Shown: positions 1 through 64,000 of the stretch, one piece after another
Position numbering within the stretch: the stretch's first letter is position 1
How the letters are laid out: each line of letters starts with the position of its first letter
DNA from: Candidatus Endomicrobium procryptotermitis
GTDB taxonomy: Bacteria; Elusimicrobiota; Endomicrobiia; Endomicrobiales; Endomicrobiaceae
NCBI GenBank assembly: GCA_031279415.1
Contig: JAITIP010000018.1
Span: forward strand, 186,001 to 250,000
DNA length: 64,000 nucleotides
Direction of reading: 5' to 3'
Position numbers and translations under genes: made by a program
Notes under the pieces: generated by a model
Database searches by the model: none
Told to the model about the DNA's origin: nothing
The model's input: the letters and a program-made list of their open reading frames with translations, nothing else

Positions 1-2
1 AT

Positions 3-1055
3 CTTCCGGGCCCGGACGATATATACATATCTCCTTCACAGATAAAAAAGTTTGCTTTAAGAAAAGGTGATACGGTTGCCGGATATGTTCGTCCACCGAA
101 AGAACAAGAGCGTTTTTTTGCATTGTTGCAGGTAAAATCTATCAACGGTCAGGAAAATCTTGAAAATATAAGAGAGCGTTCTCTCTTTGATAATTTAACT
201 CCTCTATATCCTAATGAAAAAATAGTTATGGAAACGAAAAAAGAAGAAGTCTCAACGCGTGTAATAGATATGCTTGTTCCGATAGGTAAAGGTCAAAGAG
301 TTTTAATAAACGCCGCGCCGAGAACTGGAAAAACCGTTTTGCTTCAGAAAATTGCGAATGCCATAACCGAAAATAATCCAGATATAATTCTTATGGTTCT
401 TCTTATAGATGAAAGACCGGAAGAAGTTACGGACATGCAGCGTTCCGTCAATGGAGAAGTCATATCTTCGACATTTGACGAACCTTCGGACAGACATATT
501 CAAGTTGCTGAAATGGTAATTGAAAAAGCTAAAAGAATGGTTGAAAACGGCAAAAACGTTGTAGTTCTTCTCGATTCCATAACGAGATTGGCAAGGGCGT
601 ATAATACTGCAATTCCGTCAAGTGGAAGAGTTCTTTCCGGAGGACTTGATTCGAACGCTTTACAGAGACCCAAAAGATTTTTTGGAGCGGCGCGAAATAT
701 CGAAGAAGGCGGAAGTCTGACAATAATAGGAACAGCTTTGGTTGAAACCGGCAGCAGAATGGACGATGTTATTTTTGAAGAATTTAAAGGAACCGGCAAC
801 TGTGAAATTTATCTTGACAGAAAACTTGCCGACAGAAGAGTGTTTCCTGCCATAGATTTACTGCGTTCCGGCACAAGAAAAGAAGAACTGCTGTTGAATG
901 AAGATGAAAAAAATAAAATGTGGATATTGAGAAAGTGGATGAGCTCAATGAATTCTATAGAAGTAATGGAAGAGCTTACGAAGAGAATGCTTACTTCAAA
1001 ATCAAATAAAGATTTCCTTAAGCAAATGGAGTTGTCAAGTCTTGAAGGATTATGA
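3..1055 (+). CDS. rho: Transcription termination factor Rho (5'-truncated by window edge)
   Basis: Rho is the hexameric RNA helicase that ends untranslated transcripts. The reading frame is open from the window edge; codons 3-122 already encode Rho RNA-binding-domain sequence ([21 protein letters not shown]), so the TTG at 123 is internal and the true start lies before the window. The ATPase core is clear: P-loop APRTGKT near nt 312-335, then [10 protein letters not shown] and [13 protein letters not shown], followed by the SGG and GTALVETGS segments. The C-terminal end ([13 protein letters not shown]) is complete and stops at 1055. Identity is secure; the length cannot be judged because the N-terminus is missing. 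Confidence 0.97.
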
Positions 1056-1056
1056 A

Positions 1057-1172
1057 ATGTTCAAAAAAGGTATTAGCGAAGAGCAGCACAATTTAATAGT
1101 TTCAAAGACAAAAACGACAAAGAAGATATATGGAATAGAATGGAAAATATAAGAAAATTGATAGAGCGGTGA
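1057..1172 (+). pseudogene. Short decayed coding relic downstream of rho
   Basis: One base after the rho stop, an ATG opens a 31-codon frame beginning MFKKGISEEQ. Part way through, the plausible-looking protein sequence moves to another frame, which reads FKDKNDKEDIWNRMENIRK and ends with IER and a stop at 1170-1172. The two halves together resemble one small frameshifted gene. I do not recognise the family. It could also be two chance frames in AT-rich spacer, so this is a weak call. Confidence 0.3.
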
Positions 1173-1239
1173 TGACTAGATTAAATCTCAAAAATGCTAA
1201 AACAATATAATTTATATACTTATACCTCAGAGGTTTAGA

Positions 1240-2811
1240 ATGCCGCCGGCATTTTGGAATATATCGGAAAGAATTAAAAAAAATGATTTTCCTTTTTACT
1301 GTTTGCTGGCTGTTTTATCTTTATCCGTTTGTGGTGGATTTGTTTTTTCCGTTACATTCCAATCGGTTTTATTTATTATTCTTATTACCTGTTTTGCCTT
1401 TATATTTATAAAAAAAAAATTAAAAAATAATAATATATTTATTTTTATGTCTCTTCTTTTGACCGCCATATTTTTATCTTATCTTGGTGCGGATTTTCAG
1501 GTAAATGTCAGAAATGTGTCTTTGGGTTTTTTAAATGCGGTAATAGCTTTTTTTATAATGCTTTATGCGGATAACAGAAATAAGGAAAACGTTCTCCTCT
1601 CTCTTTTATTTTTAGGTTTGTGGGTTTCTTTTCTTTTATTTATTCAAATTTTTACAGGAAATAATATTGAACAGTCCGCATTTCTTAATATCAATATTAT
1701 CTCCGGGTTCCTGCTTGTTGTTTATACTTTGGCTTTAGGGTTTACGGAAAAAAATAAGTATCCTGTTTTTTTTCTATCCGTGTCTTTAATAATTTTTTTT
1801 GCAATAGCGGTTACTCATTCAAGAACGGCAGTAGTTCTTGCTTATGCTGTGACCGTATTTTATTTTTTAATAATCAGGAAAAACAACTACTTCCATATTT
1901 TTTTTATAGCAGTTTCATGTATTTTAATTGCAGGCATTGTTTATGCTTTTTATACAAAAACTGGATTACAGAGCTTATCCGAAAGATTTATATGGTGGAA
2001 AACAGCTTTGTTTATGTTTAAAGAAAATGCACTTTTTGGTGTGGGGTTCGGAAATTACGGTGCGTTGTTTTTATATTACAGGCCGGAACCTGTTTTGAAC
2101 ACTTTGTTTGCGCACAATATATTTTTGCAGCTTCTTGCCGAAACAGGCATATTTGGAATAATATCTTTTGCTGTAGTTTTTTATATTATGGGAAAGAATG
2201 CCGTGATTTCATTTAAAAATAAGAATGCGGATTTAATTTACATGAAATCCGTTGTGGCAAGTATTATAATTTTTCTTATTTTCAATATCATGGAGTACAG
2301 CTTTTATATTCCCGCCTGTTTAACGACATTTTTTGTCCTTTGCGGGTTTTTATGCCATTGTGAAACTGAAAGGAGAAAAAAGAGTTTTGCATTTTCGGCC
2401 GTGGTTGCTGCAGTTGTATTGTTTGCAATTTATACGGTTGTTCCTTTTGCCGTTGCGGAACAATATTATAAAAATGGACAGAGATATGCGTCAAAAAAAG
2501 ATTATAAAAAAGCACGGGAACAATATCTGAAAGCTGTAAAGTATGATGGTAAAAATCCAGAATATCTCCATCAGGCGGCAGATTGCAGTTTTGGGCTTTA
2601 TATTTTGAGTTCACAGATGGAAAAACATTATTTGCAGGATACTATAAATTTTGAATCGCAGTCCGAAAAATTATATACTCATTCCGCGCAGATAAAATCT
2701 GGACTTGCAAATCTTTATAGATTGTCTGCGGATATGCAAAATGCGCAAAAATACTCCGAAGCGGCGCTTAAATGCGATAAATTTAATCCCAATTACGAGA
2801 TTATTCATTGA
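1240..2811 (+). CDS. O-antigen ligase/polymerase-like membrane protein (Wzy_C type) with C-terminal TPR
   Basis: A 523-residue integral membrane protein. About ten hydrophobic segments fill residues 20-405. The large loop carries a pattern typical of the O-antigen ligase/Wzy_C family: WWKTALFMFKENALFGVGFGNYG near residues 250-272, then AHNIFLQLLAETGIFG. Residues from about 410 form a soluble tail with tetratricopeptide-like helices (YYKNGQRYASKKDYKKAREQ). Members join or polymerise lipid-linked glycans at the periplasmic face, or glycosylate proteins; the substrate cannot be told from sequence. The start ATG has an AGAGG Shine-Dalgarno sequence six bases upstream. A second protein of the same architecture is encoded at 14259. 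It may have its own promoter (TATAAT-like box near 1208). Confidence 0.8.
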   Translation: MPPAFWNISERIKKNDFPFYCLLAVLSLSVCGGFVFSVTFQSVLFIILITCFAFIFIKKKLKNNNIFIFMSLLLTAIFLSYLGADFQVNVRNVSLGFLNAVIAFFIMLYADNRNKENVLLSLLFLGLWVSFLLFIQIFTGNNIEQSAFLNINIISGFLLVVYTLALGFTEKNKYPVFFLSVSLIIFFAIAVTHSRTAVVLAYAVTVFYFLIIRKNNYFHIFFIAVSCILIAGIVYAFYTKTGLQSLSERFIWWKTALFMFKENALFGVGFGNYGALFLYYRPEPVLNTLFAHNIFLQLLAETGIFGIISFAVVFYIMGKNAVISFKNKNADLIYMKSVVASIIIFLIFNIMEYSFYIPACLTTFFVLCGFLCHCETERRKKSFAFSAVVAAVVLFAIYTVVPFAVAEQYYKNGQRYASKKDYKKAREQYLKAVKYDGKNPEYLHQAADCSFGLYILSSQMEKHYLQDTINFESQSEKLYTHSAQIKSGLANLYRLSADMQNAQKYSEAALKCDKFNPNYEIIH

Positions 2812-2829
2812 AGATAACGGCTTTTATTA

Positions 2830-3223
2830 GTGATATTTATGTTTAACAGCAATGCATTTGCTCAAATTCCTTTCAGTTTGAGAGTTAAAAAGACTGTTGC
2901 AAGAATAATGCCAATACTGGAAAAAGAGTTTCGAAATAAAAAATTAAAGTTTGGTGCAGATGTTTTTGTAAGGATATTAAAGGAAGAATATATTTTGGAA
3001 GTGTGGGTCAATGATGGACGACAATATTCTCTTTTGAAAGAATATCCCGTATTATTCGGGAGGACTTGGTACGAAAACTAAAATTGGGTATCAAAAAAGT
3101 CCCGATGAAAATTTTGAAAGGCATAAAAACAGCTCTAATATTTCTTCTTGGAAAGAACTTTCCGAAGGGTACGGATATTTTGATAAAACCGGAATTCCAC
3201 CGAAAATGCTTGTAAAACGCTAA
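2830..3223 (+). pseudogene. Decayed YafK-type murein L,D-transpeptidase
   Basis: The frame from 2830 (GTG; an in-frame ATG lies at 2839) starts with a signal-peptide-like segment ending SNAFAQ, then reads VFVRILKEEYILEVWV and YSLLKEYPV. This is the N-terminal pattern of YafK-like L,D-transpeptidases. The frame closes at 3081, but the adjacent frame continues the family sequence as SGGLGTKTKIGYQKSPDE and then jumps to a C-terminal-like tail, GYGYFDKTGIPPKMLVKR, ending at 3223. The central catalytic part with the HG and S-x-GC motifs is absent. The gene therefore shows a frameshift plus an internal deletion and should not make an active enzyme. A possible upstream start, MKITAFI from a TTG at 2808, is also out of frame. 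Family assignment rests on remembered motifs, not a search. Confidence 0.72.
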
Positions 3224-3272
3224 AGTGCAGTATTATGTGTCTGAAAATACATAAAAGGAGACGTGAGTCAAA

Positions 3273-4865
3273 ATGCAAGCCTTAAATTTAATGAGAAAAT
3301 ATAAAAAGGCCTTTTTCTTTTGTTTTTTATTGGCATTGATAGCGATAGTGTATTTTCGCAGCTTAAAATATGATTACACTTACTTTGATGATGATGTTCT
3401 TGTTATTCTCAATCATGATTTTATTTCGAATTATAAAAATATTCCAAAATTTTTTCTCAAAGGTGCGTTTTATACGGGCGATAATTCTTTCTATAGGCCC
3501 ATTTTAACCCTGTCATTTTCCATAGACTCTATGATTGCTGGCAAAAATCCTTTTATGTACCATCTTACTGGATTGCTGCTTCATATTTCCGCAGTTTTTT
3601 TGATTTTTGTTTTTTTGAGAAAACTTGAATTCAATGAAATGCTAGTTTTTCTTTTTACGTCGATCTTTGCAGTGCATCCGGCGTTTGCTCATGCAGTTGC
3701 ATGGATTCCCGGAAGAAACGATTTATTGCTTACCGTCTTCGTTCTGCTTTCATTAATTTTCTTATTTGACTATTTTAATAAGGAAAAGAAAAACACCGTA
3801 AAAATATTTATGGCGCTTTTTTTGTTTGCTCTTGCTGTATTTACGAAAGAGAGTGCAAGCACAATGGTTGCGGTTATGCCTGTATTTATGTTTTTATTTT
3901 GTAAAAATATCCGTAAAAAGGATTATATTGTTGTTTTTACGGCCTCTGCTCTGATTTTTTGCGCTTATATAGGATTGAGAATTTATGTTTTGACGGGCAA
4001 TGCCGCGGAAATTACTTTCGATTTTTTAAAGACAATAAAATCTATTCTGATTTATTGTGAATATCTTGTTATTCCTTACCGCATATATCTTTTTCCAGAT
4101 AATATAGATTTGAATTTTTTGACATTTTTTTCAAGTTTAATGGCATTTGTTCCACTGATGGCTTCTTTATTTTTTAATATAGGAAGAAAAAAAGTCATTT
4201 TGTTCGGTGCGTTTTGGTGCTTAGTATTTTTAATGCCCTCTTTTATGGCATCAGAACGTATAATTTCATTTCTGCCTCATAGACTATATGTAATATCAAC
4301 GGGATTTATAATCATGTTTATAGAATTTTTTAGTTCTGCGTCAGAAAAATTCAAGCCTGCTGGAAAATACGTTATTTTTTTGCTTTTTATATTTATAAGT
4401 CTATTTACATGGTCGTCTTGTATTCATGTGAAGAAATTCCAAAATAAATATATTTATATTTCACATGCAATAAGCGAACAGCCGCAGTCCAATATGTTGA
4501 GATGTAAAATGGCACAGTACTATGCGGAAAACGGAAAATATGAAGAAGCTAGACGAGAACTTGCTAAAGTAACAAGCAAAGACGGAACTTATAGCAGCGT
4601 TTATTACGAAATGGCCGGATATGTCTTTTCGCTTGAAGGCCGTTATGACAGAGCGATTGAACTTTTTGAGCAACTTATTGAACTCTTTCCCAAACATGAG
4701 TCCGCTTTAAATAATATGAGTGAAATATATTTTTTGAAAGGTGAATATGGCAAAGCTTTGGGATATGCAGAAAGACTCATTGAAATTCGTCCTGAACGTT
4801 CGGATTACAAAATTCATTATGCTAAAATTAAAAATAAGTATGACAATATATCGGAGAATAAATAG
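3273..4865 (+). CDS. GT-C-type (TMTC/PMT-like) membrane glycosyltransferase with TPR tail
   Basis: A 530-residue protein with an N-terminal signal anchor, about ten membrane segments to residue 375, and a soluble C-terminal region with at least three tetratricopeptide repeats (YYAENGKYEEARRELAKV, YDRAIELFEQLIELFP, YGKALGYAERLIEIRP). The first periplasmic loop has an acidic FDDD motif (about residue 38), followed by YRPILTLSFSID, YHLTGLLLH and HPAFAHAVAWIPGRND. This is the signature of TMTC/PMT-like GT-C enzymes, which transfer sugars from lipid carriers to proteins or lipids in the periplasm. The substrate is unknown. The strong ribosome-binding site AAAAGGAG precedes ATG 3273. It is the last gene before a 717-base gap. 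Confidence 0.75.
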   Translation: MQALNLMRKYKKAFFFCFLLALIAIVYFRSLKYDYTYFDDDVLVILNHDFISNYKNIPKFFLKGAFYTGDNSFYRPILTLSFSIDSMIAGKNPFMYHLTGLLLHISAVFLIFVFLRKLEFNEMLVFLFTSIFAVHPAFAHAVAWIPGRNDLLLTVFVLLSLIFLFDYFNKEKKNTVKIFMALFLFALAVFTKESASTMVAVMPVFMFLFCKNIRKKDYIVVFTASALIFCAYIGLRIYVLTGNAAEITFDFLKTIKSILIYCEYLVIPYRIYLFPDNIDLNFLTFFSSLMAFVPLMASLFFNIGRKKVILFGAFWCLVFLMPSFMASERIISFLPHRLYVISTGFIIMFIEFFSSASEKFKPAGKYVIFLLFIFISLFTWSSCIHVKKFQNKYIYISHAISEQPQSNMLRCKMAQYYAENGKYEEARRELAKVTSKDGTYSSVYYEMAGYVFSLEGRYDRAIELFEQLIELFPKHESALNNMSEIYFLKGEYGKALGYAERLIEIRPERSDYKIHYAKIKNKYDNISENK

Positions 4866-4868
4866 TCC

Positions 4869-4899
4869 GCTTATAAAAAAGAATTTCTTTTATATAAGC
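4869..4899. repeat. 31-base near-perfect palindrome after the GT-C gene
   Basis: Arms 4869-4883 and 4885-4899 (15 bases each) pair with one mismatch around a single central base. It begins four bases after the stop codon at 4865, so it may act as an mRNA 3' end or terminator in either direction. No separate T-run follows the stem. Confidence 0.6.
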
Positions 4900-5147
4900 T
4901 GAAGACGACTTCAAGTTGTTAATACGACAGTAGAATTAAAAATCTCCTGTGGTGTGAAATAATCAAGGCATTTGCAATTTCATCTTGCGATATAGTATCA
5001 AAATTTATTCCTTTTGGAAAAAATGACACTGCCTGCTGCAATAGCTGCTGTTGTTTGCAAAAGCAAAACTGTTATCAACCCACTGAAAAAGAGGGAGAAG
5101 ATAGTCGACAAAAAAGCAGGCGTTCACTAAACAAAACAAAAGAAGCA

Positions 5148-5186
5148 ATAGAAAAAGAAATAACAACTTGTTATTTCTTTTTCTAT
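5148..5186. repeat. Perfect 39-base palindrome (19-base arms)
   Basis: Arms 5148-5166 and 5168-5186 are exact reverse complements around one central C. One arm is purine-rich and the other ends in a run of T and C. As RNA it would give a long A/U-rich hairpin. It could be a bidirectional terminator or the core of a mobile palindromic element. Confidence 0.85.
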
Positions 5187-5222
5187 GAATGTGTGCGACG
5201 TAGCTGCGGGGTAGTCTTTTTT

Positions 5223-5320
5223 TGTCCTAGTGGGCGGTTTACACAAGGCATATTTAAATGTGTTGGCATTGTGATTGCCTGCTAAGGCTTGCCGTTGTGA
5301 ATTGCCCACTGCAAAGGACA
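5223..5320. repeat. Imperfect palindrome, about 98 bases
   Basis: Left arm 5223-5249 (TGTCCT, AGTGGGC, then TTACACAAGGC-like) pairs with right arm 5291-5320 (GCCGTTGTGA, GCCCACT, AGGACA) with a four-base bulge and a few mismatches. The intervening loop is about 41 bases. It directly abuts a second palindrome, so the two may form one composite element. Confidence 0.6.
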
Positions 5321-5323
5321 CTC

Positions 5324-5373
5324 CGTGCCGCGCACCCTTCTCAAGAGGGGAAGTGCTAGCGCACGGCAATTTA
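5324..5373 (+). repeat. Dispersed palindromic repeat, copy 1
   Basis: CCGTGC at 5324 pairs with GCACGG at 5361-5366, enclosing a smaller imperfect stem. The segment 5335-5373 matches the reverse complement of 40214-40252 at about 33 of 38 positions, sharing the blocks CCCTTCT, GAGGGGAAGTGCT, GCGCA and GGCAA. Such similarity between two unrelated intergenic spacers marks a dispersed REP- or MITE-like repeat. Confidence 0.75.
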
Positions 5374-5515
5374 TAACAACGTACGACAAAGACAAATTAA
5401 AGACAAAACCTTCTTCTGTATAAAGTTCTTTGTGGTGTATTCATAATAATAAATATAGTATTACTTTTTCATAGTTTTAACTTGGGTTCCTGCCTTCATG
5501 AGAAAAACTAAATAT

Positions 5516-5544
5516 TGCTCAAACACAAATAAAAGTGTAAAATC
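5516..5544 (+). promoter_or_regulatory. Predicted sigma-70-type promoter for pfkA
   Basis: TTGCTC (5516-5521), a 17-base spacer and TAAAAT (5539-5544) lie about 40 bases before the pfkA start. A strong AAAAAAGGAGGA ribosome-binding site follows. CCTTTT just upstream could pair with AAAAGG and partly hide the ribosome-binding site. Confidence 0.5.
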
Positions 5545-5582
5545 ATAAACATAAATGAAACCTTTTAAAAAAGGAGGACAAT

Positions 5583-6545
5583 ATGGCTGAGAAAGTCGGA
5601 ATTATTACGTCGGGCGGAGATGCACCTGGAATGAATGCAGCGATAAGAGCCGTTACCAGATATGGCATTTCGCTGGGTTATCAGATTGTGGGAATAAGAA
5701 GAGGATTCAAAGGTCTTCTTGATGATGAATTTATAACTCTCACTCTGCGTTCCGTCAGTGGTATAATAAATTCCGGAGGAACGATATTGCATACGGGAAG
5801 ATGTCCTGAGATGAAAACTAAAACCGGCATGAACAGAGCGGTAAAAACCATAAAAGAACTCGGTTTGTGCGGATTGATAATTATAGGTGGAGACGGTTCT
5901 CTTGCAGCTGGGCACGCTTTGTCAAAGCGAGGAATAAAAGTTATTAATATTCCGGCTTCAATAGATAATGATATATATGGAACGGATGAAACTGTAGGTT
6001 ACGATACCGCCGTGAATACAGCCGTAGAAGCTATAGACAAAATAAGAGATACGGCGACAAGTCATGACAGGATTTTTATCGTAGAAGTTATGGGAAGAGA
6101 ACATGGATTTTTGACGCTTGACGTGGGTATTGCGGCGGGCTGCGAATTCATAGTCGTGCCAGAAATGAAATATGATATAAAAAAACTTGCCGATGAGCTT
6201 ATCAGAGGTAAAGAAAGAGGAAAAACTTCGGAAATCATAGCTTTTGCAGAAGGTGTCGGCTCTTCAGTGGATTTTGCAAAAAAAATTGAGAAAATGACTG
6301 GACTTGAAGTAAGAGTCAGCAATCTCGGATACATTCAGCGTGGAGGACGGCCTACGGCAAGAACCAGAATACTCGCTTCAAAATTCGGTTTTATGGCGAT
6401 ACATTTGTTTCATAAAAAGAAATACAATATGCTTATCGGTATGACTGATGGAAAGGCTTCCTGCATGCCGATTCCTCGCGCGATAAAATGCGAAAAGTCG
6501 TTCAATGAAAAAGAATTAAAAATATTGAGAAATCTATCAATCTAA
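5583..6545 (+). CDS. pfkA: ATP-dependent 6-phosphofructokinase
   Basis: Phosphorylates fructose-6-phosphate to fructose-1,6-bisphosphate, the committed glycolytic step, in the cytoplasm. The 320-residue length is normal for the bacterial homotetramer. Visible motifs are GGDAPGMNA (11-19), GGDGS (102-106; Gly at the position usual in ATP-using rather than PPi-using enzymes), SIDND (126-130, catalytic Asp) and VEVMGRE. The residue pair before SIDND is PA rather than the common PG, a small departure. Its start is fixed by a strong GGAGGA site six bases upstream. tyrS follows after six bases, so the two are probably co-transcribed. Confidence 0.96.
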   Translation: MAEKVGIITSGGDAPGMNAAIRAVTRYGISLGYQIVGIRRGFKGLLDDEFITLTLRSVSGIINSGGTILHTGRCPEMKTKTGMNRAVKTIKELGLCGLIIIGGDGSLAAGHALSKRGIKVINIPASIDNDIYGTDETVGYDTAVNTAVEAIDKIRDTATSHDRIFIVEVMGREHGFLTLDVGIAAGCEFIVVPEMKYDIKKLADELIRGKERGKTSEIIAFAEGVGSSVDFAKKIEKMTGLEVRVSNLGYIQRGGRPTARTRILASKFGFMAIHLFHKKKYNMLIGMTDGKASCMPIPRAIKCEKSFNEKELKILRNLSI

Positions 6546-6551
6546 AAGGAA

Positions 6552-7721
6552 ATGATGCTGATGAAAGAAGCATTGGAAATGATTAAGAGAGGCACAAACG
6601 AAATTATCGATGTAAAAGAACTTGAAAAAAAACTTTTTTCCGGAAGAAAACTCAGGATTAAACTTGGTGTGGATCCTACTGCTCCGGATTTGCATTTAGG
6701 ACATACCGTAATAATAAACAAACTCAAAACTTTTCAGGATTTGGGACATCAAATAGTGTTTTTAATCGGCGATTTTACTGCAAAAATCGGCGACCCTTCG
6801 GGTCGTTCAGAAACGCGTCATATGATGACGGATGGACAAATAGCGGAAAATACTAAAACTTATACCGAACAGGTTTTCAAAATTTTGGACAAAAGTAAAA
6901 CAGAAGTTGTATATAACAGCAAATGGCTGGGAGAGCTTGGGATAACGGGGTTGCTTAAACTTGCGGCAAAAAACACAGTTGCGCAAATGCTTGAAAGAGA
7001 CGATTTTGATAAAAGATATAAAGAAGACAAACCGATAAGCATTGTTGAATTTATGTATCCTTTGCTGCAGGCTTATGATTCCGTTGCATTGAAAGCCGAT
7101 GTTGAACTCGGAGGCAATGATCAAAAATTCAACTTGCTTCTAGGAAGAGACATGCAGCGCGATTACGGACAGGAAGCTCAGATTGTGATAACCATGCCGC
7201 TGCTTGAAGGTACGGACGGCGTAAAAAAAATGTCCAAATCATACAATAATTATATAGCGTTAAATGATTCCCCGCAGGATATGTTTGGGAAAATAATGTC
7301 AATTTCCGATGGGCTTATGTACAAATATTTTGAACTTTTAACGCAAAGAAATTTAAAAGAGATGAAATCCATACACCCGAAAGAAGCAAAAATGTTTTTG
7401 GCTGAAGAAATTACGGAAAGGTATTACGGCAGCAGTGCAGCGTTTGCCGCTCGCAAAGGCTTTGAAAAAATTTTTGCCAAAAAAGATATTCCCGATGAAA
7501 TAGAGGAATACAATCTGAAAGCTTCGGTTGTAAAATTGTCGGATTTGCTTGCAGAAAGCGCTATGGTTTCAAGCAAGAATGAAGCTAGAAGGCTTATCGA
7601 GCAGGGAGGCATCAAAATAGATTCACAAAAAGTCGTCGGGGATTTTGAGATAAAAATGGAAAAGCCCTTTATAATTCAAGCAGGAAAAAGAAAATTTAAA
7701 AAAATAATGCCGTCAAAATAA
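6552..7721 (+). CDS. tyrS: Tyrosyl-tRNA synthetase
   Basis: Charges tRNA-Tyr with tyrosine. It is a class I enzyme: the HIGH-type motif HLGH is at residues 48-51 and KMSKS at about 225-229. The C-terminal 60 residues form an S4-like RNA-binding domain ([13 protein letters not shown]). The 389-residue length is usual. Two further in-frame ATGs lie at codons 2 and 4, so the exact start is uncertain by a few residues. It sits between pfkA and the lipoprotein cluster. Confidence 0.96.
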
Positions 7722-7736
7722 ATAGAGGAGACTCTT

Positions 7737-8342
7737 ATGAAAGTCAAACGTATTGCTGTGTATCTTTTAGCGATAATTTTCGCCGGAGGATTATTTGCAT
7801 GTTCCGCAGCAAAGGTTACCAGAGTTGCCGCTGATGAAATAATTGATTTCAGCGGAAATTGGAATGATACAGACTCTCACCAAGTATCAGCTGAGATGAT
7901 CAGAGACGCCATAGACAGACCGTGGGTCGATGAATATTTAAGAAAATTTAACAAAAAACCCAGAGTTATTGTAGGAATTGTAGTAAATAAAAGCGACGAA
8001 CACATAACAACTGAAACTTTTATCAAAGATCTGGAAATTGCGCTTACTAATTCAGGAAAAGTCGTTATGGTTGCTTCAAAAGACCAGAGGGGCGAATTAA
8101 GGGAAGAAAGGGACGAACAGTCCAGAAACGCCAGAGTCGGCACCGTGAAAGCACATGGGCAGGAGACGGGCGCGGATTTTATGATTAAAGGGCAGATAAA
8201 TACTATACCTGACCAAAAAAAAGGTGCCGAACTGAAATATTATCAGGTTGAACTTGAAATGATAAATATTGAAACAAACGAAAAAGTTTGGATAGGACAG
8301 AAGCAGATTAAAAAAGTGATAGCTAAAAAAAGTTACAAATAA
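7737..8342 (+). CDS. LpoB-like lipoprotein (penicillin-binding protein activator family)
   Basis: A 201-residue predicted outer-membrane lipoprotein. The signal peptide ends in the lipobox LFAC (about residues 19-22). The mature part carries LpoB-family features: VTRVAADEIIDFSGNWN, then SAEMIRDAID, VDEYLRKF, PRVIVG and a GADFMIKGQI segment. In enterobacteria LpoB activates the peptidoglycan synthase PBP1b from the outer membrane; here the partner is not known. A good GAGGAG site precedes the ATG. It is the first gene of a three-gene envelope cluster with the COG3014-type and LPP20-type genes that follow. Confidence 0.85.
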   Translation: MKVKRIAVYLLAIIFAGGLFACSAAKVTRVAADEIIDFSGNWNDTDSHQVSAEMIRDAIDRPWVDEYLRKFNKKPRVIVGIVVNKSDEHITTETFIKDLEIALTNSGKVVMVASKDQRGELREERDEQSRNARVGTVKAHGQETGADFMIKGQINTIPDQKKGAELKYYQVELEMINIETNEKVWIGQKQIKKVIAKKSYK

Positions 8343-8354
8343 TATTATAAAAAA

Positions 8355-9773
8355 ATGTTAAAAACTGTGAAAGTGCATCCGCTTATGGTTTTACCTGTAT
8401 TATTTTTCGTGTTATTGTCGTCCGGGTGCGTTTCTAAAATGAAAAAATATTATTCGGACTTAGAAGCAAAACTCGGAGCTGGTGATTATGAGGCTGCGGC
8501 GAAATTTGTGGATAAATCTAAAGACAAATACGGTGAAAAAAATATTTTGCTTTACTATCTTGATTCGGGAATGGTCAATCATCTTGCAAAAAAATATAAA
8601 GAGAGTATAAAAAGTTTTGAGTCTGCTAAAGATAAATTTAACGAATATTACCAAAAAAGCATAGCCATTGGAGCAGCCTCAATAGTATTTAATGATAGCG
8701 CTATGCCTTATTACGGCGAAAACTATGAAAGAATTCACATAAACGTTTTTGAAGCTTTAAACTATATATTGGAATCCGACAAAAACGAGGCAGCTGTTGA
8801 AGCAAGACAGGCAAATGTTTTATTTAAAATTTTTGCTGTAGAAAAAAATTATAAGAATTTTTATAATGACGATGGCTTTGTAAGATATTTTATGGGTTTA
8901 GTTTATGAAAATGCCGGCTATCTTAACGATGCTCATGTTTCTTATTATCTCGCATTGAAAGCTTATGAAAACGGTCTTGCCTGCATAATTCCGCCACAGG
9001 ATTTAATTAATGATGCTTACACTACGGCGCTGATAATGGAAATGCCCGGCAGAGCGGCAGAAATAAAATCAAACTTTCCTGATGCAAAAGAAGTTTTTGT
9101 GCCGAAAGGTCACGGAGAACTTATAATTATTGATTATAATGGAGTGATTGCGCAAAAGATAGACGATGTATTTGATATTGTTTTGTCGCAGGCATGGGTA
9201 TACGTTGACAATGTTGAAGTTGACAGCGATGAAAAAGAAGAGTTTGACAAAGCCAAATCCGTAGTTATTTCGGCTTTTGCCAAAGATTATATAAAAGTGG
9301 TATTTCCAAAATATAAAAGGGTTGTTAACGATATAAAATCATTTTTTGTAACTTTTGAAGGGAAATCCACTCACGCTTATGAAGCACAAAATTTTACGGA
9401 AATTGCCGAAAAATGCCTTAAAAATGATATAGCGAAAGTTTTTGCAAAAACGGTTGCAAGAGCTGCCGTAAAATACGTTATAGGAAAAAGCGTTTCAAAA
9501 GTGGTTGAAGACAATACTAAAGGCAGTGGCTGGGGTTCTTTGACGCAGGCAGGTTTTAATATTTTTAATTCTCTGACGGCAGAGGCTGACAAACGCAGCT
9601 GGCGCACTCTTCCCGAAAATATTTTGATGGCAAGAGCATATCTTCCTGCCGGAGAAAATAAAATTACGATAAATTTTCTGGGAGTTTCCGGAGAAATTCT
9701 CTCTTCAGAAAAAATTACGGTAAATATTCAAGCCGGCAAAAAAACATTTAAAGTTTTAAGGATTACAATGTGA
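8355..9773 (+). CDS. COG3014-type lipoprotein of unknown function
   Basis: A 472-residue protein with a signal peptide and lipobox SSGC (about residues 22-25). The N-terminal third is TPR-like (YEAAAKFVDKSKDKYG, YKESIKSFESAKDKF). A conserved middle follows (INVFEALNYI, GFVRYFMGLVYENAG, DAHVSYYLALKAY) and the C-terminal part is beta-rich. This resembles the uncharacterised COG3014 family, which tends to sit beside LpoB- and LPP20-like genes. A role with the neighbouring LpoB-like protein in cell-wall synthesis is an inference from context. No clear ribosome-binding site is visible. Its stop overlaps the start of the next gene by four bases. Confidence 0.72.
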   Translation: MLKTVKVHPLMVLPVLFFVLLSSGCVSKMKKYYSDLEAKLGAGDYEAAAKFVDKSKDKYGEKNILLYYLDSGMVNHLAKKYKESIKSFESAKDKFNEYYQKSIAIGAASIVFNDSAMPYYGENYERIHINVFEALNYILESDKNEAAVEARQANVLFKIFAVEKNYKNFYNDDGFVRYFMGLVYENAGYLNDAHVSYYLALKAYENGLACIIPPQDLINDAYTTALIMEMPGRAAEIKSNFPDAKEVFVPKGHGELIIIDYNGVIAQKIDDVFDIVLSQAWVYVDNVEVDSDEKEEFDKAKSVVISAFAKDYIKVVFPKYKRVVNDIKSFFVTFEGKSTHAYEAQNFTEIAEKCLKNDIAKVFAKTVARAAVKYVIGKSVSKVVEDNTKGSGWGSLTQAGFNIFNSLTAEADKRSWRTLPENILMARAYLPAGENKITINFLGVSGEILSSEKITVNIQAGKKTFKVLRITM

Positions 9774-10726
9774 TTAAAAAAATGGTTTTATCTTTTTTGC
9801 TTATCTGCATTCCGTGCTTTGTTTTAACTGCCGAATTTCCTTCATGGATAAAAAGCGGAAAAAGTCCGCTCTATCCGACCGAGCGGTTTCTTACCGCTGT
9901 TGGAAAAGGAGCAACCGAAAAAGAAGCCATTGCGGATTCACAAAAAAATATTATCCAAAAAGTTATGGATACTCTTATTCTTGAAGGTTTTGAAAAAGTG
10001 AAAATAAGCATTTCTCCGGCCACTTTGCTTAAAGCGTTTGAAGAAAGGTACTCTTATAATGATAAAGAAAATAGGATTTATTATGTGTTTGCAACGGTCG
10101 ACAAGAATATGGCGCGCATAGATATTGAGGATGATTTGTACGCCGCAGAACAAGCTCTTCAGTACAGAACTGCCGTTTATGAAACTTCAAACATTTCCGT
10201 TGCATTGAAGATAAAAGCCGTAAACGAACTTTTGGAACTGTATGCAAGAAGGGATTCAATAGTAATGTTGAAAAAAGCTTTGTCGGAAAGCATAGTAAAT
10301 ACAGAAGTAGGCGCATTTGAACGTGAAAAACTTGCTATGGATAGAAAAAAGCTTTTTGAAAATATAGTCTATTATATAAACGCGGAAAATTTTAATACGG
10401 CAAAATTAGCAAAATTTATGGAAATAAATCAAATTTCTGTTCTTGGCAGACTGCCGCAGTTTCCACCGGATGGCAGCAAAGCGGTGGTTGTGATAAACTG
10501 CAAAATACAACTTGATAAAACGATTGATAAAGATAATATGTCGTGCAATTGGATTGCCGACTTAGTTTTAAGCGATGCTTTCAATGAAAAAACCATGATT
10601 TATTCCGACACTGCTACCGGCGATGAAACGGGTGCGGATGTAAATGAATCCATCTTAAAAGCATTGTCCGCCGCCGAAAAAGAAATGAACTTGATGGCTG
10701 AAGAATTTTTTAAAAATATTAATTGA
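9770..10726 (+). CDS. LPP20-family envelope protein
   Basis: A 318-residue exported protein. The signal peptide (residues 1-20, ending LTA) has no lipobox cysteine, so it is probably periplasmic rather than lipidated. The mature part starts PSWIKSGKSP, followed by RFLTAVGKGATEKEAIADSQKN. This is the typical LPP20 opening, with a conserved alanine- and glutamate-rich helix. GTG at 9770 overlaps the upstream stop; an ATG at 9782 is an alternative start. The function of the family is unknown. It completes the LpoB/COG3014/LPP20 trio. Confidence 0.72.
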   Translation: MIKKMVLSFLLICIPCFVLTAEFPSWIKSGKSPLYPTERFLTAVGKGATEKEAIADSQKNIIQKVMDTLILEGFEKVKISISPATLLKAFEERYSYNDKENRIYYVFATVDKNMARIDIEDDLYAAEQALQYRTAVYETSNISVALKIKAVNELLELYARRDSIVMLKKALSESIVNTEVGAFEREKLAMDRKKLFENIVYYINAENFNTAKLAKFMEINQISVLGRLPQFPPDGSKAVVVINCKIQLDKTIDKDNMSCNWIADLVLSDAFNEKTMIYSDTATGDETGADVNESILKALSAAEKEMNLMAEEFFKNIN

Positions 10727-10786
10727 AAGAATTTTATAAATAAAAATGTTATAATTATCCACTTTCTGTAAAATATAAGAGGAACA

Positions 10787-11632
10787 ATGTTTAAAATCAT
10801 TTTAAAAGAGGAACTCGGGCAAAACGTAAAAAGCTTTTTTATTGAAGCTGCAGATACGGCGAGAAATGCAAAAGCCGGACAGTTTGTCATATTGAGAATA
10901 AACGATAAAGGGGAAAGAATTCCTCTAACCATTGCCGATACAGATGCACAAAAGGGGCTTGTGCGTATTATTTTTCAGGAAACTGGAAAAACCACTTACG
11001 AACTTGGAACTCTTAAAGAAGGCGGCTATATAAAAGATTTTGTCGGTCCTTTGGGACAGCCTACGGAAATCGAAAATTATGGAAACGTTGTTGCTGTTGC
11101 TGGAGGCGTGGGCACGGCAGAAGTTCTGCCGGTAATAAAATCTTTGAGAAATGCGGGAAATAAAGTGACAGCGGTTGTGGGTGCAAGAAATAAAGATTTG
11201 ATAATTCTCGAAAAAGAATTGAGAGAAATCTGCGATGAACTTCTTTTTGCTACAGATGACGGCTCTTACGGAACCAAAGGGTTTGTCACAGACATTTTAA
11301 AAAATATTATTGATAAAGAAAGCGTAAATATAGTTTATGCCATAGGTCCGGTGCCGATGATGATGGCCGTCGCAAATCTCACTAAGGAAAAAAATATCAA
11401 GACCTTGGTTTCTCTTAATCCTATTATGGTTGACGGTACGGGAATGTGCGGAGCATGCAGAGTTACGGTTGATGGGAAAACGAAATTTGCATGTGTCGAA
11501 GGACCTGAATTTGATGCTCATAAAGTAAATTGGACAGAACTGATTTCACGGCTTTCTCTTTTTAGAGATTTGGAAAAAGTGTCTTTAGATAATTATAAAA
11601 ATAATTCGGAGTGTAAATGCGGCAGAGAATGA
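10787..11632 (+). CDS. nfnA: NfnA: ferredoxin-NADP+ oxidoreductase subunit alpha (FAD/[2Fe-2S])
   Basis: The small subunit of the NADH-dependent reduced ferredoxin:NADP+ oxidoreductase (also annotated sulfide dehydrogenase beta subunit). It has the ferredoxin-reductase fold: AGQFVILRI and GERIPLTIAD for FAD, GGVGTAEVLPVI for NAD, and a C-terminal four-cysteine cluster motif (GMCGACRVTV and FACVEGPEFD). Length 281 is normal. The next gene starts inside its last codons (16-base overlap), giving the usual nfnAB pair that bifurcates electrons between NADH, NADPH and ferredoxin. The precise reaction here is inferred from the family. Confidence 0.9.
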   Translation: MFKIILKEELGQNVKSFFIEAADTARNAKAGQFVILRINDKGERIPLTIADTDAQKGLVRIIFQETGKTTYELGTLKEGGYIKDFVGPLGQPTEIENYGNVVAVAGGVGTAEVLPVIKSLRNAGNKVTAVVGARNKDLIILEKELREICDELLFATDDGSYGTKGFVTDILKNIIDKESVNIVYAIGPVPMMMAVANLTKEKNIKTLVSLNPIMVDGTGMCGACRVTVDGKTKFACVEGPEFDAHKVNWTELISRLSLFRDLEKVSLDNYKNNSECKCGRE

Positions 11633-13011
11633 AAATGCCCGAAAGGCTTCCTAACGAAAGAAACAAAGACTTTCTGCAGGTAAACATCGGTTATACCCGC
11701 AAACAAATGCTTGAAGAAGCCAAAAGATGTCTTCAATGTAAAAAACCATTTTGTGTTGAAGGTTGCCCCGTTGAAATCAATATTCCTAAATTCATAAAAG
11801 AACTGTCAGATGATAATCCCGCCCAAGCTATAAAAATCATAAAACAAAAAAATAATCTTCCCGCCGTATGCGGGCGCGTCTGTCCTCAGGAAAGCCAATG
11901 TGAAAAGTATTGTATTCTTTCAAGAAAAGGCGAAAGCGTCGGCATAGGAAATCTTGAAAGATATTCAGCCGATTGGGCTGCGGCTAACGCGCAGAAAAAA
12001 ACTTCACCCTCAGATATAAACAAAAACGGCATAAAAATTGCCATAATAGGTTCTGGACCTGCTGGTCTTACCGCCGCAGGTGATTTGGCAAATATGGGTT
12101 ATGAAGTTACCGTTTTTGAATCACTGCATGATATAGGCGGTGTGCTGCGTTATGGCATTCCGGAATTCAGACTTCCCTTAGATGTTTTGGAAATCGAAAT
12201 AGGCAATTTAAAGAGTATGGGAATAGAATTCATTTTAAATACTTTAGTGGGACGGACAAAAACCGTGAAAGAATTATTTGAAGAAGATTTCAAATCGATT
12301 TTTATCGGTACGGGTGCGGGTCTTCCCGTGTTTTTGGGAATTGAAGGCGAAAATTTAAATCATATATATTCTGCAAATGAGTTTTTGGTGCGCGTAAACC
12401 TTATGCGTGCGTTTGATTTTCCGAATTATGATACACCGGTCTATAAAGGAAAAAACATAGTAATCATAGGCGGCGGAAATACGGCGATGGATTCCGCAAG
12501 AACGGCGTTAAGGCTCGGTGCTTCAAGCGTTAAACTTGTTTATAGAAGAACCGAAAACGAAATGCCCGCCAGAAAAGAAGAAAGGCTGCATGCGCAGGAG
12601 GAAGGAATCGAGTTTATAACTTTGACAAATCCCGTTAAATTTATCGGAGATGAAAAAGGTTTTGTAAAAGCGGTTGAATGTATAAAAATGGAACTTGGTG
12701 AACCTGACGAATCAGGAAGAAGACGTCCTAAAAAAGTCGAAGGTTCAAATTTTGGCATTGAAGCCGATATGGCGATTTTAGCTTTAGGTTTAAACCCTAA
12801 CCCCGTGCTCCCTTCTTTGACGGAAGGATTAAATACAGACTCTCACGGTTATCTAATAATAGACGATAATTATATGACTTCAATACCGGGTGTTTTTGCT
12901 GGAGGAGATATAGTCGGAGGTGATACTGTCATTCAGGCTATGGGAATGGGCAAACAGGCCGCAAAAAGAATAAACGAATATTTAAAAAATTTACACCCGA
13001 CTAACAATTAA
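11617..13011 (+). CDS. nfnB: NfnB / glutamate-synthase-small-subunit-like flavoprotein
   Basis: A 464-residue partner of NfnA. The N-terminus has a [4Fe-4S]-binding region (RCLQCKKPFCVEGCPV, then CGRVCPQESQCEKYC), as in GltD/NfnB. An FAD site follows (AIIGSGPAGLTAAGDLANMG), then an NADPH site (NIVIIGGGNTAMDSARTA) and the C-terminal GVFAGGDIVGG. On its own it could be called a homotetrameric glutamate synthase small chain, but the adjacency to nfnA favours NfnB. Its stop is followed by an 88-base spacer holding the next promoter. Confidence 0.9.
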   Translation: MRQRMKMPERLPNERNKDFLQVNIGYTRKQMLEEAKRCLQCKKPFCVEGCPVEINIPKFIKELSDDNPAQAIKIIKQKNNLPAVCGRVCPQESQCEKYCILSRKGESVGIGNLERYSADWAAANAQKKTSPSDINKNGIKIAIIGSGPAGLTAAGDLANMGYEVTVFESLHDIGGVLRYGIPEFRLPLDVLEIEIGNLKSMGIEFILNTLVGRTKTVKELFEEDFKSIFIGTGAGLPVFLGIEGENLNHIYSANEFLVRVNLMRAFDFPNYDTPVYKGKNIVIIGGGNTAMDSARTALRLGASSVKLVYRRTENEMPARKEERLHAQEEGIEFITLTNPVKFIGDEKGFVKAVECIKMELGEPDESGRRRPKKVEGSNFGIEADMAILALGLNPNPVLPSLTEGLNTDSHGYLIIDDNYMTSIPGVFAGGDIVGGDTVIQAMGMGKQAAKRINEYLKNLHPTNN

Positions 13012-13099
13012 TTTTTATATCTAACTCTTCCTTCTTTCTCACCGCTTTATACTCATTGTATTTCTTTCCTTTATTATATTTAAAAAAAGCATATCTATT

Positions 13100-13129
13100 T
13101 TGACCTTGACGTAATGTTTGACATATAAT
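13100..13129 (+). promoter_or_regulatory. Predicted promoter for the 13155 gene
   Basis: TTGACC (13100-13105) and TATAAT (13124-13129) are 18 bases apart. A second, overlapping candidate is TTGACA at 13118 with TAAAAT 17 bases later. That one would start transcription almost at the start codon. Confidence 0.55.
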
Positions 13130-13154
13130 AAAGTTTTTGTTAAAATGCTTCTCT

Positions 13155-13451
13155 ATGAACATTAACATATGGTTGATTATATGTTTAGTTTTGGCGGCAG
13201 TATCAATGGTTTCCATTTCGGTCTATTTGATATTTCTTCTTATACAATTGAAAAAAACCGCAAAAGAAGTTGAAGAAGCTTTTTCAAAAGTGAATTACGA
13301 GCTCGATATACTCAATAAAGTTTCTGGAAAGGTTTTTACTTTCACGGAAAAAGTGTCGGCGCCTCTTATTTCGGCCGGCACAGCTGTTTGCTATATTTTT
13401 TCGGCTTTTAAAAAAAGAAAAAACGGAAATAAGGAGGAAAAAAATGTGTGA
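13155..13451 (+). CDS. Small membrane protein, DUF948-like
   Basis: A 98-residue protein with one N-terminal membrane helix (residues 5-28), an amphipathic helical stretch (KKTAKEVEEAFSKVNYELDI) and a Lys-rich tail. This matches the general plan of DUF948 proteins, which often sit upstream of YtxH-domain genes, as here. I take the ATG at 13155 rather than an upstream in-frame TTG/ATG region because the hydrophobic segment starts directly after it. The function is unknown. Confidence 0.6.
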   Translation: MNINIWLIICLVLAAVSMVSISVYLIFLLIQLKKTAKEVEEAFSKVNYELDILNKVSGKVFTFTEKVSAPLISAGTAVCYIFSAFKKRKNGNKEEKNV

Positions 13452-13731
13452 CAAAAAAGATAGTTTAGCGGCTTTTATACTCGGTGGAATAATAGGTGTG
13501 GCTATCGGTATTTTATATGCGCCCAGATCCGGAAGAGAAACGAGATATAATTTGAGGAGAGTCGGCGAAGATATTGCGGATACGGTAAGCGATTTAAGTG
13601 AAGATATGAAAGAAACTGGACGTAAACTTTACAATGAGGGTCGTGAAAAAGTTATGACTGGAAAAGATAAAATAAGCGAAGCTTTTGAGGCAGGCAAAAA
13701 AGCTTTTGAAAAATACAAAAAAGAAGATTAA
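13444..13731 (+). CDS. YtxH-domain protein
   Basis: A 95-residue protein with one membrane segment (FILGGIIGVAIGILYAP, residues 11-27) followed by SGRETRYNLRR and a charged helix. This is the hallmark of YtxH-family proteins, small membrane-anchored proteins linked to envelope stress in some Firmicutes. The start overlaps the upstream gene by eight bases, and AAGGAGG lies at the right distance. No specific role can be assigned. Confidence 0.75.
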   Translation: MCDKKDSLAAFILGGIIGVAIGILYAPRSGRETRYNLRRVGEDIADTVSDLSEDMKETGRKLYNEGREKVMTGKDKISEAFEAGKKAFEKYKKED

Positions 13732-13746
13732 GATTTTTTGCAATGC

Positions 13747-13819
13747 GCCGAGGTAGCTCAGTCGGTAGAGCAACGGTCTGAAAAACCGTGTGTCGGCAGT
13801 TCGATTCTGCCCCTCGGCA
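13747..13819 (+). tRNA. tRNA-Phe (GAA)
   Basis: A 73-base cloverleaf. Acceptor arms GCCGAGG and CCTCGGC pair fully, with discriminator A. The D-arm is AGCTCAGTCGGTAGAGCA. The anticodon arm is ACGGT-CTGAAAA-ACCGT with anticodon GAA. The T-arm contains GTTCGATTC. CCA is not encoded. Confidence 0.97.
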
Positions 13820-13835
13820 TATTTATGAAGACATA

Positions 13836-13872
13836 AAGTCTTGTTTAGTTTTTTCTAAACAAGGCTTTTTTT
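13836..13872 (+). terminator. Intrinsic terminator after tRNA-Phe
   Basis: Stem 13836-13848 (AAGTCTTGTTTAG) pairs with 13855-13867 (CTAAACAAGGCTT) around a TTTTTT loop, and a T-run follows. Thirteen pairs including one G-U. Confidence 0.88.
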
Positions 13873-13891
13873 AAGAATGATATTTTTTTAT

Positions 13892-13920
13892 TTGACTGGA
13901 AGATTCTTAAAAAGTATAAT
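13892..13920 (+). promoter_or_regulatory. Promoter of tRNA-Thr
   Basis: TTGACT (13892-13897), a 17-base spacer and consensus TATAAT (13915-13920). The mature tRNA begins 17 bases after the -10 box, leaving only a short 5' leader for RNase P. Confidence 0.8.
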
Positions 13921-13936
13921 TTCAATGTTATTTTGT

Positions 13937-14009
13937 GCCGATGTAGCTCAGTTGGTAGAGCAATTGTTTCGTAAACAATAGGTCGGAGGTTCAAGTCCTC
14001 TCATCGGCT
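13937..14009 (+). tRNA. tRNA-Thr (CGT)
   Basis: A 73-base cloverleaf. Acceptor arms GCCGATG and CATCGGC, discriminator T. The D-arm is AGCTCAGTTGGTAGAGCA. The anticodon arm is ATTGT-TTCGTAA-ACAAT with anticodon CGT, reading ACG. The T-arm contains GTTCAAGTC. CCA is not encoded. Confidence 0.96.
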
Positions 14010-14018
14010 AAAAGATGT

Positions 14019-14045
14019 AAGTCGGTTTTTAAGCCGGCTTTTTTT
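14019..14045 (+). terminator. Intrinsic terminator after tRNA-Thr
   Basis: AAGTCGGTT pairs with AGCCGGCTT-type sequence (14019-14040) allowing G-U pairs, followed by a T-run to 14045. Confidence 0.82.
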
Positions 14046-14135
14046 ATTAGCTTATATTTTATAATTGAGGTAAAAAATTTAAATTTTAAATTATAAAAGC
14101 AGAAATAACTTATAAAATGAACACAAATGAATAAT

Positions 14136-14164
14136 TTGACTAAAGCTTGTCGAATAAGTATAAT
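14136..14164 (+). promoter_or_regulatory. Predicted promoter for the ligase-atp operon
   Basis: TTGACT (14136-14141), a 17-base spacer and TATAAT (14159-14164), nearly identical in layout to the tRNA-Thr promoter. Transcription would start about 90 bases before the ATG at 14259. No other promoter is obvious between here and atpB. Confidence 0.65.
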
Positions 14165-14258
14165 TTAACTTATTATTTTAAATTAATTTCGTATTTTATC
14201 ATATAGTTTCTGATATATATAAATATTGGAATATTGTATATGACCAAAGGTAGAGTTA

Positions 14259-16499
14259 ATGTACGCATATTCTTCATTTGTTCAGAAAAGCCTAACAAAA
14301 ATCATATTGTATGGGATTCCAGTTTTATATTTTTTGATAGCCGTAGGTTTTTATTTAAAAACATATGATTCGGCGCAGATAAAAATAACACTTCTTCATC
14401 TCGGAGGTCTCTTTTTAATTGCCGTTTGGATTATTGCAAGAATTGAGAAGGGTAAATTTGGTTTCTTTAAGAAAAATTTTGTTTTTATCCTACCTGTTTT
14501 AGCTTTTCTTGTCTCCGGTATTATTTCATTTGCGCACTCTCCGTTTCCTTATACAAGTTTAAATGAAGTTGTAAAAAGATTCATTTATTGCTTTTTTGCG
14601 TTAATATTAATAACAGAATTTAACGACGAAAAGAAAATTTCACGCATATTGAATTGGCTTATTGCAGCTGCTTATATAGCATGTATATATGGCGTGATAC
14701 AATTGCTCGACTATTATTTATTCCCACCGCCTCCAGATTCCGGATTGGATCCTTTTCTGTGGAGACAGGCATTCGGTCACAAAATATTCTCGACTTTCGG
14801 AAATCCAAATTTTTTCGGCGATTTTCTTGTAGTTATGAATCCTATTGTACTGGGTTTGTATTTATATAAAAGAAATTTTTATCTAATGTTTTTGTGGATA
14901 TTAATATTAATATGCGCGATATTTACGGTCTCAAAAGGCACGTGGCTGGGATTTTCAGCAGGGTCTTTTGTTTTTGTTCTTGTATATTTGTTTACTATTT
15001 TCAGAGAAAGACTTACAAAAAAAATGCTGATTTTTGGCGGTATAACTATAATGGCAATATTTTTGATAGCTTTTTTCGCAATATTTGCGCAGACGAAAAA
15101 AAGAACTGACAGCGCATCATTTAGGCTGTTTACCTGGCTTTCTGCTTGGGAGATGATAAATACAAATCCTATTTTTGGTACGGGGATAGGCTCTTTTTAC
15201 GTTACATATCCGGCATGGAGAAGGCCGCAAATATTTTTTATTGAAGCCAAGCATAACACAGAAAGCGATCACCCCGAGAATGAATATCTTGAGGTATGGT
15301 TTGATGAGGGAATAGTCGGTTTTGTGCTTTTTCTCTTTTTAATATGTTTTGTTTTTATGGCGGGATATAAAAATATTGAATTTTTTCATTCCGGAAAAGG
15401 CAGCAGGGACAGCCCCATGCCTTATATACAGTTGGGAGTGTTGGCAGCTTTTGCGGCGCAGCTTGTGCATGATATGGTTTGCGTTTCACTTAGATTTGTT
15501 TCTTCAGGTATAATGTTGTGGCTGCTGATAGGGATTACACTTTCAATATGCGTTAATTCTTCTAATGATAAAATCATTGCCGAAGATTCTAAAAATATAA
15601 TTCCGTTGCCGATAAAATTAATTGTGCAAGTGATTGTAATTATTTTGGCGGTGATATCTATAAAATATTTTGCGGGCTATTTTAAAGCCGACTATCTCCA
15701 TTCCAGAGCTATTCAATTATCAAAAATATCCAATTGGGATATGGCGCTAAAAACGTACGATGATGTCAACAAAGCCAACCCATCTTTTCCGATGTCAAGA
15801 TATTTTCAGGGCAATGTTCATCTGGACAGATGGAAAGCGGGAGATCCGATATTGGCTGAAAAGTCATTCAAAGAATTATGGAAACTTGCGCCTAATTATG
15901 TGCAGTCTAAATATTTGGCGGGTTTGATGTATCATAAAAATTTTAACGACGCTTTATCTTTGAAAAATAAATATGTACAACAAAATAATCATGAAAAAGC
16001 TAAAGAAATGGAGATACCGATAAAAGAAAATTATGATTTAGCAGTAAAATACTATAATGAATACATGATGATAGATCCTATTTTCCCTTTGACATATTAT
16101 CAGCTTGCATCAATTTATTCAGCTGTTGGAAATTTACAGATGGTGGAAAAAACGTTAAAAGATCATTTGGAATATCCGGCTAATTTAAGCCGACATCCTC
16201 ATGATTTCTGGGTGGAAAATTGGGAAAAGAGACGTTCTCTCGAATATTCGGAAACATATGTTCATCTCGGGCATTTATACTTGGCAAACAGTAAGTTTCA
16301 AGAAGCACATGATGCCTATATTAAAGCTTTGGAGTTAAATCCAGATAATATAAATGCACTTAAAAATCTCACTAATGTATACGCCGGCAATAATGAAAAA
16401 ATAACGCAGGTGTGGCTTGAAGTTTTTAGAAAATTTCCTAATGACGAGGACGCAATTAAATATTTAGAGCCGTTAGGATTGATTAAGAGAATAAAATGA
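14259..16499 (+). CDS. O-antigen ligase/polymerase-like protein with long TPR tail
   Basis: A 746-residue protein. Residues 10-445 contain about a dozen membrane helices with the O-antigen-ligase core: FGNPNFFGDFLVVMNPI (near 188), TVSKGTWLGFSAG, then RLFTWLSAWEMINTNPIFGTG and ENEYLEVWFDEGIVG. The periplasmic C-terminal 270 residues include TPR units (LAEKSFKELWKLAP, FQEAHDAYIKALELNPDN). It would act on lipid-linked glycan at the periplasmic face of the inner membrane; the target (LPS, wall or protein) is unknown. Its stop overlaps the atpB start (ATGA), so it heads the ATP synthase operon. Confidence 0.82.
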   Translation: MYAYSSFVQKSLTKIILYGIPVLYFLIAVGFYLKTYDSAQIKITLLHLGGLFLIAVWIIARIEKGKFGFFKKNFVFILPVLAFLVSGIISFAHSPFPYTSLNEVVKRFIYCFFALILITEFNDEKKISRILNWLIAAAYIACIYGVIQLLDYYLFPPPPDSGLDPFLWRQAFGHKIFSTFGNPNFFGDFLVVMNPIVLGLYLYKRNFYLMFLWILILICAIFTVSKGTWLGFSAGSFVFVLVYLFTIFRERLTKKMLIFGGITIMAIFLIAFFAIFAQTKKRTDSASFRLFTWLSAWEMINTNPIFGTGIGSFYVTYPAWRRPQIFFIEAKHNTESDHPENEYLEVWFDEGIVGFVLFLFLICFVFMAGYKNIEFFHSGKGSRDSPMPYIQLGVLAAFAAQLVHDMVCVSLRFVSSGIMLWLLIGITLSICVNSSNDKIIAEDSKNIIPLPIKLIVQVIVIILAVISIKYFAGYFKADYLHSRAIQLSKISNWDMALKTYDDVNKANPSFPMSRYFQGNVHLDRWKAGDPILAEKSFKELWKLAPNYVQSKYLAGLMYHKNFNDALSLKNKYVQQNNHEKAKEMEIPIKENYDLAVKYYNEYMMIDPIFPLTYYQLASIYSAVGNLQMVEKTLKDHLEYPANLSRHPHDFWVENWEKRRSLEYSETYVHLGHLYLANSKFQEAHDAYIKALELNPDNINALKNLTNVYAGNNEKITQVWLEVFRKFPNDEDAIKYLEPLGLIKRIK

Positions 16500-17221
16500 G
16501 CATAAGTCCGGATATATTATTTACAATAGCAGGTTTTCCCGTTACCAATACTGTTATTTCCACTGTAATTACGGATATTGTTCTTATTGCGTTAGTTCTT
16601 TCGATAAGAAAATTTATGTCAGTAAATCCCGGCAAAATTCAAAATGCCTTTGAAGCCGTATCTGAATATTTTTATGATATGACTTCAGGTAATGCCGGAA
16701 GCAGAGCGTCTTATATTCATCCGTGGGTGTTGTCGATATTTTTGTTTATAGTGGTTTCAAATTTAACCGCGCTTTTTCCGGGATTTGAAACTGTAAGATT
16801 TTTAAACGCTTCGGACGGACATCACGGAGTTCCTTTGCTTAGAGGCGCTACGAGTGATTTGAATCTTACCCTTGCTTTAGCCGTAATTTCCGTAGTAATG
16901 ACACATTATTTCAGCGTAAAGTACACGGGAATAAAAGCTTATATAGGAAGATTTCTTTCGTTTACTATGTTTCCTATAATGCTTTTTGTGGGAATCTTGG
17001 AGTTTATGAACGAGATAACAAAGCTTATCTCTTTTTCTTTCCGTCTTTTCGGAAATATTTATTCGGGAGAAGTGGTTATAAGCACAATGTATTCGATGTT
17101 TCCTATAGGACTTCCGGTTCCTTTTATTATGCTGGAAGTTCTAATTGCAGTTATACAGGCTATGGTTTTTGCCATACTTACAATGTCATTTATGAGTATG
17201 TTTACAGATAAAGCACACTAA
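16496..17221 (+). CDS. atpB: ATP synthase Fo subunit a
   Basis: The membrane stator subunit that forms the ion half-channels of F1Fo ATP synthase. It has 241 residues and five to six membrane helices. The essential arginine lies in LISFSFRLFGNIYSGE (about residues 176-191), and the last helices carry the conserved Gln (VIQAMVFAILTMSF). The length is on the short side but normal. The start ATG overlaps the stop of the upstream ligase gene, so its expression may be coupled to that gene. No atpI gene is visible. Confidence 0.95.
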   Translation: MSISPDILFTIAGFPVTNTVISTVITDIVLIALVLSIRKFMSVNPGKIQNAFEAVSEYFYDMTSGNAGSRASYIHPWVLSIFLFIVVSNLTALFPGFETVRFLNASDGHHGVPLLRGATSDLNLTLALAVISVVMTHYFSVKYTGIKAYIGRFLSFTMFPIMLFVGILEFMNEITKLISFSFRLFGNIYSGEVVISTMYSMFPIGLPVPFIMLEVLIAVIQAMVFAILTMSFMSMFTDKAH

Positions 17222-17228
17222 ATTTTAG

Positions 17229-17456
<228 letters not shown>

Positions 17457-17468
17457 AAAGAGAAAAAA

Positions 17469-17990
17469 ATGGAAATTCTAAGCACATTAGGTTTGGAAGG
17501 AAAAGTTTTTATTGCCCAGCTCATAAATTTTCTTGTAGTGGTTTTTATATTAAAAATAATTTTATATAAGCCGCTACGGAAGATGCTTAATGAAAGAAAA
17601 AACAGAATTGAAAAAGGTCTCCAAGATGCCGCCGACGCGAAAATAGCTTTGGAAAATGCCGGAGAGGAAAGAAAAAAAATTCTTGCCTCTGCCAAAAGCG
17701 GCGCCGATGAATTAACGGCTTTAACCAAAGCTTCTTTAGAAGAGATAAAGATAAAATTGACTCAAGAAGCGAAAAACCGTTCCGAACAGATTTTGGAAGA
17801 CGCAAAGCAAAAGGCCGCTATGGAATTTGAAAATATGAATAGGCAAATAGGTAAAATTTCCGTCGATATTTCTGGAAAAGTTATGATGCATGTTTTTTCA
17901 AGTTTATTTACCGATGAAGAAAAAAATAAGATTTTGGCAAGGGCGCTTGATAAAATAGAGAAGGTCGGATATGAAAAGAAATCAAATTAG
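17469..17990 (+). CDS. atpF: ATP synthase Fo subunit b
   Basis: The peripheral stalk subunit of 173 residues. An N-terminal membrane helix (residues 14-34, AQLINFLVVVFILKIIL) is followed by the conserved YKPLRKMLNERK and a long Lys/Glu/Ala-rich coiled coil that holds F1. It overlaps the start of atpH by 20 bases. Confidence 0.94.
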   Translation: MEILSTLGLEGKVFIAQLINFLVVVFILKIILYKPLRKMLNERKNRIEKGLQDAADAKIALENAGEERKKILASAKSGADELTALTKASLEEIKIKLTQEAKNRSEQILEDAKQKAAMEFENMNRQIGKISVDISGKVMMHVFSSLFTDEEKNKILARALDKIEKVGYEKKSN

Positions 17991-18327
17991 AGAATTTGCA
18001 CATTCCATAGCCGTTTATGGTTACGTATCAGATAAAGATGCACAGTGGATATTAAATAACTTTTCAAGAAATGATTTAAAGGTTTTTATGCGTTTATTGG
18101 TGCAGGAACTAAAAGACAGAAAAGTCACAGCCTTTTACGCCGGAAGCATTAATGAAGAAGATAAAAAGAGGATAATATTGCTTTTTCCGGATAAAGAAAT
18201 TGAATTCAAACGCGACGATGAAAATTTAGGAGCAGGGCTTAAACTTGAATACAGCGGCTTTGTTCTGGATTACAGCATTTCAGGAATAACAAAAAGAATA
18301 CTAAGTAGCATAAGAGAGAGCTTATGA
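17971..18327 (+). CDS. atpH: ATP synthase F1 subunit delta, unusually short
   Basis: It sits exactly where atpH is expected, between atpF and atpA, and overlaps both. The C-terminal half fits the delta/OSCP end: LGAGLKLEYSGFVLDYSISG and KRILSSIRESL. The protein is only 118 residues against a usual 175-180, so the N-terminal helical domain that caps the F1 head is reduced or highly divergent. It may still join the b-stalk to F1. Identification rests largely on position and the C-terminal pattern. Confidence 0.8.
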   Translation: MKRNQIREFAHSIAVYGYVSDKDAQWILNNFSRNDLKVFMRLLVQELKDRKVTAFYAGSINEEDKKRIILLFPDKEIEFKRDDENLGAGLKLEYSGFVLDYSISGITKRILSSIRESL

Positions 18328-19839
18328 AACCAGAAGAAATAATACAAAAAATAGAAAAACAATTATATTCTGTGGACGTAAATCCGGAGTTGGTTAATTT
18401 CGGTATAGTCGAAACCGTAGGAGACGAAATCGTTAAAGCATCGGGACTTTCTAATGTCGGCTATTACGAAGAAGTTTCGTTTGATGATGGGTCTCTCGGG
18501 TTTGTTTTAAATATTGACGAAGATTACGTTTCAATAGTCATGCTTACGAATTCCGGACATATTGTGCGTGGAATGAGAGTTAAAGCTACCGGCAGTATTT
18601 TAAGTATAAATGTGTCAGAAAAGCTTATTGGCAGAGTTGTCAATGCCGTGGGGCAGTCTATAGACGGCGTAGAAATTAAACATGACAATTCCGTAAAATA
18701 TCCGATAGAAAAAATAGCGCCCGGAATTATTGAAAGAGCTTCCGTAGATAGACCTTTAAAAACCGGAGTTAAAGCTATCGATTCGATGACGCCCATAGGA
18801 AGAGGCCAGAGAGAGCTTATTATCGGCGACCGAGGAACGGGCAAAACGGCTTTAGCCGTTGATGCAATTATAAATCAAAAAAAGCTTGATATGGGTTTAA
18901 AAAGAGTCATATGCATATATTGTTCCATCGGTCAAAAAAAGTCTAATCTTGCTTCGATAACTGCAAGATTAAAAGAAGAAGGTGCGATGGATTACAGCAT
19001 AGTGGTTGCGGCTACTGCTTCAGATGCCGCTTCAATGCAATACATAGCTCCACTGGCAGCATGTGCGATAGGCGAGTATTTTATGGATAAAGGTGAAGAC
19101 GTTTTGGTAGTTTACGACGATTTGACAAAACATGCATGGGCGTACAGACAAATTTCGCTGCTGATAAAAAGACCTGCGGGACGTGAAGCTTATCCGGGCG
19201 ATATTTTTTACCTGCATTCAAGGCTTTTGGAAAGAGCTTCCAGAATCTCTGATGTAAGAGGAGGCGGTACGCTCACGGCTCTTCCGATAATTGAAACGCA
19301 GGGAAATGACATGTCGGCGTATATTCCTACAAACGTTATTTCAATCACTGATGGACAGATATATCTTGAAGCCGATTTGTTTAACGCGGGAATACGTCCG
19401 GCCATTAATGTCGGCTTGTCAGTTTCGCGTGTGGGCGGAGCTGCACAGACAAAATCAATGAAACAGCTTGCCGGACCGGTAAGACTTGAACTTTCGCAGT
19501 TCAGAGAATTGCAGTCGTTTACGCAGTTCGGAAGCGATTTGGACGAAGATACTTTAAAAAGGCTTGAAAGAGGCAAAAGAATAACCGAAATTTTAAAACA
19601 GCCGCAGTACAGTCCATATGACGAAATCTCCGAAATTCTTTCGATTTTTGCTGTAACGTCGGGCTTGCTTGACGATATTGACGTTGATAAGATAAGAGAA
19701 GTCGAAGACGCTATGATTGAATATGTAAAGAAAAATTATCCCGAGACGCTTAAGAAGCTTTCAACCGGTGCAAAACTTGAAGATGAACTCAGGGAAGAAC
19801 TAAAAAACAATATAGAAGAATTTAAAAAGAAAAGCAATT

Positions 19840-19865
<26 letters not shown>
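18324..19865 (+). CDS. atpA: ATP synthase F1 subunit alpha
   Basis: The non-catalytic nucleotide-binding subunit of the F1 hexamer, 513 residues. The Walker A motif GDRGTGKT is at 168-175. VVYDDLTKHAWAYR (Walker B region) and VGLSVSRVGGAAQTK (with the arginine that completes the catalytic site) are present. The start overlaps the atpH stop (ATGA) and the end overlaps atpG by 26 bases. Confidence 0.97.
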
Positions 19866-22099
<2,234 letters not shown>

Positions 22100-22102
22100 T
22101 TT

Positions 22103-22135
22103 AAGTCCGGCAAGTTTGTAAAAACGGACTTTTTT
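22103..22135 (+). terminator. Intrinsic terminator between atpD and atpC
   Basis: AAGTCCG (22103-22109) pairs with CGGACTT (22125-22131) around a 15-base loop and runs into TTTTT. It lies four bases after the atpD stop, inside the operon. It may reduce atpC transcription relative to atpD. Confidence 0.72.
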
Positions 22136-22163
22136 ATAAGAAAATAAAAAATGAGAAAGACAA

Positions 22164-22580
22164 ATGAAAAAATTTGAACTTGAAATATTGTCTCCACAGG
22201 GGATCGCTTTTAAAGATGAGGTTTTATCGGTTTCCCTGCCGACTTCTTCCGGAATAATAACGGTTTTGCCCGGCCATACGAATCTTGTGACAAAACTTAA
22301 GGAAGGTGAAATTATAATAACTTATAACAGCGGAGAAAAAAGAATAACTGTTACTGATGGATTTGTCGAGATATTTGCAAACAGCGTTAACATAGTTACG
22401 GATTTTGCCGTTCCGTCAGACGATGAAAACAGGTATGAGATAGAACGGGCTATGAAACTTGCCAAAGATATGAAAAACAGAAAACAAAACACCGTTGATT
22501 TGGCGGTGGTTGAAACACAGCTTAAAAAAGCGGTTTATGAATTAAAATCTAATGTGGGGATTAGAAAGAAAAAAATATGA
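22164..22580 (+). CDS. atpC: ATP synthase F1 subunit epsilon
   Basis: A rotor subunit that couples gamma to the c-ring and can inhibit ATP hydrolysis. Its 138 residues show the N-terminal beta-sandwich (FELEILSPQGIAF, LPGHTNLVTKL, TVTDGFVEI) and a C-terminal helical pair. It is separated from atpD by a predicted terminator and 64 bases. It overlaps the following lipoprotein gene by four bases. Confidence 0.93.
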   Translation: MKKFELEILSPQGIAFKDEVLSVSLPTSSGIITVLPGHTNLVTKLKEGEIIITYNSGEKRITVTDGFVEIFANSVNIVTDFAVPSDDENRYEIERAMKLAKDMKNRKQNTVDLAVVETQLKKAVYELKSNVGIRKKKI

Positions 22581-23494
22581 AAAAATATCATCCTTTTGTT
22601 TCCTTAATTATATGCTCGATTTGCATTCTTTTATCTTCATGTGTATCCGTCGATCAAAGCGGATTCGGCAAGCTGGAGCCGGATGATCAGATAGCATCGG
22701 AAACCCCTGTTATAAGCGCTAAAAAAGTTGAGCTTGGCAGGTATGATGATGGGACTTCTAAAGGATATAAATATATTTCAGAGGACGGCTCGGTAACTTT
22801 TGCTGAGGAATTGATAGATGAAAAGGGAAATCGTATTATCGAGGGACGAATCCCTGACGGGCTTATAGTTCAATATTATGACGAAGGGAATATTGCCGCC
22901 GAATTAAATTATAATGCGGGCAGATTGGAAGGAGTCGTGAAAGAGTATTTCCCTGACGGTATTGTATCTTCTGTAAAAAATTATAAATCGGGAGAATTAA
23001 ACGGTCCTGTAAAAGAATATTATCCCAACGGTAAAATAAAGGAAGATTTCGTCTATATAAACGGACTTTTAAATGGTGCTTTGCGTAAATATTCGGATAC
23101 CGGTACGATATTGTCAAGAGCCGAGTATCAGGATGGAGAATTAAATGGTACGTATAAAGAATTTTTTGTGAACAGTAAGGTAAAAATCGAGATTGAGTAT
23201 ATGAATAATAAAAAAGAAGGATACCAAAGAGAGTTTGACCCTTCGGGTATACTGCTGGCTGAATATAATTATACAATGAACAAACTCGAAGGCCAATCTA
23301 AAAAGTATTATGAAGACGGCAGCATACAGATGATTGCCAATTATGTAAACAATATACAAGAAGGAGAAACAAAAATTTTCAGTAATAATAATTCTGATCA
23401 TCCTATATATATAGACATTTATAAAAACGGCAAAAAGATTAAAAGAAAAGCTTACAGCTCGCAGGGCAAACTGATTTTTACATTTGATTATTAA
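22577..23494 (+). CDS. MORN/YwqK-repeat lipoprotein
   Basis: A 305-residue predicted lipoprotein with lipobox SSC at about residues 20-22 (LLSSCVS). From residue 90 on it consists of about seven repeats of the MORN_2/YwqK type, such as VKEYFPDGIVSSVKNYKSGE and VKEYYPNGKIKEDF. These repeats form extended beta sheets and their binding partners are unknown. The gene overlaps atpC (ATGA) and may use the same transcript. Its tie to ATP synthase is probably positional only. Confidence 0.78.
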   Translation: MKKYHPFVSLIICSICILLSSCVSVDQSGFGKLEPDDQIASETPVISAKKVELGRYDDGTSKGYKYISEDGSVTFAEELIDEKGNRIIEGRIPDGLIVQYYDEGNIAAELNYNAGRLEGVVKEYFPDGIVSSVKNYKSGELNGPVKEYYPNGKIKEDFVYINGLLNGALRKYSDTGTILSRAEYQDGELNGTYKEFFVNSKVKIEIEYMNNKKEGYQREFDPSGILLAEYNYTMNKLEGQSKKYYEDGSIQMIANYVNNIQEGETKIFSNNNSDHPIYIDIYKNGKKIKRKAYSSQGKLIFTFDY

Positions 23495-23523
23495 TAATAA
23501 ATTTTTAATACAGGAGCATAACA

Positions 23524-24279
23524 ATGTCAGGGCATAATAAATGGGCAAGCATTAAGCACAAAAAAGCTATTACCGATGCTAAAAAGGGAAAGGCGTTTAC
23601 AAAGATAATAAGGGAAATTGTCGTTGCCGCCAAAGAAGGCGGACCTCTTATTGAAAATAATGCACGTTTGAGAAAAGCTGTAGAGGACGCCAAAGAAGTG
23701 AATATGCCTCAGGATAACATTAAAAAAGCGATACAAAGGGGAAACGGAGAAATACCGGGAGCCGTTTATGAAGAAATAGTATATGAAGGATACGGTCCCG
23801 CAGGAGTAGCTTTGATTGTAGAAGTTACGACGGATAATAAGAACAGAACTGCTTCGGAGATAAGAAGAATATTTTCAAGCCATTCTGGAAATCTCGGCGA
23901 AACCGGATGCGTAGGCTGGATGTTTGGCAGAAAAGGATTTATAGCCGTCGAAAAAACTGCCGTAGATGAAGACACTCTTATGACGATAGCTCTTGATGCC
24001 GGCATTGAAGATTTTGAAAATGATGCCGATGGAGATGTTTACGAAATAACCACGACACCTGAAGATTTAGATAAAGTTAAAAATGTGCTGTCGCAAAAAA
24101 ATATCAATGTCGCTTCTGCTGAAATAACCATGATTCCTCAGACATACATAAAACTTACCGGAGATGAAGCCAAGAGCATGTTAAAGCTGATGGATTCTCT
24201 CGAAGAACATGACGACGTGAAAAATGTTTATGCAAACTTTGATATATCGAAAGAAGATATGGAACCATTCGGAGCTTGA
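23524..24279 (+). CDS. yebC: YebC/PmpR-family transcriptional regulator or translation factor
   Basis: A 251-residue YebC protein with the invariant opening SGHNKWASIKHKKAITDAKKG, IREIVVAAKEGG and a TTDNKNRTASEIRRIF segment. Family members bind DNA as regulators, and some relieve ribosome stalling at proline stretches. It lies directly upstream of ruvC, the common bacterial order. CAGGAG eight bases upstream supports the start. Confidence 0.93.
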   Translation: MSGHNKWASIKHKKAITDAKKGKAFTKIIREIVVAAKEGGPLIENNARLRKAVEDAKEVNMPQDNIKKAIQRGNGEIPGAVYEEIVYEGYGPAGVALIVEVTTDNKNRTASEIRRIFSSHSGNLGETGCVGWMFGRKGFIAVEKTAVDEDTLMTIALDAGIEDFENDADGDVYEITTTPEDLDKVKNVLSQKNINVASAEITMIPQTYIKLTGDEAKSMLKLMDSLEEHDDVKNVYANFDISKEDMEPFGA

Positions 24280-24304
24280 ACAATAAGAAAACGGGAGACT
24301 CCAC

Positions 24305-24787
24305 ATGATAGTTTTAGGAATCGATCCTGGTCTTTCGCTTACGGGATGGGGAGTTATCTCAGCGTTGTCCCGCGATAAAATTATACCTTTACAATATGGC
24401 TGCATACGTACTAAACCGTCCGAAACTCTGTCTGAAAGACTGCAAAATATAAATATTGAGCTGCAAATGCTTATAAATACGTATAAGCCTGAAGTGGCCG
24501 CCATAGAAGAATTGTTTTTTTTAAAAGAAGCCAAATCTGTAGCTGCGGTCGGACAGTCGCGCGGAGCTATAGTTCTGACCGTGTCTTTAAATAAAATAAA
24601 ATTATTTGAATATAATCCGAGACATGTAAAAATGGCTCTAACCGGGTACGGCTCTGCGGATAAAAGTCAAATGCAGCATATGGTTAAAACTCTGCTGAGG
24701 CTTAAAGAGATACCAAAACCGGATGATGCTGCGGATGCTCTGGCAATAGCTGTATGTCACATAAATACGGTAAGGACATTGGAATGA
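24305..24787 (+). CDS. ruvC: Holliday junction endonuclease RuvC
   Basis: Cuts Holliday junctions during recombinational repair. It has 160 residues. The catalytic acidic residues are visible: D7 in GIDPGLS, E68/E69 in AIEELFF, and the Asp pair in PDDAADALAIA (about 140-144). It overlaps ruvA by four bases (ATGA). Confidence 0.94.
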   Translation: MIVLGIDPGLSLTGWGVISALSRDKIIPLQYGCIRTKPSETLSERLQNINIELQMLINTYKPEVAAIEELFFLKEAKSVAAVGQSRGAIVLTVSLNKIKLFEYNPRHVKMALTGYGSADKSQMQHMVKTLLRLKEIPKPDDAADALAIAVCHINTVRTLE

Positions 24788-25404
24788 TAGATCATATAAA
24801 TGGAATATTAGATTATAAAACGCTTGATGCCGTAATCGTGGATGTAAATGGGATAGGATATAAAATCTACGTTTCGGTTTCTTCTTTTGAAAAACTTCCC
24901 GATGTGGGAAATAAAGTAGAAATATATATTGTCGAAGCGGTTTCTGGAATATACGGCGGAGTAATATGCCTTTATGGTTTTTTATCTCAGGAAGAAAGGG
25001 ATATGTACATGATGATAAAAGAGGAAGTTCCAGGAACAGGAGCAAAAAAAGCTATGGAATATTTGGATAAAATTTCAAAATCGGCCACCGATTTTAAAAC
25101 CGCCGTTATGTCAAAAAATGCCGCGATGCTTCACGATATTTTCGGTTTCACAAAAAAAACCGCCGATAAGCTGGTTACTGCACTGAAAGATAAGATTTCT
25201 TCGGTTAATGTTTCGGGAAAAGAAAAGTGGCAGGCTGCAGCGTATACCACGAAAAGTGATTTGGTTTCGGAAGCCATTGCAGGGCTTATAGCTTTGGGAT
25301 ATAAAGAATCTCAGGCAAGAAATGCGGTAAATAAATCATACTCTGAAAATGAAAAAATTACGCTTGAAGAACTGATAAAAAAGTCTTTGCAACAGATAGG
25401 ATAA
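24784..25404 (+). CDS. ruvA: Holliday junction branch-migration subunit RuvA
   Basis: The tetrameric DNA-binding platform for RuvB, 206 residues. The N-terminal OB fold reads MIDHINGIL and VDVNGIGYKIYV. Two helix-hairpin-helix motifs follow (PGTGAKKAM, FGFTKKTADKL). The C-terminal RuvB-contacting domain contains EAIAGLIALGYKESQARNAV. I start at ATG 24784, which overlaps the ruvC stop; an ATG 30 bases earlier would add an unusual extension. The middle is rather divergent from typical RuvA. Confidence 0.9.
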   Translation: MIDHINGILDYKTLDAVIVDVNGIGYKIYVSVSSFEKLPDVGNKVEIYIVEAVSGIYGGVICLYGFLSQEERDMYMMIKEEVPGTGAKKAMEYLDKISKSATDFKTAVMSKNAAMLHDIFGFTKKTADKLVTALKDKISSVNVSGKEKWQAAAYTTKSDLVSEAIAGLIALGYKESQARNAVNKSYSENEKITLEELIKKSLQQIG

Positions 25405-25407
25405 AAT

Positions 25408-26430
25408 ATGGAAAAAATTGAAAGAATACTGGAGAGTTCAAAATTAACGGAAGAAGAAAAGATAGAAAATACTTTAAGGCCGCAGTCTCTGGACGATTTC
25501 ATTGGGCAGGATAAACTTAAAGACAATCTTAAAGTTTTTATAGAAGCCGCAAAAAAAAGGCAGGAAGCTTTGGATCACTGCCTTTTTTATGCTCCTCCTG
25601 GACTTGGAAAAACAACTCTTTCTCATATTATCGCAAAAGAAATGGGCGGGAATTTAAGAATAACTTCAGGTCCGGTGCTTGAAAGGGTTGGTGATTTGGC
25701 GGCTATTTTGACAAATCTTTCCGAAGGCGATGTGTTTTTTATTGATGAGATACACAGGATGAATCATCTTGTCGAAGAATCGCTTTATCCCGTAATGGAA
25801 GATTTTGAGCTTGATATAATTATCGGACAGGGACCGTCGGCAAAAACCATAAAACTTCCCGTACCGCGCTTTACTTTGGTGGGTGCTACGACGCGTGCAG
25901 GTCTTCTTTCAAGCCCTTTAAGAGACAGATTCGGCATTATCGGACATTTGGATTTTTACGCGGTAAAAGATCTCATACATATCGTAAAACGTTCTGCGTT
26001 TATAATGAATGTCGAAATTGACGAAGATGCGGCAGAGGAAATTGCAAAACGTTCTCGGGGTACGCCAAGAATAGTTAATAGGCTTTTAAAAAGAGTGAGG
26101 GATTTTGCCGAAATAAACGGAGGAAAAATTACACGTCCAATAGCACAGAAAGCTCTTGACTCTTTGGAAGTTGACAATGCGGGACTTGATAAAATGGACA
26201 GGCTGCTTTTGATCACGATGATTAATAAATTTAGCGGCGGTCCCGTAGGTGTTGACACATTAGCCGTCGCAATATCCGAAGAGTCTGACACTATTACAGA
26301 TGTCTATGAACCTTATTTGATACAATTGGGATTTATAGCGAGAACTTCGCGCGGCAGAGTCGTAACTGAAGCAGGATACAGACATATCGGCGCTGAACCT
26401 CCGAGAAATTTTCAGAAAGAGCTTATATGA
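25408..26430 (+). CDS. ruvB: Holliday junction branch-migration ATPase RuvB
   Basis: The AAA+ motor of RuvAB, 340 residues. It opens with [12 protein letters not shown]. Walker A PPGLGKTT is at 63-70, Walker [10 protein letters not shown] near 110, and [19 protein letters not shown] contains sensor 1 and the arginine finger. The C-terminal winged-helix domain ends GAEPPRNFQ. It overlaps queH (ATGA). Confidence 0.97.
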
Positions 26431-26960
26431 AACACAAACTTTTACTGCATATATGCTGCGCTCCGTGCTCGGCTTCAGCAGTAAAAATGCTGAGAGAGGA
26501 TTTTGAAATATCTTTTTACTGGTATAATCCCAATATTTACAATAAGGAAGAGTATTATAAAAGAAAAGATGCATCGCAGAAATATGCCCGTGCGATTGAT
26601 GTAAAATTTTATGAAGAGGAAAATTTTGTTTACGATTATGGCAGCCGGCTTTCCAAAGGCGGCGAAAACTGCGTTTTTTGTTATAATATAAGACTGGAAA
26701 AAGCCGCGCAGGCTGCAAAAAAAAATAATTTTGAGTTTTTTACGACGTCGCTTTTGTCCAGCCCTTACCAAAAGCATGACTTAATAGCACGGATAGGAGA
26801 AGAAAAAGCCAAAAAAAGTGGGGTTAATTTTTTATATGTTGATTTCAGGCCGGCATTTTATGAGGGAAAAAACTTGCTGAGAAAAGAAGGCTATTATATT
26901 CAAAGATATTGTGGATGTGCTAAATCGTACAATGAAAGATTTGCGGTCAATGAAGCTTAG
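26427..26960 (+). CDS. queH: Epoxyqueuosine reductase QueH
   Basis: Performs the last step of queuosine synthesis, reducing epoxyqueuosine on tRNA. It is the non-QueG type (DUF208). The 177-residue protein has the cysteine sets [12 protein letters not shown] (C10, C11, C14), [10 protein letters not shown] (C82, C85) and RYCGCAKSY, which bind the iron-sulfur cluster. It is at the end of the ruv operon; queA and tgt of the same pathway lie 1.3 and 3.1 kb downstream. Confidence 0.92.
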
Positions 26961-26995
26961 CAAGATTTACTTCGTTTTTAGAAGCTGAGTTTTTT
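26953..26995 (+). terminator. Possible terminator after queH
   Basis: AAGCTTAGC (26953-26961) can pair with GCTGAGTTT (26984-26992) using two G-U pairs, followed by a short T-run. It overlaps the queH stop and the loop is 22 bases, so it is a weak call. Confidence 0.45.
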
Positions 26996-27034
26996 GTGGA
27001 TATTACGGATATTTTAATATCATCTTTTAACTGT

Positions 27035-27063
27035 TTGACAAATCTTTTAAGATGCGCTAAATA
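27035..27063 (+). promoter_or_regulatory. Predicted promoter for the spoIID-queA-tgt-sec operon
   Basis: Consensus TTGACA (27035-27040), a 17-base spacer and TAAATA (27058-27063), about 90 bases before the TTG start at 27153. Confidence 0.55.
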
Positions 27064-27152
27064 AATATTAAAATGTAAGAAGCGATATCGTAGATATAAA
27101 ATACAAAAATTTACCATTTCCATAAAGTATAAGCTTTAATTAGGAGTTTTTC

Positions 27153-28280
27153 TTGAGAAGTTTTTTGCTTACATTGCTGATTTTATTTTTTTCCGTACAA
27201 ATAAGTTTAGCTTATACGGCAAAAAAAAACATAAAGGTCGGCATTATTACAAATGCCGATTCTTTCAGTGCTGCCGCGACTGACATTTTTTTTGTCAGCG
27301 ATGCAGATGATAAAAAATATAAGCTTTCAAAAGGCATGACGACACTTACGGCTGTTGAAAAAGGTTTTAAAATGAGAAACTTCATATTAAAACCACCTAT
27401 TAAGATAGAAAGTACAAACGGTATAATATTTGCCGATAAAAAACCCTACAGAGGATTTTTAACGGTTATAAAATTCAATTCTCGTGCGGTTGTCATAAAT
27501 GTTTTAACGGTTGAAGATTATCTAAAAGGCGTTTTGCCTAAGGAGGCAAATCCCGGATGGGGAACGGAAGCTTTGAAAACACAGGCTGTAGCCAGCAGAA
27601 CGTACACTCTTGCCAATATGGGAAGGCATGACAGTATGGGCTTTGACATGTGTGATACTACTCATTGTCAGGTTTACGGCGGAGCAGCATGGGAGTCGTT
27701 AAGCTGCAATATTGCCATTGCCGAAACAAAAAGCGAAGTTCTCACATATGATGCAAAGCTGGCACAGGCGGTTTTTCACGCCAACTGCGGCGGGCATACC
27801 GAAGATCCGAAATACGTTTGGGGCTGGACTAACGCTACTGTAGAATATTTAAAAGGTGTAAAATGTGGGTACTGCGGCAATGCTCCTCATACTCATTGGG
27901 AAACGACTTTAAGCGAAAACTTTATAATACAAAAGTTGTCAAAATACGGAGTGGGAAAAATTAAATCGATTGAAGTTAAAGACGTAACCCCTGCGGGATC
28001 GGCTATGGAAGTTACCATCAGGCATTCCAAAGGAATGTTTGACATGAACGCATATAAGTTCCGCCTTGCGGTAGACGCATGGAAGATAAAAAGCACTACG
28101 TTTGACGATATAAAAAAAGACGGGGACAAAATTACTTTTAAAGGTAGAGGATGGGGACATAAAGTCGGATTGTGTCAGTGGGGTGCTAAAGCGATGGCGG
28201 ACGAAGGGAAAAAGTATAAACAAATACTTGAGCATTACTATCCGAAGACGAAAGTTGAGAAGGTAACGTATCAGCAATGA
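27153..28280 (+). CDS. SpoIID/LytB-domain exported protein
   Basis: A 375-residue protein with a signal peptide (residues 1-20). It has the SpoIID domain: VEDYLKGVLPKEANPGWG, ALKTQAVASRTYTL, FHANCGGHTEDP, and the C-terminal GRGWGHKVGLCQWGAKAMA. SpoIID is a lytic transglycosylase acting on denuded glycan strands. Relatives outside spore-formers are thought to remodel peptidoglycan, and nothing here suggests sporulation. The start is a TTG with TAGGAG ten bases upstream. It overlaps queA by four bases. Confidence 0.88.
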   Translation: MRSFLLTLLILFFSVQISLAYTAKKNIKVGIITNADSFSAAATDIFFVSDADDKKYKLSKGMTTLTAVEKGFKMRNFILKPPIKIESTNGIIFADKKPYRGFLTVIKFNSRAVVINVLTVEDYLKGVLPKEANPGWGTEALKTQAVASRTYTLANMGRHDSMGFDMCDTTHCQVYGGAAWESLSCNIAIAETKSEVLTYDAKLAQAVFHANCGGHTEDPKYVWGWTNATVEYLKGVKCGYCGNAPHTHWETTLSENFIIQKLSKYGVGKIKSIEVKDVTPAGSAMEVTIRHSKGMFDMNAYKFRLAVDAWKIKSTTFDDIKKDGDKITFKGRGWGHKVGLCQWGAKAMADEGKKYKQILEHYYPKTKVEKVTYQQ

Positions 28281-29350
28281 ACTGCAAAGATAAATTTCTT
28301 GACAATTATGATTATAAAATTCCACCTGAACTGATAGCTCAAAAACCTGTACAAAACCGCTCTGATTCGCGCTTATTCGTAATCCATAAAAACAGCGATA
28401 AGTTTGAACATAAAAAATTTTTGGATATAACCTGCTATTTAGGCAGAGGGGATTGTATAGTAATAAATACCACAAAAGTGGTTCCTTCAAGACTTTTTGG
28501 CAAAAAATCGAGCGGTGGAAAAACGGAGATTCTTTTTTTGGAACCGTGCCAATCCGCAATGGAATACAAAGTTTTGACAAAACCCTTTCTTGAAACGGGA
28601 AAGAAAGTATATTTTGAAGATGGCTTTGAATGTATTGTCAAATCCAGAATGGAACAGGGCGAAAGCATAGTTGAATTTAATAGACCGCACGTATTTGATT
28701 TTCTGCAAAAATACGGCATAATGCCGCTTCCTCCTTACATAAACAGAAAAAACGGTTTAGCAGATGAATTTTCTGATATTGACAAAGAAAGGTACCAAAC
28801 CGTTTATGCTGTAGAGCCTGGCGCTATCGCTGCCCCTACGGCAGGACTTCATTTTACAAAAGAGGTTTTACAAAAGCTGCAAAATAAAGGTGTAAATATC
28901 GCAAGGCTGACTTTGCATGTCGGATGGGGCACGTTTAAACCTGTTGTCAGCTCCGATTTAAACGATCATAAAATGATGTCGGAAAAATATTATATTGATA
29001 CCGAAAATACAGCAATAATAAACGAGTCAATCAAAAATAATAAAAAAGTCGCGTCGGTAGGAACTACTTCGGCCAGAGCTTTGGAATCACTGGCAAAAGA
29101 AACCGGCTTTACCGAAAATGGAAAAACATATGTAAAAGAGTTTTTTGGTGAGACTTCAATTTTTATTTATCCGGGATACAGATTTAGAATAATAAACGCA
29201 CTTATAACAAATTTTCATCTCCCGAAATCAACGCCTTTAATGATGGCAAGTGCCTTTTGTTCAAGAAAAACCATGCTGAAGGCATATAAAGAGGCTGTAA
29301 AAGAAAAATACAGATTCTTTTCTTACGGTGATTCGATGATTATAATTTGA
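28277..29350 (+). CDS. queA: S-adenosylmethionine:tRNA ribosyltransferase-isomerase
   Basis: Transfers and isomerises the ribose of SAM onto preQ1 in tRNA, giving epoxyqueuosine. Length 357 fits. Motifs are IPPELIAQKPVQNRSDSRL, TTKVVPSRLFG, AAPTAGLHFT, LHVGWGTFKPV and ALITNFHLPKSTPLMM. Next in the pathway are Tgt (upstream step) and QueH, both encoded in this window. Confidence 0.96.
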   Translation: MNCKDKFLDNYDYKIPPELIAQKPVQNRSDSRLFVIHKNSDKFEHKKFLDITCYLGRGDCIVINTTKVVPSRLFGKKSSGGKTEILFLEPCQSAMEYKVLTKPFLETGKKVYFEDGFECIVKSRMEQGESIVEFNRPHVFDFLQKYGIMPLPPYINRKNGLADEFSDIDKERYQTVYAVEPGAIAAPTAGLHFTKEVLQKLQNKGVNIARLTLHVGWGTFKPVVSSDLNDHKMMSEKYYIDTENTAIINESIKNNKKVASVGTTSARALESLAKETGFTENGKTYVKEFFGETSIFIYPGYRFRIINALITNFHLPKSTPLMMASAFCSRKTMLKAYKEAVKEKYRFFSYGDSMIII

Positions 29351-29437
29351 AAGACAGATTATTGTAAAAGCTGTTATGTCGAGAAAATTCCGAGATTTAC
29401 CGCTCTTAAGTATATATTTTATATAATATAAAAATCT

Positions 29438-31236
<1,799 letters not shown>

Positions 31237-31248
31237 ATTGGAGAAAAA

Positions 31249-31638
31249 ATGAAGAATTTATCAGCTTTGGTTGCATTTCTTTTAGTTTCCGTCGTAGTTA
31301 TCCCTTCAGACGCATACGCTCAGGAGGCTTCTGGCAGAAGTTTATTTGGCGGTGGAATTATGCCACTGATTCTTATATTTATATTTTTCTATCTTTTTCT
31401 TTTAAGACCACAGCAGAAAAAAACTAAAGAACACCAGGCTCTTTTGAATGCTTTAAAAAAAGATGACAGCGTAATCACGGCTGGCGGAATATACGCAAAG
31501 GTTGTCAGCGTGAAAGAAAATATAGTTGAAATAAAAATTGCCGACGGTGTGAACATACAAGTTTCAAAACCTTCTATTTCTGCCGTTATCATGAAAGATG
31601 ATGAAACTGCCGCCAAAGTGCCAGAAATAGTAAAATAA
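31249..31638 (+). CDS. yajC: Preprotein translocase subunit YajC
   Basis: A 129-residue small accessory subunit of SecDF. An N-terminal signal-like hydrophobic stretch ends at AYA, a membrane helix follows (IMPLILIFIFFYLFLLRP), then QQKKTKEHQALLNALKKDD and a small beta domain (VITAGGIYAKVVSV). The extra N-terminal hydrophobic segment is longer than in E. coli YajC. The next gene starts directly after its stop. Confidence 0.92.
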   Translation: MKNLSALVAFLLVSVVVIPSDAYAQEASGRSLFGGGIMPLILIFIFFYLFLLRPQQKKTKEHQALLNALKKDDSVITAGGIYAKVVSVKENIVEIKIADGVNIQVSKPSISAVIMKDDETAAKVPEIVK

Positions 31639-32325
31639 ATGAATGGAAAAAGTTATAAATATTCAAATATAACTATAGAAGATGTAAAAAATAATCCAAT
31701 AGTCATTAAGTTGATACAAGCGGCAAACGAATATCTTGGAACAATAGGGTATACTGAACATGGAATCAGGCATGTAAGTCTTGTCGCTTCGGTAGCTGCA
31801 AATATTTTATCAGGGCTTGATTATCCCAAACGGTTTCAAGAGCTTGCCGGAATTGCGGCTTATCTCCATGACATAGGAAATGTGGTTAATAGGCAGGATC
31901 ACGGTCAGTCTGCGGCTCTTATCACTATGAGGATTTTGAAAGATATGGGATTTACTCCCGATGAAATTGCTCTTGTCATTTCAGCTATAGGAAATCATGA
32001 AGAAGAAATAGGAGATCCCGTAAACCCGATTGCCGCAGCTCTTATTTTGGCGGATAAGTCGGATGTTCACAAAACCAGAGTGAGAAATCCTGAGTTTGCC
32101 CTTTCAGATATACATGACAGAGTAAATTTAGCGGTGGAAATATCGTTTCTTAAAGTTTTAAAAAACAAAAAAATAATTTCGCTTCAGCTTACTATTGACA
32201 CGCAAAAGTCGCATGTGATGGAATATTTTGAGATTTTTATGCCAAGAATGATTATGTGCAGAAGGGCAGCAAATTTTTTGGATTGTAATTTTGAGTTAAT
32301 TATAAATGAAAGGAAATTACTCTAA
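31639..32325 (+). CDS. HD-domain phosphohydrolase-like protein, paralog 2
   Basis: A 228-residue paralog of the protein encoded at 29438, with the same HD residues and flanks: EHGIRHV, AAYLHDIGNV, RQDHGQSAAL, GNHEEEIGD, LADKSDVHKTRVR, and the C-terminal LTIDTQKSHVMEYFEIFMPR. It starts the base after the yajC stop and overlaps secD by one base (TAATG), so it is firmly inside the sec operon. The function is unknown; phosphohydrolase activity is inferred from the intact HD residues. Confidence 0.82.
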   Translation: MNGKSYKYSNITIEDVKNNPIVIKLIQAANEYLGTIGYTEHGIRHVSLVASVAANILSGLDYPKRFQELAGIAAYLHDIGNVVNRQDHGQSAALITMRILKDMGFTPDEIALVISAIGNHEEEIGDPVNPIAAALILADKSDVHKTRVRNPEFALSDIHDRVNLAVEISFLKVLKNKKIISLQLTIDTQKSHVMEYFEIFMPRMIMCRRAANFLDCNFELIINERKLL

Positions 32326-33752
32326 TGGGCAAAATTAATTGGAAGTTATGGAGTACGATTGTATTGATGGTTTTTTCGATTTGGTCGCTGTGGCCTTCGT
32401 TTCAATGGTCAAGAATGTCGGAAGACGCAAGAGCAAAAGCTGAGAGGGAGAAAAGTCCTATTTTGGGAAAGGTTGTTAAACTCGGTTTGGATTTGAAAGG
32501 GGGAACACATCTTCTTTTGGAAGTGGACTCTTCTAAGTTAGATGAAAATGTCAAGATAAAAGATGCGGTAGACAGAGCTACAGAGATTATTAGAAACAGA
32601 GTTGATCAATTCGGCGTTGCAGAACCCATGATTGCAAAGCAGGGAGATAAATGGATTGTTATCCAACTCCCCGGAATAAAAGATCCCAAATCTGCAAAAG
32701 AGCTTATAGGAAAAACGGCTTTGCTTGAGTTTAGAATAGTAAATAAGAGCAAAGAAGCCACTCAGGTGCTTGATTTGCTCAGAGATAAAGGAATTTCCCC
32801 AGAAGAATACAGAGAAAATCCTTCAGCTTATCCCGAAATAACGGAAGTTATGCCAGAAGGCGCTAATGTTTATGCAAGTAAAGAAGATGCTGGATATTAC
32901 GTGCTTGACAAAGCCGTGCTTACAGGTGCTTCTCTTACGAATGCAAAAGTTGAATTCGGCGGACAGTTCGGCCAGCCTATAGTTTCAATAGAATTCAATA
33001 AAGAAGGCGGAAGAGCTTTTGCCGATATAACCGAAAGAAATATAGAAAGAAATCTTGCGATTGTACTCGATGATGTAGTTCAGTCGGCTCCCGTTATTCG
33101 TTCCAGAATACCTGACGGAAAGGCGATTATTGAAGGAAATTTTAACGCTGAAGACGCAAGACTTTTGGCCACCGTATTAAGAGCGGGTGCGCTTCCCGCT
33201 CCAGTAAACGTAATTGAAGAAAGAACAGTAGGTCCTTCTCTCGGCGATGATTCAATTAGAAAAGGTTTTGGCTCGGCTTTTGCGGGAGTTATACTCGTTC
33301 TTATATTTATGTTTGTTTATTATCGTTTATCCGGACTAATTGCAAATTTTGCATTGGTCATTAATTTGGTAATACTTATGGCTTTTATGGCATATTTCCA
33401 ATTCACATTAACTCTTCCAGGTGTTGCAGGAATAGCTTTGACTCTTGCCATGGCGGTTGACGCTAACGTGCTTATATTAGAAAGAATAAGGGAAGAACTT
33501 ATGGCTGGAAAAACGGCAAGGGTTGCCGTAGACGCGGGTTATCAAAAAGTATTCTGGACGATTTTTGATGCGAATATAACTACTTTGATAGCAGCCGTTT
33601 TCTTATTCCAGTTCGGTACTGGAACTATAAAAGGTTTTGCCGTAACTCTTTGGATAGGTCTTTGTATCAGCATGTTTACTGCTATAGCCGTAACAAAACT
33701 GATATATGAGTTTTTGTTTAAAGAAAATTTGTTATTAAAATTCAAAATATAG
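32325..33752 (+). CDS. secD: Protein translocase subunit SecD
   Basis: Uses the proton-motive force to help pull proteins out of SecYEG. Length 475. An N-terminal membrane helix leads to LGLDLKGGTHLLLEV, the periplasmic P1 domain (IKDAVDRATEIIRNRVDQFG), AIVLDDVVQSAPVI, and then five membrane helices containing MAVDANVLILERIREE. It is a separate protein from SecF. Confidence 0.96.
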   Translation: MGKINWKLWSTIVLMVFSIWSLWPSFQWSRMSEDARAKAEREKSPILGKVVKLGLDLKGGTHLLLEVDSSKLDENVKIKDAVDRATEIIRNRVDQFGVAEPMIAKQGDKWIVIQLPGIKDPKSAKELIGKTALLEFRIVNKSKEATQVLDLLRDKGISPEEYRENPSAYPEITEVMPEGANVYASKEDAGYYVLDKAVLTGASLTNAKVEFGGQFGQPIVSIEFNKEGGRAFADITERNIERNLAIVLDDVVQSAPVIRSRIPDGKAIIEGNFNAEDARLLATVLRAGALPAPVNVIEERTVGPSLGDDSIRKGFGSAFAGVILVLIFMFVYYRLSGLIANFALVINLVILMAFMAYFQFTLTLPGVAGIALTLAMAVDANVLILERIREELMAGKTARVAVDAGYQKVFWTIFDANITTLIAAVFLFQFGTGTIKGFAVTLWIGLCISMFTAIAVTKLIYEFLFKENLLLKFKI

Positions 33753-33766
33753 TCTGGGGGCATAAA

Positions 33767-34699
33767 GTGAAATTTATTAATTCCATCAACATAGATTTTA
33801 TAGGAAAAAGGCGTTTAGCGTTTATTTTCTCATTAATTTTTATAGCAATAAGCGTAGGAGCGTACATTTTTAGAGGCGGTCCAAATTACGGTATTGATTT
33901 TACCGGCGGTATGCTTATGCAAATCTCTTTTGAGAAAAACGTCAGTTTGCAGGATGTAAGAAGTGCTTTGGAAAACAGTGGGCTTAATTCTTTTGAGCTT
34001 CAAACTTCGGAAAAATTGATTTTGATAAGAGCGAAGCGCGAAGTAGGTTCACAGGAAGAGTTTGAAAATAAAGTAAAAACCGCTCTGGCGGAAAAATTTC
34101 CAGATAATGCCATTAGCATAGATAAAGTCGAATATGTAGGTCCTTCTGTAGGAGAATATCTTTCTAAACAAGCTTTATATGCTTTCTTTTTTGCATTTAT
34201 AGGTATAATTATTTATGTTGCGTTTAGATTTAAATCTACTTTATGGGGAGTTGCAGGCGTTATAGGCATTATTCATGACGTAATAATTTCTTTAGGTATG
34301 GTCATTCTTGTAAACAAAGAAATTGATATTACAGTTATCGCTGCTCTGCTTACCATTGCCGGCTATTCGATTAACGATACGATAGTTTTGTTTGACAGAA
34401 TGAGAGAAAATATGCGTCTATCCATAAAAGAAGATCTTGCTGTTATGATAAATAAAAGTATTAACGCCGTTCTTTTAAGAACGGTTGTTACTACGATAAC
34501 GGTTTTTATAGTTTCGGCTTGTTTATTTTTCTTAGGTGGAGAAGTTATTCACACATTTTCTTATATAATGGTTATCGGTACAACAGCGGGAACGTATTCT
34601 ACGATTTTCCTTTGCGCACCGCTTGTGTATGAATGGGAAATCGGAAGACGTAACCGTTTAAAAGCCGCAAGGCAGCAGGGTTTGGTACGCGGTAAATAA
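33767..34699 (+). CDS. secF: Protein translocase subunit SecF
   Basis: Partner of SecD, 310 residues. FIGKRRLAFIFSLIFI is the first membrane helix. YGIDFTGGMLMQI and VEYVGPSVGEYL follow, and the C-terminal membrane block contains GYSINDTIVLFDRMREN. The gene begins 14 bases after secD with a GGGGG-type ribosome-binding site. Confidence 0.95.
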   Translation: MKFINSINIDFIGKRRLAFIFSLIFIAISVGAYIFRGGPNYGIDFTGGMLMQISFEKNVSLQDVRSALENSGLNSFELQTSEKLILIRAKREVGSQEEFENKVKTALAEKFPDNAISIDKVEYVGPSVGEYLSKQALYAFFFAFIGIIIYVAFRFKSTLWGVAGVIGIIHDVIISLGMVILVNKEIDITVIAALLTIAGYSINDTIVLFDRMRENMRLSIKEDLAVMINKSINAVLLRTVVTTITVFIVSACLFFLGGEVIHTFSYIMVIGTTAGTYSTIFLCAPLVYEWEIGRRNRLKAARQQGLVRGK

Positions 34700-34707
34700 G
34701 AGCGGCA

Positions 34708-35283
34708 ATGAAAAAGATACGTAATTTCAGAGTTAATTTACGAGTTCGCGAAATTATACGCGTTGTAAAAAAGCTTACGAATACGGCGGAAATGACGATT
34801 GAAATCGAAGAAACCACACAAAAAGCATGTCGTTTTTATTCCGATTTTATAATGCCTTCGGTACTTTACGATACTTTTTCCAAAGACGACATTTCTTTTG
34901 TTTATGAAAAAGACGCTCCTTCAAAGTGGGTTGCACGGAGCGTTTTTTTTATTACAATAGGTGATAAGATTGAAGAATATCTCAAAAAAAATGAAAACAT
35001 TTTTGGAGAACATTCCAATACTATACTTTCCGCAGTGGCAGTTGACGCTCTTGAACAAGCAAAAAATTTTACGCAAAGGCTTGTTGCCAATGAAGCGGAA
35101 GATGACAATTACGATATTTCAAGAAGCATAGACTTGCCTTCGGATTTATATGAAAAAGCTGCAAAAGTTGTTCCGATAGACAAAATAGACATATCTGTTA
35201 AAGATGGGAAATTGTTTCCGCAATATTCGATTTGTGGACTGTTTTATTGGATTCCATCTAGTAAGAAAAAAAGACAGAAGTAG
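34708..35283 (+). CDS. MetH activation-domain-like protein
   Basis: A 191-residue soluble protein. The second half resembles the activation (SAM-binding, B12-reductive) domain of cobalamin-dependent methionine synthase: FFITIGDKIEEYLKK, ILSAVAVDALEQAKNF, and DISVKDGKLFPQYSICGLFY, which parallels the family pattern of a Pro followed by S-x-x-G-aromatic. No MetH catalytic, folate or B12-binding domains are attached. Such stand-alone proteins may reactivate or bind corrinoid proteins. The role here is inference. It lies nine bases after secF. Confidence 0.6.
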   Translation: MKKIRNFRVNLRVREIIRVVKKLTNTAEMTIEIEETTQKACRFYSDFIMPSVLYDTFSKDDISFVYEKDAPSKWVARSVFFITIGDKIEEYLKKNENIFGEHSNTILSAVAVDALEQAKNFTQRLVANEAEDDNYDISRSIDLPSDLYEKAAKVVPIDKIDISVKDGKLFPQYSICGLFYWIPSSKKKRQK

Positions 35284-35393
35284 GTCAACGTCGACTGCTA
35301 TTCTGCGACTTTGTTGATATAGCGGAACTGCTAAAAGATTTTTCTAACTTGTGGTATGCAGGTATTGTGTAGTGCATAAAAAATTGAATTCCC

Positions 35394-36659
35394 ATGACAA
35401 CAATATATCTTATCATATACAATATATTATCATCGGTTTTGCTTGTGCCGGCGCTGTTTATTATTCTGATTTTCAACGGGAAATACAGAAAAGAAATTTT
35501 TTATAAACTTCCTCAGCGTTTTGTCAAGTGGGATTATCCTTCAGAAAAAAATTTAAAAAAAACCGTTTGGGTTCACTGTTCTTCACTTGGAGAAATTCGC
35601 GCCGTAGAGCCAGTTTTGGATTTGCTGAAAAAAAAATATAATATAATCCTCACCTCAATAACAAAAACCGGAAAAGAATATGCCGAAAAAATACAAAAAG
35701 CCGATTTTACTGCTTTGCTTCCTCTGGATTTGTATCCTTTTATGATGAAAGCGTTCAAAACTGTTAAACCGGATTTACTGATTTTAGTAGAAACAGAACT
35801 ATGGGTTTCAATGCTTTATGCGGCGGACAAACAAAAAGTAAAAATAATGACTGTCAATGGACGAATGTCTGAAAAATCTTTTAAAATTTATAACACTTTA
35901 AAATTTTTCTGGGAACGTTTTATAGGGCTTATAGATGTGGTTTTGGCGAGAAGCAGCGATGATGCCGGCAGATTTATGGTTTTTGCCGGGAGTAAAACGC
36001 AGGTGTATGTAAGCGGGAATATAAAATATGACAGAGATTTTGCTGTAAAATCTTCGCGTGTGGATTTCGGACTTGATGCCAACGACAAGGTTTTTACCGC
36101 TGGAAGCATAAGAGAAGGTGAAGACGCTGTTATTGCCGACGCATATATAAAAATCAGAGAAAAAATGCCGGATATATATTTTTTTGCTGCTCCGAGACAT
36201 TTGTCAAAAATTAAAAATGTTAAAAATACTCTGAAAGATAAAAAAATAGAATATCTTACATTTTCAGAAATGTTAAAAGGGAAAAAGCCTAACAAAAGAT
36301 TTATTCTTATTGATGTTTTCGGGAAACTTCAAGAAATTTATTCAATATCGGACGTTTGTTTTGTCGGAGGTTCAATCATAAAAAAAGGTGGACAAAACCC
36401 GATAGAGCCAGCGGCATGCGCAAAACCTGTTTTATTCGGTAAAAATATGGACAATTTTAAAACTGAAGCTGAAATTTTGTTACAATATGGCGGAGGAATA
36501 ACAGTATTTGACGGTGAAGATATAGTGGCAAAAATAGAAAAGCTTTTTCTTAACAGAGAATTTCTTACAAAAACTGGGGAAAATGCTTTAAAAGCTGTAA
36601 AATCTCAAAAAGGTGCGCTAAATATTACCGTCAATGCGATAAAAGAGCAACTTAAATAA
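35394..36659 (+). CDS. waaA: 3-deoxy-D-manno-octulosonic acid (Kdo) transferase
   Basis: Adds Kdo to lipid A precursor at the cytoplasmic face of the inner membrane. It has 421 residues: an N-terminal membrane anchor (residues 4-25), the GT30 N-domain (VWVHCSSLGEIRAVEPVL, LTSITKTGKEYAEK, DLLILVETELW) and the C-domain (FTAGSIREGED, FVGGSIIKKGGQNPIEPAA). This shows the organism makes an LPS inner core. It overlaps the next gene by one base. Confidence 0.95.
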   Translation: MTTIYLIIYNILSSVLLVPALFIILIFNGKYRKEIFYKLPQRFVKWDYPSEKNLKKTVWVHCSSLGEIRAVEPVLDLLKKKYNIILTSITKTGKEYAEKIQKADFTALLPLDLYPFMMKAFKTVKPDLLILVETELWVSMLYAADKQKVKIMTVNGRMSEKSFKIYNTLKFFWERFIGLIDVVLARSSDDAGRFMVFAGSKTQVYVSGNIKYDRDFAVKSSRVDFGLDANDKVFTAGSIREGEDAVIADAYIKIREKMPDIYFFAAPRHLSKIKNVKNTLKDKKIEYLTFSEMLKGKKPNKRFILIDVFGKLQEIYSISDVCFVGGSIIKKGGQNPIEPAACAKPVLFGKNMDNFKTEAEILLQYGGGITVFDGEDIVAKIEKLFLNREFLTKTGENALKAVKSQKGALNITVNAIKEQLK

Positions 36660-38335
36660 TGAAATTAAAAATACTTGCAAAAATTATATGGGTTGCGGCG
36701 TCAATTATAAACAAAACTCTCCGCGTTGAACTTTTAAATGCCAGCCATTACTATCCTTGTGAATCCATATACTCATTTTGGCATGGGAATGCTTTTACAA
36801 TGCTTGTATTAAGCAAAGGCAGCGGTATTGTAATAATGGCAAGCAAATCCAAAGACGGCGCTTTAATGGCGGAAGTTCTTTCATCTTTTGGTTATCAGGT
36901 AGTAAGAGGTTCGTCGAGCAGGGGCGGAGAAAGAGCGCTGCTTGAACTTATACGACATGCCAAAAACGGCGACAATCTAGCTTTTGCCGTTGATGGTCCC
37001 AGAGGACCTTACCATGTTGTAAAATCTGGAGTAATTTATGCCGCTCAAAAAACCGCTCTTCCTGTTATTACCGTATGCAGCTCTTCAAAAAATAAAATTA
37101 TACTGAAAAAATCATGGGATAAGTTTAATATACCTCTGCCGTTTTCAAAAACCATACAAATTTGGAGCAACCCCATATATGTTAAGCCCGAAGACGATAT
37201 AGAAGCAAAAAGAATTGAAGTGGAAAAAGAAATGCTGAAACTTTTTGAGTTTACGGATAAAATTTTCTGGACGAAAAAAATATATAAATATCTTGAATTT
37301 CACCCTTTTCCTAAAATTTTAATTGTACAGCCGAGCCGTTTGGGAGACATAATTTTTTCGCTGCCAGTTCTTGCCGCGTTAAAAAGTAAATATCCGCATG
37401 CAAAGATAAGCTGGATTGTCGATGAAAGATGCGTGGAAATTCTGCGGGGCAATCCTTTTTTGGATAATATTTTCATTTGGGACAGAGCGCAAAAATCGTA
37501 TGGGTATTACAAAGATTTAAAAAAACGTTTAAGAGAACAAAAATTCGATTTAAGCATAGATCTTCATGGGCTGGCTAAATCCGCTATGCTTGTGCATCTT
37601 GCCAAAGCGAGATTTAAATTGGCTTCTTCTTCCACAAATGGCATGAGGGAACTGTCGTGGCTTTTCTCAAGAGAAATAAAATCTAATGACCCGAACGCTC
37701 ATTGTATAGAAAGACATATGGAAGTATCAAAATATTTGCGCTGTGATGAAAAAATAGAATATCCCATATCAATAGCGCAATCCGACTTTGAAAATGTAAA
37801 AAAGAAGCTTGCAGCGGAAAAAGTTGATGTTTCAAAAATGGTCGGCGTTCATCTGGGAGGCGGCTGGCTTTCAAGAAGATGGAAAACCACTAAATATGCG
37901 GCTCTTTGCGGAAGGCTTAAAAACGAGATTGGCGCGGATATAGTTTTAGTCGGCGGTAAAGAGGGCGGAACAAGCGAAAAAGGGCTCAACGAAGAAATAA
38001 TATCTCAGACGGACGCTAAAATATGCGATTTAACAGGAAAACTCACTTTAAAAGAGCTTTGTGCTTTTCTTAAACTGTGCAGAGTTTTTGTCGGAAACGA
38101 AGCAGGTCCTATGCATATCGCTACGGCTTTAGAAATGCCTGCAGTCGCAATTTTGGGTCCTACAAATGCAAAAAGGACGGGTCCTTTCAGGGGGAAAACT
38201 AAAATTATACAGCATAGATTTTCATGTCAGCCTTGCAGAAACAGAAACTGTAAAAACGTTATCTGTATTGATGATATAACTGTATCGGAAGTTTTTGAAG
38301 AAGTAAGAAAGAAATATGAAAATACTGATAATTAA
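36659..38335 (+). CDS. Fusion of DUF374-type acyltransferase and GT9 heptosyltransferase
   Basis: A 558-residue two-domain protein. Residues 1-215 match the DUF374 lysophospholipid-acyltransferase type: SIYSFWHGNAFTML, ASKSKDGALMAEVLSSFGY, VRGSSSRGGERAL, AFAVDGPRGPYHVVK. Residues 222-558 are a GT9 heptosyltransferase: ILIVQPSRLGDIIFSLPVL, DLSIDLHGLAKSAM, VGVHLGGGWLSRRWKT, FVGNEAGPMHIATALEMP and AILGPTNAKRTGPF. The first half would acylate a lipid A-type acceptor and the second add heptose to the core. No internal stop or frameshift is seen. Its end overlaps the next GT9 gene by 20 bases. Confidence 0.85.
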   Translation: MKLKILAKIIWVAASIINKTLRVELLNASHYYPCESIYSFWHGNAFTMLVLSKGSGIVIMASKSKDGALMAEVLSSFGYQVVRGSSSRGGERALLELIRHAKNGDNLAFAVDGPRGPYHVVKSGVIYAAQKTALPVITVCSSSKNKIILKKSWDKFNIPLPFSKTIQIWSNPIYVKPEDDIEAKRIEVEKEMLKLFEFTDKIFWTKKIYKYLEFHPFPKILIVQPSRLGDIIFSLPVLAALKSKYPHAKISWIVDERCVEILRGNPFLDNIFIWDRAQKSYGYYKDLKKRLREQKFDLSIDLHGLAKSAMLVHLAKARFKLASSSTNGMRELSWLFSREIKSNDPNAHCIERHMEVSKYLRCDEKIEYPISIAQSDFENVKKKLAAEKVDVSKMVGVHLGGGWLSRRWKTTKYAALCGRLKNEIGADIVLVGGKEGGTSEKGLNEEIISQTDAKICDLTGKLTLKELCAFLKLCRVFVGNEAGPMHIATALEMPAVAILGPTNAKRTGPFRGKTKIIQHRFSCQPCRNRNCKNVICIDDITVSEVFEEVRKKYENTDN

Positions 38336-39257
38336 ACCAAGTTCGTTCGGTGATATTGTTCAGGCCGCCGCCTGCGCTTCTGCTTTAAAAAAAGCTTATC
38401 AGGGCTGCAAGATAAGCTGGGTCGTTTTTAAACGCTGGGAAGAATTGCCTGATATTTTTTCTGATATTGACGATAAATACGTATGGGACAGAAAGATAGG
38501 AATAAAAGGTTTTTTTAAAGTTTTAAAAGAGATAAGAAAAACGAAATTTGACATTGTAATGGATTTACAGGGACTTTTGCGCAGCGCTTTGCTATCAAGA
38601 ATGTCTAAAGGAAAAATTAAGATTGGCATACCCGGAATGAAAGAATTTAGTTCTGTTTTAATAAAAGAAATATATCCCGAAAATGCAAAAATGAACGCAA
38701 CTCTGCGCAATCTTGAACCATTGCGTTTTTTGACAGGCAAAAAATTTGTTCCAGAGGTCAACATAAAAATCGGAGTGGATGCATTGTGTAAAGCCGCAGA
38801 TATTCTGAAAAAATCAGGTGTAAAAAAACATTTCATCGTGTTAATACCTTTTGCGCGCGGCAAAGGCAAAGACTGGAATGTCGGCAATTATTTAAAACTT
38901 ATCGATTTGATAAAAAATAAATATCTGCATTATGATATCGTTGTTTTAGGTTCAAAAAACGATTATGGCAAAATCAAATCCGAAAATATTATCGATATTT
39001 GCGGTAAAACAAGCCTTTTAGAGCTTGCAGCTGTTTTATCAAAATCTTTGCTTGCCGTGGGCGCTGATACGGGGCCTATGCATTTGTCTGCCGCATTAAA
39101 TATTCCCTCTATTTTTATATTCGGCGATTCCGATGTAAATGAAACTTCTCCTTCCATAGGTAAATTTTCTGTAGTTGTAAACAAAGAAAACCAAAAAGAA
39201 ATAAACGGGATAAAACCTGAACATATTTTCGGTGAGGTTCAAAAATGGATAAAATAG
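38316..39257 (+). CDS. GT9 heptosyltransferase-like enzyme
   Basis: A 313-residue cytoplasmic glycosyltransferase of the ADP-heptose family. It opens ILIIKPSSFGDIVQAAACA, then FDIVMDLQGLLRSALLSRMS, FIVLIPFARGKGKDW and AVGADTGPMHLSAALNIPS. It presumably adds a heptose to the LPS inner core. Which heptose (I or II) cannot be told. It is packed between the fusion gene and another GT9 gene, overlapping both. Confidence 0.85.
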   Translation: MKILIIKPSSFGDIVQAAACASALKKAYQGCKISWVVFKRWEELPDIFSDIDDKYVWDRKIGIKGFFKVLKEIRKTKFDIVMDLQGLLRSALLSRMSKGKIKIGIPGMKEFSSVLIKEIYPENAKMNATLRNLEPLRFLTGKKFVPEVNIKIGVDALCKAADILKKSGVKKHFIVLIPFARGKGKDWNVGNYLKLIDLIKNKYLHYDIVVLGSKNDYGKIKSENIIDICGKTSLLELAAVLSKSLLAVGADTGPMHLSAALNIPSIFIFGDSDVNETSPSIGKFSVVVNKENQKEINGIKPEHIFGEVQKWIK

Positions 39258-40186
39258 TTTTTTTTCATATGAATCAGCTTGGCGACTTACTTTTTTCTCT
39301 TCCGGTTCTTAAAGCTGCCAAAAAAGAATCTGGCGCAAAGATCATTTCCGTAGTAAAATCTTCTCTGTCTCCGCTTTTGCTCTCAAGCGGTGTGGTTGAC
39401 TGCGTAATACCAAAAGAAAAATCAAAAATAAAACTCATAAACGCTCTGAGAAAAGAAAATGACGGAAAAGCTGTTCTTTTTTCTGAATCTCCAGCTTCGG
39501 TTCTGTCGGCTTATTTTGCTGGATTTAAAAATATGACCGGCTTTGAAACCGCGGCATTGTCCTTTTTATTTACAAACAAAGTAAAAAGAATAGGAGTTCC
39601 GTCAATATCAAATAATACGGAACTCGGTAAAGCAGCCGGGTTTAAAGATATTCAAAGCGATTATACGGGTATTGTAAATATCCCTGAAAAAAATATAAGC
39701 AATATAAAAGAATGGTTTTTAAAAAATAAATTTAATCCCGTCAACACAATTGCAGTTTCTGCAGGAGCAAGTAAAAAAAGGCGCGATAAATGTCTTCCAG
39801 TTAAAATATGGACTGAAATTATAGACTCTTTATATGATTTCGGATATAACTGCGTGCTTGCGGGAGCGTCGTGGGAAATAGAAAACTTAAGTAAAATCTC
39901 GGAAAAATCCAAATCTAGTCCTGCTCTGTTTACAGCAGAAAACGGCATTTTAGACAGTGCTGCTTTTTTTTCTTATTGCCCACTGTTTATAGGTACGGAT
40001 TCAGGTGCAATGCATCTTGCTGCGGCTTTGAAAAAAAAATGTATCGGCATATTCACAAAAACCGATCCTATGCAAATAGGACCAATGCCTTTAAGAAATC
40101 ACATAATAATCAAAAAAAATAATACAAATGAAGTTTCTGCAAAAGAAATCATTGAATCTGTAACATACTTGCATACGGCAAGTTAA
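39245..40186 (+). CDS. Divergent GT9 heptosyltransferase-like enzyme
   Basis: A 313-residue protein of the same family with weaker conservation: VFFHMNQLGDLLFSLPVLKA, IAVSAGASKKRRDKCL and FIGTDSGAMHLAAALKKKC. The central DLQG-type motif is replaced by LFSESPASVLSAYFAG. It is the third GT9 domain in a row, so it may use another sugar or acceptor. Its stop region forms one arm of an inverted repeat (GGCAAGTTA with TAACTTGCC at 40214). Confidence 0.75.
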   Translation: MDKIVFFHMNQLGDLLFSLPVLKAAKKESGAKIISVVKSSLSPLLLSSGVVDCVIPKEKSKIKLINALRKENDGKAVLFSESPASVLSAYFAGFKNMTGFETAALSFLFTNKVKRIGVPSISNNTELGKAAGFKDIQSDYTGIVNIPEKNISNIKEWFLKNKFNPVNTIAVSAGASKKRRDKCLPVKIWTEIIDSLYDFGYNCVLAGASWEIENLSKISEKSKSSPALFTAENGILDSAAFFSYCPLFIGTDSGAMHLAAALKKKCIGIFTKTDPMQIGPMPLRNHIIIKKNNTNEVSAKEIIESVTYLHTAS

Positions 40187-40213
40187 TAGGACTTGCTGGC
40201 CGCTAGGACTAAC

Positions 40214-40252
40214 TAACTTGCCATGCGCAAGCACTTCCCCTCACAGAAGGGG
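40214..40252 (-). repeat. Dispersed palindromic repeat, copy 2
   Basis: Reverse complement of 5335-5373 at about 33 of 38 positions. It contains the short hairpin TTCCCCT/AGGGGAA and shares GAGGGGAAGTGCT, GCGCA and GGCAA with copy 1. It lies just after the last LPS glycosyltransferase gene. Confidence 0.75.
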
Positions 40253-40329
40253 AATAATAACTTTGCTTTTTGCAAACAATTTCAACTGTTACATTAGTAA
40301 GTTGTGAATCTACAAGAGAAAGAATTTAA

Positions 40330-40358
40330 TTGAATTTTTAAGATTTTTTTGATAAAAT
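40330..40358 (+). promoter_or_regulatory. Predicted promoter for rpsB-tsf
   Basis: TTGAAT (40330-40335), a 17-base spacer and TAAAAT (40353-40358). Transcription would begin near 40365. Confidence 0.6.
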
Positions 40359-40364
40359 TCTTTA

Positions 40365-40523
40365 ACATTTTAAGATATGCGTTAAATAAGCACGCAGATG
40401 GATTTGCCGTTGGTCCCAAAAGGGGGCGGATAAGGAAGCCTGCGGAAGCCGCAGAGAGAAAATCTCTAAAAGCGGAACTTTTAACGGAAAAATCCGAAAA
40501 AGTAAAAACTAAAGGAGAGTAGT
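40365..40523 (+). promoter_or_regulatory. Structured 5' leader of rpsB
   Basis: About 159 bases of leader are predicted to fold into successive hairpins. CCG/CGG with CCC/GGG lies at 40407-40429, CTGCGG-AAG-CCGCAG at 40440-40454, AGAGA-AAA-TCTCT at 40455-40467 and CGGA-AAAA-TCCG at 40485-40496. The ribosome-binding site GGAGAG follows. Autoregulation of rpsB by S2 through its leader is known in other bacteria; whether this leader does so is inference. Confidence 0.5.
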
Positions 40524-41315
40524 ATGGCAAACATCACAATGAAAGCCTTGCTGGAGGCTGGTGTCCATTTTGGACATCAAACCAGAAGATGGAATCCAAA
40601 AATGGCCAAATATATTTTTGGAACAAGAAATAAAATTCATATCATCGACCTCCAAAAGACCCTCAAAGAATTGAAAAAGAACTATAAAGTCGTAAGAGAT
40701 TTTATCGTTGAAGGCAGGGAAATAATTTTTGTCGGAACAAAAAAACAGGCGCAGGTTCCGGTGAAAGAAGAAGCTTTACGCTGTGGTGCTTTTTTCGTAG
40801 CGGAAAGATGGCTCGGCGGAACTCTTACAAATTTTGAAACTCTAAAAAAATCAATCGCACGCTATAAAGAAATAGAAAAAATGAAAGAAGATGGAATCTT
40901 CAATATTCTTTCAAAAAAAGAGCAGTCGCAGATAGAAAAAGAAAGAATCAAACTTGAAAAATCGCTGGAAGGCATAAAAAATATGACAAAACTTCCAGAA
41001 CTTATGTTTGTCATAGACCCGCACGAAGAAGCAACGGCTATTTCAGAAGCGAGGAAACTCGGCATTCCTATCGTTGCGGTTTGCGATACTAACTGCGATC
41101 CTGACTTAGTCGATTATCCGATACCAGGAAACGATGACGCAATAAGAGCCGTAAAACTTTTTTGTTCTATAGTTGCGGATGCGGTTTTGGAAGGCAAAGG
41201 CGCCGTTGAAAAAAGCGATATGGACTCAACGACTGTCGAAGAAAAAGAATCTGAAGAACCCGAAGAAAACACTGTCGTAGAAAATGATGAAGAAGGAGAG
41301 CCGAATGTCAACTGA
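40524..41315 (+). CDS. rpsB: 30S ribosomal protein S2
   Basis: A 263-residue ribosomal protein of the small subunit. It opens [20 protein letters not shown], with [23 protein letters not shown] and [13 protein letters not shown]. The last 35 residues form an acidic tail ([11 protein letters not shown]) beyond the usual length. Its end overlaps the tsf start by 11 bases. Confidence 0.98.
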
Positions 41316-41901
41316 GTTAATTACAAAATTAAGAGAGATGACGAGCGCAGGAATAATGGATTGCCGAAATGCGCTTAAAGAAAATGCAAACGATATAGAT
41401 AAAGCATGCCAGTGGCTCAGAGAAAAAGGCATGTCCACTGCGGTAAAAAGAGCGGGAAGAAATGCTAAGCAGGGTTTAGTTCAGTCGTATATTCATGGAA
41501 ATGGGACTCTCGGAGTTTTGGTAGAAATAAATTGTGAGACGGATTTTGTAGCTAAAACCGAAGATTTTCAGAATTTGGTAAAAGAAATATCGATGCAGAT
41601 AGCGGCCGTTTCTCCAACCTATGTAACGCGCGGTCAAGTTCCTGAAAGTATTCTTGAAGCCGAAAAAAACATATATAAAGCGCAGCTTAAGGAAGAGGGC
41701 AAACCGGAAAAAATCTGGGATAAAATCATCGAAGGAAAAGTCGAGAAATTCTATCAGCAGGTTTGTCTTATGGAACAGATATATATGAGAGATACTTCTG
41801 GGAAAGAAACGATAAAAGATCTTGTTGCAAACACAATTGCAAAAACTGGAGAAAATATCGTAGTCAAAAGGTTTGCGAGATTTAAACTAGGTGAAGAATA
41901 A
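41305..41901 (+). CDS. tsf: Translation elongation factor EF-Ts
   Basis: The nucleotide-exchange factor for EF-Tu, 198 residues. It belongs to the short type with a single core repeat: [35 protein letters not shown] and [19 protein letters not shown] choose ATG 41305, preceded by GAAGGAGAG; an upstream in-frame ATG at 41284 lies inside rpsB with no matching family sequence. It overlaps pyrH by one base. Confidence 0.96.
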
Positions 41902-42596
41902 TGTCTGCTAAAAGAGTCCTTTTAAAATTATCCGGCGAAACACTCTCGGGAAACGGTCAGCCTTTAAGCGAAGAAAGCATTAACAGAACTGCAAAAGAGA
42001 TAAAAGCGGCGTGCAATGCTAATGTTATAGAACTTGCAATAGTAATAGGCGCCGGAAATATTTGGCGCGGCGCTGAAAAAGCTGTAGAAAGAGTTACCGC
42101 AGACAAAATGGGAATGACGGCTACGGTTATGAACGCTTTAGCTCTTAGCGGCGCGTTAAAAAAGGCAGAACTGAAATCAAAGGTGTTCTGCGCGCGCGGG
42201 GTAAGCGGTTTTGCTGAAGATTTTGACAGCGATAAAGTTATTGAAAATATTGAAAATGGATATATAATTATTTTTGCAGGTGGAACGGGAAATCCTTATT
42301 TTACAACCGATACTACGGCGGCTTTGAGAGCTGCGGAAATAAAAGCTGACATTTTGTTGAAAGCTACTCAGGTTGATGGTATATACAGCGATGATCCCAA
42401 AAAAAATAAGGACGCCGTCAAATTTGACAGACTTACTTTTAAAGATGCCATAGAAAGACATCTTAAAGTAATGGATGTGGAAGCATTTTCTCTTTGTATG
42501 CGGGCGAATATTTCGATTTCTGTTTTTGATTTTTATATAGACGGGAATTTGAGAAAGATACTCGGCGGTGAAAAAATAGGAACGATAGTTTCATAA
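41901..42596 (+). CDS. pyrH: Uridylate kinase
   Basis: Phosphorylates UMP to UDP for pyrimidine nucleotide synthesis. The 231-residue amino-acid-kinase fold shows VLLKLSGETLSGNG, IVIGAGNIWRGAEK, FAGGTGNPYFTTDTTAALRA and KATQVDGIYSDDPKKN. It is placed in the common rpsB-tsf-pyrH-frr order. Confidence 0.97.
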   Translation: MSAKRVLLKLSGETLSGNGQPLSEESINRTAKEIKAACNANVIELAIVIGAGNIWRGAEKAVERVTADKMGMTATVMNALALSGALKKAELKSKVFCARGVSGFAEDFDSDKVIENIENGYIIIFAGGTGNPYFTTDTTAALRAAEIKADILLKATQVDGIYSDDPKKNKDAVKFDRLTFKDAIERHLKVMDVEAFSLCMRANISISVFDFYIDGNLRKILGGEKIGTIVS

Positions 42597-42611
42597 TACC
42601 GGAGGGGTTAA

Positions 42612-43172
42612 ATGCAATTACAGAGTCTCTTTTCAGTTTCTGAAGAAGCGATGAAAAAAACAATAGAAAAAGTTAAAACGGATCTAGCTTCAGTTCGTAC
42701 AGGAAGAGCCAGCGCAGCAATTGTCGAAGGGATAAAGGTTGAAAGCTACGGTTCTCTTATGTCCATAAACCAAATTGCAGGCATAAGCGTTCCCGATGCT
42801 AAAACTATCGAGGTAAAACCATGGGATGTATCACAGCTTGGAGCTATTGAAAAAGCCATACAAAAAGCCGATATAGGCATGACTCCCATAAATGACGGAA
42901 AACTTATCCGCATTTCCGTACCTCAGCTTACCGAAGAAAGAAGGAAAGAAATTGTTAAAGTTATAAATAAAATGGCCGAGGATTACAGAGTAGCCGTAAG
43001 GAATGAAAGAAGGGTTCTCGTTGACGGCATAAAAAAAGCGGAAAAGGACAAGCTTATAACCGAAGATGACAGAAAAAAAGCCGAAAACGAAGCTCAAAAA
43101 GTTACGGATGCATATATTAAAAAGATAGATGAATGCATAGCTCTTAAAGAAAAAGAGATTATGCAAATATAG
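42612..43172 (+). CDS. frr: Ribosome recycling factor
   Basis: Splits terminated ribosomes together with EF-G. The 186-residue protein shows LASVRTGRASAAIVEGI, IEVKPWDVSQLGAIEKAI and LTEERRKEIVKVINKMAED. The start has CCGGAGGGG upstream. Confidence 0.97.
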   Translation: MQLQSLFSVSEEAMKKTIEKVKTDLASVRTGRASAAIVEGIKVESYGSLMSINQIAGISVPDAKTIEVKPWDVSQLGAIEKAIQKADIGMTPINDGKLIRISVPQLTEERRKEIVKVINKMAEDYRVAVRNERRVLVDGIKKAEKDKLITEDDRKKAENEAQKVTDAYIKKIDECIALKEKEIMQI

Positions 43173-43187
43173 ATGGGGGGAGGGTGG

Positions 43188-43361
43188 ATGGCTTATAAAA
43201 TTGATGTGGAAGCTTGTGTAGGCTGCGGGGCGTGTGAAGGAAGTTGTCCGGTTGCGGCTATCGAGCCGGAAAATGATAAATACGCAATAGACAGCGTAAA
43301 ATGTACCGATTGCGGATCGTGTGAAGCGAGCTGTCCAGCAAGCGCTATTTCTCAGGCATAA
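43188..43361 (+). CDS. 2[4Fe-4S] ferredoxin
   Basis: A 57-residue clostridial-type ferredoxin with two complete cluster motifs, CVGCGACEGSCP and CTDCGSCEASCP. It carries low-potential electrons in the cytoplasm and is a plausible partner for NfnAB or for IspG, encoded 4 kb downstream. I start at ATG 43188, which directly precedes the conserved sequence. A start at 43173 would add a Gly-rich stub that is really the ribosome-binding site. Confidence 0.93.
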   Translation: MAYKIDVEACVGCGACEGSCPVAAIEPENDKYAIDSVKCTDCGSCEASCPASAISQA

Positions 43362-43374
43362 AGGAATTCAAAGC

Positions 43375-44073
43375 TTGCGCGAAATCGACTTTTTAAATTT
43401 GCCGAAACATATTGCGGTTATTATGGATGGCAATGGCAGGTGGGCGAATAAGAGATATTTGCCCAGAATATTAGGACATAAGCAGGGGGTCAAAACCGTA
43501 AAAAAGATTGTTAAGGCTTCAAGCCGCCTTGGCATTCGGGTTTTGACCCTGTATGCTTTTTCTACGGAAAATTGGAAAAGACCTCAAAGCGAAATAAAAG
43601 GATTGTTTTCTTTGCTGCTTCAATTTTTAAAAAAAGAATTAAAAGAGCTTCACAAAAATAATATAAAGCTTAGGATTTTGGGGAATTCATCGAAATTTCC
43701 GGATGAAATACAAAAAGAACTTAAAAGTGCATGTAAACTTACCGGAAATAATAAAGGACTTGAACTTAATATTGCATTAAATTACGGAGCAAGACAGGAA
43801 ATTTTAAATGCTTTTGAAAAAATTATCGCGGAAGGCATAAAAAATTTTACGGAAGAAGAATTTTCAAAATATTTATATACAGCAGGACAGCCTGAACCAG
43901 ATCTGCTTATACGTACTGCTGGCGAGATGAGAGTATCAAATTTTTTACTTTGGCAAATTGCTTATTCAGAAATTTACATAACAGAAAAATTTTGGCCGGA
44001 TTTTGACGAGAATGACTTAAAAAAAGCCATTATCGAATACCAAAAAAGAGAAAGACGCTTCGGCGCTTTATAA
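43375..44073 (+). CDS. uppS: Undecaprenyl diphosphate synthase
   Basis: Makes the C55 lipid carrier for peptidoglycan and O-antigen. Motifs are IAVIMDGNGRWANKR, LTLYAFSTENWKRP and DLLIRTAGEMRVSNFLLWQ. I choose the TTG at 43375, with AAGGA nine bases upstream, giving 232 residues. A GTG at 43321 would overlap the ferredoxin cluster region and add 18 residues not seen in the family. Confidence 0.93.
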   Translation: MREIDFLNLPKHIAVIMDGNGRWANKRYLPRILGHKQGVKTVKKIVKASSRLGIRVLTLYAFSTENWKRPQSEIKGLFSLLLQFLKKELKELHKNNIKLRILGNSSKFPDEIQKELKSACKLTGNNKGLELNIALNYGARQEILNAFEKIIAEGIKNFTEEEFSKYLYTAGQPEPDLLIRTAGEMRVSNFLLWQIAYSEIYITEKFWPDFDENDLKKAIIEYQKRERRFGAL

Positions 44074-44087
44074 AGACAAGAGGATTT

Positions 44088-44888
44088 ATGTTAATAACGA
44101 GAATACTTACGGCAATCGTGGGAATACCTTTGATATTTGTATGCATATATTTCGGAGGACTGCCGTTTTACATATTAATGTTTGTCATTATGTTTTTTTG
44201 TGTTCAGGAATATTTGAATATCTGCAAAAAATATAAACCTTATATGCTTACCTCTTTAATTTTATCGTCGGTTTTTTTTATAATTTTGCAATATTTTAAA
44301 ACGTCAATAGGTCTGGCGGGCATTTCGGCAGTTTTGATACTTTTGATATTATTCGCTTTGGAAATGTTTGGAGAAAATCCGGAACAGTCCATTGAAAGAA
44401 TATCCGTATCATTTTTGGGAGTGTTTTTTATTCCGCTTACTTTAATTCATATGGTATATTTGCGAGATATGAAAGGCGGAATGCAATTATTATTTTTTAT
44501 ATTTATAGTAGTATGGGTTTTGGATACCGCAGCTTATGCTTTTGGAAGAATGTTTGGCAAGCGCAAACTTGCTAAAAACGTGAGTCCTAAAAAAACCGTA
44601 GAAGGAGCAGTCGCCGGAATCGTTTTTGCGCTGATTGCCTCAGTTGCTTGCAAATATATATTTATTAATAATATACTAACGTTATCACAGGCTTTGATAA
44701 CGGGTTTTGTCATCTCTATAATAGGACAATTTTCTGATTTGGCTGAATCTTTAATAAAAAGGGATGGAAGTATCAAAGATTCAGGAAAAATCATTCCCGG
44801 ACACGGTGGAGTTTTTGACAGGTTCGATTCGTATATATTTACGGCTCCTACCGTTTATTATATGCTTAAGCTTATTTTTAAATTATAA
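44088..44888 (+). CDS. cdsA: Phosphatidate cytidylyltransferase
   Basis: Makes CDP-diacylglycerol for phospholipid synthesis in the inner membrane. It has 266 residues with about seven membrane helices, VLDTAAYAFGRMFGKRKLAK, NVSPKKTVEGAVAG and the C-terminal signature KDSGKIIPGHGGVFDRFDS. It sits in the uppS-cdsA-dxr-rseP block common to many bacteria. Confidence 0.96.
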   Translation: MLITRILTAIVGIPLIFVCIYFGGLPFYILMFVIMFFCVQEYLNICKKYKPYMLTSLILSSVFFIILQYFKTSIGLAGISAVLILLILFALEMFGENPEQSIERISVSFLGVFFIPLTLIHMVYLRDMKGGMQLLFFIFIVVWVLDTAAYAFGRMFGKRKLAKNVSPKKTVEGAVAGIVFALIASVACKYIFINNILTLSQALITGFVISIIGQFSDLAESLIKRDGSIKDSGKIIPGHGGVFDRFDSYIFTAPTVYYMLKLIFKL

Positions 44889-44890
44889 TT

Positions 44891-46057
44891 ATGAAAAAAG
44901 TCGTTATTTTAGGTTCATCGGGTTCGATAGGAACACAGACTTTGGATATAGTGTCGAGGATGAAAAATGCCATATCCGTAGAAGGTCTTTCCGTTTACAA
45001 AAATATAGAAACTTTAAAAAAACAGATAAAACGTTTCAAGCCGAAAGCGGTTTCCGTTCAGGATCCTTTGGACGCGGAAAATCTAAAAAAATGGTGTGTT
45101 TCCCAAAATATCAAAATTGCTGTTTACAACGGGCACAGCGGTTTAAGAAGGCTTGTAGAAATACCGCAGGCCGAGATGGTTATTTCTGCAGTTGTAGGAG
45201 CCGCAGGACTTAAGCCCGTGATAAAAGCTATTGAATGCGGTAAAAATATAGCTATGGCAAATAAAGAAGCTTTAGTTATGGCCGGAAGCGAAATAATGAG
45301 ACTTGCCGCAAAAAAGAAAGTTTCTGTTCTTCCCATAGACAGCGAGCATTCGGCAATTTTTCAATGCTGCGGCAGAGAAAAAAAATCACAGATAAAAAAA
45401 ATAATTCTTACGGCTTCAGGAGGACCTTTCTACAAATATGATAAAGATTTTTCCAAAATTACGGTAGAACAGGCACTCGATCATCCTACATGGAAAATGG
45501 GTAGAAAGATAACCATCGATAGCGCAACTTTGATGAATAAAGGTCTTGAAGCTATAGAAGCGTCGGTTCTTTTCGACATTCCTATAGAAAATATTGAAAT
45601 CGTCATACATCCTCAGTCCATAATACATTCTATGGTTGAGTACGTTGACGGTTCTGTTATCGCGCAGCTTTCGAATCCCGATATGAGGCTGCCTATACAA
45701 TATGTATTAACATACCCTGAAAGGACAAAAGGAAATATTAAGCCTCTTGATTTAAACAAAGCAGGGAAACTCGAGTTTCATGATCCTGATTTTCAAAAGT
45801 TTCCTTGCCTGGCTCTTGCTTACAATGCGGCAAAAAAAGGTGGAACTATGCCTGCTGTTATGAGCGCGGCAAATGAGGTCGTGGTTGCCGCCTTTTTGAA
45901 TAAAGATATAAAGTTTACAGATATTCCTACTATTGTCGCAAAAACAATGAAAGCTCATAAAATTAAGAAAACGCATAAGATAGACGATTATGTCGAGGCT
46001 GACGCATGGGCAAAAATATATTCGAAAGCGTTAATAAATAAAAATAAGGAAAGGTAA
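44891..46057 (+). CDS. dxr: 1-deoxy-D-xylulose 5-phosphate reductoisomerase
   Basis: The second enzyme of the non-mevalonate (MEP) isoprenoid pathway. The 388-residue protein shows NADPH-binding GSSGSIGTQTL (7-17), MANKEALVMAG, PIDSEHSAIFQ, DHPTWKMGRKITIDSATLMN and HPQSIIHSMVEY. IspG of the same pathway is encoded two genes downstream. Confidence 0.97.
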   Translation: MKKVVILGSSGSIGTQTLDIVSRMKNAISVEGLSVYKNIETLKKQIKRFKPKAVSVQDPLDAENLKKWCVSQNIKIAVYNGHSGLRRLVEIPQAEMVISAVVGAAGLKPVIKAIECGKNIAMANKEALVMAGSEIMRLAAKKKVSVLPIDSEHSAIFQCCGREKKSQIKKIILTASGGPFYKYDKDFSKITVEQALDHPTWKMGRKITIDSATLMNKGLEAIEASVLFDIPIENIEIVIHPQSIIHSMVEYVDGSVIAQLSNPDMRLPIQYVLTYPERTKGNIKPLDLNKAGKLEFHDPDFQKFPCLALAYNAAKKGGTMPAVMSAANEVVVAAFLNKDIKFTDIPTIVAKTMKAHKIKKTHKIDDYVEADAWAKIYSKALINKNKER

Positions 46058-47110
46058 ATGATTTTTCTACAAATACTCGGAATTATCGCAGGATTGGGCT
46101 TTTTAATTTTTATACATGAATTGGGACATTTCATAGCTGCTAAAATGTGTAAAGTCAGGGTTCTCACTTTTGCTTTAGGGTTCGGACCTGACATATTCAA
46201 GTATGAATATAAGGGTACGAAGTATGCTTTGAAAGCCATTCCTCTTGGGGGATTTTGCGCGATGGCTGGAGAAAACCCCGACGAATTTACCGGCAGCGAA
46301 GGTGAATATCTTTCGCTTCCTTGGTATAAAAAAATATGGATAGCTTTTTCGGGTCCATTTAGCAATTATATTTTAGCTGTTTTTCTTTTTACTTTTTTGT
46401 TTAACGTGTGGGGAGTTTCTACGGTTTCCGACTCTTCGGCGATAGGCGGAACAATTGAAAATTTTCCTGCCGCTCATGCCGGTTTGCAGCAGGGAGACAT
46501 TATAAAATCAATTGATGGAGTAGAAGTAAACAACTGGCACGAGATGACTTCGAAGCTGAAAGATAGAGCCGAAAAAGAGACAACTTTTGTAATAATAAGA
46601 GGAACGCACACTTTTGAGATAAATATAAAGGTTGCCAGACATCCCGTTACGGGCGTTGGTGCTTTTGGAGTCGTTCCTCTTGTCGAGAAGGTCGATGCGG
46701 TTTTTTTTCATTCGATAAGCTTGGGAGCGGAAGCCGTTGTTTCTCAAAGCGTTATGACGGTTATGTACCTGGCGGACAAAATAATATCGTGGGAAAAACC
46801 TGATATAGCCGGTCCTGTCGGGGTTATGCAGGTTATGGCAAAAGCGGCAAAATCTGGAATGGAAGATTATATAAAACTTCTTGCTGTAATATCGGTTGCG
46901 CTCGGACTTTTCAATCTCTTCCCGATTCCTTTGGTTGATGGTGGAATGATAATTCTGTTTTTATTCGAAGGAATAACGCGTAGGAAAATAAACACTAAAG
47001 TAATACAAGTGTACAATACCATAGGGTTGGTTCTTATAGCGGCTGTTTTTATTTTTGCGACATACAGCGATCTTTTGAGGCTAGGAATAGGAAAGTTGTT
47101 CGGAAAATAA
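46058..47110 (+). CDS. rseP: Site-2 protease RseP
   Basis: An intramembrane zinc metalloprotease that releases envelope-stress signals and clears signal peptides. It has 350 residues. The active-site HELGH is at residues 20-24. A single PDZ domain lies around 130-200 (AHAGLQQGDIIKSIDGVEV), and NLFPIPLVDGG supplies the third zinc ligand. It starts the base after the dxr stop. Confidence 0.95.
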   Translation: MIFLQILGIIAGLGFLIFIHELGHFIAAKMCKVRVLTFALGFGPDIFKYEYKGTKYALKAIPLGGFCAMAGENPDEFTGSEGEYLSLPWYKKIWIAFSGPFSNYILAVFLFTFLFNVWGVSTVSDSSAIGGTIENFPAAHAGLQQGDIIKSIDGVEVNNWHEMTSKLKDRAEKETTFVIIRGTHTFEINIKVARHPVTGVGAFGVVPLVEKVDAVFFHSISLGAEAVVSQSVMTVMYLADKIISWEKPDIAGPVGVMQVMAKAAKSGMEDYIKLLAVISVALGLFNLFPIPLVDGGMIILFLFEGITRRKINTKVIQVYNTIGLVLIAAVFIFATYSDLLRLGIGKLFGK

Positions 47111-48193
47111 ATGAGGTATTTCAAAAGAAATCAGACAAAGCGGATAAATATAGGTGGAATAACTATAGGCGGTGGCGCTCCCATTGCTGTCCAGTCTATG
47201 ACAAATACCGATACGAGGGATTGGCGCGCTACGGTAAAACAGATTAAAAGCCTTGAGGAAGTAGGCTGTGAAATTATAAGAGTGTCTTTTCCGGACATAG
47301 AATCTGTGCAAAACGTAAGCAAAATAAAAAAAAATATAAAAATTCCACTTGTCGCTGATATTCATTTCGATTACAGGATAGCTTTGGAAGCTGTAAAACA
47401 AGGCGTTGACAAATTAAGAATAAATCCGGGAAATATCGGTTCGAAAGATAAAGTCGAAACTTTGGTAAAAGAAGCTAAAGCCGCGCATATCCCGATAAGA
47501 ATAGGCGTAAATGCAGGATCTTTAAAATCTGTTCATAATTTCAATGGCAATTTGTCGCGGGCCAAAGAGCTCGTAAAAACCGCTTTGAAACATGTCAAAA
47601 TTCTTGAAAAAAATGAGTTTTATGATATTGCGGTTTCTTTAAAAGCTTCGAATATAGAAACTACTGTTGAAGCCTATAAAATATTCGCTTCCAAAAGAAA
47701 CTATCCTCTACATCTGGGTATAACGGAAGCGGGGTCGGCTTTCAGCGGTACCGTAAAATCCTCGGCAGGGCTTGGCATTATGCTTTATGAAGGTCTGGGA
47801 GACACGATAAGAGTGTCTTTGACAGCAGATCCTGTTGAAGAAATAAAAACTGCATATTCCCTTTTACAGTCGATGGAATTGAGAAACGCCGGCGTCGAAA
47901 TAGTATCGTGCCCAACTTGTTCTCGCTGTTCAGTCGATCTTATAAAAATCGTTTCCGACATGGAAAAAGAAACAGCAAAAATGCGTGGACTTAAAAAATT
48001 TTCAAAACCTGTTAAAATCGCTCTTATGGGCTGCGCAGTCAATGGACCGGGAGAAGCCAAGGATGCTGATTTCGGTATAGCCGGCGGAAAAAATATCGGC
48101 ATACTTTTTAAAAATGGCAAAATAATAGGAAAAGTAAGGCCGGAAAAATGGGTAAAAACACTTGTTGTTATGTTAAAAGATTTTTATGAGTAG
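47111..48193 (+). CDS. ispG: 4-hydroxy-3-methylbut-2-enyl-diphosphate synthase
   Basis: The [4Fe-4S] enzyme of the MEP pathway, 360 residues. It opens RINIGGITIGGGAPIAVQSM, with VADIHFDYRIAL, LRINPGNIGSK and the cluster ligands CPTCSRC and GCAVNGPGEAKDADFG. It needs reduced ferredoxin or flavodoxin, and a ferredoxin gene lies 4 kb upstream. It starts immediately after rseP. Confidence 0.97.
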   Translation: MRYFKRNQTKRINIGGITIGGGAPIAVQSMTNTDTRDWRATVKQIKSLEEVGCEIIRVSFPDIESVQNVSKIKKNIKIPLVADIHFDYRIALEAVKQGVDKLRINPGNIGSKDKVETLVKEAKAAHIPIRIGVNAGSLKSVHNFNGNLSRAKELVKTALKHVKILEKNEFYDIAVSLKASNIETTVEAYKIFASKRNYPLHLGITEAGSAFSGTVKSSAGLGIMLYEGLGDTIRVSLTADPVEEIKTAYSLLQSMELRNAGVEIVSCPTCSRCSVDLIKIVSDMEKETAKMRGLKKFSKPVKIALMGCAVNGPGEAKDADFGIAGGKNIGILFKNGKIIGKVRPEKWVKTLVVMLKDFYE

Positions 48194-48214
48194 AAAATTT
48201 AAGAGGTAAATAAA

Positions 48215-48679
48215 ATGGCAGACATTTATTTGACAAGAGAAGGTAGAGAAAAACTGATAAAAGAGCTTGAAGAGCTTCAAAAAAGAAAACCGCTTATACA
48301 GGATGAAATTGCGCGTGCAAGAGAGCACGGAGATTTAAGGGAAAATGCCGAATATCATGCGGCTAAAGAAACGCTTACGAATCTTATGAGACGCATAGCC
48401 GAAATCGATTCAAAAATATCAAGGTCAAAAATAGTAGAAGACTTACACATTGATGCGGATAAAGTTTTTATAGGCGTTACGGTTACCATACTAGACGAAG
48501 ATGGAGACGAATACGAATATACTATAGTCGATCTTGAAGAAGCAAATCCGTCCGAAAACAAAATTTCAGTTCAGTCCCCGCTTGTGCAGGGTTTGCTCGG
48601 ACACAAAGAAGGTGAAACCTGCAAGGTCGAACTGCCTGCAGGCAAAGCGAAATTCAAGATATTGAAGATTAGGAGATAG
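48215..48679 (+). CDS. greA: Transcription elongation factor GreA
   Basis: Rescues backtracked RNA polymerase by stimulating transcript cleavage. The 154-residue protein has the N-terminal coiled coil (LTREGREKLIKELEELQKR) with the acidic tip (REHGDLRENAEYHAAKE) and the C-terminal FKBP-like domain (IVDLEEANPSENKISVQSPL). AGAGG lies upstream of the start. Confidence 0.96.
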   Translation: MADIYLTREGREKLIKELEELQKRKPLIQDEIARAREHGDLRENAEYHAAKETLTNLMRRIAEIDSKISRSKIVEDLHIDADKVFIGVTVTILDEDGDEYEYTIVDLEEANPSENKISVQSPLVQGLLGHKEGETCKVELPAGKAKFKILKIRR

Positions 48680-48686
48680 AGGAAAA

Positions 48687-50396
48687 ATGTATTTTTCTAA
48701 AATGCTTATACCCACTTTGAGAGAGGCTCCTTCGGATGCGGACACAGTGTCGGCAAAGCTTATGATAAGATCCGGAATGATACGCAAAGTGGCTTCTGGA
48801 CTTTACGAATTTCTTCCTTTGGGTCTCAGGGTATTGAGGAAAGTCGAAAATATAATACGTGAAGAAATGAATGCGATTGACGGGCAGGAAGTGTTGCTGC
48901 CTCTCATATTTCCGAAAGAATTGTGGATTGAAACCGGAAGATGGAACGTTTACGGAAAAGAACTTTTTAGGTTAAAAGACAGAAAAGACGCTGAATTTTG
49001 TCTTTCTCCAACAGCGGAAGAATGCATAACGGATTTGATAAGAAAAGATATTAAATCCTATAAACAGCTTCCGATAATGCTCTATCAGTTTGGCAGAAAG
49101 TTCAGAGATGAAATACGTCCGAGATTCGGGGTAATGCGTTCAAGAGAGTTCATAATGAAAGACGGATACTCTTTTCATACGGATGAAGCGGATTTGGAGA
49201 AATATTATAAAAGAGCGTTTGAAGCCTATGCTAACATATGTGCCAGATGCGGTTTTAAATTCCGCGCGGTTGAAGCTGCTTCAGGAGCAATCGGAGGTTC
49301 TTTTTCGCATGAATTTATGGTTCTTGCACAAACCGGCGAAGAAGAAATAGTTTGGTGTACATGTGGTTACGGGGCGAATACGGAAAAAGCCGAATGTATG
49401 ACCTGCGAAACAGATATTTCTGAAATGCTTGAAATGGAAGAAGTTTTAACTCCTAGCATAGGCTCGGTTGAAGAAGTGTCTAAATTTTTAAATGTATCGC
49501 CGGACAAATTTATAAAAACGATGATATATTCCGCTGATGGCGAAGCCGTAATTATATTGATAAGAGGCGATTTTGAAGTGAATGAAGTTAAGCTTCAAAC
49601 ATTTTTATGCTGTACGGAACTGAATCTGGCAGACGAAGCAGCAATAAACAAAATTACCGGTGCTCCTTTGGGATTTGCAGGTCCTGTAAACTTAAAAGAA
49701 AAAGTAAAAATTATCGCCGATCTTTCCGTATTGAATATCGTAAATGCCGTAATCGGAGCCAATAAAAAAGATTACCATTTGAAAAATGTAAATATAAACA
49801 GGGATTTTAAATATGATGCGACTGCCGATTTAAGAAAAATAACCGAAGGAGCCGTCTGTCCGAGATGCAAAAAAAACAAAGTGTCTTTTTCGAGAGGCAT
49901 TGAAATCGGACATATATTTAAGCTCGGAACAAAATATTCTAAGTCCATGAACGTCTCGTATTTAGATACAAACGGAAAAGAAAATTTTATAGTTATGGGT
50001 TGTTACGGAATAGGGCTTACGAGGATTCTTGCGGCAACGATTGAACAATCGCATGACGATGATGGCATAATATGGCCTGACAATATGGCGCCTTTTGAAG
50101 TTATAATCATATCGGTTAATTATGATGATGAAAAGATAAAAGAAGTCGTTGAAAAGATTAATAATGAACTTTCGCTAAAAGGCATTGACATTTTGATAGA
50201 CGACAGAGACGAAAGAGCCGGAATTAAGTTTAAAGATGCGGACTTGATAGGCATACCTTATAGAATAACAATCGGCGAAAAAAATCTTGCCATTGGAAAA
50301 GTTGAACTCAAGTCCAGAAGAGATGATAAAAATTCCATTAAATTGTTGACTCCACAAGAAGCTGTAAACGAAATTTTAAAAATATACGGCAAATAG
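48687..50396 (+). CDS. proS: Prolyl-tRNA synthetase (bacterial type)
   Basis: A class II synthetase of 569 residues, including the cis-editing insertion between motifs 2 and 3 (about 225-400) that removes Ala-tRNA-Pro. Visible are EVLLPLIFPKELW, LSPTAEECITDLI, RPRFGVMRSREFIMKDGYSF, the cysteine pairs of the insertion (CTCGYGANTEKAECMTC) and motif 3 GCYGIGLTRILAA. The gene is complete. Confidence 0.96.
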   Translation: MYFSKMLIPTLREAPSDADTVSAKLMIRSGMIRKVASGLYEFLPLGLRVLRKVENIIREEMNAIDGQEVLLPLIFPKELWIETGRWNVYGKELFRLKDRKDAEFCLSPTAEECITDLIRKDIKSYKQLPIMLYQFGRKFRDEIRPRFGVMRSREFIMKDGYSFHTDEADLEKYYKRAFEAYANICARCGFKFRAVEAASGAIGGSFSHEFMVLAQTGEEEIVWCTCGYGANTEKAECMTCETDISEMLEMEEVLTPSIGSVEEVSKFLNVSPDKFIKTMIYSADGEAVIILIRGDFEVNEVKLQTFLCCTELNLADEAAINKITGAPLGFAGPVNLKEKVKIIADLSVLNIVNAVIGANKKDYHLKNVNINRDFKYDATADLRKITEGAVCPRCKKNKVSFSRGIEIGHIFKLGTKYSKSMNVSYLDTNGKENFIVMGCYGIGLTRILAATIEQSHDDDGIIWPDNMAPFEVIIISVNYDDEKIKEVVEKINNELSLKGIDILIDDRDERAGIKFKDADLIGIPYRITIGEKNLAIGKVELKSRRDDKNSIKLLTPQEAVNEILKIYGK

Positions 50397-50499
50397 GAAT
50401 AAATTCTTATACCGGAGTTGTAGGTTTATTTGTTTGAAGAAAAGCCTGTGGCATATAAAAGAATATGCATTATGTTTTTTAAGTATAAAGGGAGATCAG

Positions 50500-51918
50500 A
50501 TGAAAGATTTTTTTAAACTGAAAGAAAATAATACTACCATAACAACTGAAATTCTTGCGGGTCTTACTACGTTTTTTACAATGGCATATATCATTTTTGT
50601 AAATCCGTCTATTCTTTCGATAAATCAGGGAATGTCTTGGAATGGCGTATTTGTTGCGACCATCCTTGCTGCCGCTTTCGGAACGTTGCTTGTCGCTTTA
50701 TATGCTAATGTGCCTTTTGGTCTTGCACCGGGAATGGGGTTAAACGCTTTTTTTACGTATACTTTGTGCAAACAAATAGGTTTTTCATGGCAGGAAGCTT
50801 TAGCGATAGTTTTCATATGCGGGTTGCTTATAGTTATCATAACAGTAACGAAACTCAGAAAAACAATCGTCTATGCCATACCAGATTTTTTAAAAGATTC
50901 CATAAGCTGCGGTATAGGAATGTTTATAGCGTATATAGGTTTAAAAAACGCGTCTTTTCTTACTTTTCTTTTTGATTCCGGAAGTTATAGTGTGCTTGCA
51001 AATGGCAGCGTTATTTCAAACAGTTCCGCCACACCTGCTTTGGCAATTTTTAATAATCCGCATGCAGTGCTCGGACTTATAGGACTCATAATTATGATGA
51101 TACTTGTAGTAAAACGCGTAAAAGGAGCGATTTTTATAGGTATTATTTTGACGACGCTTGCGGGCATACCTTTGGGAATAGTGAATATTTCCGAAGTAAA
51201 ATTATTTGATTTAAAAGCAATATCGTCTTTAAATAAAGTTGCTTTTGCGGCATTTAGCAGCTCAGGATTTCCTTCTCTTTTCTCGGATTTAAATAAAATA
51301 ATTCTTACTGTTATCGCATCTTTGGCTTTATTTTTATCAATAACTTTTGATGCCATAGGCACTTTTATAGGAACTGGAAAAATAAGTGGAATCTTCAGCG
51401 ATTCAGACGAAAAATCGGTTGTGGAAAAAAAAGGTTTTAGCACGAAATTTGAAAAAGCTTTATTTGCCGATGGCATAGCAAGTGCAGTTTGCGGGCTGTT
51501 TGGCACGAGCAGTGTTACAAGCTATGTCGAAAGCGCTTCGGGAATATCAATAGGCGGCAGAACAGGGTTGACGGGCGTTGTTATTGCTGTTTTGTTTTTG
51601 TTATGTCTTCCTTTTTCTGGACTTTTCAGCCTAGTTCCCCAGCAGGCTACTGCGCCGGCACTTATTATGGTGGGAATTATTATGATGTCATCATTAACAA
51701 AGATAAACTGGAAAGATTATGAAGAATCCATTCCGGCGTTTTTAACCATAGCGATTATGTCATTTGCGTTTAACATAAGTTATGGAATCGCCGCAGGCTT
51801 TATATTTTACTGCATAATAAAAGCCGTAAAAGGCAAAATAAAAGAAATACATCCGATACTTGCATGCGTTGCTTTACTATTTTTGATTAATTTTGTGATA
51901 GCAGCGTTCAGAAAATAA
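50500..51918 (+). CDS. NCS2-type guanine/hypoxanthine permease (AzgA-like)
   Basis: A 472-residue inner-membrane purine transporter with about twelve or more hydrophobic segments. AzgA-family features are EILAGLTTFFTMAYIIFVNP, FGLAPGMGLNAFFTYTL, CGIGMFIAYIGLKNA and ALFADGIASAVCGLFGTSSV. I choose ATG 50500 (AAGGGAG upstream); an upstream in-frame start at 50434 would add a non-homologous stub. No purine riboswitch is recognisable in the 100-base leader. Confidence 0.88.
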   Translation: MKDFFKLKENNTTITTEILAGLTTFFTMAYIIFVNPSILSINQGMSWNGVFVATILAAAFGTLLVALYANVPFGLAPGMGLNAFFTYTLCKQIGFSWQEALAIVFICGLLIVIITVTKLRKTIVYAIPDFLKDSISCGIGMFIAYIGLKNASFLTFLFDSGSYSVLANGSVISNSSATPALAIFNNPHAVLGLIGLIIMMILVVKRVKGAIFIGIILTTLAGIPLGIVNISEVKLFDLKAISSLNKVAFAAFSSSGFPSLFSDLNKIILTVIASLALFLSITFDAIGTFIGTGKISGIFSDSDEKSVVEKKGFSTKFEKALFADGIASAVCGLFGTSSVTSYVESASGISIGGRTGLTGVVIAVLFLLCLPFSGLFSLVPQQATAPALIMVGIIMMSSLTKINWKDYEESIPAFLTIAIMSFAFNISYGIAAGFIFYCIIKAVKGKIKEIHPILACVALLFLINFVIAAFRK

Positions 51919-51939
51919 CCTTGTCAAATATATAAAATA

Positions 51940-53277
51940 ATGTCAGAAATCAATGCAAAAAAATATGATATTGCAGTTATAGGTTGCGGTCCCGGAGGTT
52001 TTACGGCTGCCGTGAGGGCAGCTCAGCTTGGTGCAAAAGTTGTCATAATCGAGAACTCTGAAATTGGCGGTACGTGTCTAAACTGCGGCTGCATTCCAAC
52101 CAAATTTTTCTGGCAGGCTCTTAAAACAAAACAAAAAATACAAAAATCTTACGAATATGGTTTCAAAATAAATATGGAACCTTTTTCTTTTGCGGACATT
52201 GCTACAAAAAAAGATAAAAATATAGCAAATCTTCGCAAAGGTATGGAGCTGATTTTGTCATCTTACGGCATAACCCTCCTCAAAGGCAGAGCTTCTTTTA
52301 AAACCGATAATACTGTGCTTTCTGGAGAGAATGAAATTTATGCAGATAAAATCATAATCGCTTCGGGAACAAAGCCGTCTTCAATAAAAGCTCTTGATTT
52401 TGATGGTGGCAAGATAATCGATTCAACGCATGCTTTAAATCTTAAAGAGATACCTCAGACGCTTCTTGTGATAGGTGGCGGAGCTATAGGTGTTGAACTG
52501 TCAACTATATTTGCGGGTTTTGGCAGTAAGGTAACGATTGCGGAATATCGCGATAGGCTGATTCCCGGAGAAGATGCCGAACTTTCTGAAGAAATAAAGA
52601 AAAGTATGCAAAGACAGGGCATTGAAGTGTTGACGGAATGCAAAAATGCAGCTGATATGGCGGTCAGCTTTGAAAAAGTTTTGGCCGTTACTGGAAGAAC
52701 TCCCTGCGGTGAACTTAATATTAAGGACATTTCGATAAATACCGATGAGAAAGGTTTTATAAAAACCGATGAATACTGCCGTACAAATATTGAAAATATT
52801 TATGCCGTCGGCGATATAACCGGAAAAAATCTGCTTGCTTATACCGCACAAAACGAAGGAGCGGTTGCGGCGGAAAACGCGGTTAAAGGAAATAGTATAA
52901 AAATCTGCGATTCTATTATTGTTCAGGCTGTTTTTTCAATACCGCAGTGCGCATCAGTAAAAGTTACGGATTTTGAGGATTACAAAGACATTGTCTATGG
53001 CAAATTTCCGTTTACGGCAAGCGCTCGTGCTTTTATCGAGGGAGAGAGAGTCGGATTTATAAAATGCGCTGTAGAAAAAAATACTAAAAAACTTTTGGGC
53101 TTTTGGATTGTCGGAGTACATGCGGAAGAAATTATCAATACTGCCGCTGTGGTATTAAAAAGTAAAATGAATCGTATGTACAGGGAAAGCTTGTTTCACC
53201 CTTCTTTAAGTGAAGGGCTGCTGAACGCTTATGAAGACGCCTTAGGCAAATGTACGGAAATTATAAAAAGGAAATAA
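51940..53277 (+). CDS. lpdA: Dihydrolipoamide dehydrogenase
   Basis: A flavoprotein that reoxidises the lipoyl group of the glycine cleavage system or 2-oxoacid complexes. The 445 residues show FAD-binding DIAVIGCGPGGFTAAVRAAQ, the redox disulfide in GGTCLNCGCIPTK (with an extra Cys between the usual pair), the second nucleotide site VIGGGAIGVELSTIFAGFG, YAVGDIT, and the C-terminal catalytic His-Pro in FHPSLSEGL. gcvT follows after one base, which suggests service in glycine cleavage. Confidence 0.9.
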   Translation: MSEINAKKYDIAVIGCGPGGFTAAVRAAQLGAKVVIIENSEIGGTCLNCGCIPTKFFWQALKTKQKIQKSYEYGFKINMEPFSFADIATKKDKNIANLRKGMELILSSYGITLLKGRASFKTDNTVLSGENEIYADKIIIASGTKPSSIKALDFDGGKIIDSTHALNLKEIPQTLLVIGGGAIGVELSTIFAGFGSKVTIAEYRDRLIPGEDAELSEEIKKSMQRQGIEVLTECKNAADMAVSFEKVLAVTGRTPCGELNIKDISINTDEKGFIKTDEYCRTNIENIYAVGDITGKNLLAYTAQNEGAVAAENAVKGNSIKICDSIIVQAVFSIPQCASVKVTDFEDYKDIVYGKFPFTASARAFIEGERVGFIKCAVEKNTKKLLGFWIVGVHAEEIINTAAVVLKSKMNRMYRESLFHPSLSEGLLNAYEDALGKCTEIIKRK

Positions 53278-53278
53278 A

Positions 53279-54343
53279 ATGAAAAGAACTTATTTGTATG
53301 AAAGCCACATAAAACTCGGCGCAAAGATGACTGAGTTCAGCGGCTGGGAAATGTCACTGCAATATTCGTCGATAATCGAAGAACATAATGCCGTCAGAAA
53401 CAATTGTGGAATTTTCGATACTTCGCATATGGGAACTTTTATAATTTCAGGAAAAGACAGTGGAGATTTTTTAAACAGAGTTACGGTTTCTGATATGAAA
53501 AACCTTCCCTGCGGGAAAGCCAAATATTCGATGATTTTAAATGAAGATGGAGGCATTAAAGACGATATCGTAATTTATAAATTCGAAAACGAATACATGG
53601 TGGTTGTCAATGCCGGAAATGCGGAGAAAGATTTTCAGTGGCTTGATAATTTGAAATCAGGCGATACCGAACTTAAAAATATAAGCGCGGAAATATGTCT
53701 TTTGGCTTTACAGGGACAGCAATCCGCATCAATAATGCGTACTTTATCTGAAACAGACACGGATAGTTTAAAATATTTTATGTGTTCGCCTCTAAAATTA
53801 AAAAATATTAACGCTTCGTTTTGCGCAATCGCTAGAACAGGATATACGGGAGAAGACGGTTTTGAAATTTTTATTTCGAAAGAGCAGTCGAAAATGTTGT
53901 GGGACGAATTAATTAAGCTTGGAGTAAAGCCCTGCGGACTTGGCAGCCGCGATACTTTAAGATTGGAATCCTGCATGCCTTTGCATGGACATGAAATAGA
54001 TGAAAACATAAACCCCATTGACGCGGGTTTTGAAAAAATTATATACTGGAAAAACAATTTTATAGGAAAGGATAAACTTTTGGTGATAAAAGACAAGCCT
54101 TCAAAAAAATCCGTTGCTTTTGAATGCGACGGAGGAATAGCAAGGAATGGAAATAAAGTTTTTTATGTCGGCGAAGAAGTGGGATATGTTACAAGCGGAA
54201 CTTTTTCTCCTACGCTGAAAAAAGCGATAGGGTTGGCATTTGTCGATATTAATATCGGTAGCTGCGAAATAGAAATAGAAATCCGCAATAATAAGAGGAA
54301 AGCGTATATCGTAAATAAACCTTTTTATAGAAGGATAAAATGA
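53279..54343 (+). CDS. gcvT: Glycine cleavage system T protein (aminomethyltransferase)
   Basis: Transfers the methylene unit from lipoyl-bound aminomethyl to tetrahydrofolate, releasing ammonia. The 354-residue protein shows MTEFSGWEMSLQY, GIFDTSHMG, the catalytic-Asp segment GGIKDDIVIYK, NAGNAEKDFQW, RTGYTGEDGFEIF and GLGSRDTLRLE. gcvH and gcvP are not in the window. Its stop overlaps the next gene by four bases. Confidence 0.94.
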   Translation: MKRTYLYESHIKLGAKMTEFSGWEMSLQYSSIIEEHNAVRNNCGIFDTSHMGTFIISGKDSGDFLNRVTVSDMKNLPCGKAKYSMILNEDGGIKDDIVIYKFENEYMVVVNAGNAEKDFQWLDNLKSGDTELKNISAEICLLALQGQQSASIMRTLSETDTDSLKYFMCSPLKLKNINASFCAIARTGYTGEDGFEIFISKEQSKMLWDELIKLGVKPCGLGSRDTLRLESCMPLHGHEIDENINPIDAGFEKIIYWKNNFIGKDKLLVIKDKPSKKSVAFECDGGIARNGNKVFYVGEEVGYVTSGTFSPTLKKAIGLAFVDINIGSCEIEIEIRNNKRKAYIVNKPFYRRIK

Positions 54344-55059
54344 AAAAATTAATTCCGGTTATTAGCGTATTATTTTTTATAAGTTTTGTTTACGGTCAAA
54401 AATTATCGACTTTGGAAAAGATGGTTGAAATCTCTATTGAGATAACCGAAATAAACGAAAACAAATCCGTGGAATTAGGAATTAAATGGCCTAGCGAAGC
54501 TTCCGCTGGAGAAACAGTAATACCGTCGATTATCGAATCAGGTGAATGGGCAAGAGTTACAAAATATGCCGCGACTTTAAAAGCCTTGGAAACGGCGGGC
54601 GCGGCGGAGGTGTTGTCAAAGCCGAAGATTGTAACAAAATCATCGACTACGGCAAGATTTATGGTCGGAGGCGAGTTTCCGATAGTTGCTACTGAAATAG
54701 GCACAAGTAAAATAGAGTGGAAAGAATACGGCATTATAATGGATATTACTCCGATTGTATTAAGCGACAGCAGAATAGATATAAAATTAAAAACTGAACT
54801 TTCGCGTCTTGATTATAATGTGCCAGTCAGCGGATACCCATCTATAGCTAAAAGAGAGGCTGCTTCGCATCTTCAATTAAAAGACGGCGAAACTATGGTT
54901 TTGGCGGGACTTATAGAAACTACAAAAGGAACTACAAAAGAAGGCATACCTATTTTAAGCGATATTCCGATTCTCGGCGCTCTTTTCAGCGTGCAGAAAA
55001 ACAATAAAACTAAAATGAATGTTTTAATTTTTGTCACTACCAAAATACTTGAACAGTAA
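54340..55059 (+). CDS. Short secretin-domain protein (CpaC/RcpA-like)
   Basis: A 239-residue exported protein with a signal peptide (residues 1-19). The rest is almost entirely a secretin core: VEISIEITEINENKSVELGIKW, EVLSKPKIVTKSSTTARFMV, GGEFPIVATE, the EYGIIMDITPIV strand and LKDGETMVLAGLIETTKG with PILSDIPILGALF. The N0/N1 domains of full-size type II or Tad secretins are missing. It is followed by three TadE/TadG-like genes, so it may form a small outer-membrane pore for them; this is inference. Confidence 0.75.
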   Translation: MKKLIPVISVLFFISFVYGQKLSTLEKMVEISIEITEINENKSVELGIKWPSEASAGETVIPSIIESGEWARVTKYAATLKALETAGAAEVLSKPKIVTKSSTTARFMVGGEFPIVATEIGTSKIEWKEYGIIMDITPIVLSDSRIDIKLKTELSRLDYNVPVSGYPSIAKREAASHLQLKDGETMVLAGLIETTKGTTKEGIPILSDIPILGALFSVQKNNKTKMNVLIFVTTKILEQ

Positions 55060-55061
55060 AA

Positions 55062-55298
55062 ATGGAATCTAAAATTTTAAACTCTAAAGGACAGACATTT
55101 GTAGAATTTCTGCTTGTTTTTATCGTTTTGTTTACAGCGTCAAGCGGAGTTTTTACGATGTATAAAAAAGTCTGGAAGACACGATATGAGAAAACGGGCG
55201 TTTATTCGGGAACGCTTGCCACATCGGCAAAAATTTCCGGCGCGGGAGACGTTGATTTGCCTTTGATTGGAAAGATAAAAACGGATTATGTGAAATGA
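55062..55298 (+). CDS. Small TadE-like pseudopilin
   Basis: A 78-residue protein with a basic N-terminus and the prepilin-like junction KGQTFVEFLLVFIVLFTASSG, a Gly followed by Gln-x-x-Val-Glu and one hydrophobic helix. The short C-terminal part has no recognisable fold. It overlaps the next gene by four bases and fits a pilus- or secretion-type assembly with the secretin upstream. Confidence 0.65.
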   Translation: MESKILNSKGQTFVEFLLVFIVLFTASSGVFTMYKKVWKTRYEKTGVYSGTLATSAKISGAGDVDLPLIGKIKTDYVK

Positions 55299-55933
55299 GA
55301 AAAAACAGTTCCGGACAATCGCTTGTCGAAGCATTATTCACAGTAGTCTTTACGACTGTAATAATGTTTTCTTTTTTACAGGTATGCATAATAGTCGTTG
55401 ACGATATGTCCGCAAATGAAGCGGCCTTTACTGCCATGCGTTCTGCCGCAGTTACAAAATCTTCTAAAAGAGAAGAAGAAGCCTATGAAAGAGTCAGGAA
55501 CTATTTGTTTTTATTTTATCCGCTGTCAAATATTAAAAGTATTTTTACTCCCAGCAATCTTGTCTATTCTGATAAAAACACCGTGCGAAATTACTTTGGA
55601 AGAAATAGAGATTCGGAAAATTCTGATGAAGACTATGAAACTACTGAAGGATATAATGAAGAAGACAAGAGTGTTACTTTGGAGAGAAACGATAGAAACA
55701 GACCTGCATACAATGATTTTTCGGGAATGGTTATCGACGCTTACACTGTAAAATTTTATTATTTTACCAGAGTTATGTTCGGCTCTTTAGTTGCAAAGCT
55801 TAACTCGAAAAAGGATATAATTTTCGGCGGTGCAAGAAGATATCAGTCTTCTAGAAATAGAATGGTTACTTCTCCTGATGAAGAGTTTTATTACAAGGCA
55901 TATCCAGAGGCAAAGGAATTCTATGAAAAATAA
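55295..55933 (+). CDS. TadE-like pseudopilin
   Basis: A 212-residue protein with the same N-terminal pattern (SSGQSLVEALFTVVFTTVIM). The mature part is highly charged (SENSDEDYETTEGYNEEDK). It resembles TadE-family minor pseudopilins processed by a TadV-type peptidase, but no such peptidase is encoded in the window. The following gene starts 11 bases before its stop. Confidence 0.65.
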   Translation: MRKNSSGQSLVEALFTVVFTTVIMFSFLQVCIIVVDDMSANEAAFTAMRSAAVTKSSKREEEAYERVRNYLFLFYPLSNIKSIFTPSNLVYSDKNTVRNYFGRNRDSENSDEDYETTEGYNEEDKSVTLERNDRNRPAYNDFSGMVIDAYTVKFYYFTRVMFGSLVAKLNSKKDIIFGGARRYQSSRNRMVTSPDEEFYYKAYPEAKEFYEK

Positions 55934-57128
55934 TAGAGGCCAGACATTATATTATTTCCTTATCTTTACGATGATCCTTGTAATAAGCTGGGCAATGATG
56001 CTCAATATAGCAAAGCTCATCAGAGACAGGATGATAATGCAGAATATGGCGGACAATATCGCTCTTTCAATTTCCACGCATAAAGCCAGAACAATGAATT
56101 TTGTCGCTTCATGTAATTATCTTATAGGTACGCTCCTATCTCTTGGAAATCTTCCGTCGCTCGTTCAGCTGCCTTCATACAATACAAGTTCCGTAGGAGC
56201 TTTTGTATTTGGAGACTATAAAAAAAATACTTTCCATAAAGCGTTGGATGATGACGTTGCTAAAATGAAAAAAGTTGTAGAATTTTTGCAGGCTGCGCAG
56301 GAAGAAGCTATGCAGCTACACGCATTGTATCAAGTTAAAACAGTAGGAAGTGCGGTTGCTGACGGATATGCTTTGACAATTTCTCCTATGCAAATGCCTA
56401 CGAAAGCCGCTTCTGAAAAGTATTTTGGACTTAAACGCAATATGAAAGGTATCACCTATATTAAAACTATAAATACACAATTTTCAAACTATCCTCACTT
56501 TGTATATAATCCATTTCCCGGATACGAGCTTTTGGAACTAATAAAAGATGAACTCGGCGATAGTGAGGCTACTATAGTTAAACCTATTTTGGAAATCATA
56601 CTTGAAATATGCGGCGGGTTTCAAGATATGAAAGTTCATTCAAAATCTGATTATTCATGGTATATTACAGACAGAGACAATATACATAAGCAAAAAATAA
56701 AAGTGTCTTTAACGAAACTTTTCCCTAAAAGAAATGACACCCCCTTATTTGCAGGACTTCTGGGCATTGAATATCCAGTGATAACAGTTTTTTCTGCTGC
56801 GGCTATTTATAATACAAAAGGTACGATGTTTCCAAGTCAGGAAAGTGAATTCACAGGTTTCCCAAGCAATGAGTTACAATTTTTACTTGTGCCGATTTAT
56901 GGATATTTAATGATTGAAATGGCAGCTAAATGTATTAAAATAAATAAGCTCTTTGGAGGCATAGTGGGAATACATTTAGCTGCGACATTTTCAGCCCGTT
57001 ACATACAAGGAATGATAGGCGAGGGTAATTCCCCGATAAAAAATTATGAAAAAGCCAAAGGCGGCGGATGGAATGCTCATCTAGTTCCCTATAAAGATAA
57101 AGAAGACAGAAGCGATGATGTCGATTGA
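55923..57128 (+). CDS. TadG-like pilus-assembly protein
   Basis: A 401-residue protein with N-terminus KNNRGQTLYYFLIFTMILVISWA, the Tad-type membrane helix, then MIMQNMADNIALSISTHKARTMN, which is typical of TadG-like proteins. The remaining 330 residues are soluble, extracytoplasmic and unassigned. I take ATG 55923, just before the conserved RGQ motif; an earlier in-frame start is wholly inside the upstream gene. Confidence 0.62.
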   Translation: MKNNRGQTLYYFLIFTMILVISWAMMLNIAKLIRDRMIMQNMADNIALSISTHKARTMNFVASCNYLIGTLLSLGNLPSLVQLPSYNTSSVGAFVFGDYKKNTFHKALDDDVAKMKKVVEFLQAAQEEAMQLHALYQVKTVGSAVADGYALTISPMQMPTKAASEKYFGLKRNMKGITYIKTINTQFSNYPHFVYNPFPGYELLELIKDELGDSEATIVKPILEIILEICGGFQDMKVHSKSDYSWYITDRDNIHKQKIKVSLTKLFPKRNDTPLFAGLLGIEYPVITVFSAAAIYNTKGTMFPSQESEFTGFPSNELQFLLVPIYGYLMIEMAAKCIKINKLFGGIVGIHLAATFSARYIQGMIGEGNSPIKNYEKAKGGGWNAHLVPYKDKEDRSDDVD

Positions 57129-57173
57129 TAAATGCTATAATATTTCCAAAATAAAAAGGGATAAAATAATTCA

Positions 57174-58049
57174 ATGAAAAAAACTAAAGGTATAGTTTTG
57201 GCTGGCGGCAGGGCGACAAGATTGTATCCGGTTACGAGCGTCATCAGTAAACAGCTTTTACCAGTTTATAATAAGCCGATGATTTATTATCCTTTATCGG
57301 TATTAATGCTTGCGGGAATACGGGACATTTTGATTATTTCAAATAAGGAAACGCTTCCGCTGATAGAGAAGTTATTCGGCACTGGAAATAAGTTTGGATT
57401 AAACATAAATTACGGACTTCAAAAACAGCCGCGCGGAATAGCCGAAGCTTTAATTATCGGTGAAAAATTTATCGGAAGCGATGATGTCGCGTTGATTTTG
57501 GGTGACAATATTTTTTATGGGCATGGATTTCCAAAAACTCTTGTCAAAGCCGCTTCTAAAGAAGAAGGAGCGACGGTTTTTGCCTATTATGTGAGAGATC
57601 CTGGAAGGTATGGAATAGTGGAATTGGACAAAAATAAAACCCCGGTTTCTATAACTGAAAAACCGGAAAGCCCCAAATCGAATTGGGCTGTAACAGGGTT
57701 ATATTTTTATGATAATGATGTAATAGAAATCGCAAAAAATATAAAACCTTCAAAACGCGGGGAATTTGAAATTACTGATATTAATGAACATTATTTAAAA
57801 ACCGGCAAATTAAGCGTTGAATTATTGGGAAGAGGTTATGCATGGCTTGATGCAGGAACATATGATTCTCTTCTGGATGCCTCTCTTTTTATCAAAACAA
57901 TAGAGGAGAGACAAAATTCCATGATATCATGTCTTGAGGAAATAGCCTACAGAAAGAAATATATTACAGCTGAACAGTTGTTAAAACTTACACAAGGTCT
58001 GCCAAAAGATTATGCGCAATATTTAGACAGATTAATAAGGGAAGAATAG
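57174..58049 (+). CDS. rfbA: Glucose-1-phosphate thymidylyltransferase
   Basis: Makes dTDP-glucose, the precursor of dTDP-rhamnose and related sugars of surface glycans. The 291-residue protein shows [20 protein letters not shown] (with R-A instead of the usual S-G), [47 protein letters not shown] and [11 protein letters not shown]. It is a RmlA-type enzyme. rfbB, rfbC and rfbD are not nearby. Confidence 0.92.
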
Positions 58050-58370
58050 AGAACTGTATGATTTTTAACGATAAGACAAGAGTGAATGATAATATATCAA
58101 TAAAATAAATATAAAAACTTGTGGAAAAGAATATATATTTTATAAAATATAAAAATGATGTGGAACAAAAGTTATTGTTTTATTACCTGTTGCCGAACTT
58201 CTTACGCAGCTGAATCATATTTTAACCTATCATCTTTTTAGTTTTAATTCGTTAAGAATTAATTTGTCAACCATATTTTCCACATTATCTATCTTGCTGT
58301 TCCTCTTGTAATCTATCTTTCCCTTTTGACATATTGTTGAGCATTAATACCATCTGCCAGCCTCAACTCA

Positions 58371-58475
58371 CTTAAGGGGAGGAGCGACAGCGATGACAAA
58401 GCAATCCAGAAAGCTAACAGAAACAACATTCTTATTCGTAGATTGTTTTGTTGATAAAACTGCCTCACAATGACG
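58371..58475. repeat. Palindromic repeat-like element
   Basis: Left arm 58379-58409 (GAGGAGCGACAGCGATGACAA, GCAATCCAG) and right arm 58437-58470 (GTAGATTGTTTTGTTGAT, CTGCCTCACAATGACG) form an imperfect inverted repeat. The composite GATTGCTTTGTC...CTCACAATGACG layout resembles intergenic palindromic repeats of other bacteria. Only one copy is in the window. Confidence 0.5.
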
Positions 58476-58639
58476 ACTAAACCGGTGTAATAAATGAAGT
58501 AAAGAATCAATTACAGAATATAATTAATATTTCGGCAGCAATATTGCCTTGATATGACAGAGCAAGACATTAAGTGAAAATTCCGAAGTATTTTATCAGT
58601 CTGGTTTTAATTTTGGGTTGGTACATTTAAACAAACGAT

Positions 58640-58668
58640 TTGCATTAAAATATAGAATTTGATATAAC
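58640..58668 (+). promoter_or_regulatory. Predicted promoter for rpsF-ssb-rpsR-rplI
   Basis: TTGCAT (58640-58645), a 17-base spacer and TATAAC (58663-58668); transcription would begin near 58675. Confidence 0.5.
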
Positions 58669-58674
58669 AATAAA

Positions 58675-58759
58675 CCTGAAACTTTGCTTTATGTCTTTGC
58701 ATAAGGCTAAACCCCTAGAATTAAAATCGCAAGGGAAATCCAGAAAGGAGGTGTATCAA
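58675..58759 (+). promoter_or_regulatory. rpsF mRNA leader with hairpin
   Basis: GCTTTATG (58686-58693) pairs with CATAAGGC (58700-58707) around a six-base loop with one G-U pair. CCCCT and AGGG farther on could form a second stem. S6:S18-binding leaders exist upstream of rpsF in many bacteria, but I do not see that consensus clearly. Confidence 0.35.
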
Positions 58760-59131
58760 ATGAATTATGAGAGCACGTTTATTTGCTCTCCGGAGTTGCC
58801 CGCAGAAAAAGTAGAAGAACTTACCGGAAAAGTAATCAAAATTATTGAATCTTCAAACGGCATTGTTAAGACCGTTCAAAAGCTTGGAAAAAAAAGGCTT
58901 GCTTATAATATAAACAAATTCCGCGAAGGAAGTTATGTTTATATGGAATTAAGCGGCAACGGCGAAATGGTTTCTGCGATTGAAAACTTTTTCAAGCTTA
59001 ATGACGGAATCATAAGATTTCTTACGGTTAAAGTTGAGAAGAAAAAAGTAGCCGCAAAACATGAACCTAAAGCGGTGGGGCCGGAGGTAAAACAAGATGA
59101 ACCAACAGCAGAGCAGCCTACGCTTGCCTGA
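58760..59131 (+). CDS. rpsF: 30S ribosomal protein S6
   Basis: A 123-residue small-subunit protein: NYESTFICSPELPAEKVEEL, GKKRLAYNINKFREGSYVYM and LNDGIIRFLTVK. The start is ATG 58760, preceded by AAAGGAGGTG at ideal distance; an in-frame ATG 69 bases earlier is in the leader. The C-terminal extension is rich in Glu, Ala and Lys. It overlaps ssb by 35 bases. Confidence 0.96.
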   Translation: MNYESTFICSPELPAEKVEELTGKVIKIIESSNGIVKTVQKLGKKRLAYNINKFREGSYVYMELSGNGEMVSAIENFFKLNDGIIRFLTVKVEKKKVAAKHEPKAVGPEVKQDEPTAEQPTLA

Positions 59132-59561
59132 GCAGAACAGCGTTATGCTTGTGGGTAGGCTTACAAGAGATCCAGAACTTCGTCGTACATCAACGGGAAA
59201 AGCGGTTTGTTCTTTTGATATAGCGATAAGCAGGAGATACAAAGATCAGGTCACGGGTGAATGGAAAGACGCCGATCCGACTTTTGTTCCGATTATTGTT
59301 TGGGGAGATCAGGCGGAAAGATGCGGAGAGCGTTTAAAAAAAGGCGTTCCAGTGCATGTTGAAGGAAGACTTCAGACAAATAAGTGGGAAGGGAACGACG
59401 GACAAAAAAGAAGCCGGCTTGAAGTTATAGCTTCGAGAGTACAGTTTCTTTCTATAGTAAAACAGGAATCGACTATAGGCGCAAAGCCGTCTCTTGGCGA
59501 TTTAAATTATGCGCCCTCAACAGAAATTTCGGGCGAAGAAGACGAAGATATACCGTTTTAA
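59097..59561 (+). CDS. ssb: Single-stranded DNA-binding protein
   Basis: A 154-residue OB-fold protein: [48 protein letters not shown] and [12 protein letters not shown]. The acidic C-terminal tip ends in DEDIPF, the docking peptide for repair and replication partners. ATG 59097 has GGAGG eight bases upstream despite lying inside rpsF; ATG 59145 is a less likely alternative. Confidence 0.95.
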
Positions 59562-59578
59562 ACGATTGGAGGAGTAAA

Positions 59579-59875
59579 ATGGCGTTTATAAAGAAAACTG
59601 CCGGACATGTATCAAAGACTGGGACAGAAGGTTCTCCGCGTTCCGGAGGAAAGTTCAAAAAGGGCGGACCGATAAGAAAAAAAGTCTGTCGTTTTTGCGC
59701 TGATAAAGTTGAAATAGATTATAAAAATGTAAGTATGCTGAGCGCTTTTATAACTGAAAGAGGCAAAATTCTTTCGGGTCGTATAACGGGCACTTGTGCA
59801 AGACATCAGAGAGAACTCGATACGGCGATTAAAAGAGCGAGAATGCTTGCGCTTATACCTTTTACGGTTAATTAA
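59579..59875 (+). CDS. rpsR: 30S ribosomal protein S18
   Basis: A 98-residue protein with a Gly/Lys-rich N-terminal extension, then [38 protein letters not shown] and [20 protein letters not shown]. The N-terminal CxxC-type pair may bind zinc, as in C+ forms of S18. GGAGG precedes the start. Confidence 0.96.
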
Positions 59876-59904
59876 TAAGAGTATGCAGGTACACGGAGGA
59901 AACA

Positions 59905-60354
59905 ATGAAAGTTATATTAAGGTCTGACATTACTAATGTCGGCCGTCAAGGAGAGATAAAAGACGTTTCCGCAGGTTTTGTGAGAAATTACCTTGTGCCT
60001 CAAAAGCTTGCAATGGAAGCTACCCCACAAAATATTAAAGTATGGGAAAGGGAAAGAGTAAAGCTTGAAAAGCATAGAGAAGAAATAATAAATAAAGCCA
60101 AAGAAACCGCTTCTCAGATAGAAGCCGCAGAATTCGTCATAAAAGTTAAAGTCGGAGACAATGGTAAAGTTTTTGGTTCGGTAACAAGCGCAAATATTGC
60201 GCGGCTTTTTGAAGAAAAAGGATTTGAAGTAAATAAAAGGGATATTCTTCTTTCAGACAGTATAAAAGATCTCGGAATTTATGAAATAAACATAAGACTT
60301 CACCCTGAAGTCATAGCTAAAATAAAACTTTCCGTGACAAGCGAAAAAGAATAA
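59905..60354 (+). CDS. rplI: 50S ribosomal protein L9
   Basis: A 149-residue large-subunit protein with the N-terminal signature VILRSDITNVGRQGEIKDVS, GFVRNYLVPQKLA, a long connecting helix and a C-terminal domain (GKVFGSVTSANIARLFEEKG). GGAGG lies upstream. A strong terminator follows. Confidence 0.96.
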   Translation: MKVILRSDITNVGRQGEIKDVSAGFVRNYLVPQKLAMEATPQNIKVWERERVKLEKHREEIINKAKETASQIEAAEFVIKVKVGDNGKVFGSVTSANIARLFEEKGFEVNKRDILLSDSIKDLGIYEINIRLHPEVIAKIKLSVTSEKE

Positions 60355-60367
60355 TAATTTTATATAA

Positions 60368-60407
60368 TAAGGTCTGCCGGCCCGGAGCCGGCAGACCTTA
60401 TTTTTTT
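60368..60407 (+). terminator. Strong intrinsic terminator after rplI
   Basis: TAAGGTCTGCCGGC (60368-60381) and GCCGGCAGACCTTA (60387-60400) form a perfect 14-base stem with loop CCGGA, followed by seven T. It closes the rpsF-ssb-rpsR-rplI unit. Confidence 0.95.
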
Positions 60408-60421
60408 AAACGCGGGGTTAT

Positions 60422-61795
60422 ATGGCAAGTTCAAATATCATAGGAAAAGTACCACCACAGGCTATAGATGCGGAGATGGCAGTCATAGGCGCTATGCTTA
60501 TTGAAAAAGAAGCCATAACCAAAGCCATAGACATAATCAGCGAAAAAGATTTTTATAAAGAAATACACGGACAGATTTTCGTTACCGCACGCGACCTTTA
60601 TCTTGAAAATCAGCCTGTTGACATAATTACTCTTTCGGACAGGCTCAAAAAAAACGGCATGTTTGCCGAAGCTGGCGGCGCATCTTATTTGACTTCTCTC
60701 ATAGATTCTGTGCAGACGGCGGCAAACGTAGAGCATTATGCGTCTATCATCCGAGATAAATCGATATTGAGGCAGCTTGTCAACGCAGGTTCCAGCATAG
60801 TCAACGAAGCTTTTAACGAAAAGTATCCTCCTTATGAAGTATTGGACAAATCGCAGGCGGCTTTATTCAATATTTCACAGCAGAACAACAATAAAGGATT
60901 CTCGAAGGTTTCAGAACTTGTAAGGCCGACGCTTAAAAATCTTGAAAAACTACATTCGGATAAAAAAGATATTCCGGGGCTGCGCACCGGTTTTACGGAT
61001 TTTGACGCGATGACCGCAGGTCTTCAGAAATCGGAGCTTATAATTTTGGCGGCGCGTCCTTCAATGGGAAAAACGTCTTTTGCCTTAAATATAGCCGAAC
61101 ATGTAGCTCTTGAAGAAAAGAAGCCCATTGCCATATTTTCACTTGAAATGTCAAAAGAGCTTCTCATGATGAGGTTTCTGGCTTCGCTTTCACGAGTCAA
61201 CGCTCACAATCTTAGAAAAGGCAGATTTGAGACTAAGGATTGGAGCAGGCTTACGACGGCGGCACAAAAAATATCGGAATCTCCTATTTATATAGATGAC
61301 AGCTCAGATATAAGTGCAGTGGAATTGCGCTCTAGAGCAAGAAGGCTAGCTACGGAACTTGAAGCAAAAAAAACGCCTTTATCTTTAATTTTGATAGACT
61401 ATATACAGATTATGCACGGGTCAGGCAGAAATTCCGAATCGCGCCAGCAGGAAATTGCCGAAATTTCACGTTCTCTTAAAGGGCTGGCAAGAGATTTAAA
61501 TATTCCTGTTATTGCTCTTTCCCAGCTTTCAAGAAAAACTGAAGAGCGCGGGAGAAAAGACAATAAGCCACAGCTTTCGGATTTAAGAGAGTCGGGTGCC
61601 ATAGAACAAGACGCCGATGTAGTAGCTTTTATTTACAGAGAAGGCTATTACAATAAAACGGATCCAGAGGTTAAAAATTATGCGACCATTATAATAGGGA
61701 AACAAAGAAACGGTCCCGTAGGTGAAGTTGACCTTACTTTTGAAAGTGAATTTACAAGATTTTCAGATAAATCAGCGAGGGAAGATAATTTGTAA
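60422..61795 (+). CDS. dnaB: Replicative DNA helicase DnaB
   Basis: A hexameric helicase of 457 residues. The N-terminal DnaG-binding domain opens PPQAIDAEMAVIGAMLIEKE. The RecA-type motor has LRTGFTDFDAMTAGLQKSEL, Walker A ARPSMGKTSFALNIA, PIAIFSLEMSKELLMMR, LILIDYIQIM and LSQLSRKTEERGRKDNKPQL. No intein is present. It starts 15 bases after the rplI terminator. Confidence 0.97.
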   Translation: MASSNIIGKVPPQAIDAEMAVIGAMLIEKEAITKAIDIISEKDFYKEIHGQIFVTARDLYLENQPVDIITLSDRLKKNGMFAEAGGASYLTSLIDSVQTAANVEHYASIIRDKSILRQLVNAGSSIVNEAFNEKYPPYEVLDKSQAALFNISQQNNNKGFSKVSELVRPTLKNLEKLHSDKKDIPGLRTGFTDFDAMTAGLQKSELIILAARPSMGKTSFALNIAEHVALEEKKPIAIFSLEMSKELLMMRFLASLSRVNAHNLRKGRFETKDWSRLTTAAQKISESPIYIDDSSDISAVELRSRARRLATELEAKKTPLSLILIDYIQIMHGSGRNSESRQQEIAEISRSLKGLARDLNIPVIALSQLSRKTEERGRKDNKPQLSDLRESGAIEQDADVVAFIYREGYYNKTDPEVKNYATIIIGKQRNGPVGEVDLTFESEFTRFSDKSAREDNL

Positions 61796-61835
61796 CCGTT
61801 TGACAAAAACGGACTTAAACAGAGGTTAATTATCA

Positions 61836-62999
61836 ATGAAAACAAAACCGCCCGCAGCAGTTTCCGTTCCAAGAAGACAACCCGTATTTTTCCGCCATAA
61901 TTGGGTGGAAGTGGATAAAAGCGATTTTCACTTCAATCTCAAAAAAATCAAAGAGTATTTAGCCAAAGACACAAAAATAATGCCCGTGATAAAAGCGAAT
62001 GCTTACGGACACGGAGGTATTGCTCTCGCAAAAGAGGCCCAAAAAGCCGGGGTGTACAGCATAGGTGTATCTTCAATAGACGAAGGAATACAATTTCGTG
62101 AGGCGGGAATAAAAACAAATATTTTGGTTTTGGGAAGCATATTTCCTTTAACAAATCTTGCGGTTGCCGTTGCGCATTCTCTTACTCCGACACTTTCCAG
62201 CATGGCCGGTGTTTTGGCATTAGAAGATCTTGCTATAAGGATCAACAAGAAATTGAATTTTCATCTTGAAATAGACACGGGTATGGGCAGGGTAGGAGCT
62301 TTGCCTGATGCCGCTTTGCCGATAATACAAAAAATCGCGCAGACTCCGGAAATAAGTATGAGCGGAATGTATACGCATTTTGCCGTGGCCGACACCGACC
62401 CTGTATTTACACAAAAGCAGCTTGACACTTTTTTGAAAGTCGTAAAATATGCAAGAACGAACTTTGGGTTAAAATTTATTGCTCATGCCGCAAACTCCGC
62501 TGCATTATTTAGAAATAAAAGAACGCATCTGGATATGGTACGGACTGGAATAAGTCTTTACGGTCTCAGTCCTTTCAAATATGCTGAACGGTTTATAACG
62601 CTTAAACCTGTTTTATCGTGGAAAACTAAAATTATTTTTATGAAAAGGGTTACTGCGGGCTTCTGCGTCAGTTATGGAAGAACATACGTTACTAACAGAG
62701 CTTCGGTGATAGCCACCATCCCGGTCGGATATGCGGACGGATATAACAGACTTTTGTCAAATAAAGGCGATGTTTTGGTACGCGGCAAGCGCTGTCCTAT
62801 CATCGGAAGAGTTACTATGGATATGACAATGATCGATGTTACCGAAGTTAAAGGTGTGGCTTTAGGCGATGAATCGATTTTGATAGGCTCTCAGGGCAAA
62901 GAACAAATAAAAGCCGATGAACTGGCAAAAATACAGGACACGGTAAATTATGAGGTAACGTGCGCCATATCTCCGCGCGTTCCGAGGATTGTTGTATAA
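61836..62999 (+). CDS. alr: Alanine racemase
   Basis: A PLP enzyme making D-alanine for peptidoglycan. It has 387 residues. PLP lysine K53 lies in PVIKANAYGHG. HLEIDTGMGRVG, AHAANSAALFR, MVRTGISLYGL, the catalytic-Tyr region SYGRTYVT and GRVTMDMTMIDVT follow. An N-terminal extension of about 20 residues (to RHNWVEVD) is slightly longer than usual. Confidence 0.95.
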   Translation: MKTKPPAAVSVPRRQPVFFRHNWVEVDKSDFHFNLKKIKEYLAKDTKIMPVIKANAYGHGGIALAKEAQKAGVYSIGVSSIDEGIQFREAGIKTNILVLGSIFPLTNLAVAVAHSLTPTLSSMAGVLALEDLAIRINKKLNFHLEIDTGMGRVGALPDAALPIIQKIAQTPEISMSGMYTHFAVADTDPVFTQKQLDTFLKVVKYARTNFGLKFIAHAANSAALFRNKRTHLDMVRTGISLYGLSPFKYAERFITLKPVLSWKTKIIFMKRVTAGFCVSYGRTYVTNRASVIATIPVGYADGYNRLLSNKGDVLVRGKRCPIIGRVTMDMTMIDVTEVKGVALGDESILIGSQGKEQIKADELAKIQDTVNYEVTCAISPRVPRIVV

Positions 63000-63001
63000 A
63001 T

Positions 63002-63826
63002 ATGATAATAAAAAATACAGCTAAGGCAAGAAGGTTTGCAAGAAAAACAGCCAGAGTGCAGCTTAGCTTTTTATATTCTGCGCTTGAAAGCATAGGACAG
63101 GCCACATCTATGACTTTTGAAACAGCTAAATGGATATTTAAAGGAGCGATACCCATAAAAAGCACGATTTCGCAGATGGTTGAGGTTGGCTGGAGATCTT
63201 TTCCGATTATAATGCTCACATCTTTTTTTACCGGAATGGTTTTGGCTCTTCAGGTAGGTTCTTCTACTAGCAATTTTTTTAACGAACCCGTTTACGTCGG
63301 CACAATTACGGGTTTTTCTCTTGTGATAGAGCTTGGTCCAGTGCTTACTGCTGTCGTTATAAGCGGACGAGTCGGAGCGGCGATTACTGCGGAACTAGGT
63401 ACAATGAAAGTTACGGAACAGCTTGACGCTTTATATACTTTGGGAACGAATCCCATAAAATATTTGGCCGTTCCTCGCTTTCTGGCTCTTTTTTTTATGT
63501 TTCCTTTGCTTGTTGCACTCGCCAACATTATAGGTATTTACGGCGGACTTGTCGTGACCGTGCATACATGGAACGTGCCCACGGCGATATATTGGCAAGA
63601 CGTTCTTGCATTTATGGTAATCAAGACGTTTCTGCACGGATTTATAAAATCTTTCTTTTTCGCACTTATCATTGCGATAATAGCCTGCCATAAAGGGTTT
63701 ACCACCGATGGTGGCGCCGAAGGAGTAGGCAGGGCTACGACGAGTTCTGTGATGATGTCTATGATTTTTATTCTGGTATCGGATTATTTCCTTACTGATA
63801 TCCTTGTGACGCTGGGCATTAAATAG
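63002..63826 (+). CDS. mlaE: MlaE-type ABC transporter permease
   Basis: The inner-membrane permease of the Mla/Mce-type phospholipid transporter, 274 residues with five or six membrane helices. MlaE features are FPIIMLTSFFTGMVLALQVG, ELGPVLTAVVISGRVGAAIT, AELGTMKVTEQLDAL and HKGFTTDGGAEGVGRATTSS. I choose ATG 63002, two bases after the alr stop. A frame start at 62960 lies inside alr. The partner ATPase begins at 63935. Confidence 0.92.
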   Translation: MIIKNTAKARRFARKTARVQLSFLYSALESIGQATSMTFETAKWIFKGAIPIKSTISQMVEVGWRSFPIIMLTSFFTGMVLALQVGSSTSNFFNEPVYVGTITGFSLVIELGPVLTAVVISGRVGAAITAELGTMKVTEQLDALYTLGTNPIKYLAVPRFLALFFMFPLLVALANIIGIYGGLVVTVHTWNVPTAIYWQDVLAFMVIKTFLHGFIKSFFFALIIAIIACHKGFTTDGGAEGVGRATTSSVMMSMIFILVSDYFLTDILVTLGIK

Positions 63827-63934
63827 TCGTTTGATGAAAGATGGACGTAAAAATTTTTTGGAGTTTTTGTATGTATTTATGAAATAAAATAATTTTGGTT
63901 AGTAAAAAAAGTCAAAAAGATATAGAATATACAA

Positions 63935-64000
63935 ATGATAAAAGTGGAGAATTTAAATAAATCGTTCGGAAATAAACGGGTGCTCTGCGGTATAAATTTT
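63935..64000 (+). CDS. mlaF: Start of MlaF-type ABC transporter ATPase (truncated by window edge)
   Basis: The last 22 codons open a frame reading IKVENLNKSFGNKRVLCGIN, the typical N-terminus of ABC ATPases before Walker A. Its place 108 bases after mlaE points to the MlaF-type partner. No catalytic motif is inside the window. Confidence 0.7.
   Translation, partial: MIKVENLNKSFGNKRVLCGINF

What the first reader, a model, noticed from the sequence alone, without database searches (positions are those of the whole stretch)
54340..57128. Minimal secretin plus three TadE/TadG-like proteins, without a motor
A 239-residue secretin core lacking N0/N1 domains is followed at once by three genes with Tad-type N-termini (GQT-, GQS- and RGQ-led hydrophobic helices), all overlapping or nearly so. 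No TadA ATPase, TadB/C platform, TadV peptidase or Flp pilin is encoded beside them, and the cluster is translationally coupled to gcvT. It may be a reduced Tad machine completed by genes elsewhere, a distinct export or adhesion device, or a relic. The intact frames argue against simple decay.
Basis: partly seen in the sequence, partly recalled or inferred. Interest (0 to 1): 0.6.

Follow-up and report, generated by a model that had tools for sequence, protein, structure and literature searches.

The report
Detached half of a Tad pilus
These four genes encode the outer-membrane ring and three accessory proteins of an adhesive (Tad) pilus whose motor genes lie 64,000 bases away on the same contig; the unusual part is that the ring protein, here and across its bacterial phylum, lacks the domain that in studied Tad pili couples it to the rest of the machine.

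Summary
The genome (an Endomicrobium-like Elusimicrobiota, 2.0 Mb, 100% complete) carries tadE, flp, cpaB/rcpC, a TadZ-like/TadA fusion, tadB and tadC at C18:170861-176235 on the same contig, with no secretin there. Only one other secretin exists, PilQ of a separate type IVa pilus. The window cluster is the missing outer-membrane half: secretin (RcpA/CpaC type), two minor pilins and TadG. In relative G058 both halves form one gene run, and in three relatives tadE sits beside the secretin cluster. The two halves are kept, lost and decayed together across 77 genomes. So this is a complete Tad pilus with a split locus, not a new device or a relic. Tad in Endomicrobium was already reported (PMC8809381).

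What is unusual: the 239-aa secretin has no N-domain and almost no tail after its last strand. The Tad N-domain family PF13629 is absent from all 248 Elusimicrobiota genomes searched. In Pseudomonas this domain couples secretin to RcpC, whose C-terminal hairpin is essential; here the predicted CpaB lacks that hairpin and ends in a conserved helix. How this machine couples its two membranes is unknown. New variant of a known kind.

The parts
54340..55059 (+). Minimal Tad secretin (RcpA/CpaC type), 239 aa: signal peptide plus secretin core, no N-domain, almost no C-terminal tail
   Evidence: PF00263 E 3e-43; RcpA 8odn among the two best PDB sequence relatives; predicted model matches only secretins at E<=0.001 (monomer, mean pLDDT 72, a ring was not modelled); groups with RcpA/CpaC and apart from own PilQ
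55062..55298 (+). ORF2, 78 aa small minor pilin (class III prepilin-like N-terminus GQTFVEF, conserved C-terminal YVK)
   Evidence: Conserved in Endomicrobiaceae; Q and E5 invariant in the family alignment; no Pfam family above cut-off
55295..55933 (+). ORF3, 212 aa TadE/TadF-like minor pilin (GQSLVEAL)
   Evidence: Conserved neighbour across the family and in other Endomicrobiia; no Pfam or NCBIfam hit of its own, so the name rests on N-terminus, position and weak cross-matches to the TadE profile
55923..57128 (+). ORF4, 401 aa TadG-like protein (RGQTLYYF, no E5)
   Evidence: 9 of 18 family members match PF13400 Tad, best E 3e-7; the window copy alone does not
53279..54343 (+). gcvT, conserved upstream neighbour, overlaps the secretin gene by 4 bases; not part of the machine
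   Evidence: PF01571 E 8e-86; synteny
57174..58049 (+). rmlA-like nucleotidyl transferase, conserved downstream neighbour; not part of the machine
   Evidence: PF00483 E 2e-71; synteny in many relatives

Best explanation
The cluster is the outer-membrane and minor-pilin half of a complete Tad (Flp, type IVc) pilus machine whose locus has been split. Shown by sequence: a secretin of Tad type, two minor pilins and TadG here; TadE, Flp pilin, CpaB/RcpC, TadA with a TadZ-like N-terminal region, TadB and TadC 64 kb upstream on the same contig; one prepilin peptidase on another contig. Inferred mechanism: the peptidase cleaves Flp and the minor pilins, the TadABC motor and platform polymerise Flp, the CpaB ring guides the fibre through the periplasm, and the filament exits through a ring of the 239-aa secretin. 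Because the secretin has no periplasmic N-domain and CpaB shows no C-terminal beta-hairpin, the coupling between the CpaB ring and the outer-membrane ring must differ from that in Pseudomonas. The best guess (inference only) is direct docking of the conserved CpaB C-terminal helix on the base of the secretin barrel. The biological role is most likely attachment in the gut or to hosts, possibly DNA uptake.
For: Tad core operon without a secretin at C18:170861-176235, same contig and strand. Only two secretins in the genome, the other belonging to a pilB/pilC locus. G058 has secretin-ORF2-ORF3-ORF4-TPR lipoprotein-tadE-flp-cpaB-tadA-tadB-tadC on one contig; L015, L016 and L020/L115 have tadE beside the secretin cluster. 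Across the phylum the short secretin lies within 10 kb of full-length tadA in 13 of 20 loci read. Co-occurrence in 77 family genomes: 44 both intact, 26 neither, 7 discordant; G044 has stops in both loci. Purifying selection. TadG family PF13400. Tree groups it with RcpA/CpaC, apart from its own PilQ at 100/100.
Against: No expression or imaging data. Seven genomes are discordant, though only one of them is at least 90% complete. A pilotin is not proven: the TPR lipoprotein in the tad operon (C18:176493-177275) has only a weak TPR match. There is no dedicated TadV; the sole peptidase lies near pilT on C38. The docking step is a guess; the CpaB tail is modelled at low confidence.
Confidence: 0.93

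Rival explanations
1. A separate export or adhesion device: the secretin and the three prepilin-like proteins work without the Tad motor.
For: The cluster stands alone beside gcvT and rmlA in most Endomicrobiaceae, and a few genomes show the secretin without an intact tadA (G041, G053, G066, G071, G072).
Against: One contiguous locus in G058 and in other families of the phylum; joint loss and joint decay; the tad operon would otherwise have no secretin. Four of the five secretin-only genomes are under 90% complete, the fifth is in about 340 contigs.
Confidence: 0.03
2. A second outer-membrane ring for the type IVa pilus encoded on C37/C38.
For: The peptidase is probably shared, and the genome has pilB, pilC and pilT.
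Against: That system has its own 439-aa PilQ beside pilB/pilC; the short secretin groups away from PilQ and sits next to tad genes, not pil genes, elsewhere. Family genomes such as G004 and G048 keep the short secretin and tadA but show only one secretin.
Confidence: 0.02
3. A decaying relic of a Tad locus: the short secretin is a truncated remnant.
For: True decay exists in the family: pseudogenes in G044, broken copies in G023, G041 and L039.
Against: The short form is conserved in 37 distinct Endomicrobia sequences and across the phylum. dN/dS is 0.07-0.11 for the secretin and 0.11-0.24 for ORF3 and ORF4. A clean signal peptide opens the protein in nearly every species.
Confidence: 0.01

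Closest known systems
Pseudomonas aeruginosa Tad system, RcpA/RcpC/TadD (PMC10499894, PMC12307814)
   Same: Secretin core, RcpC/CpaB-type alignment protein (CpaB model's best PDB match is RcpC 9gzr), TadA, TadB/TadC, Flp, TadE/TadG.
   Different: RcpA carries a VirB9-like N-domain and a C-terminal tail that binds TadD; RcpC has an essential C-terminal beta-hairpin. Here neither N-domain nor tail is present and the CpaB model ends in a helix. TadZ-like domain is fused to TadA. Locus split.
Caulobacter crescentus Tad machine, CpaC/CpaD/CpaI/CpaB (PMC13170226)
   Same: CpaC is a Tad secretin; CpaB ring; single bifunctional ATPase.
   Different: CpaC has N3 and VirB9-like domains, and a separate N-domain-like protein CpaI bridges to CpaB. 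PF13629 rings in Caulobacter but in none of 248 Elusimicrobiota genomes.
Tad regions previously reported in Endomicrobium and Elusimicrobium (PMC8809381; PMC6668835)
   [quoted passage not shown] proavitum and E. minutum, pseudogenes in Rs-D17.
   Different: The PMC8809381 main text does not mention a secretin. TA26 has this secretin cluster at another locus (L033, the same contig as G004:C16), which supplies the missing piece.

Membership tests
Secretin family (PF00263) | C-terminal secretin core that forms the double beta-barrel | tested here: met
   E 3e-43; model matches 40 secretin structures and nothing else at E<=0.001; a ring was not modelled
Tad (Flp/type IVc) pilus | TadA/CpaF motor ATPase | tested here: met
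   C18:172536-174536, T2SSE E 9e-62; best NCBIfam match TIGR03819 TadA family, E 2e-97, 326 bits, slightly under its cut-off of 373
Tad (Flp/type IVc) pilus | Paired platform proteins TadB and TadC | tested here: met
   Two adjacent T2SSF proteins, 272 and 294 aa, each with one T2SSF domain above cut-off
Tad (Flp/type IVc) pilus | Flp pilin | tested here: met
   56 aa, GQGMVEY cleavage site, PF04964 E 8e-7 (29.2 bits, just under cut-off 32.2); conserved in 25 loci
Tad (Flp/type IVc) pilus | CpaB/RcpC alignment protein | tested here: met
   PF16976 62.3 bits over 28.8; TIGR03177 129.7 over 71; model matches 9gzr
Tad (Flp/type IVc) pilus | TadE/TadF/TadG minor pilins | tested here: met
   TadE PF07811 E 8e-11 in the distant operon; ORF4 family PF13400 in 9 of 18; ORF2 and ORF3 assigned by N-terminus and synteny only
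Tad (Flp/type IVc) pilus | Prepilin peptidase | tested here: met
   One Peptidase_A24 in the genome, C38:50204-50551, near pilT; no dedicated TadV beside the tad genes
Tad (Flp/type IVc) pilus | TadZ (ParA/MinD-like) localisation ATPase | tested here: inconclusive
   TadA N-terminus shows a ParA/CbiA domain in other Elusimicrobiota families; in this genome that region is diverged, with no P-loop and no Pfam match
Tad (Flp/type IVc) pilus | TadD pilotin | tested here: inconclusive
   TPR lipoprotein beside the tad operon with only a weak TPR match; a clearer TPR lipoprotein sits inside the G058 locus
RcpA/CpaC-type Tad secretin | Periplasmic N-domain (PF13629 / VirB9-like) | tested here: not met
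   No residues to hold it; PF13629 in 0 of 77 family and 0 of 248 phylum genomes, present in Caulobacter and in plasmid Tad secretins. Hence: Tad secretin by linkage and kinship, but a minimal variant
RcpA/CpaC-type Tad secretin | Sequence kinship with RcpA/CpaC rather than PilQ | tested here: met
   Tree: branch between PilQ and the rest 100/100; short secretins form one group with weak support 74/56

The most novel reading that the evidence does not exclude
Elusimicrobiota run Tad pili through a secretin stripped to its barrel: no N-domain ring, almost no pilotin-binding tail, and a CpaB ring that ends in a conserved helix or stops right after domain 2. Their outer- and inner-membrane halves would then be joined by a new interface, or not stably joined at all, making this one of the simplest trans-envelope pilus conduits and a phylum-wide exception to the RcpA N-domain/RcpC hairpin coupling.
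Probability: 0.45. Interest if true: 0.6.

Novelty: new variant of a known kind. Interest (0 to 1): 0.4.

Why it matters
It removes an apparent orphan (a secretin without a motor) and supplies the secretin for the Endomicrobium Tad system described in the literature as 'near-complete'. If the pilus works, a whole phylum assembles Tad pili with a secretin that lacks the domain which couples it to the alignment ring in Pseudomonas. That makes the open question of how Tad machines bridge the two membranes testable in a naturally minimal system.

Tried and rejected
The window's ORF2, ORF3 and ORF4 alone give no family hit above cut-off; a family alignment was needed for TadG. A sequence profile of CpaB finds no PDB chain at E<=0.01; the fold search does. 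The idea that translational coupling to gcvT is meaningful was dropped: the overlap is lost in many relatives. A separate N-domain protein was sought through PF13629 and not found, but a CpaI-like protein of diverged sequence would be missed. A search of other phyla for short secretins was not possible with genome handles; among four plasmid Tad secretins three are 456-465 aa with N-domains, and the fourth (L158, 339 aa) looks truncated or mis-started. Among the papers found in the open-access library none was seen to report Tad secretins without an N-domain; no paper holds both 'Endomicrobium' and 'Tad pili' as phrases.

Full report
Check of the observation. The four frames are as described. 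54340-55059 is a clear secretin by profile (PF00263, E 3e-43, residues 82-237), with nothing but a signal peptide and a short linker before the core. The next three genes overlap or abut, and each begins with a short stretch, G|Q and a hydrophobic helix; E5 is conserved in ORF2 and ORF3 and absent from ORF4.

Where the motor is. The window is G000:C18:186001-250000 of a 2.0 Mb, 100% complete assembly whose nearest relatives are Endomicrobium MAGs. The genome has two secretins: this one, and one of 439 aa on C37 beside pilB and pilC. About ten kilobases outside the window, on the same contig and strand, ends a Tad core operon: TadE (C18:170861-171400), a 56-aa Flp pilin (from 171491), CpaB/RcpC (171681-172529), TadA (172536-174536), TadB, TadC (to 176235), then a TPR lipoprotein and an outer-membrane-barrel-like protein. 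Pfam and NCBIfam support TadE, Flp, RcpC/CpaB, T2SSE and two T2SSF. No secretin lies there. The only prepilin peptidase found is on C38 near pilT. The two loci fit together: one lacks what the other has.

Are they one machine? Three lines of evidence say yes. First, physical linkage: G058 carries, on one 17-kb contig, secretin, ORF2, ORF3, ORF4, a TPR lipoprotein, tadE, flp, cpaB, tadA, tadB and tadC in that order; in L015, L016 and L020/L115 tadE sits beside the secretin cluster. In other families of the phylum the short secretin lies within 10 kb of a full-length tadA in 13 of 20 loci read, often directly between cpaB and tadA. Second, co-occurrence: in 77 family genomes both are intact in 44, neither in 26, discordant in 7 (transcribed). 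Of the discordant genomes only one is at least 90% complete. The 1.1 Mb, four-contig G044 has stop codons in both loci. Relatedness inflates the Fisher p-value (2e-13). Third, sequence kinship: the secretin groups with RcpA/CpaC and away from the PilQ of its own genome, branch 100/100, and RcpA is one of its two best PDB sequence relatives.

Selection. dN/dS against L011, L015 and L108 is 0.07-0.11 for the secretin, 0.11-0.24 for ORF3 and ORF4 and 0.19-0.48 for the short ORF2 (dS is near saturation in several comparisons, so these are rough). This is not a relic in this genome. Decay does happen in some relatives (L039, L110/L111, G023, G041).

The minimal secretin. In the 37 distinct Endomicrobia sequences the mature chain begins at or within about fifteen residues of (E)QMVEISVEITEINENK, and the protein ends a few residues after the last strand. 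The same short form, 238-293 aa in the loci read, occurs across the phylum. Studied Tad secretins have more: P. aeruginosa RcpA has a VirB9-like N-domain and a C-terminal tail whose last four residues bind TadD (PMC10499894); C. crescentus CpaC has an N3 and a VirB9-like domain, bridged by CpaI (PMC13170226). The Pfam model of the Tad secretin N-domain, PF13629, rings in Caulobacter and in four of four plasmid Tad secretins (one partial) but in 0 of 77 Endomicrobiaceae and 0 of 248 Elusimicrobiota genomes. In P. [quoted passage not shown] The Endomicrobium CpaB model matches RcpC (9gzr, E 2e-11) but after domain 2 shows only a low-confidence loop and a helix, residues 258-279, with no hairpin; the tail QKEALEIINKY is well conserved in the family. 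In several other families CpaB stops right after domain 2. Absence of the N-domain and of a recognisable hairpin thus go together. CpaB tails vary in other phyla too, so this is suggestive, not proof.

How it probably works. Shown: the parts list and its linkage. Inferred from the known Tad pathway: peptidase cleavage of Flp and minor pilins, polymerisation by TadABC, guidance by a CpaB ring, exit through a secretin ring. Unknown: how the two rings meet. My preferred, untested guess is that the CpaB C-terminal helix docks on the barrel base.

Known or new. Tad regions in 'Ca. Endomicrobium agilae' TA21/TA26, E. proavitum and E. minutum, and decay in Rs-D17, are published (PMC8809381), as are Tad systems in Elusimicrobia generally (PMC6668835). 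I found no report of the split locus, of the secretin being the detached part, or of N-domain-less Tad secretins; the library searched is open-access only. I file it as a new variant of a known kind: it meets the Tad membership features tested, except that the secretin has no N-domain, and TadZ and the pilotin remain unresolved.

Noticed in passing
L040:8536-10536 (C18:172536-174536); L150:10503-12725; L153:10430-12622: TadA proteins of the phylum are 583-794 aa in the loci read because of an N-terminal ParA/MinD-like (TadZ-like) region fused to the motor. The P-loop is intact in other families (GPKEGVGKT) and not recognisable in Endomicrobiaceae.
   Followed up: partly
L140:10504-11562; L141:4518-5567; L142:8455-9522; L146:10393-11610: A second, short TadA-type ATPase (349-405 aa) without the TadZ-like region lies just downstream of the short secretin in some non-Endomicrobiaceae genomes; the window's genome has none.
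   Followed up: no
55062-55298 and homologues: The small minor pilin ORF2 ends in YVK or YVR in nearly all Endomicrobiaceae, while homologues in other families end in a GxxP-like tail. Function unknown.
   Followed up: no
G058:C51 (L107) and G058:C67 (L106): This genome carries two secretin clusters, one stand-alone and one inside a full Tad locus, suggesting either duplication or acquisition.
   Followed up: partly
G041:C11 and C25: One intact and one broken secretin copy in the same assembly, with a broken tadA; possibly a mixture of two strains.
   Followed up: no
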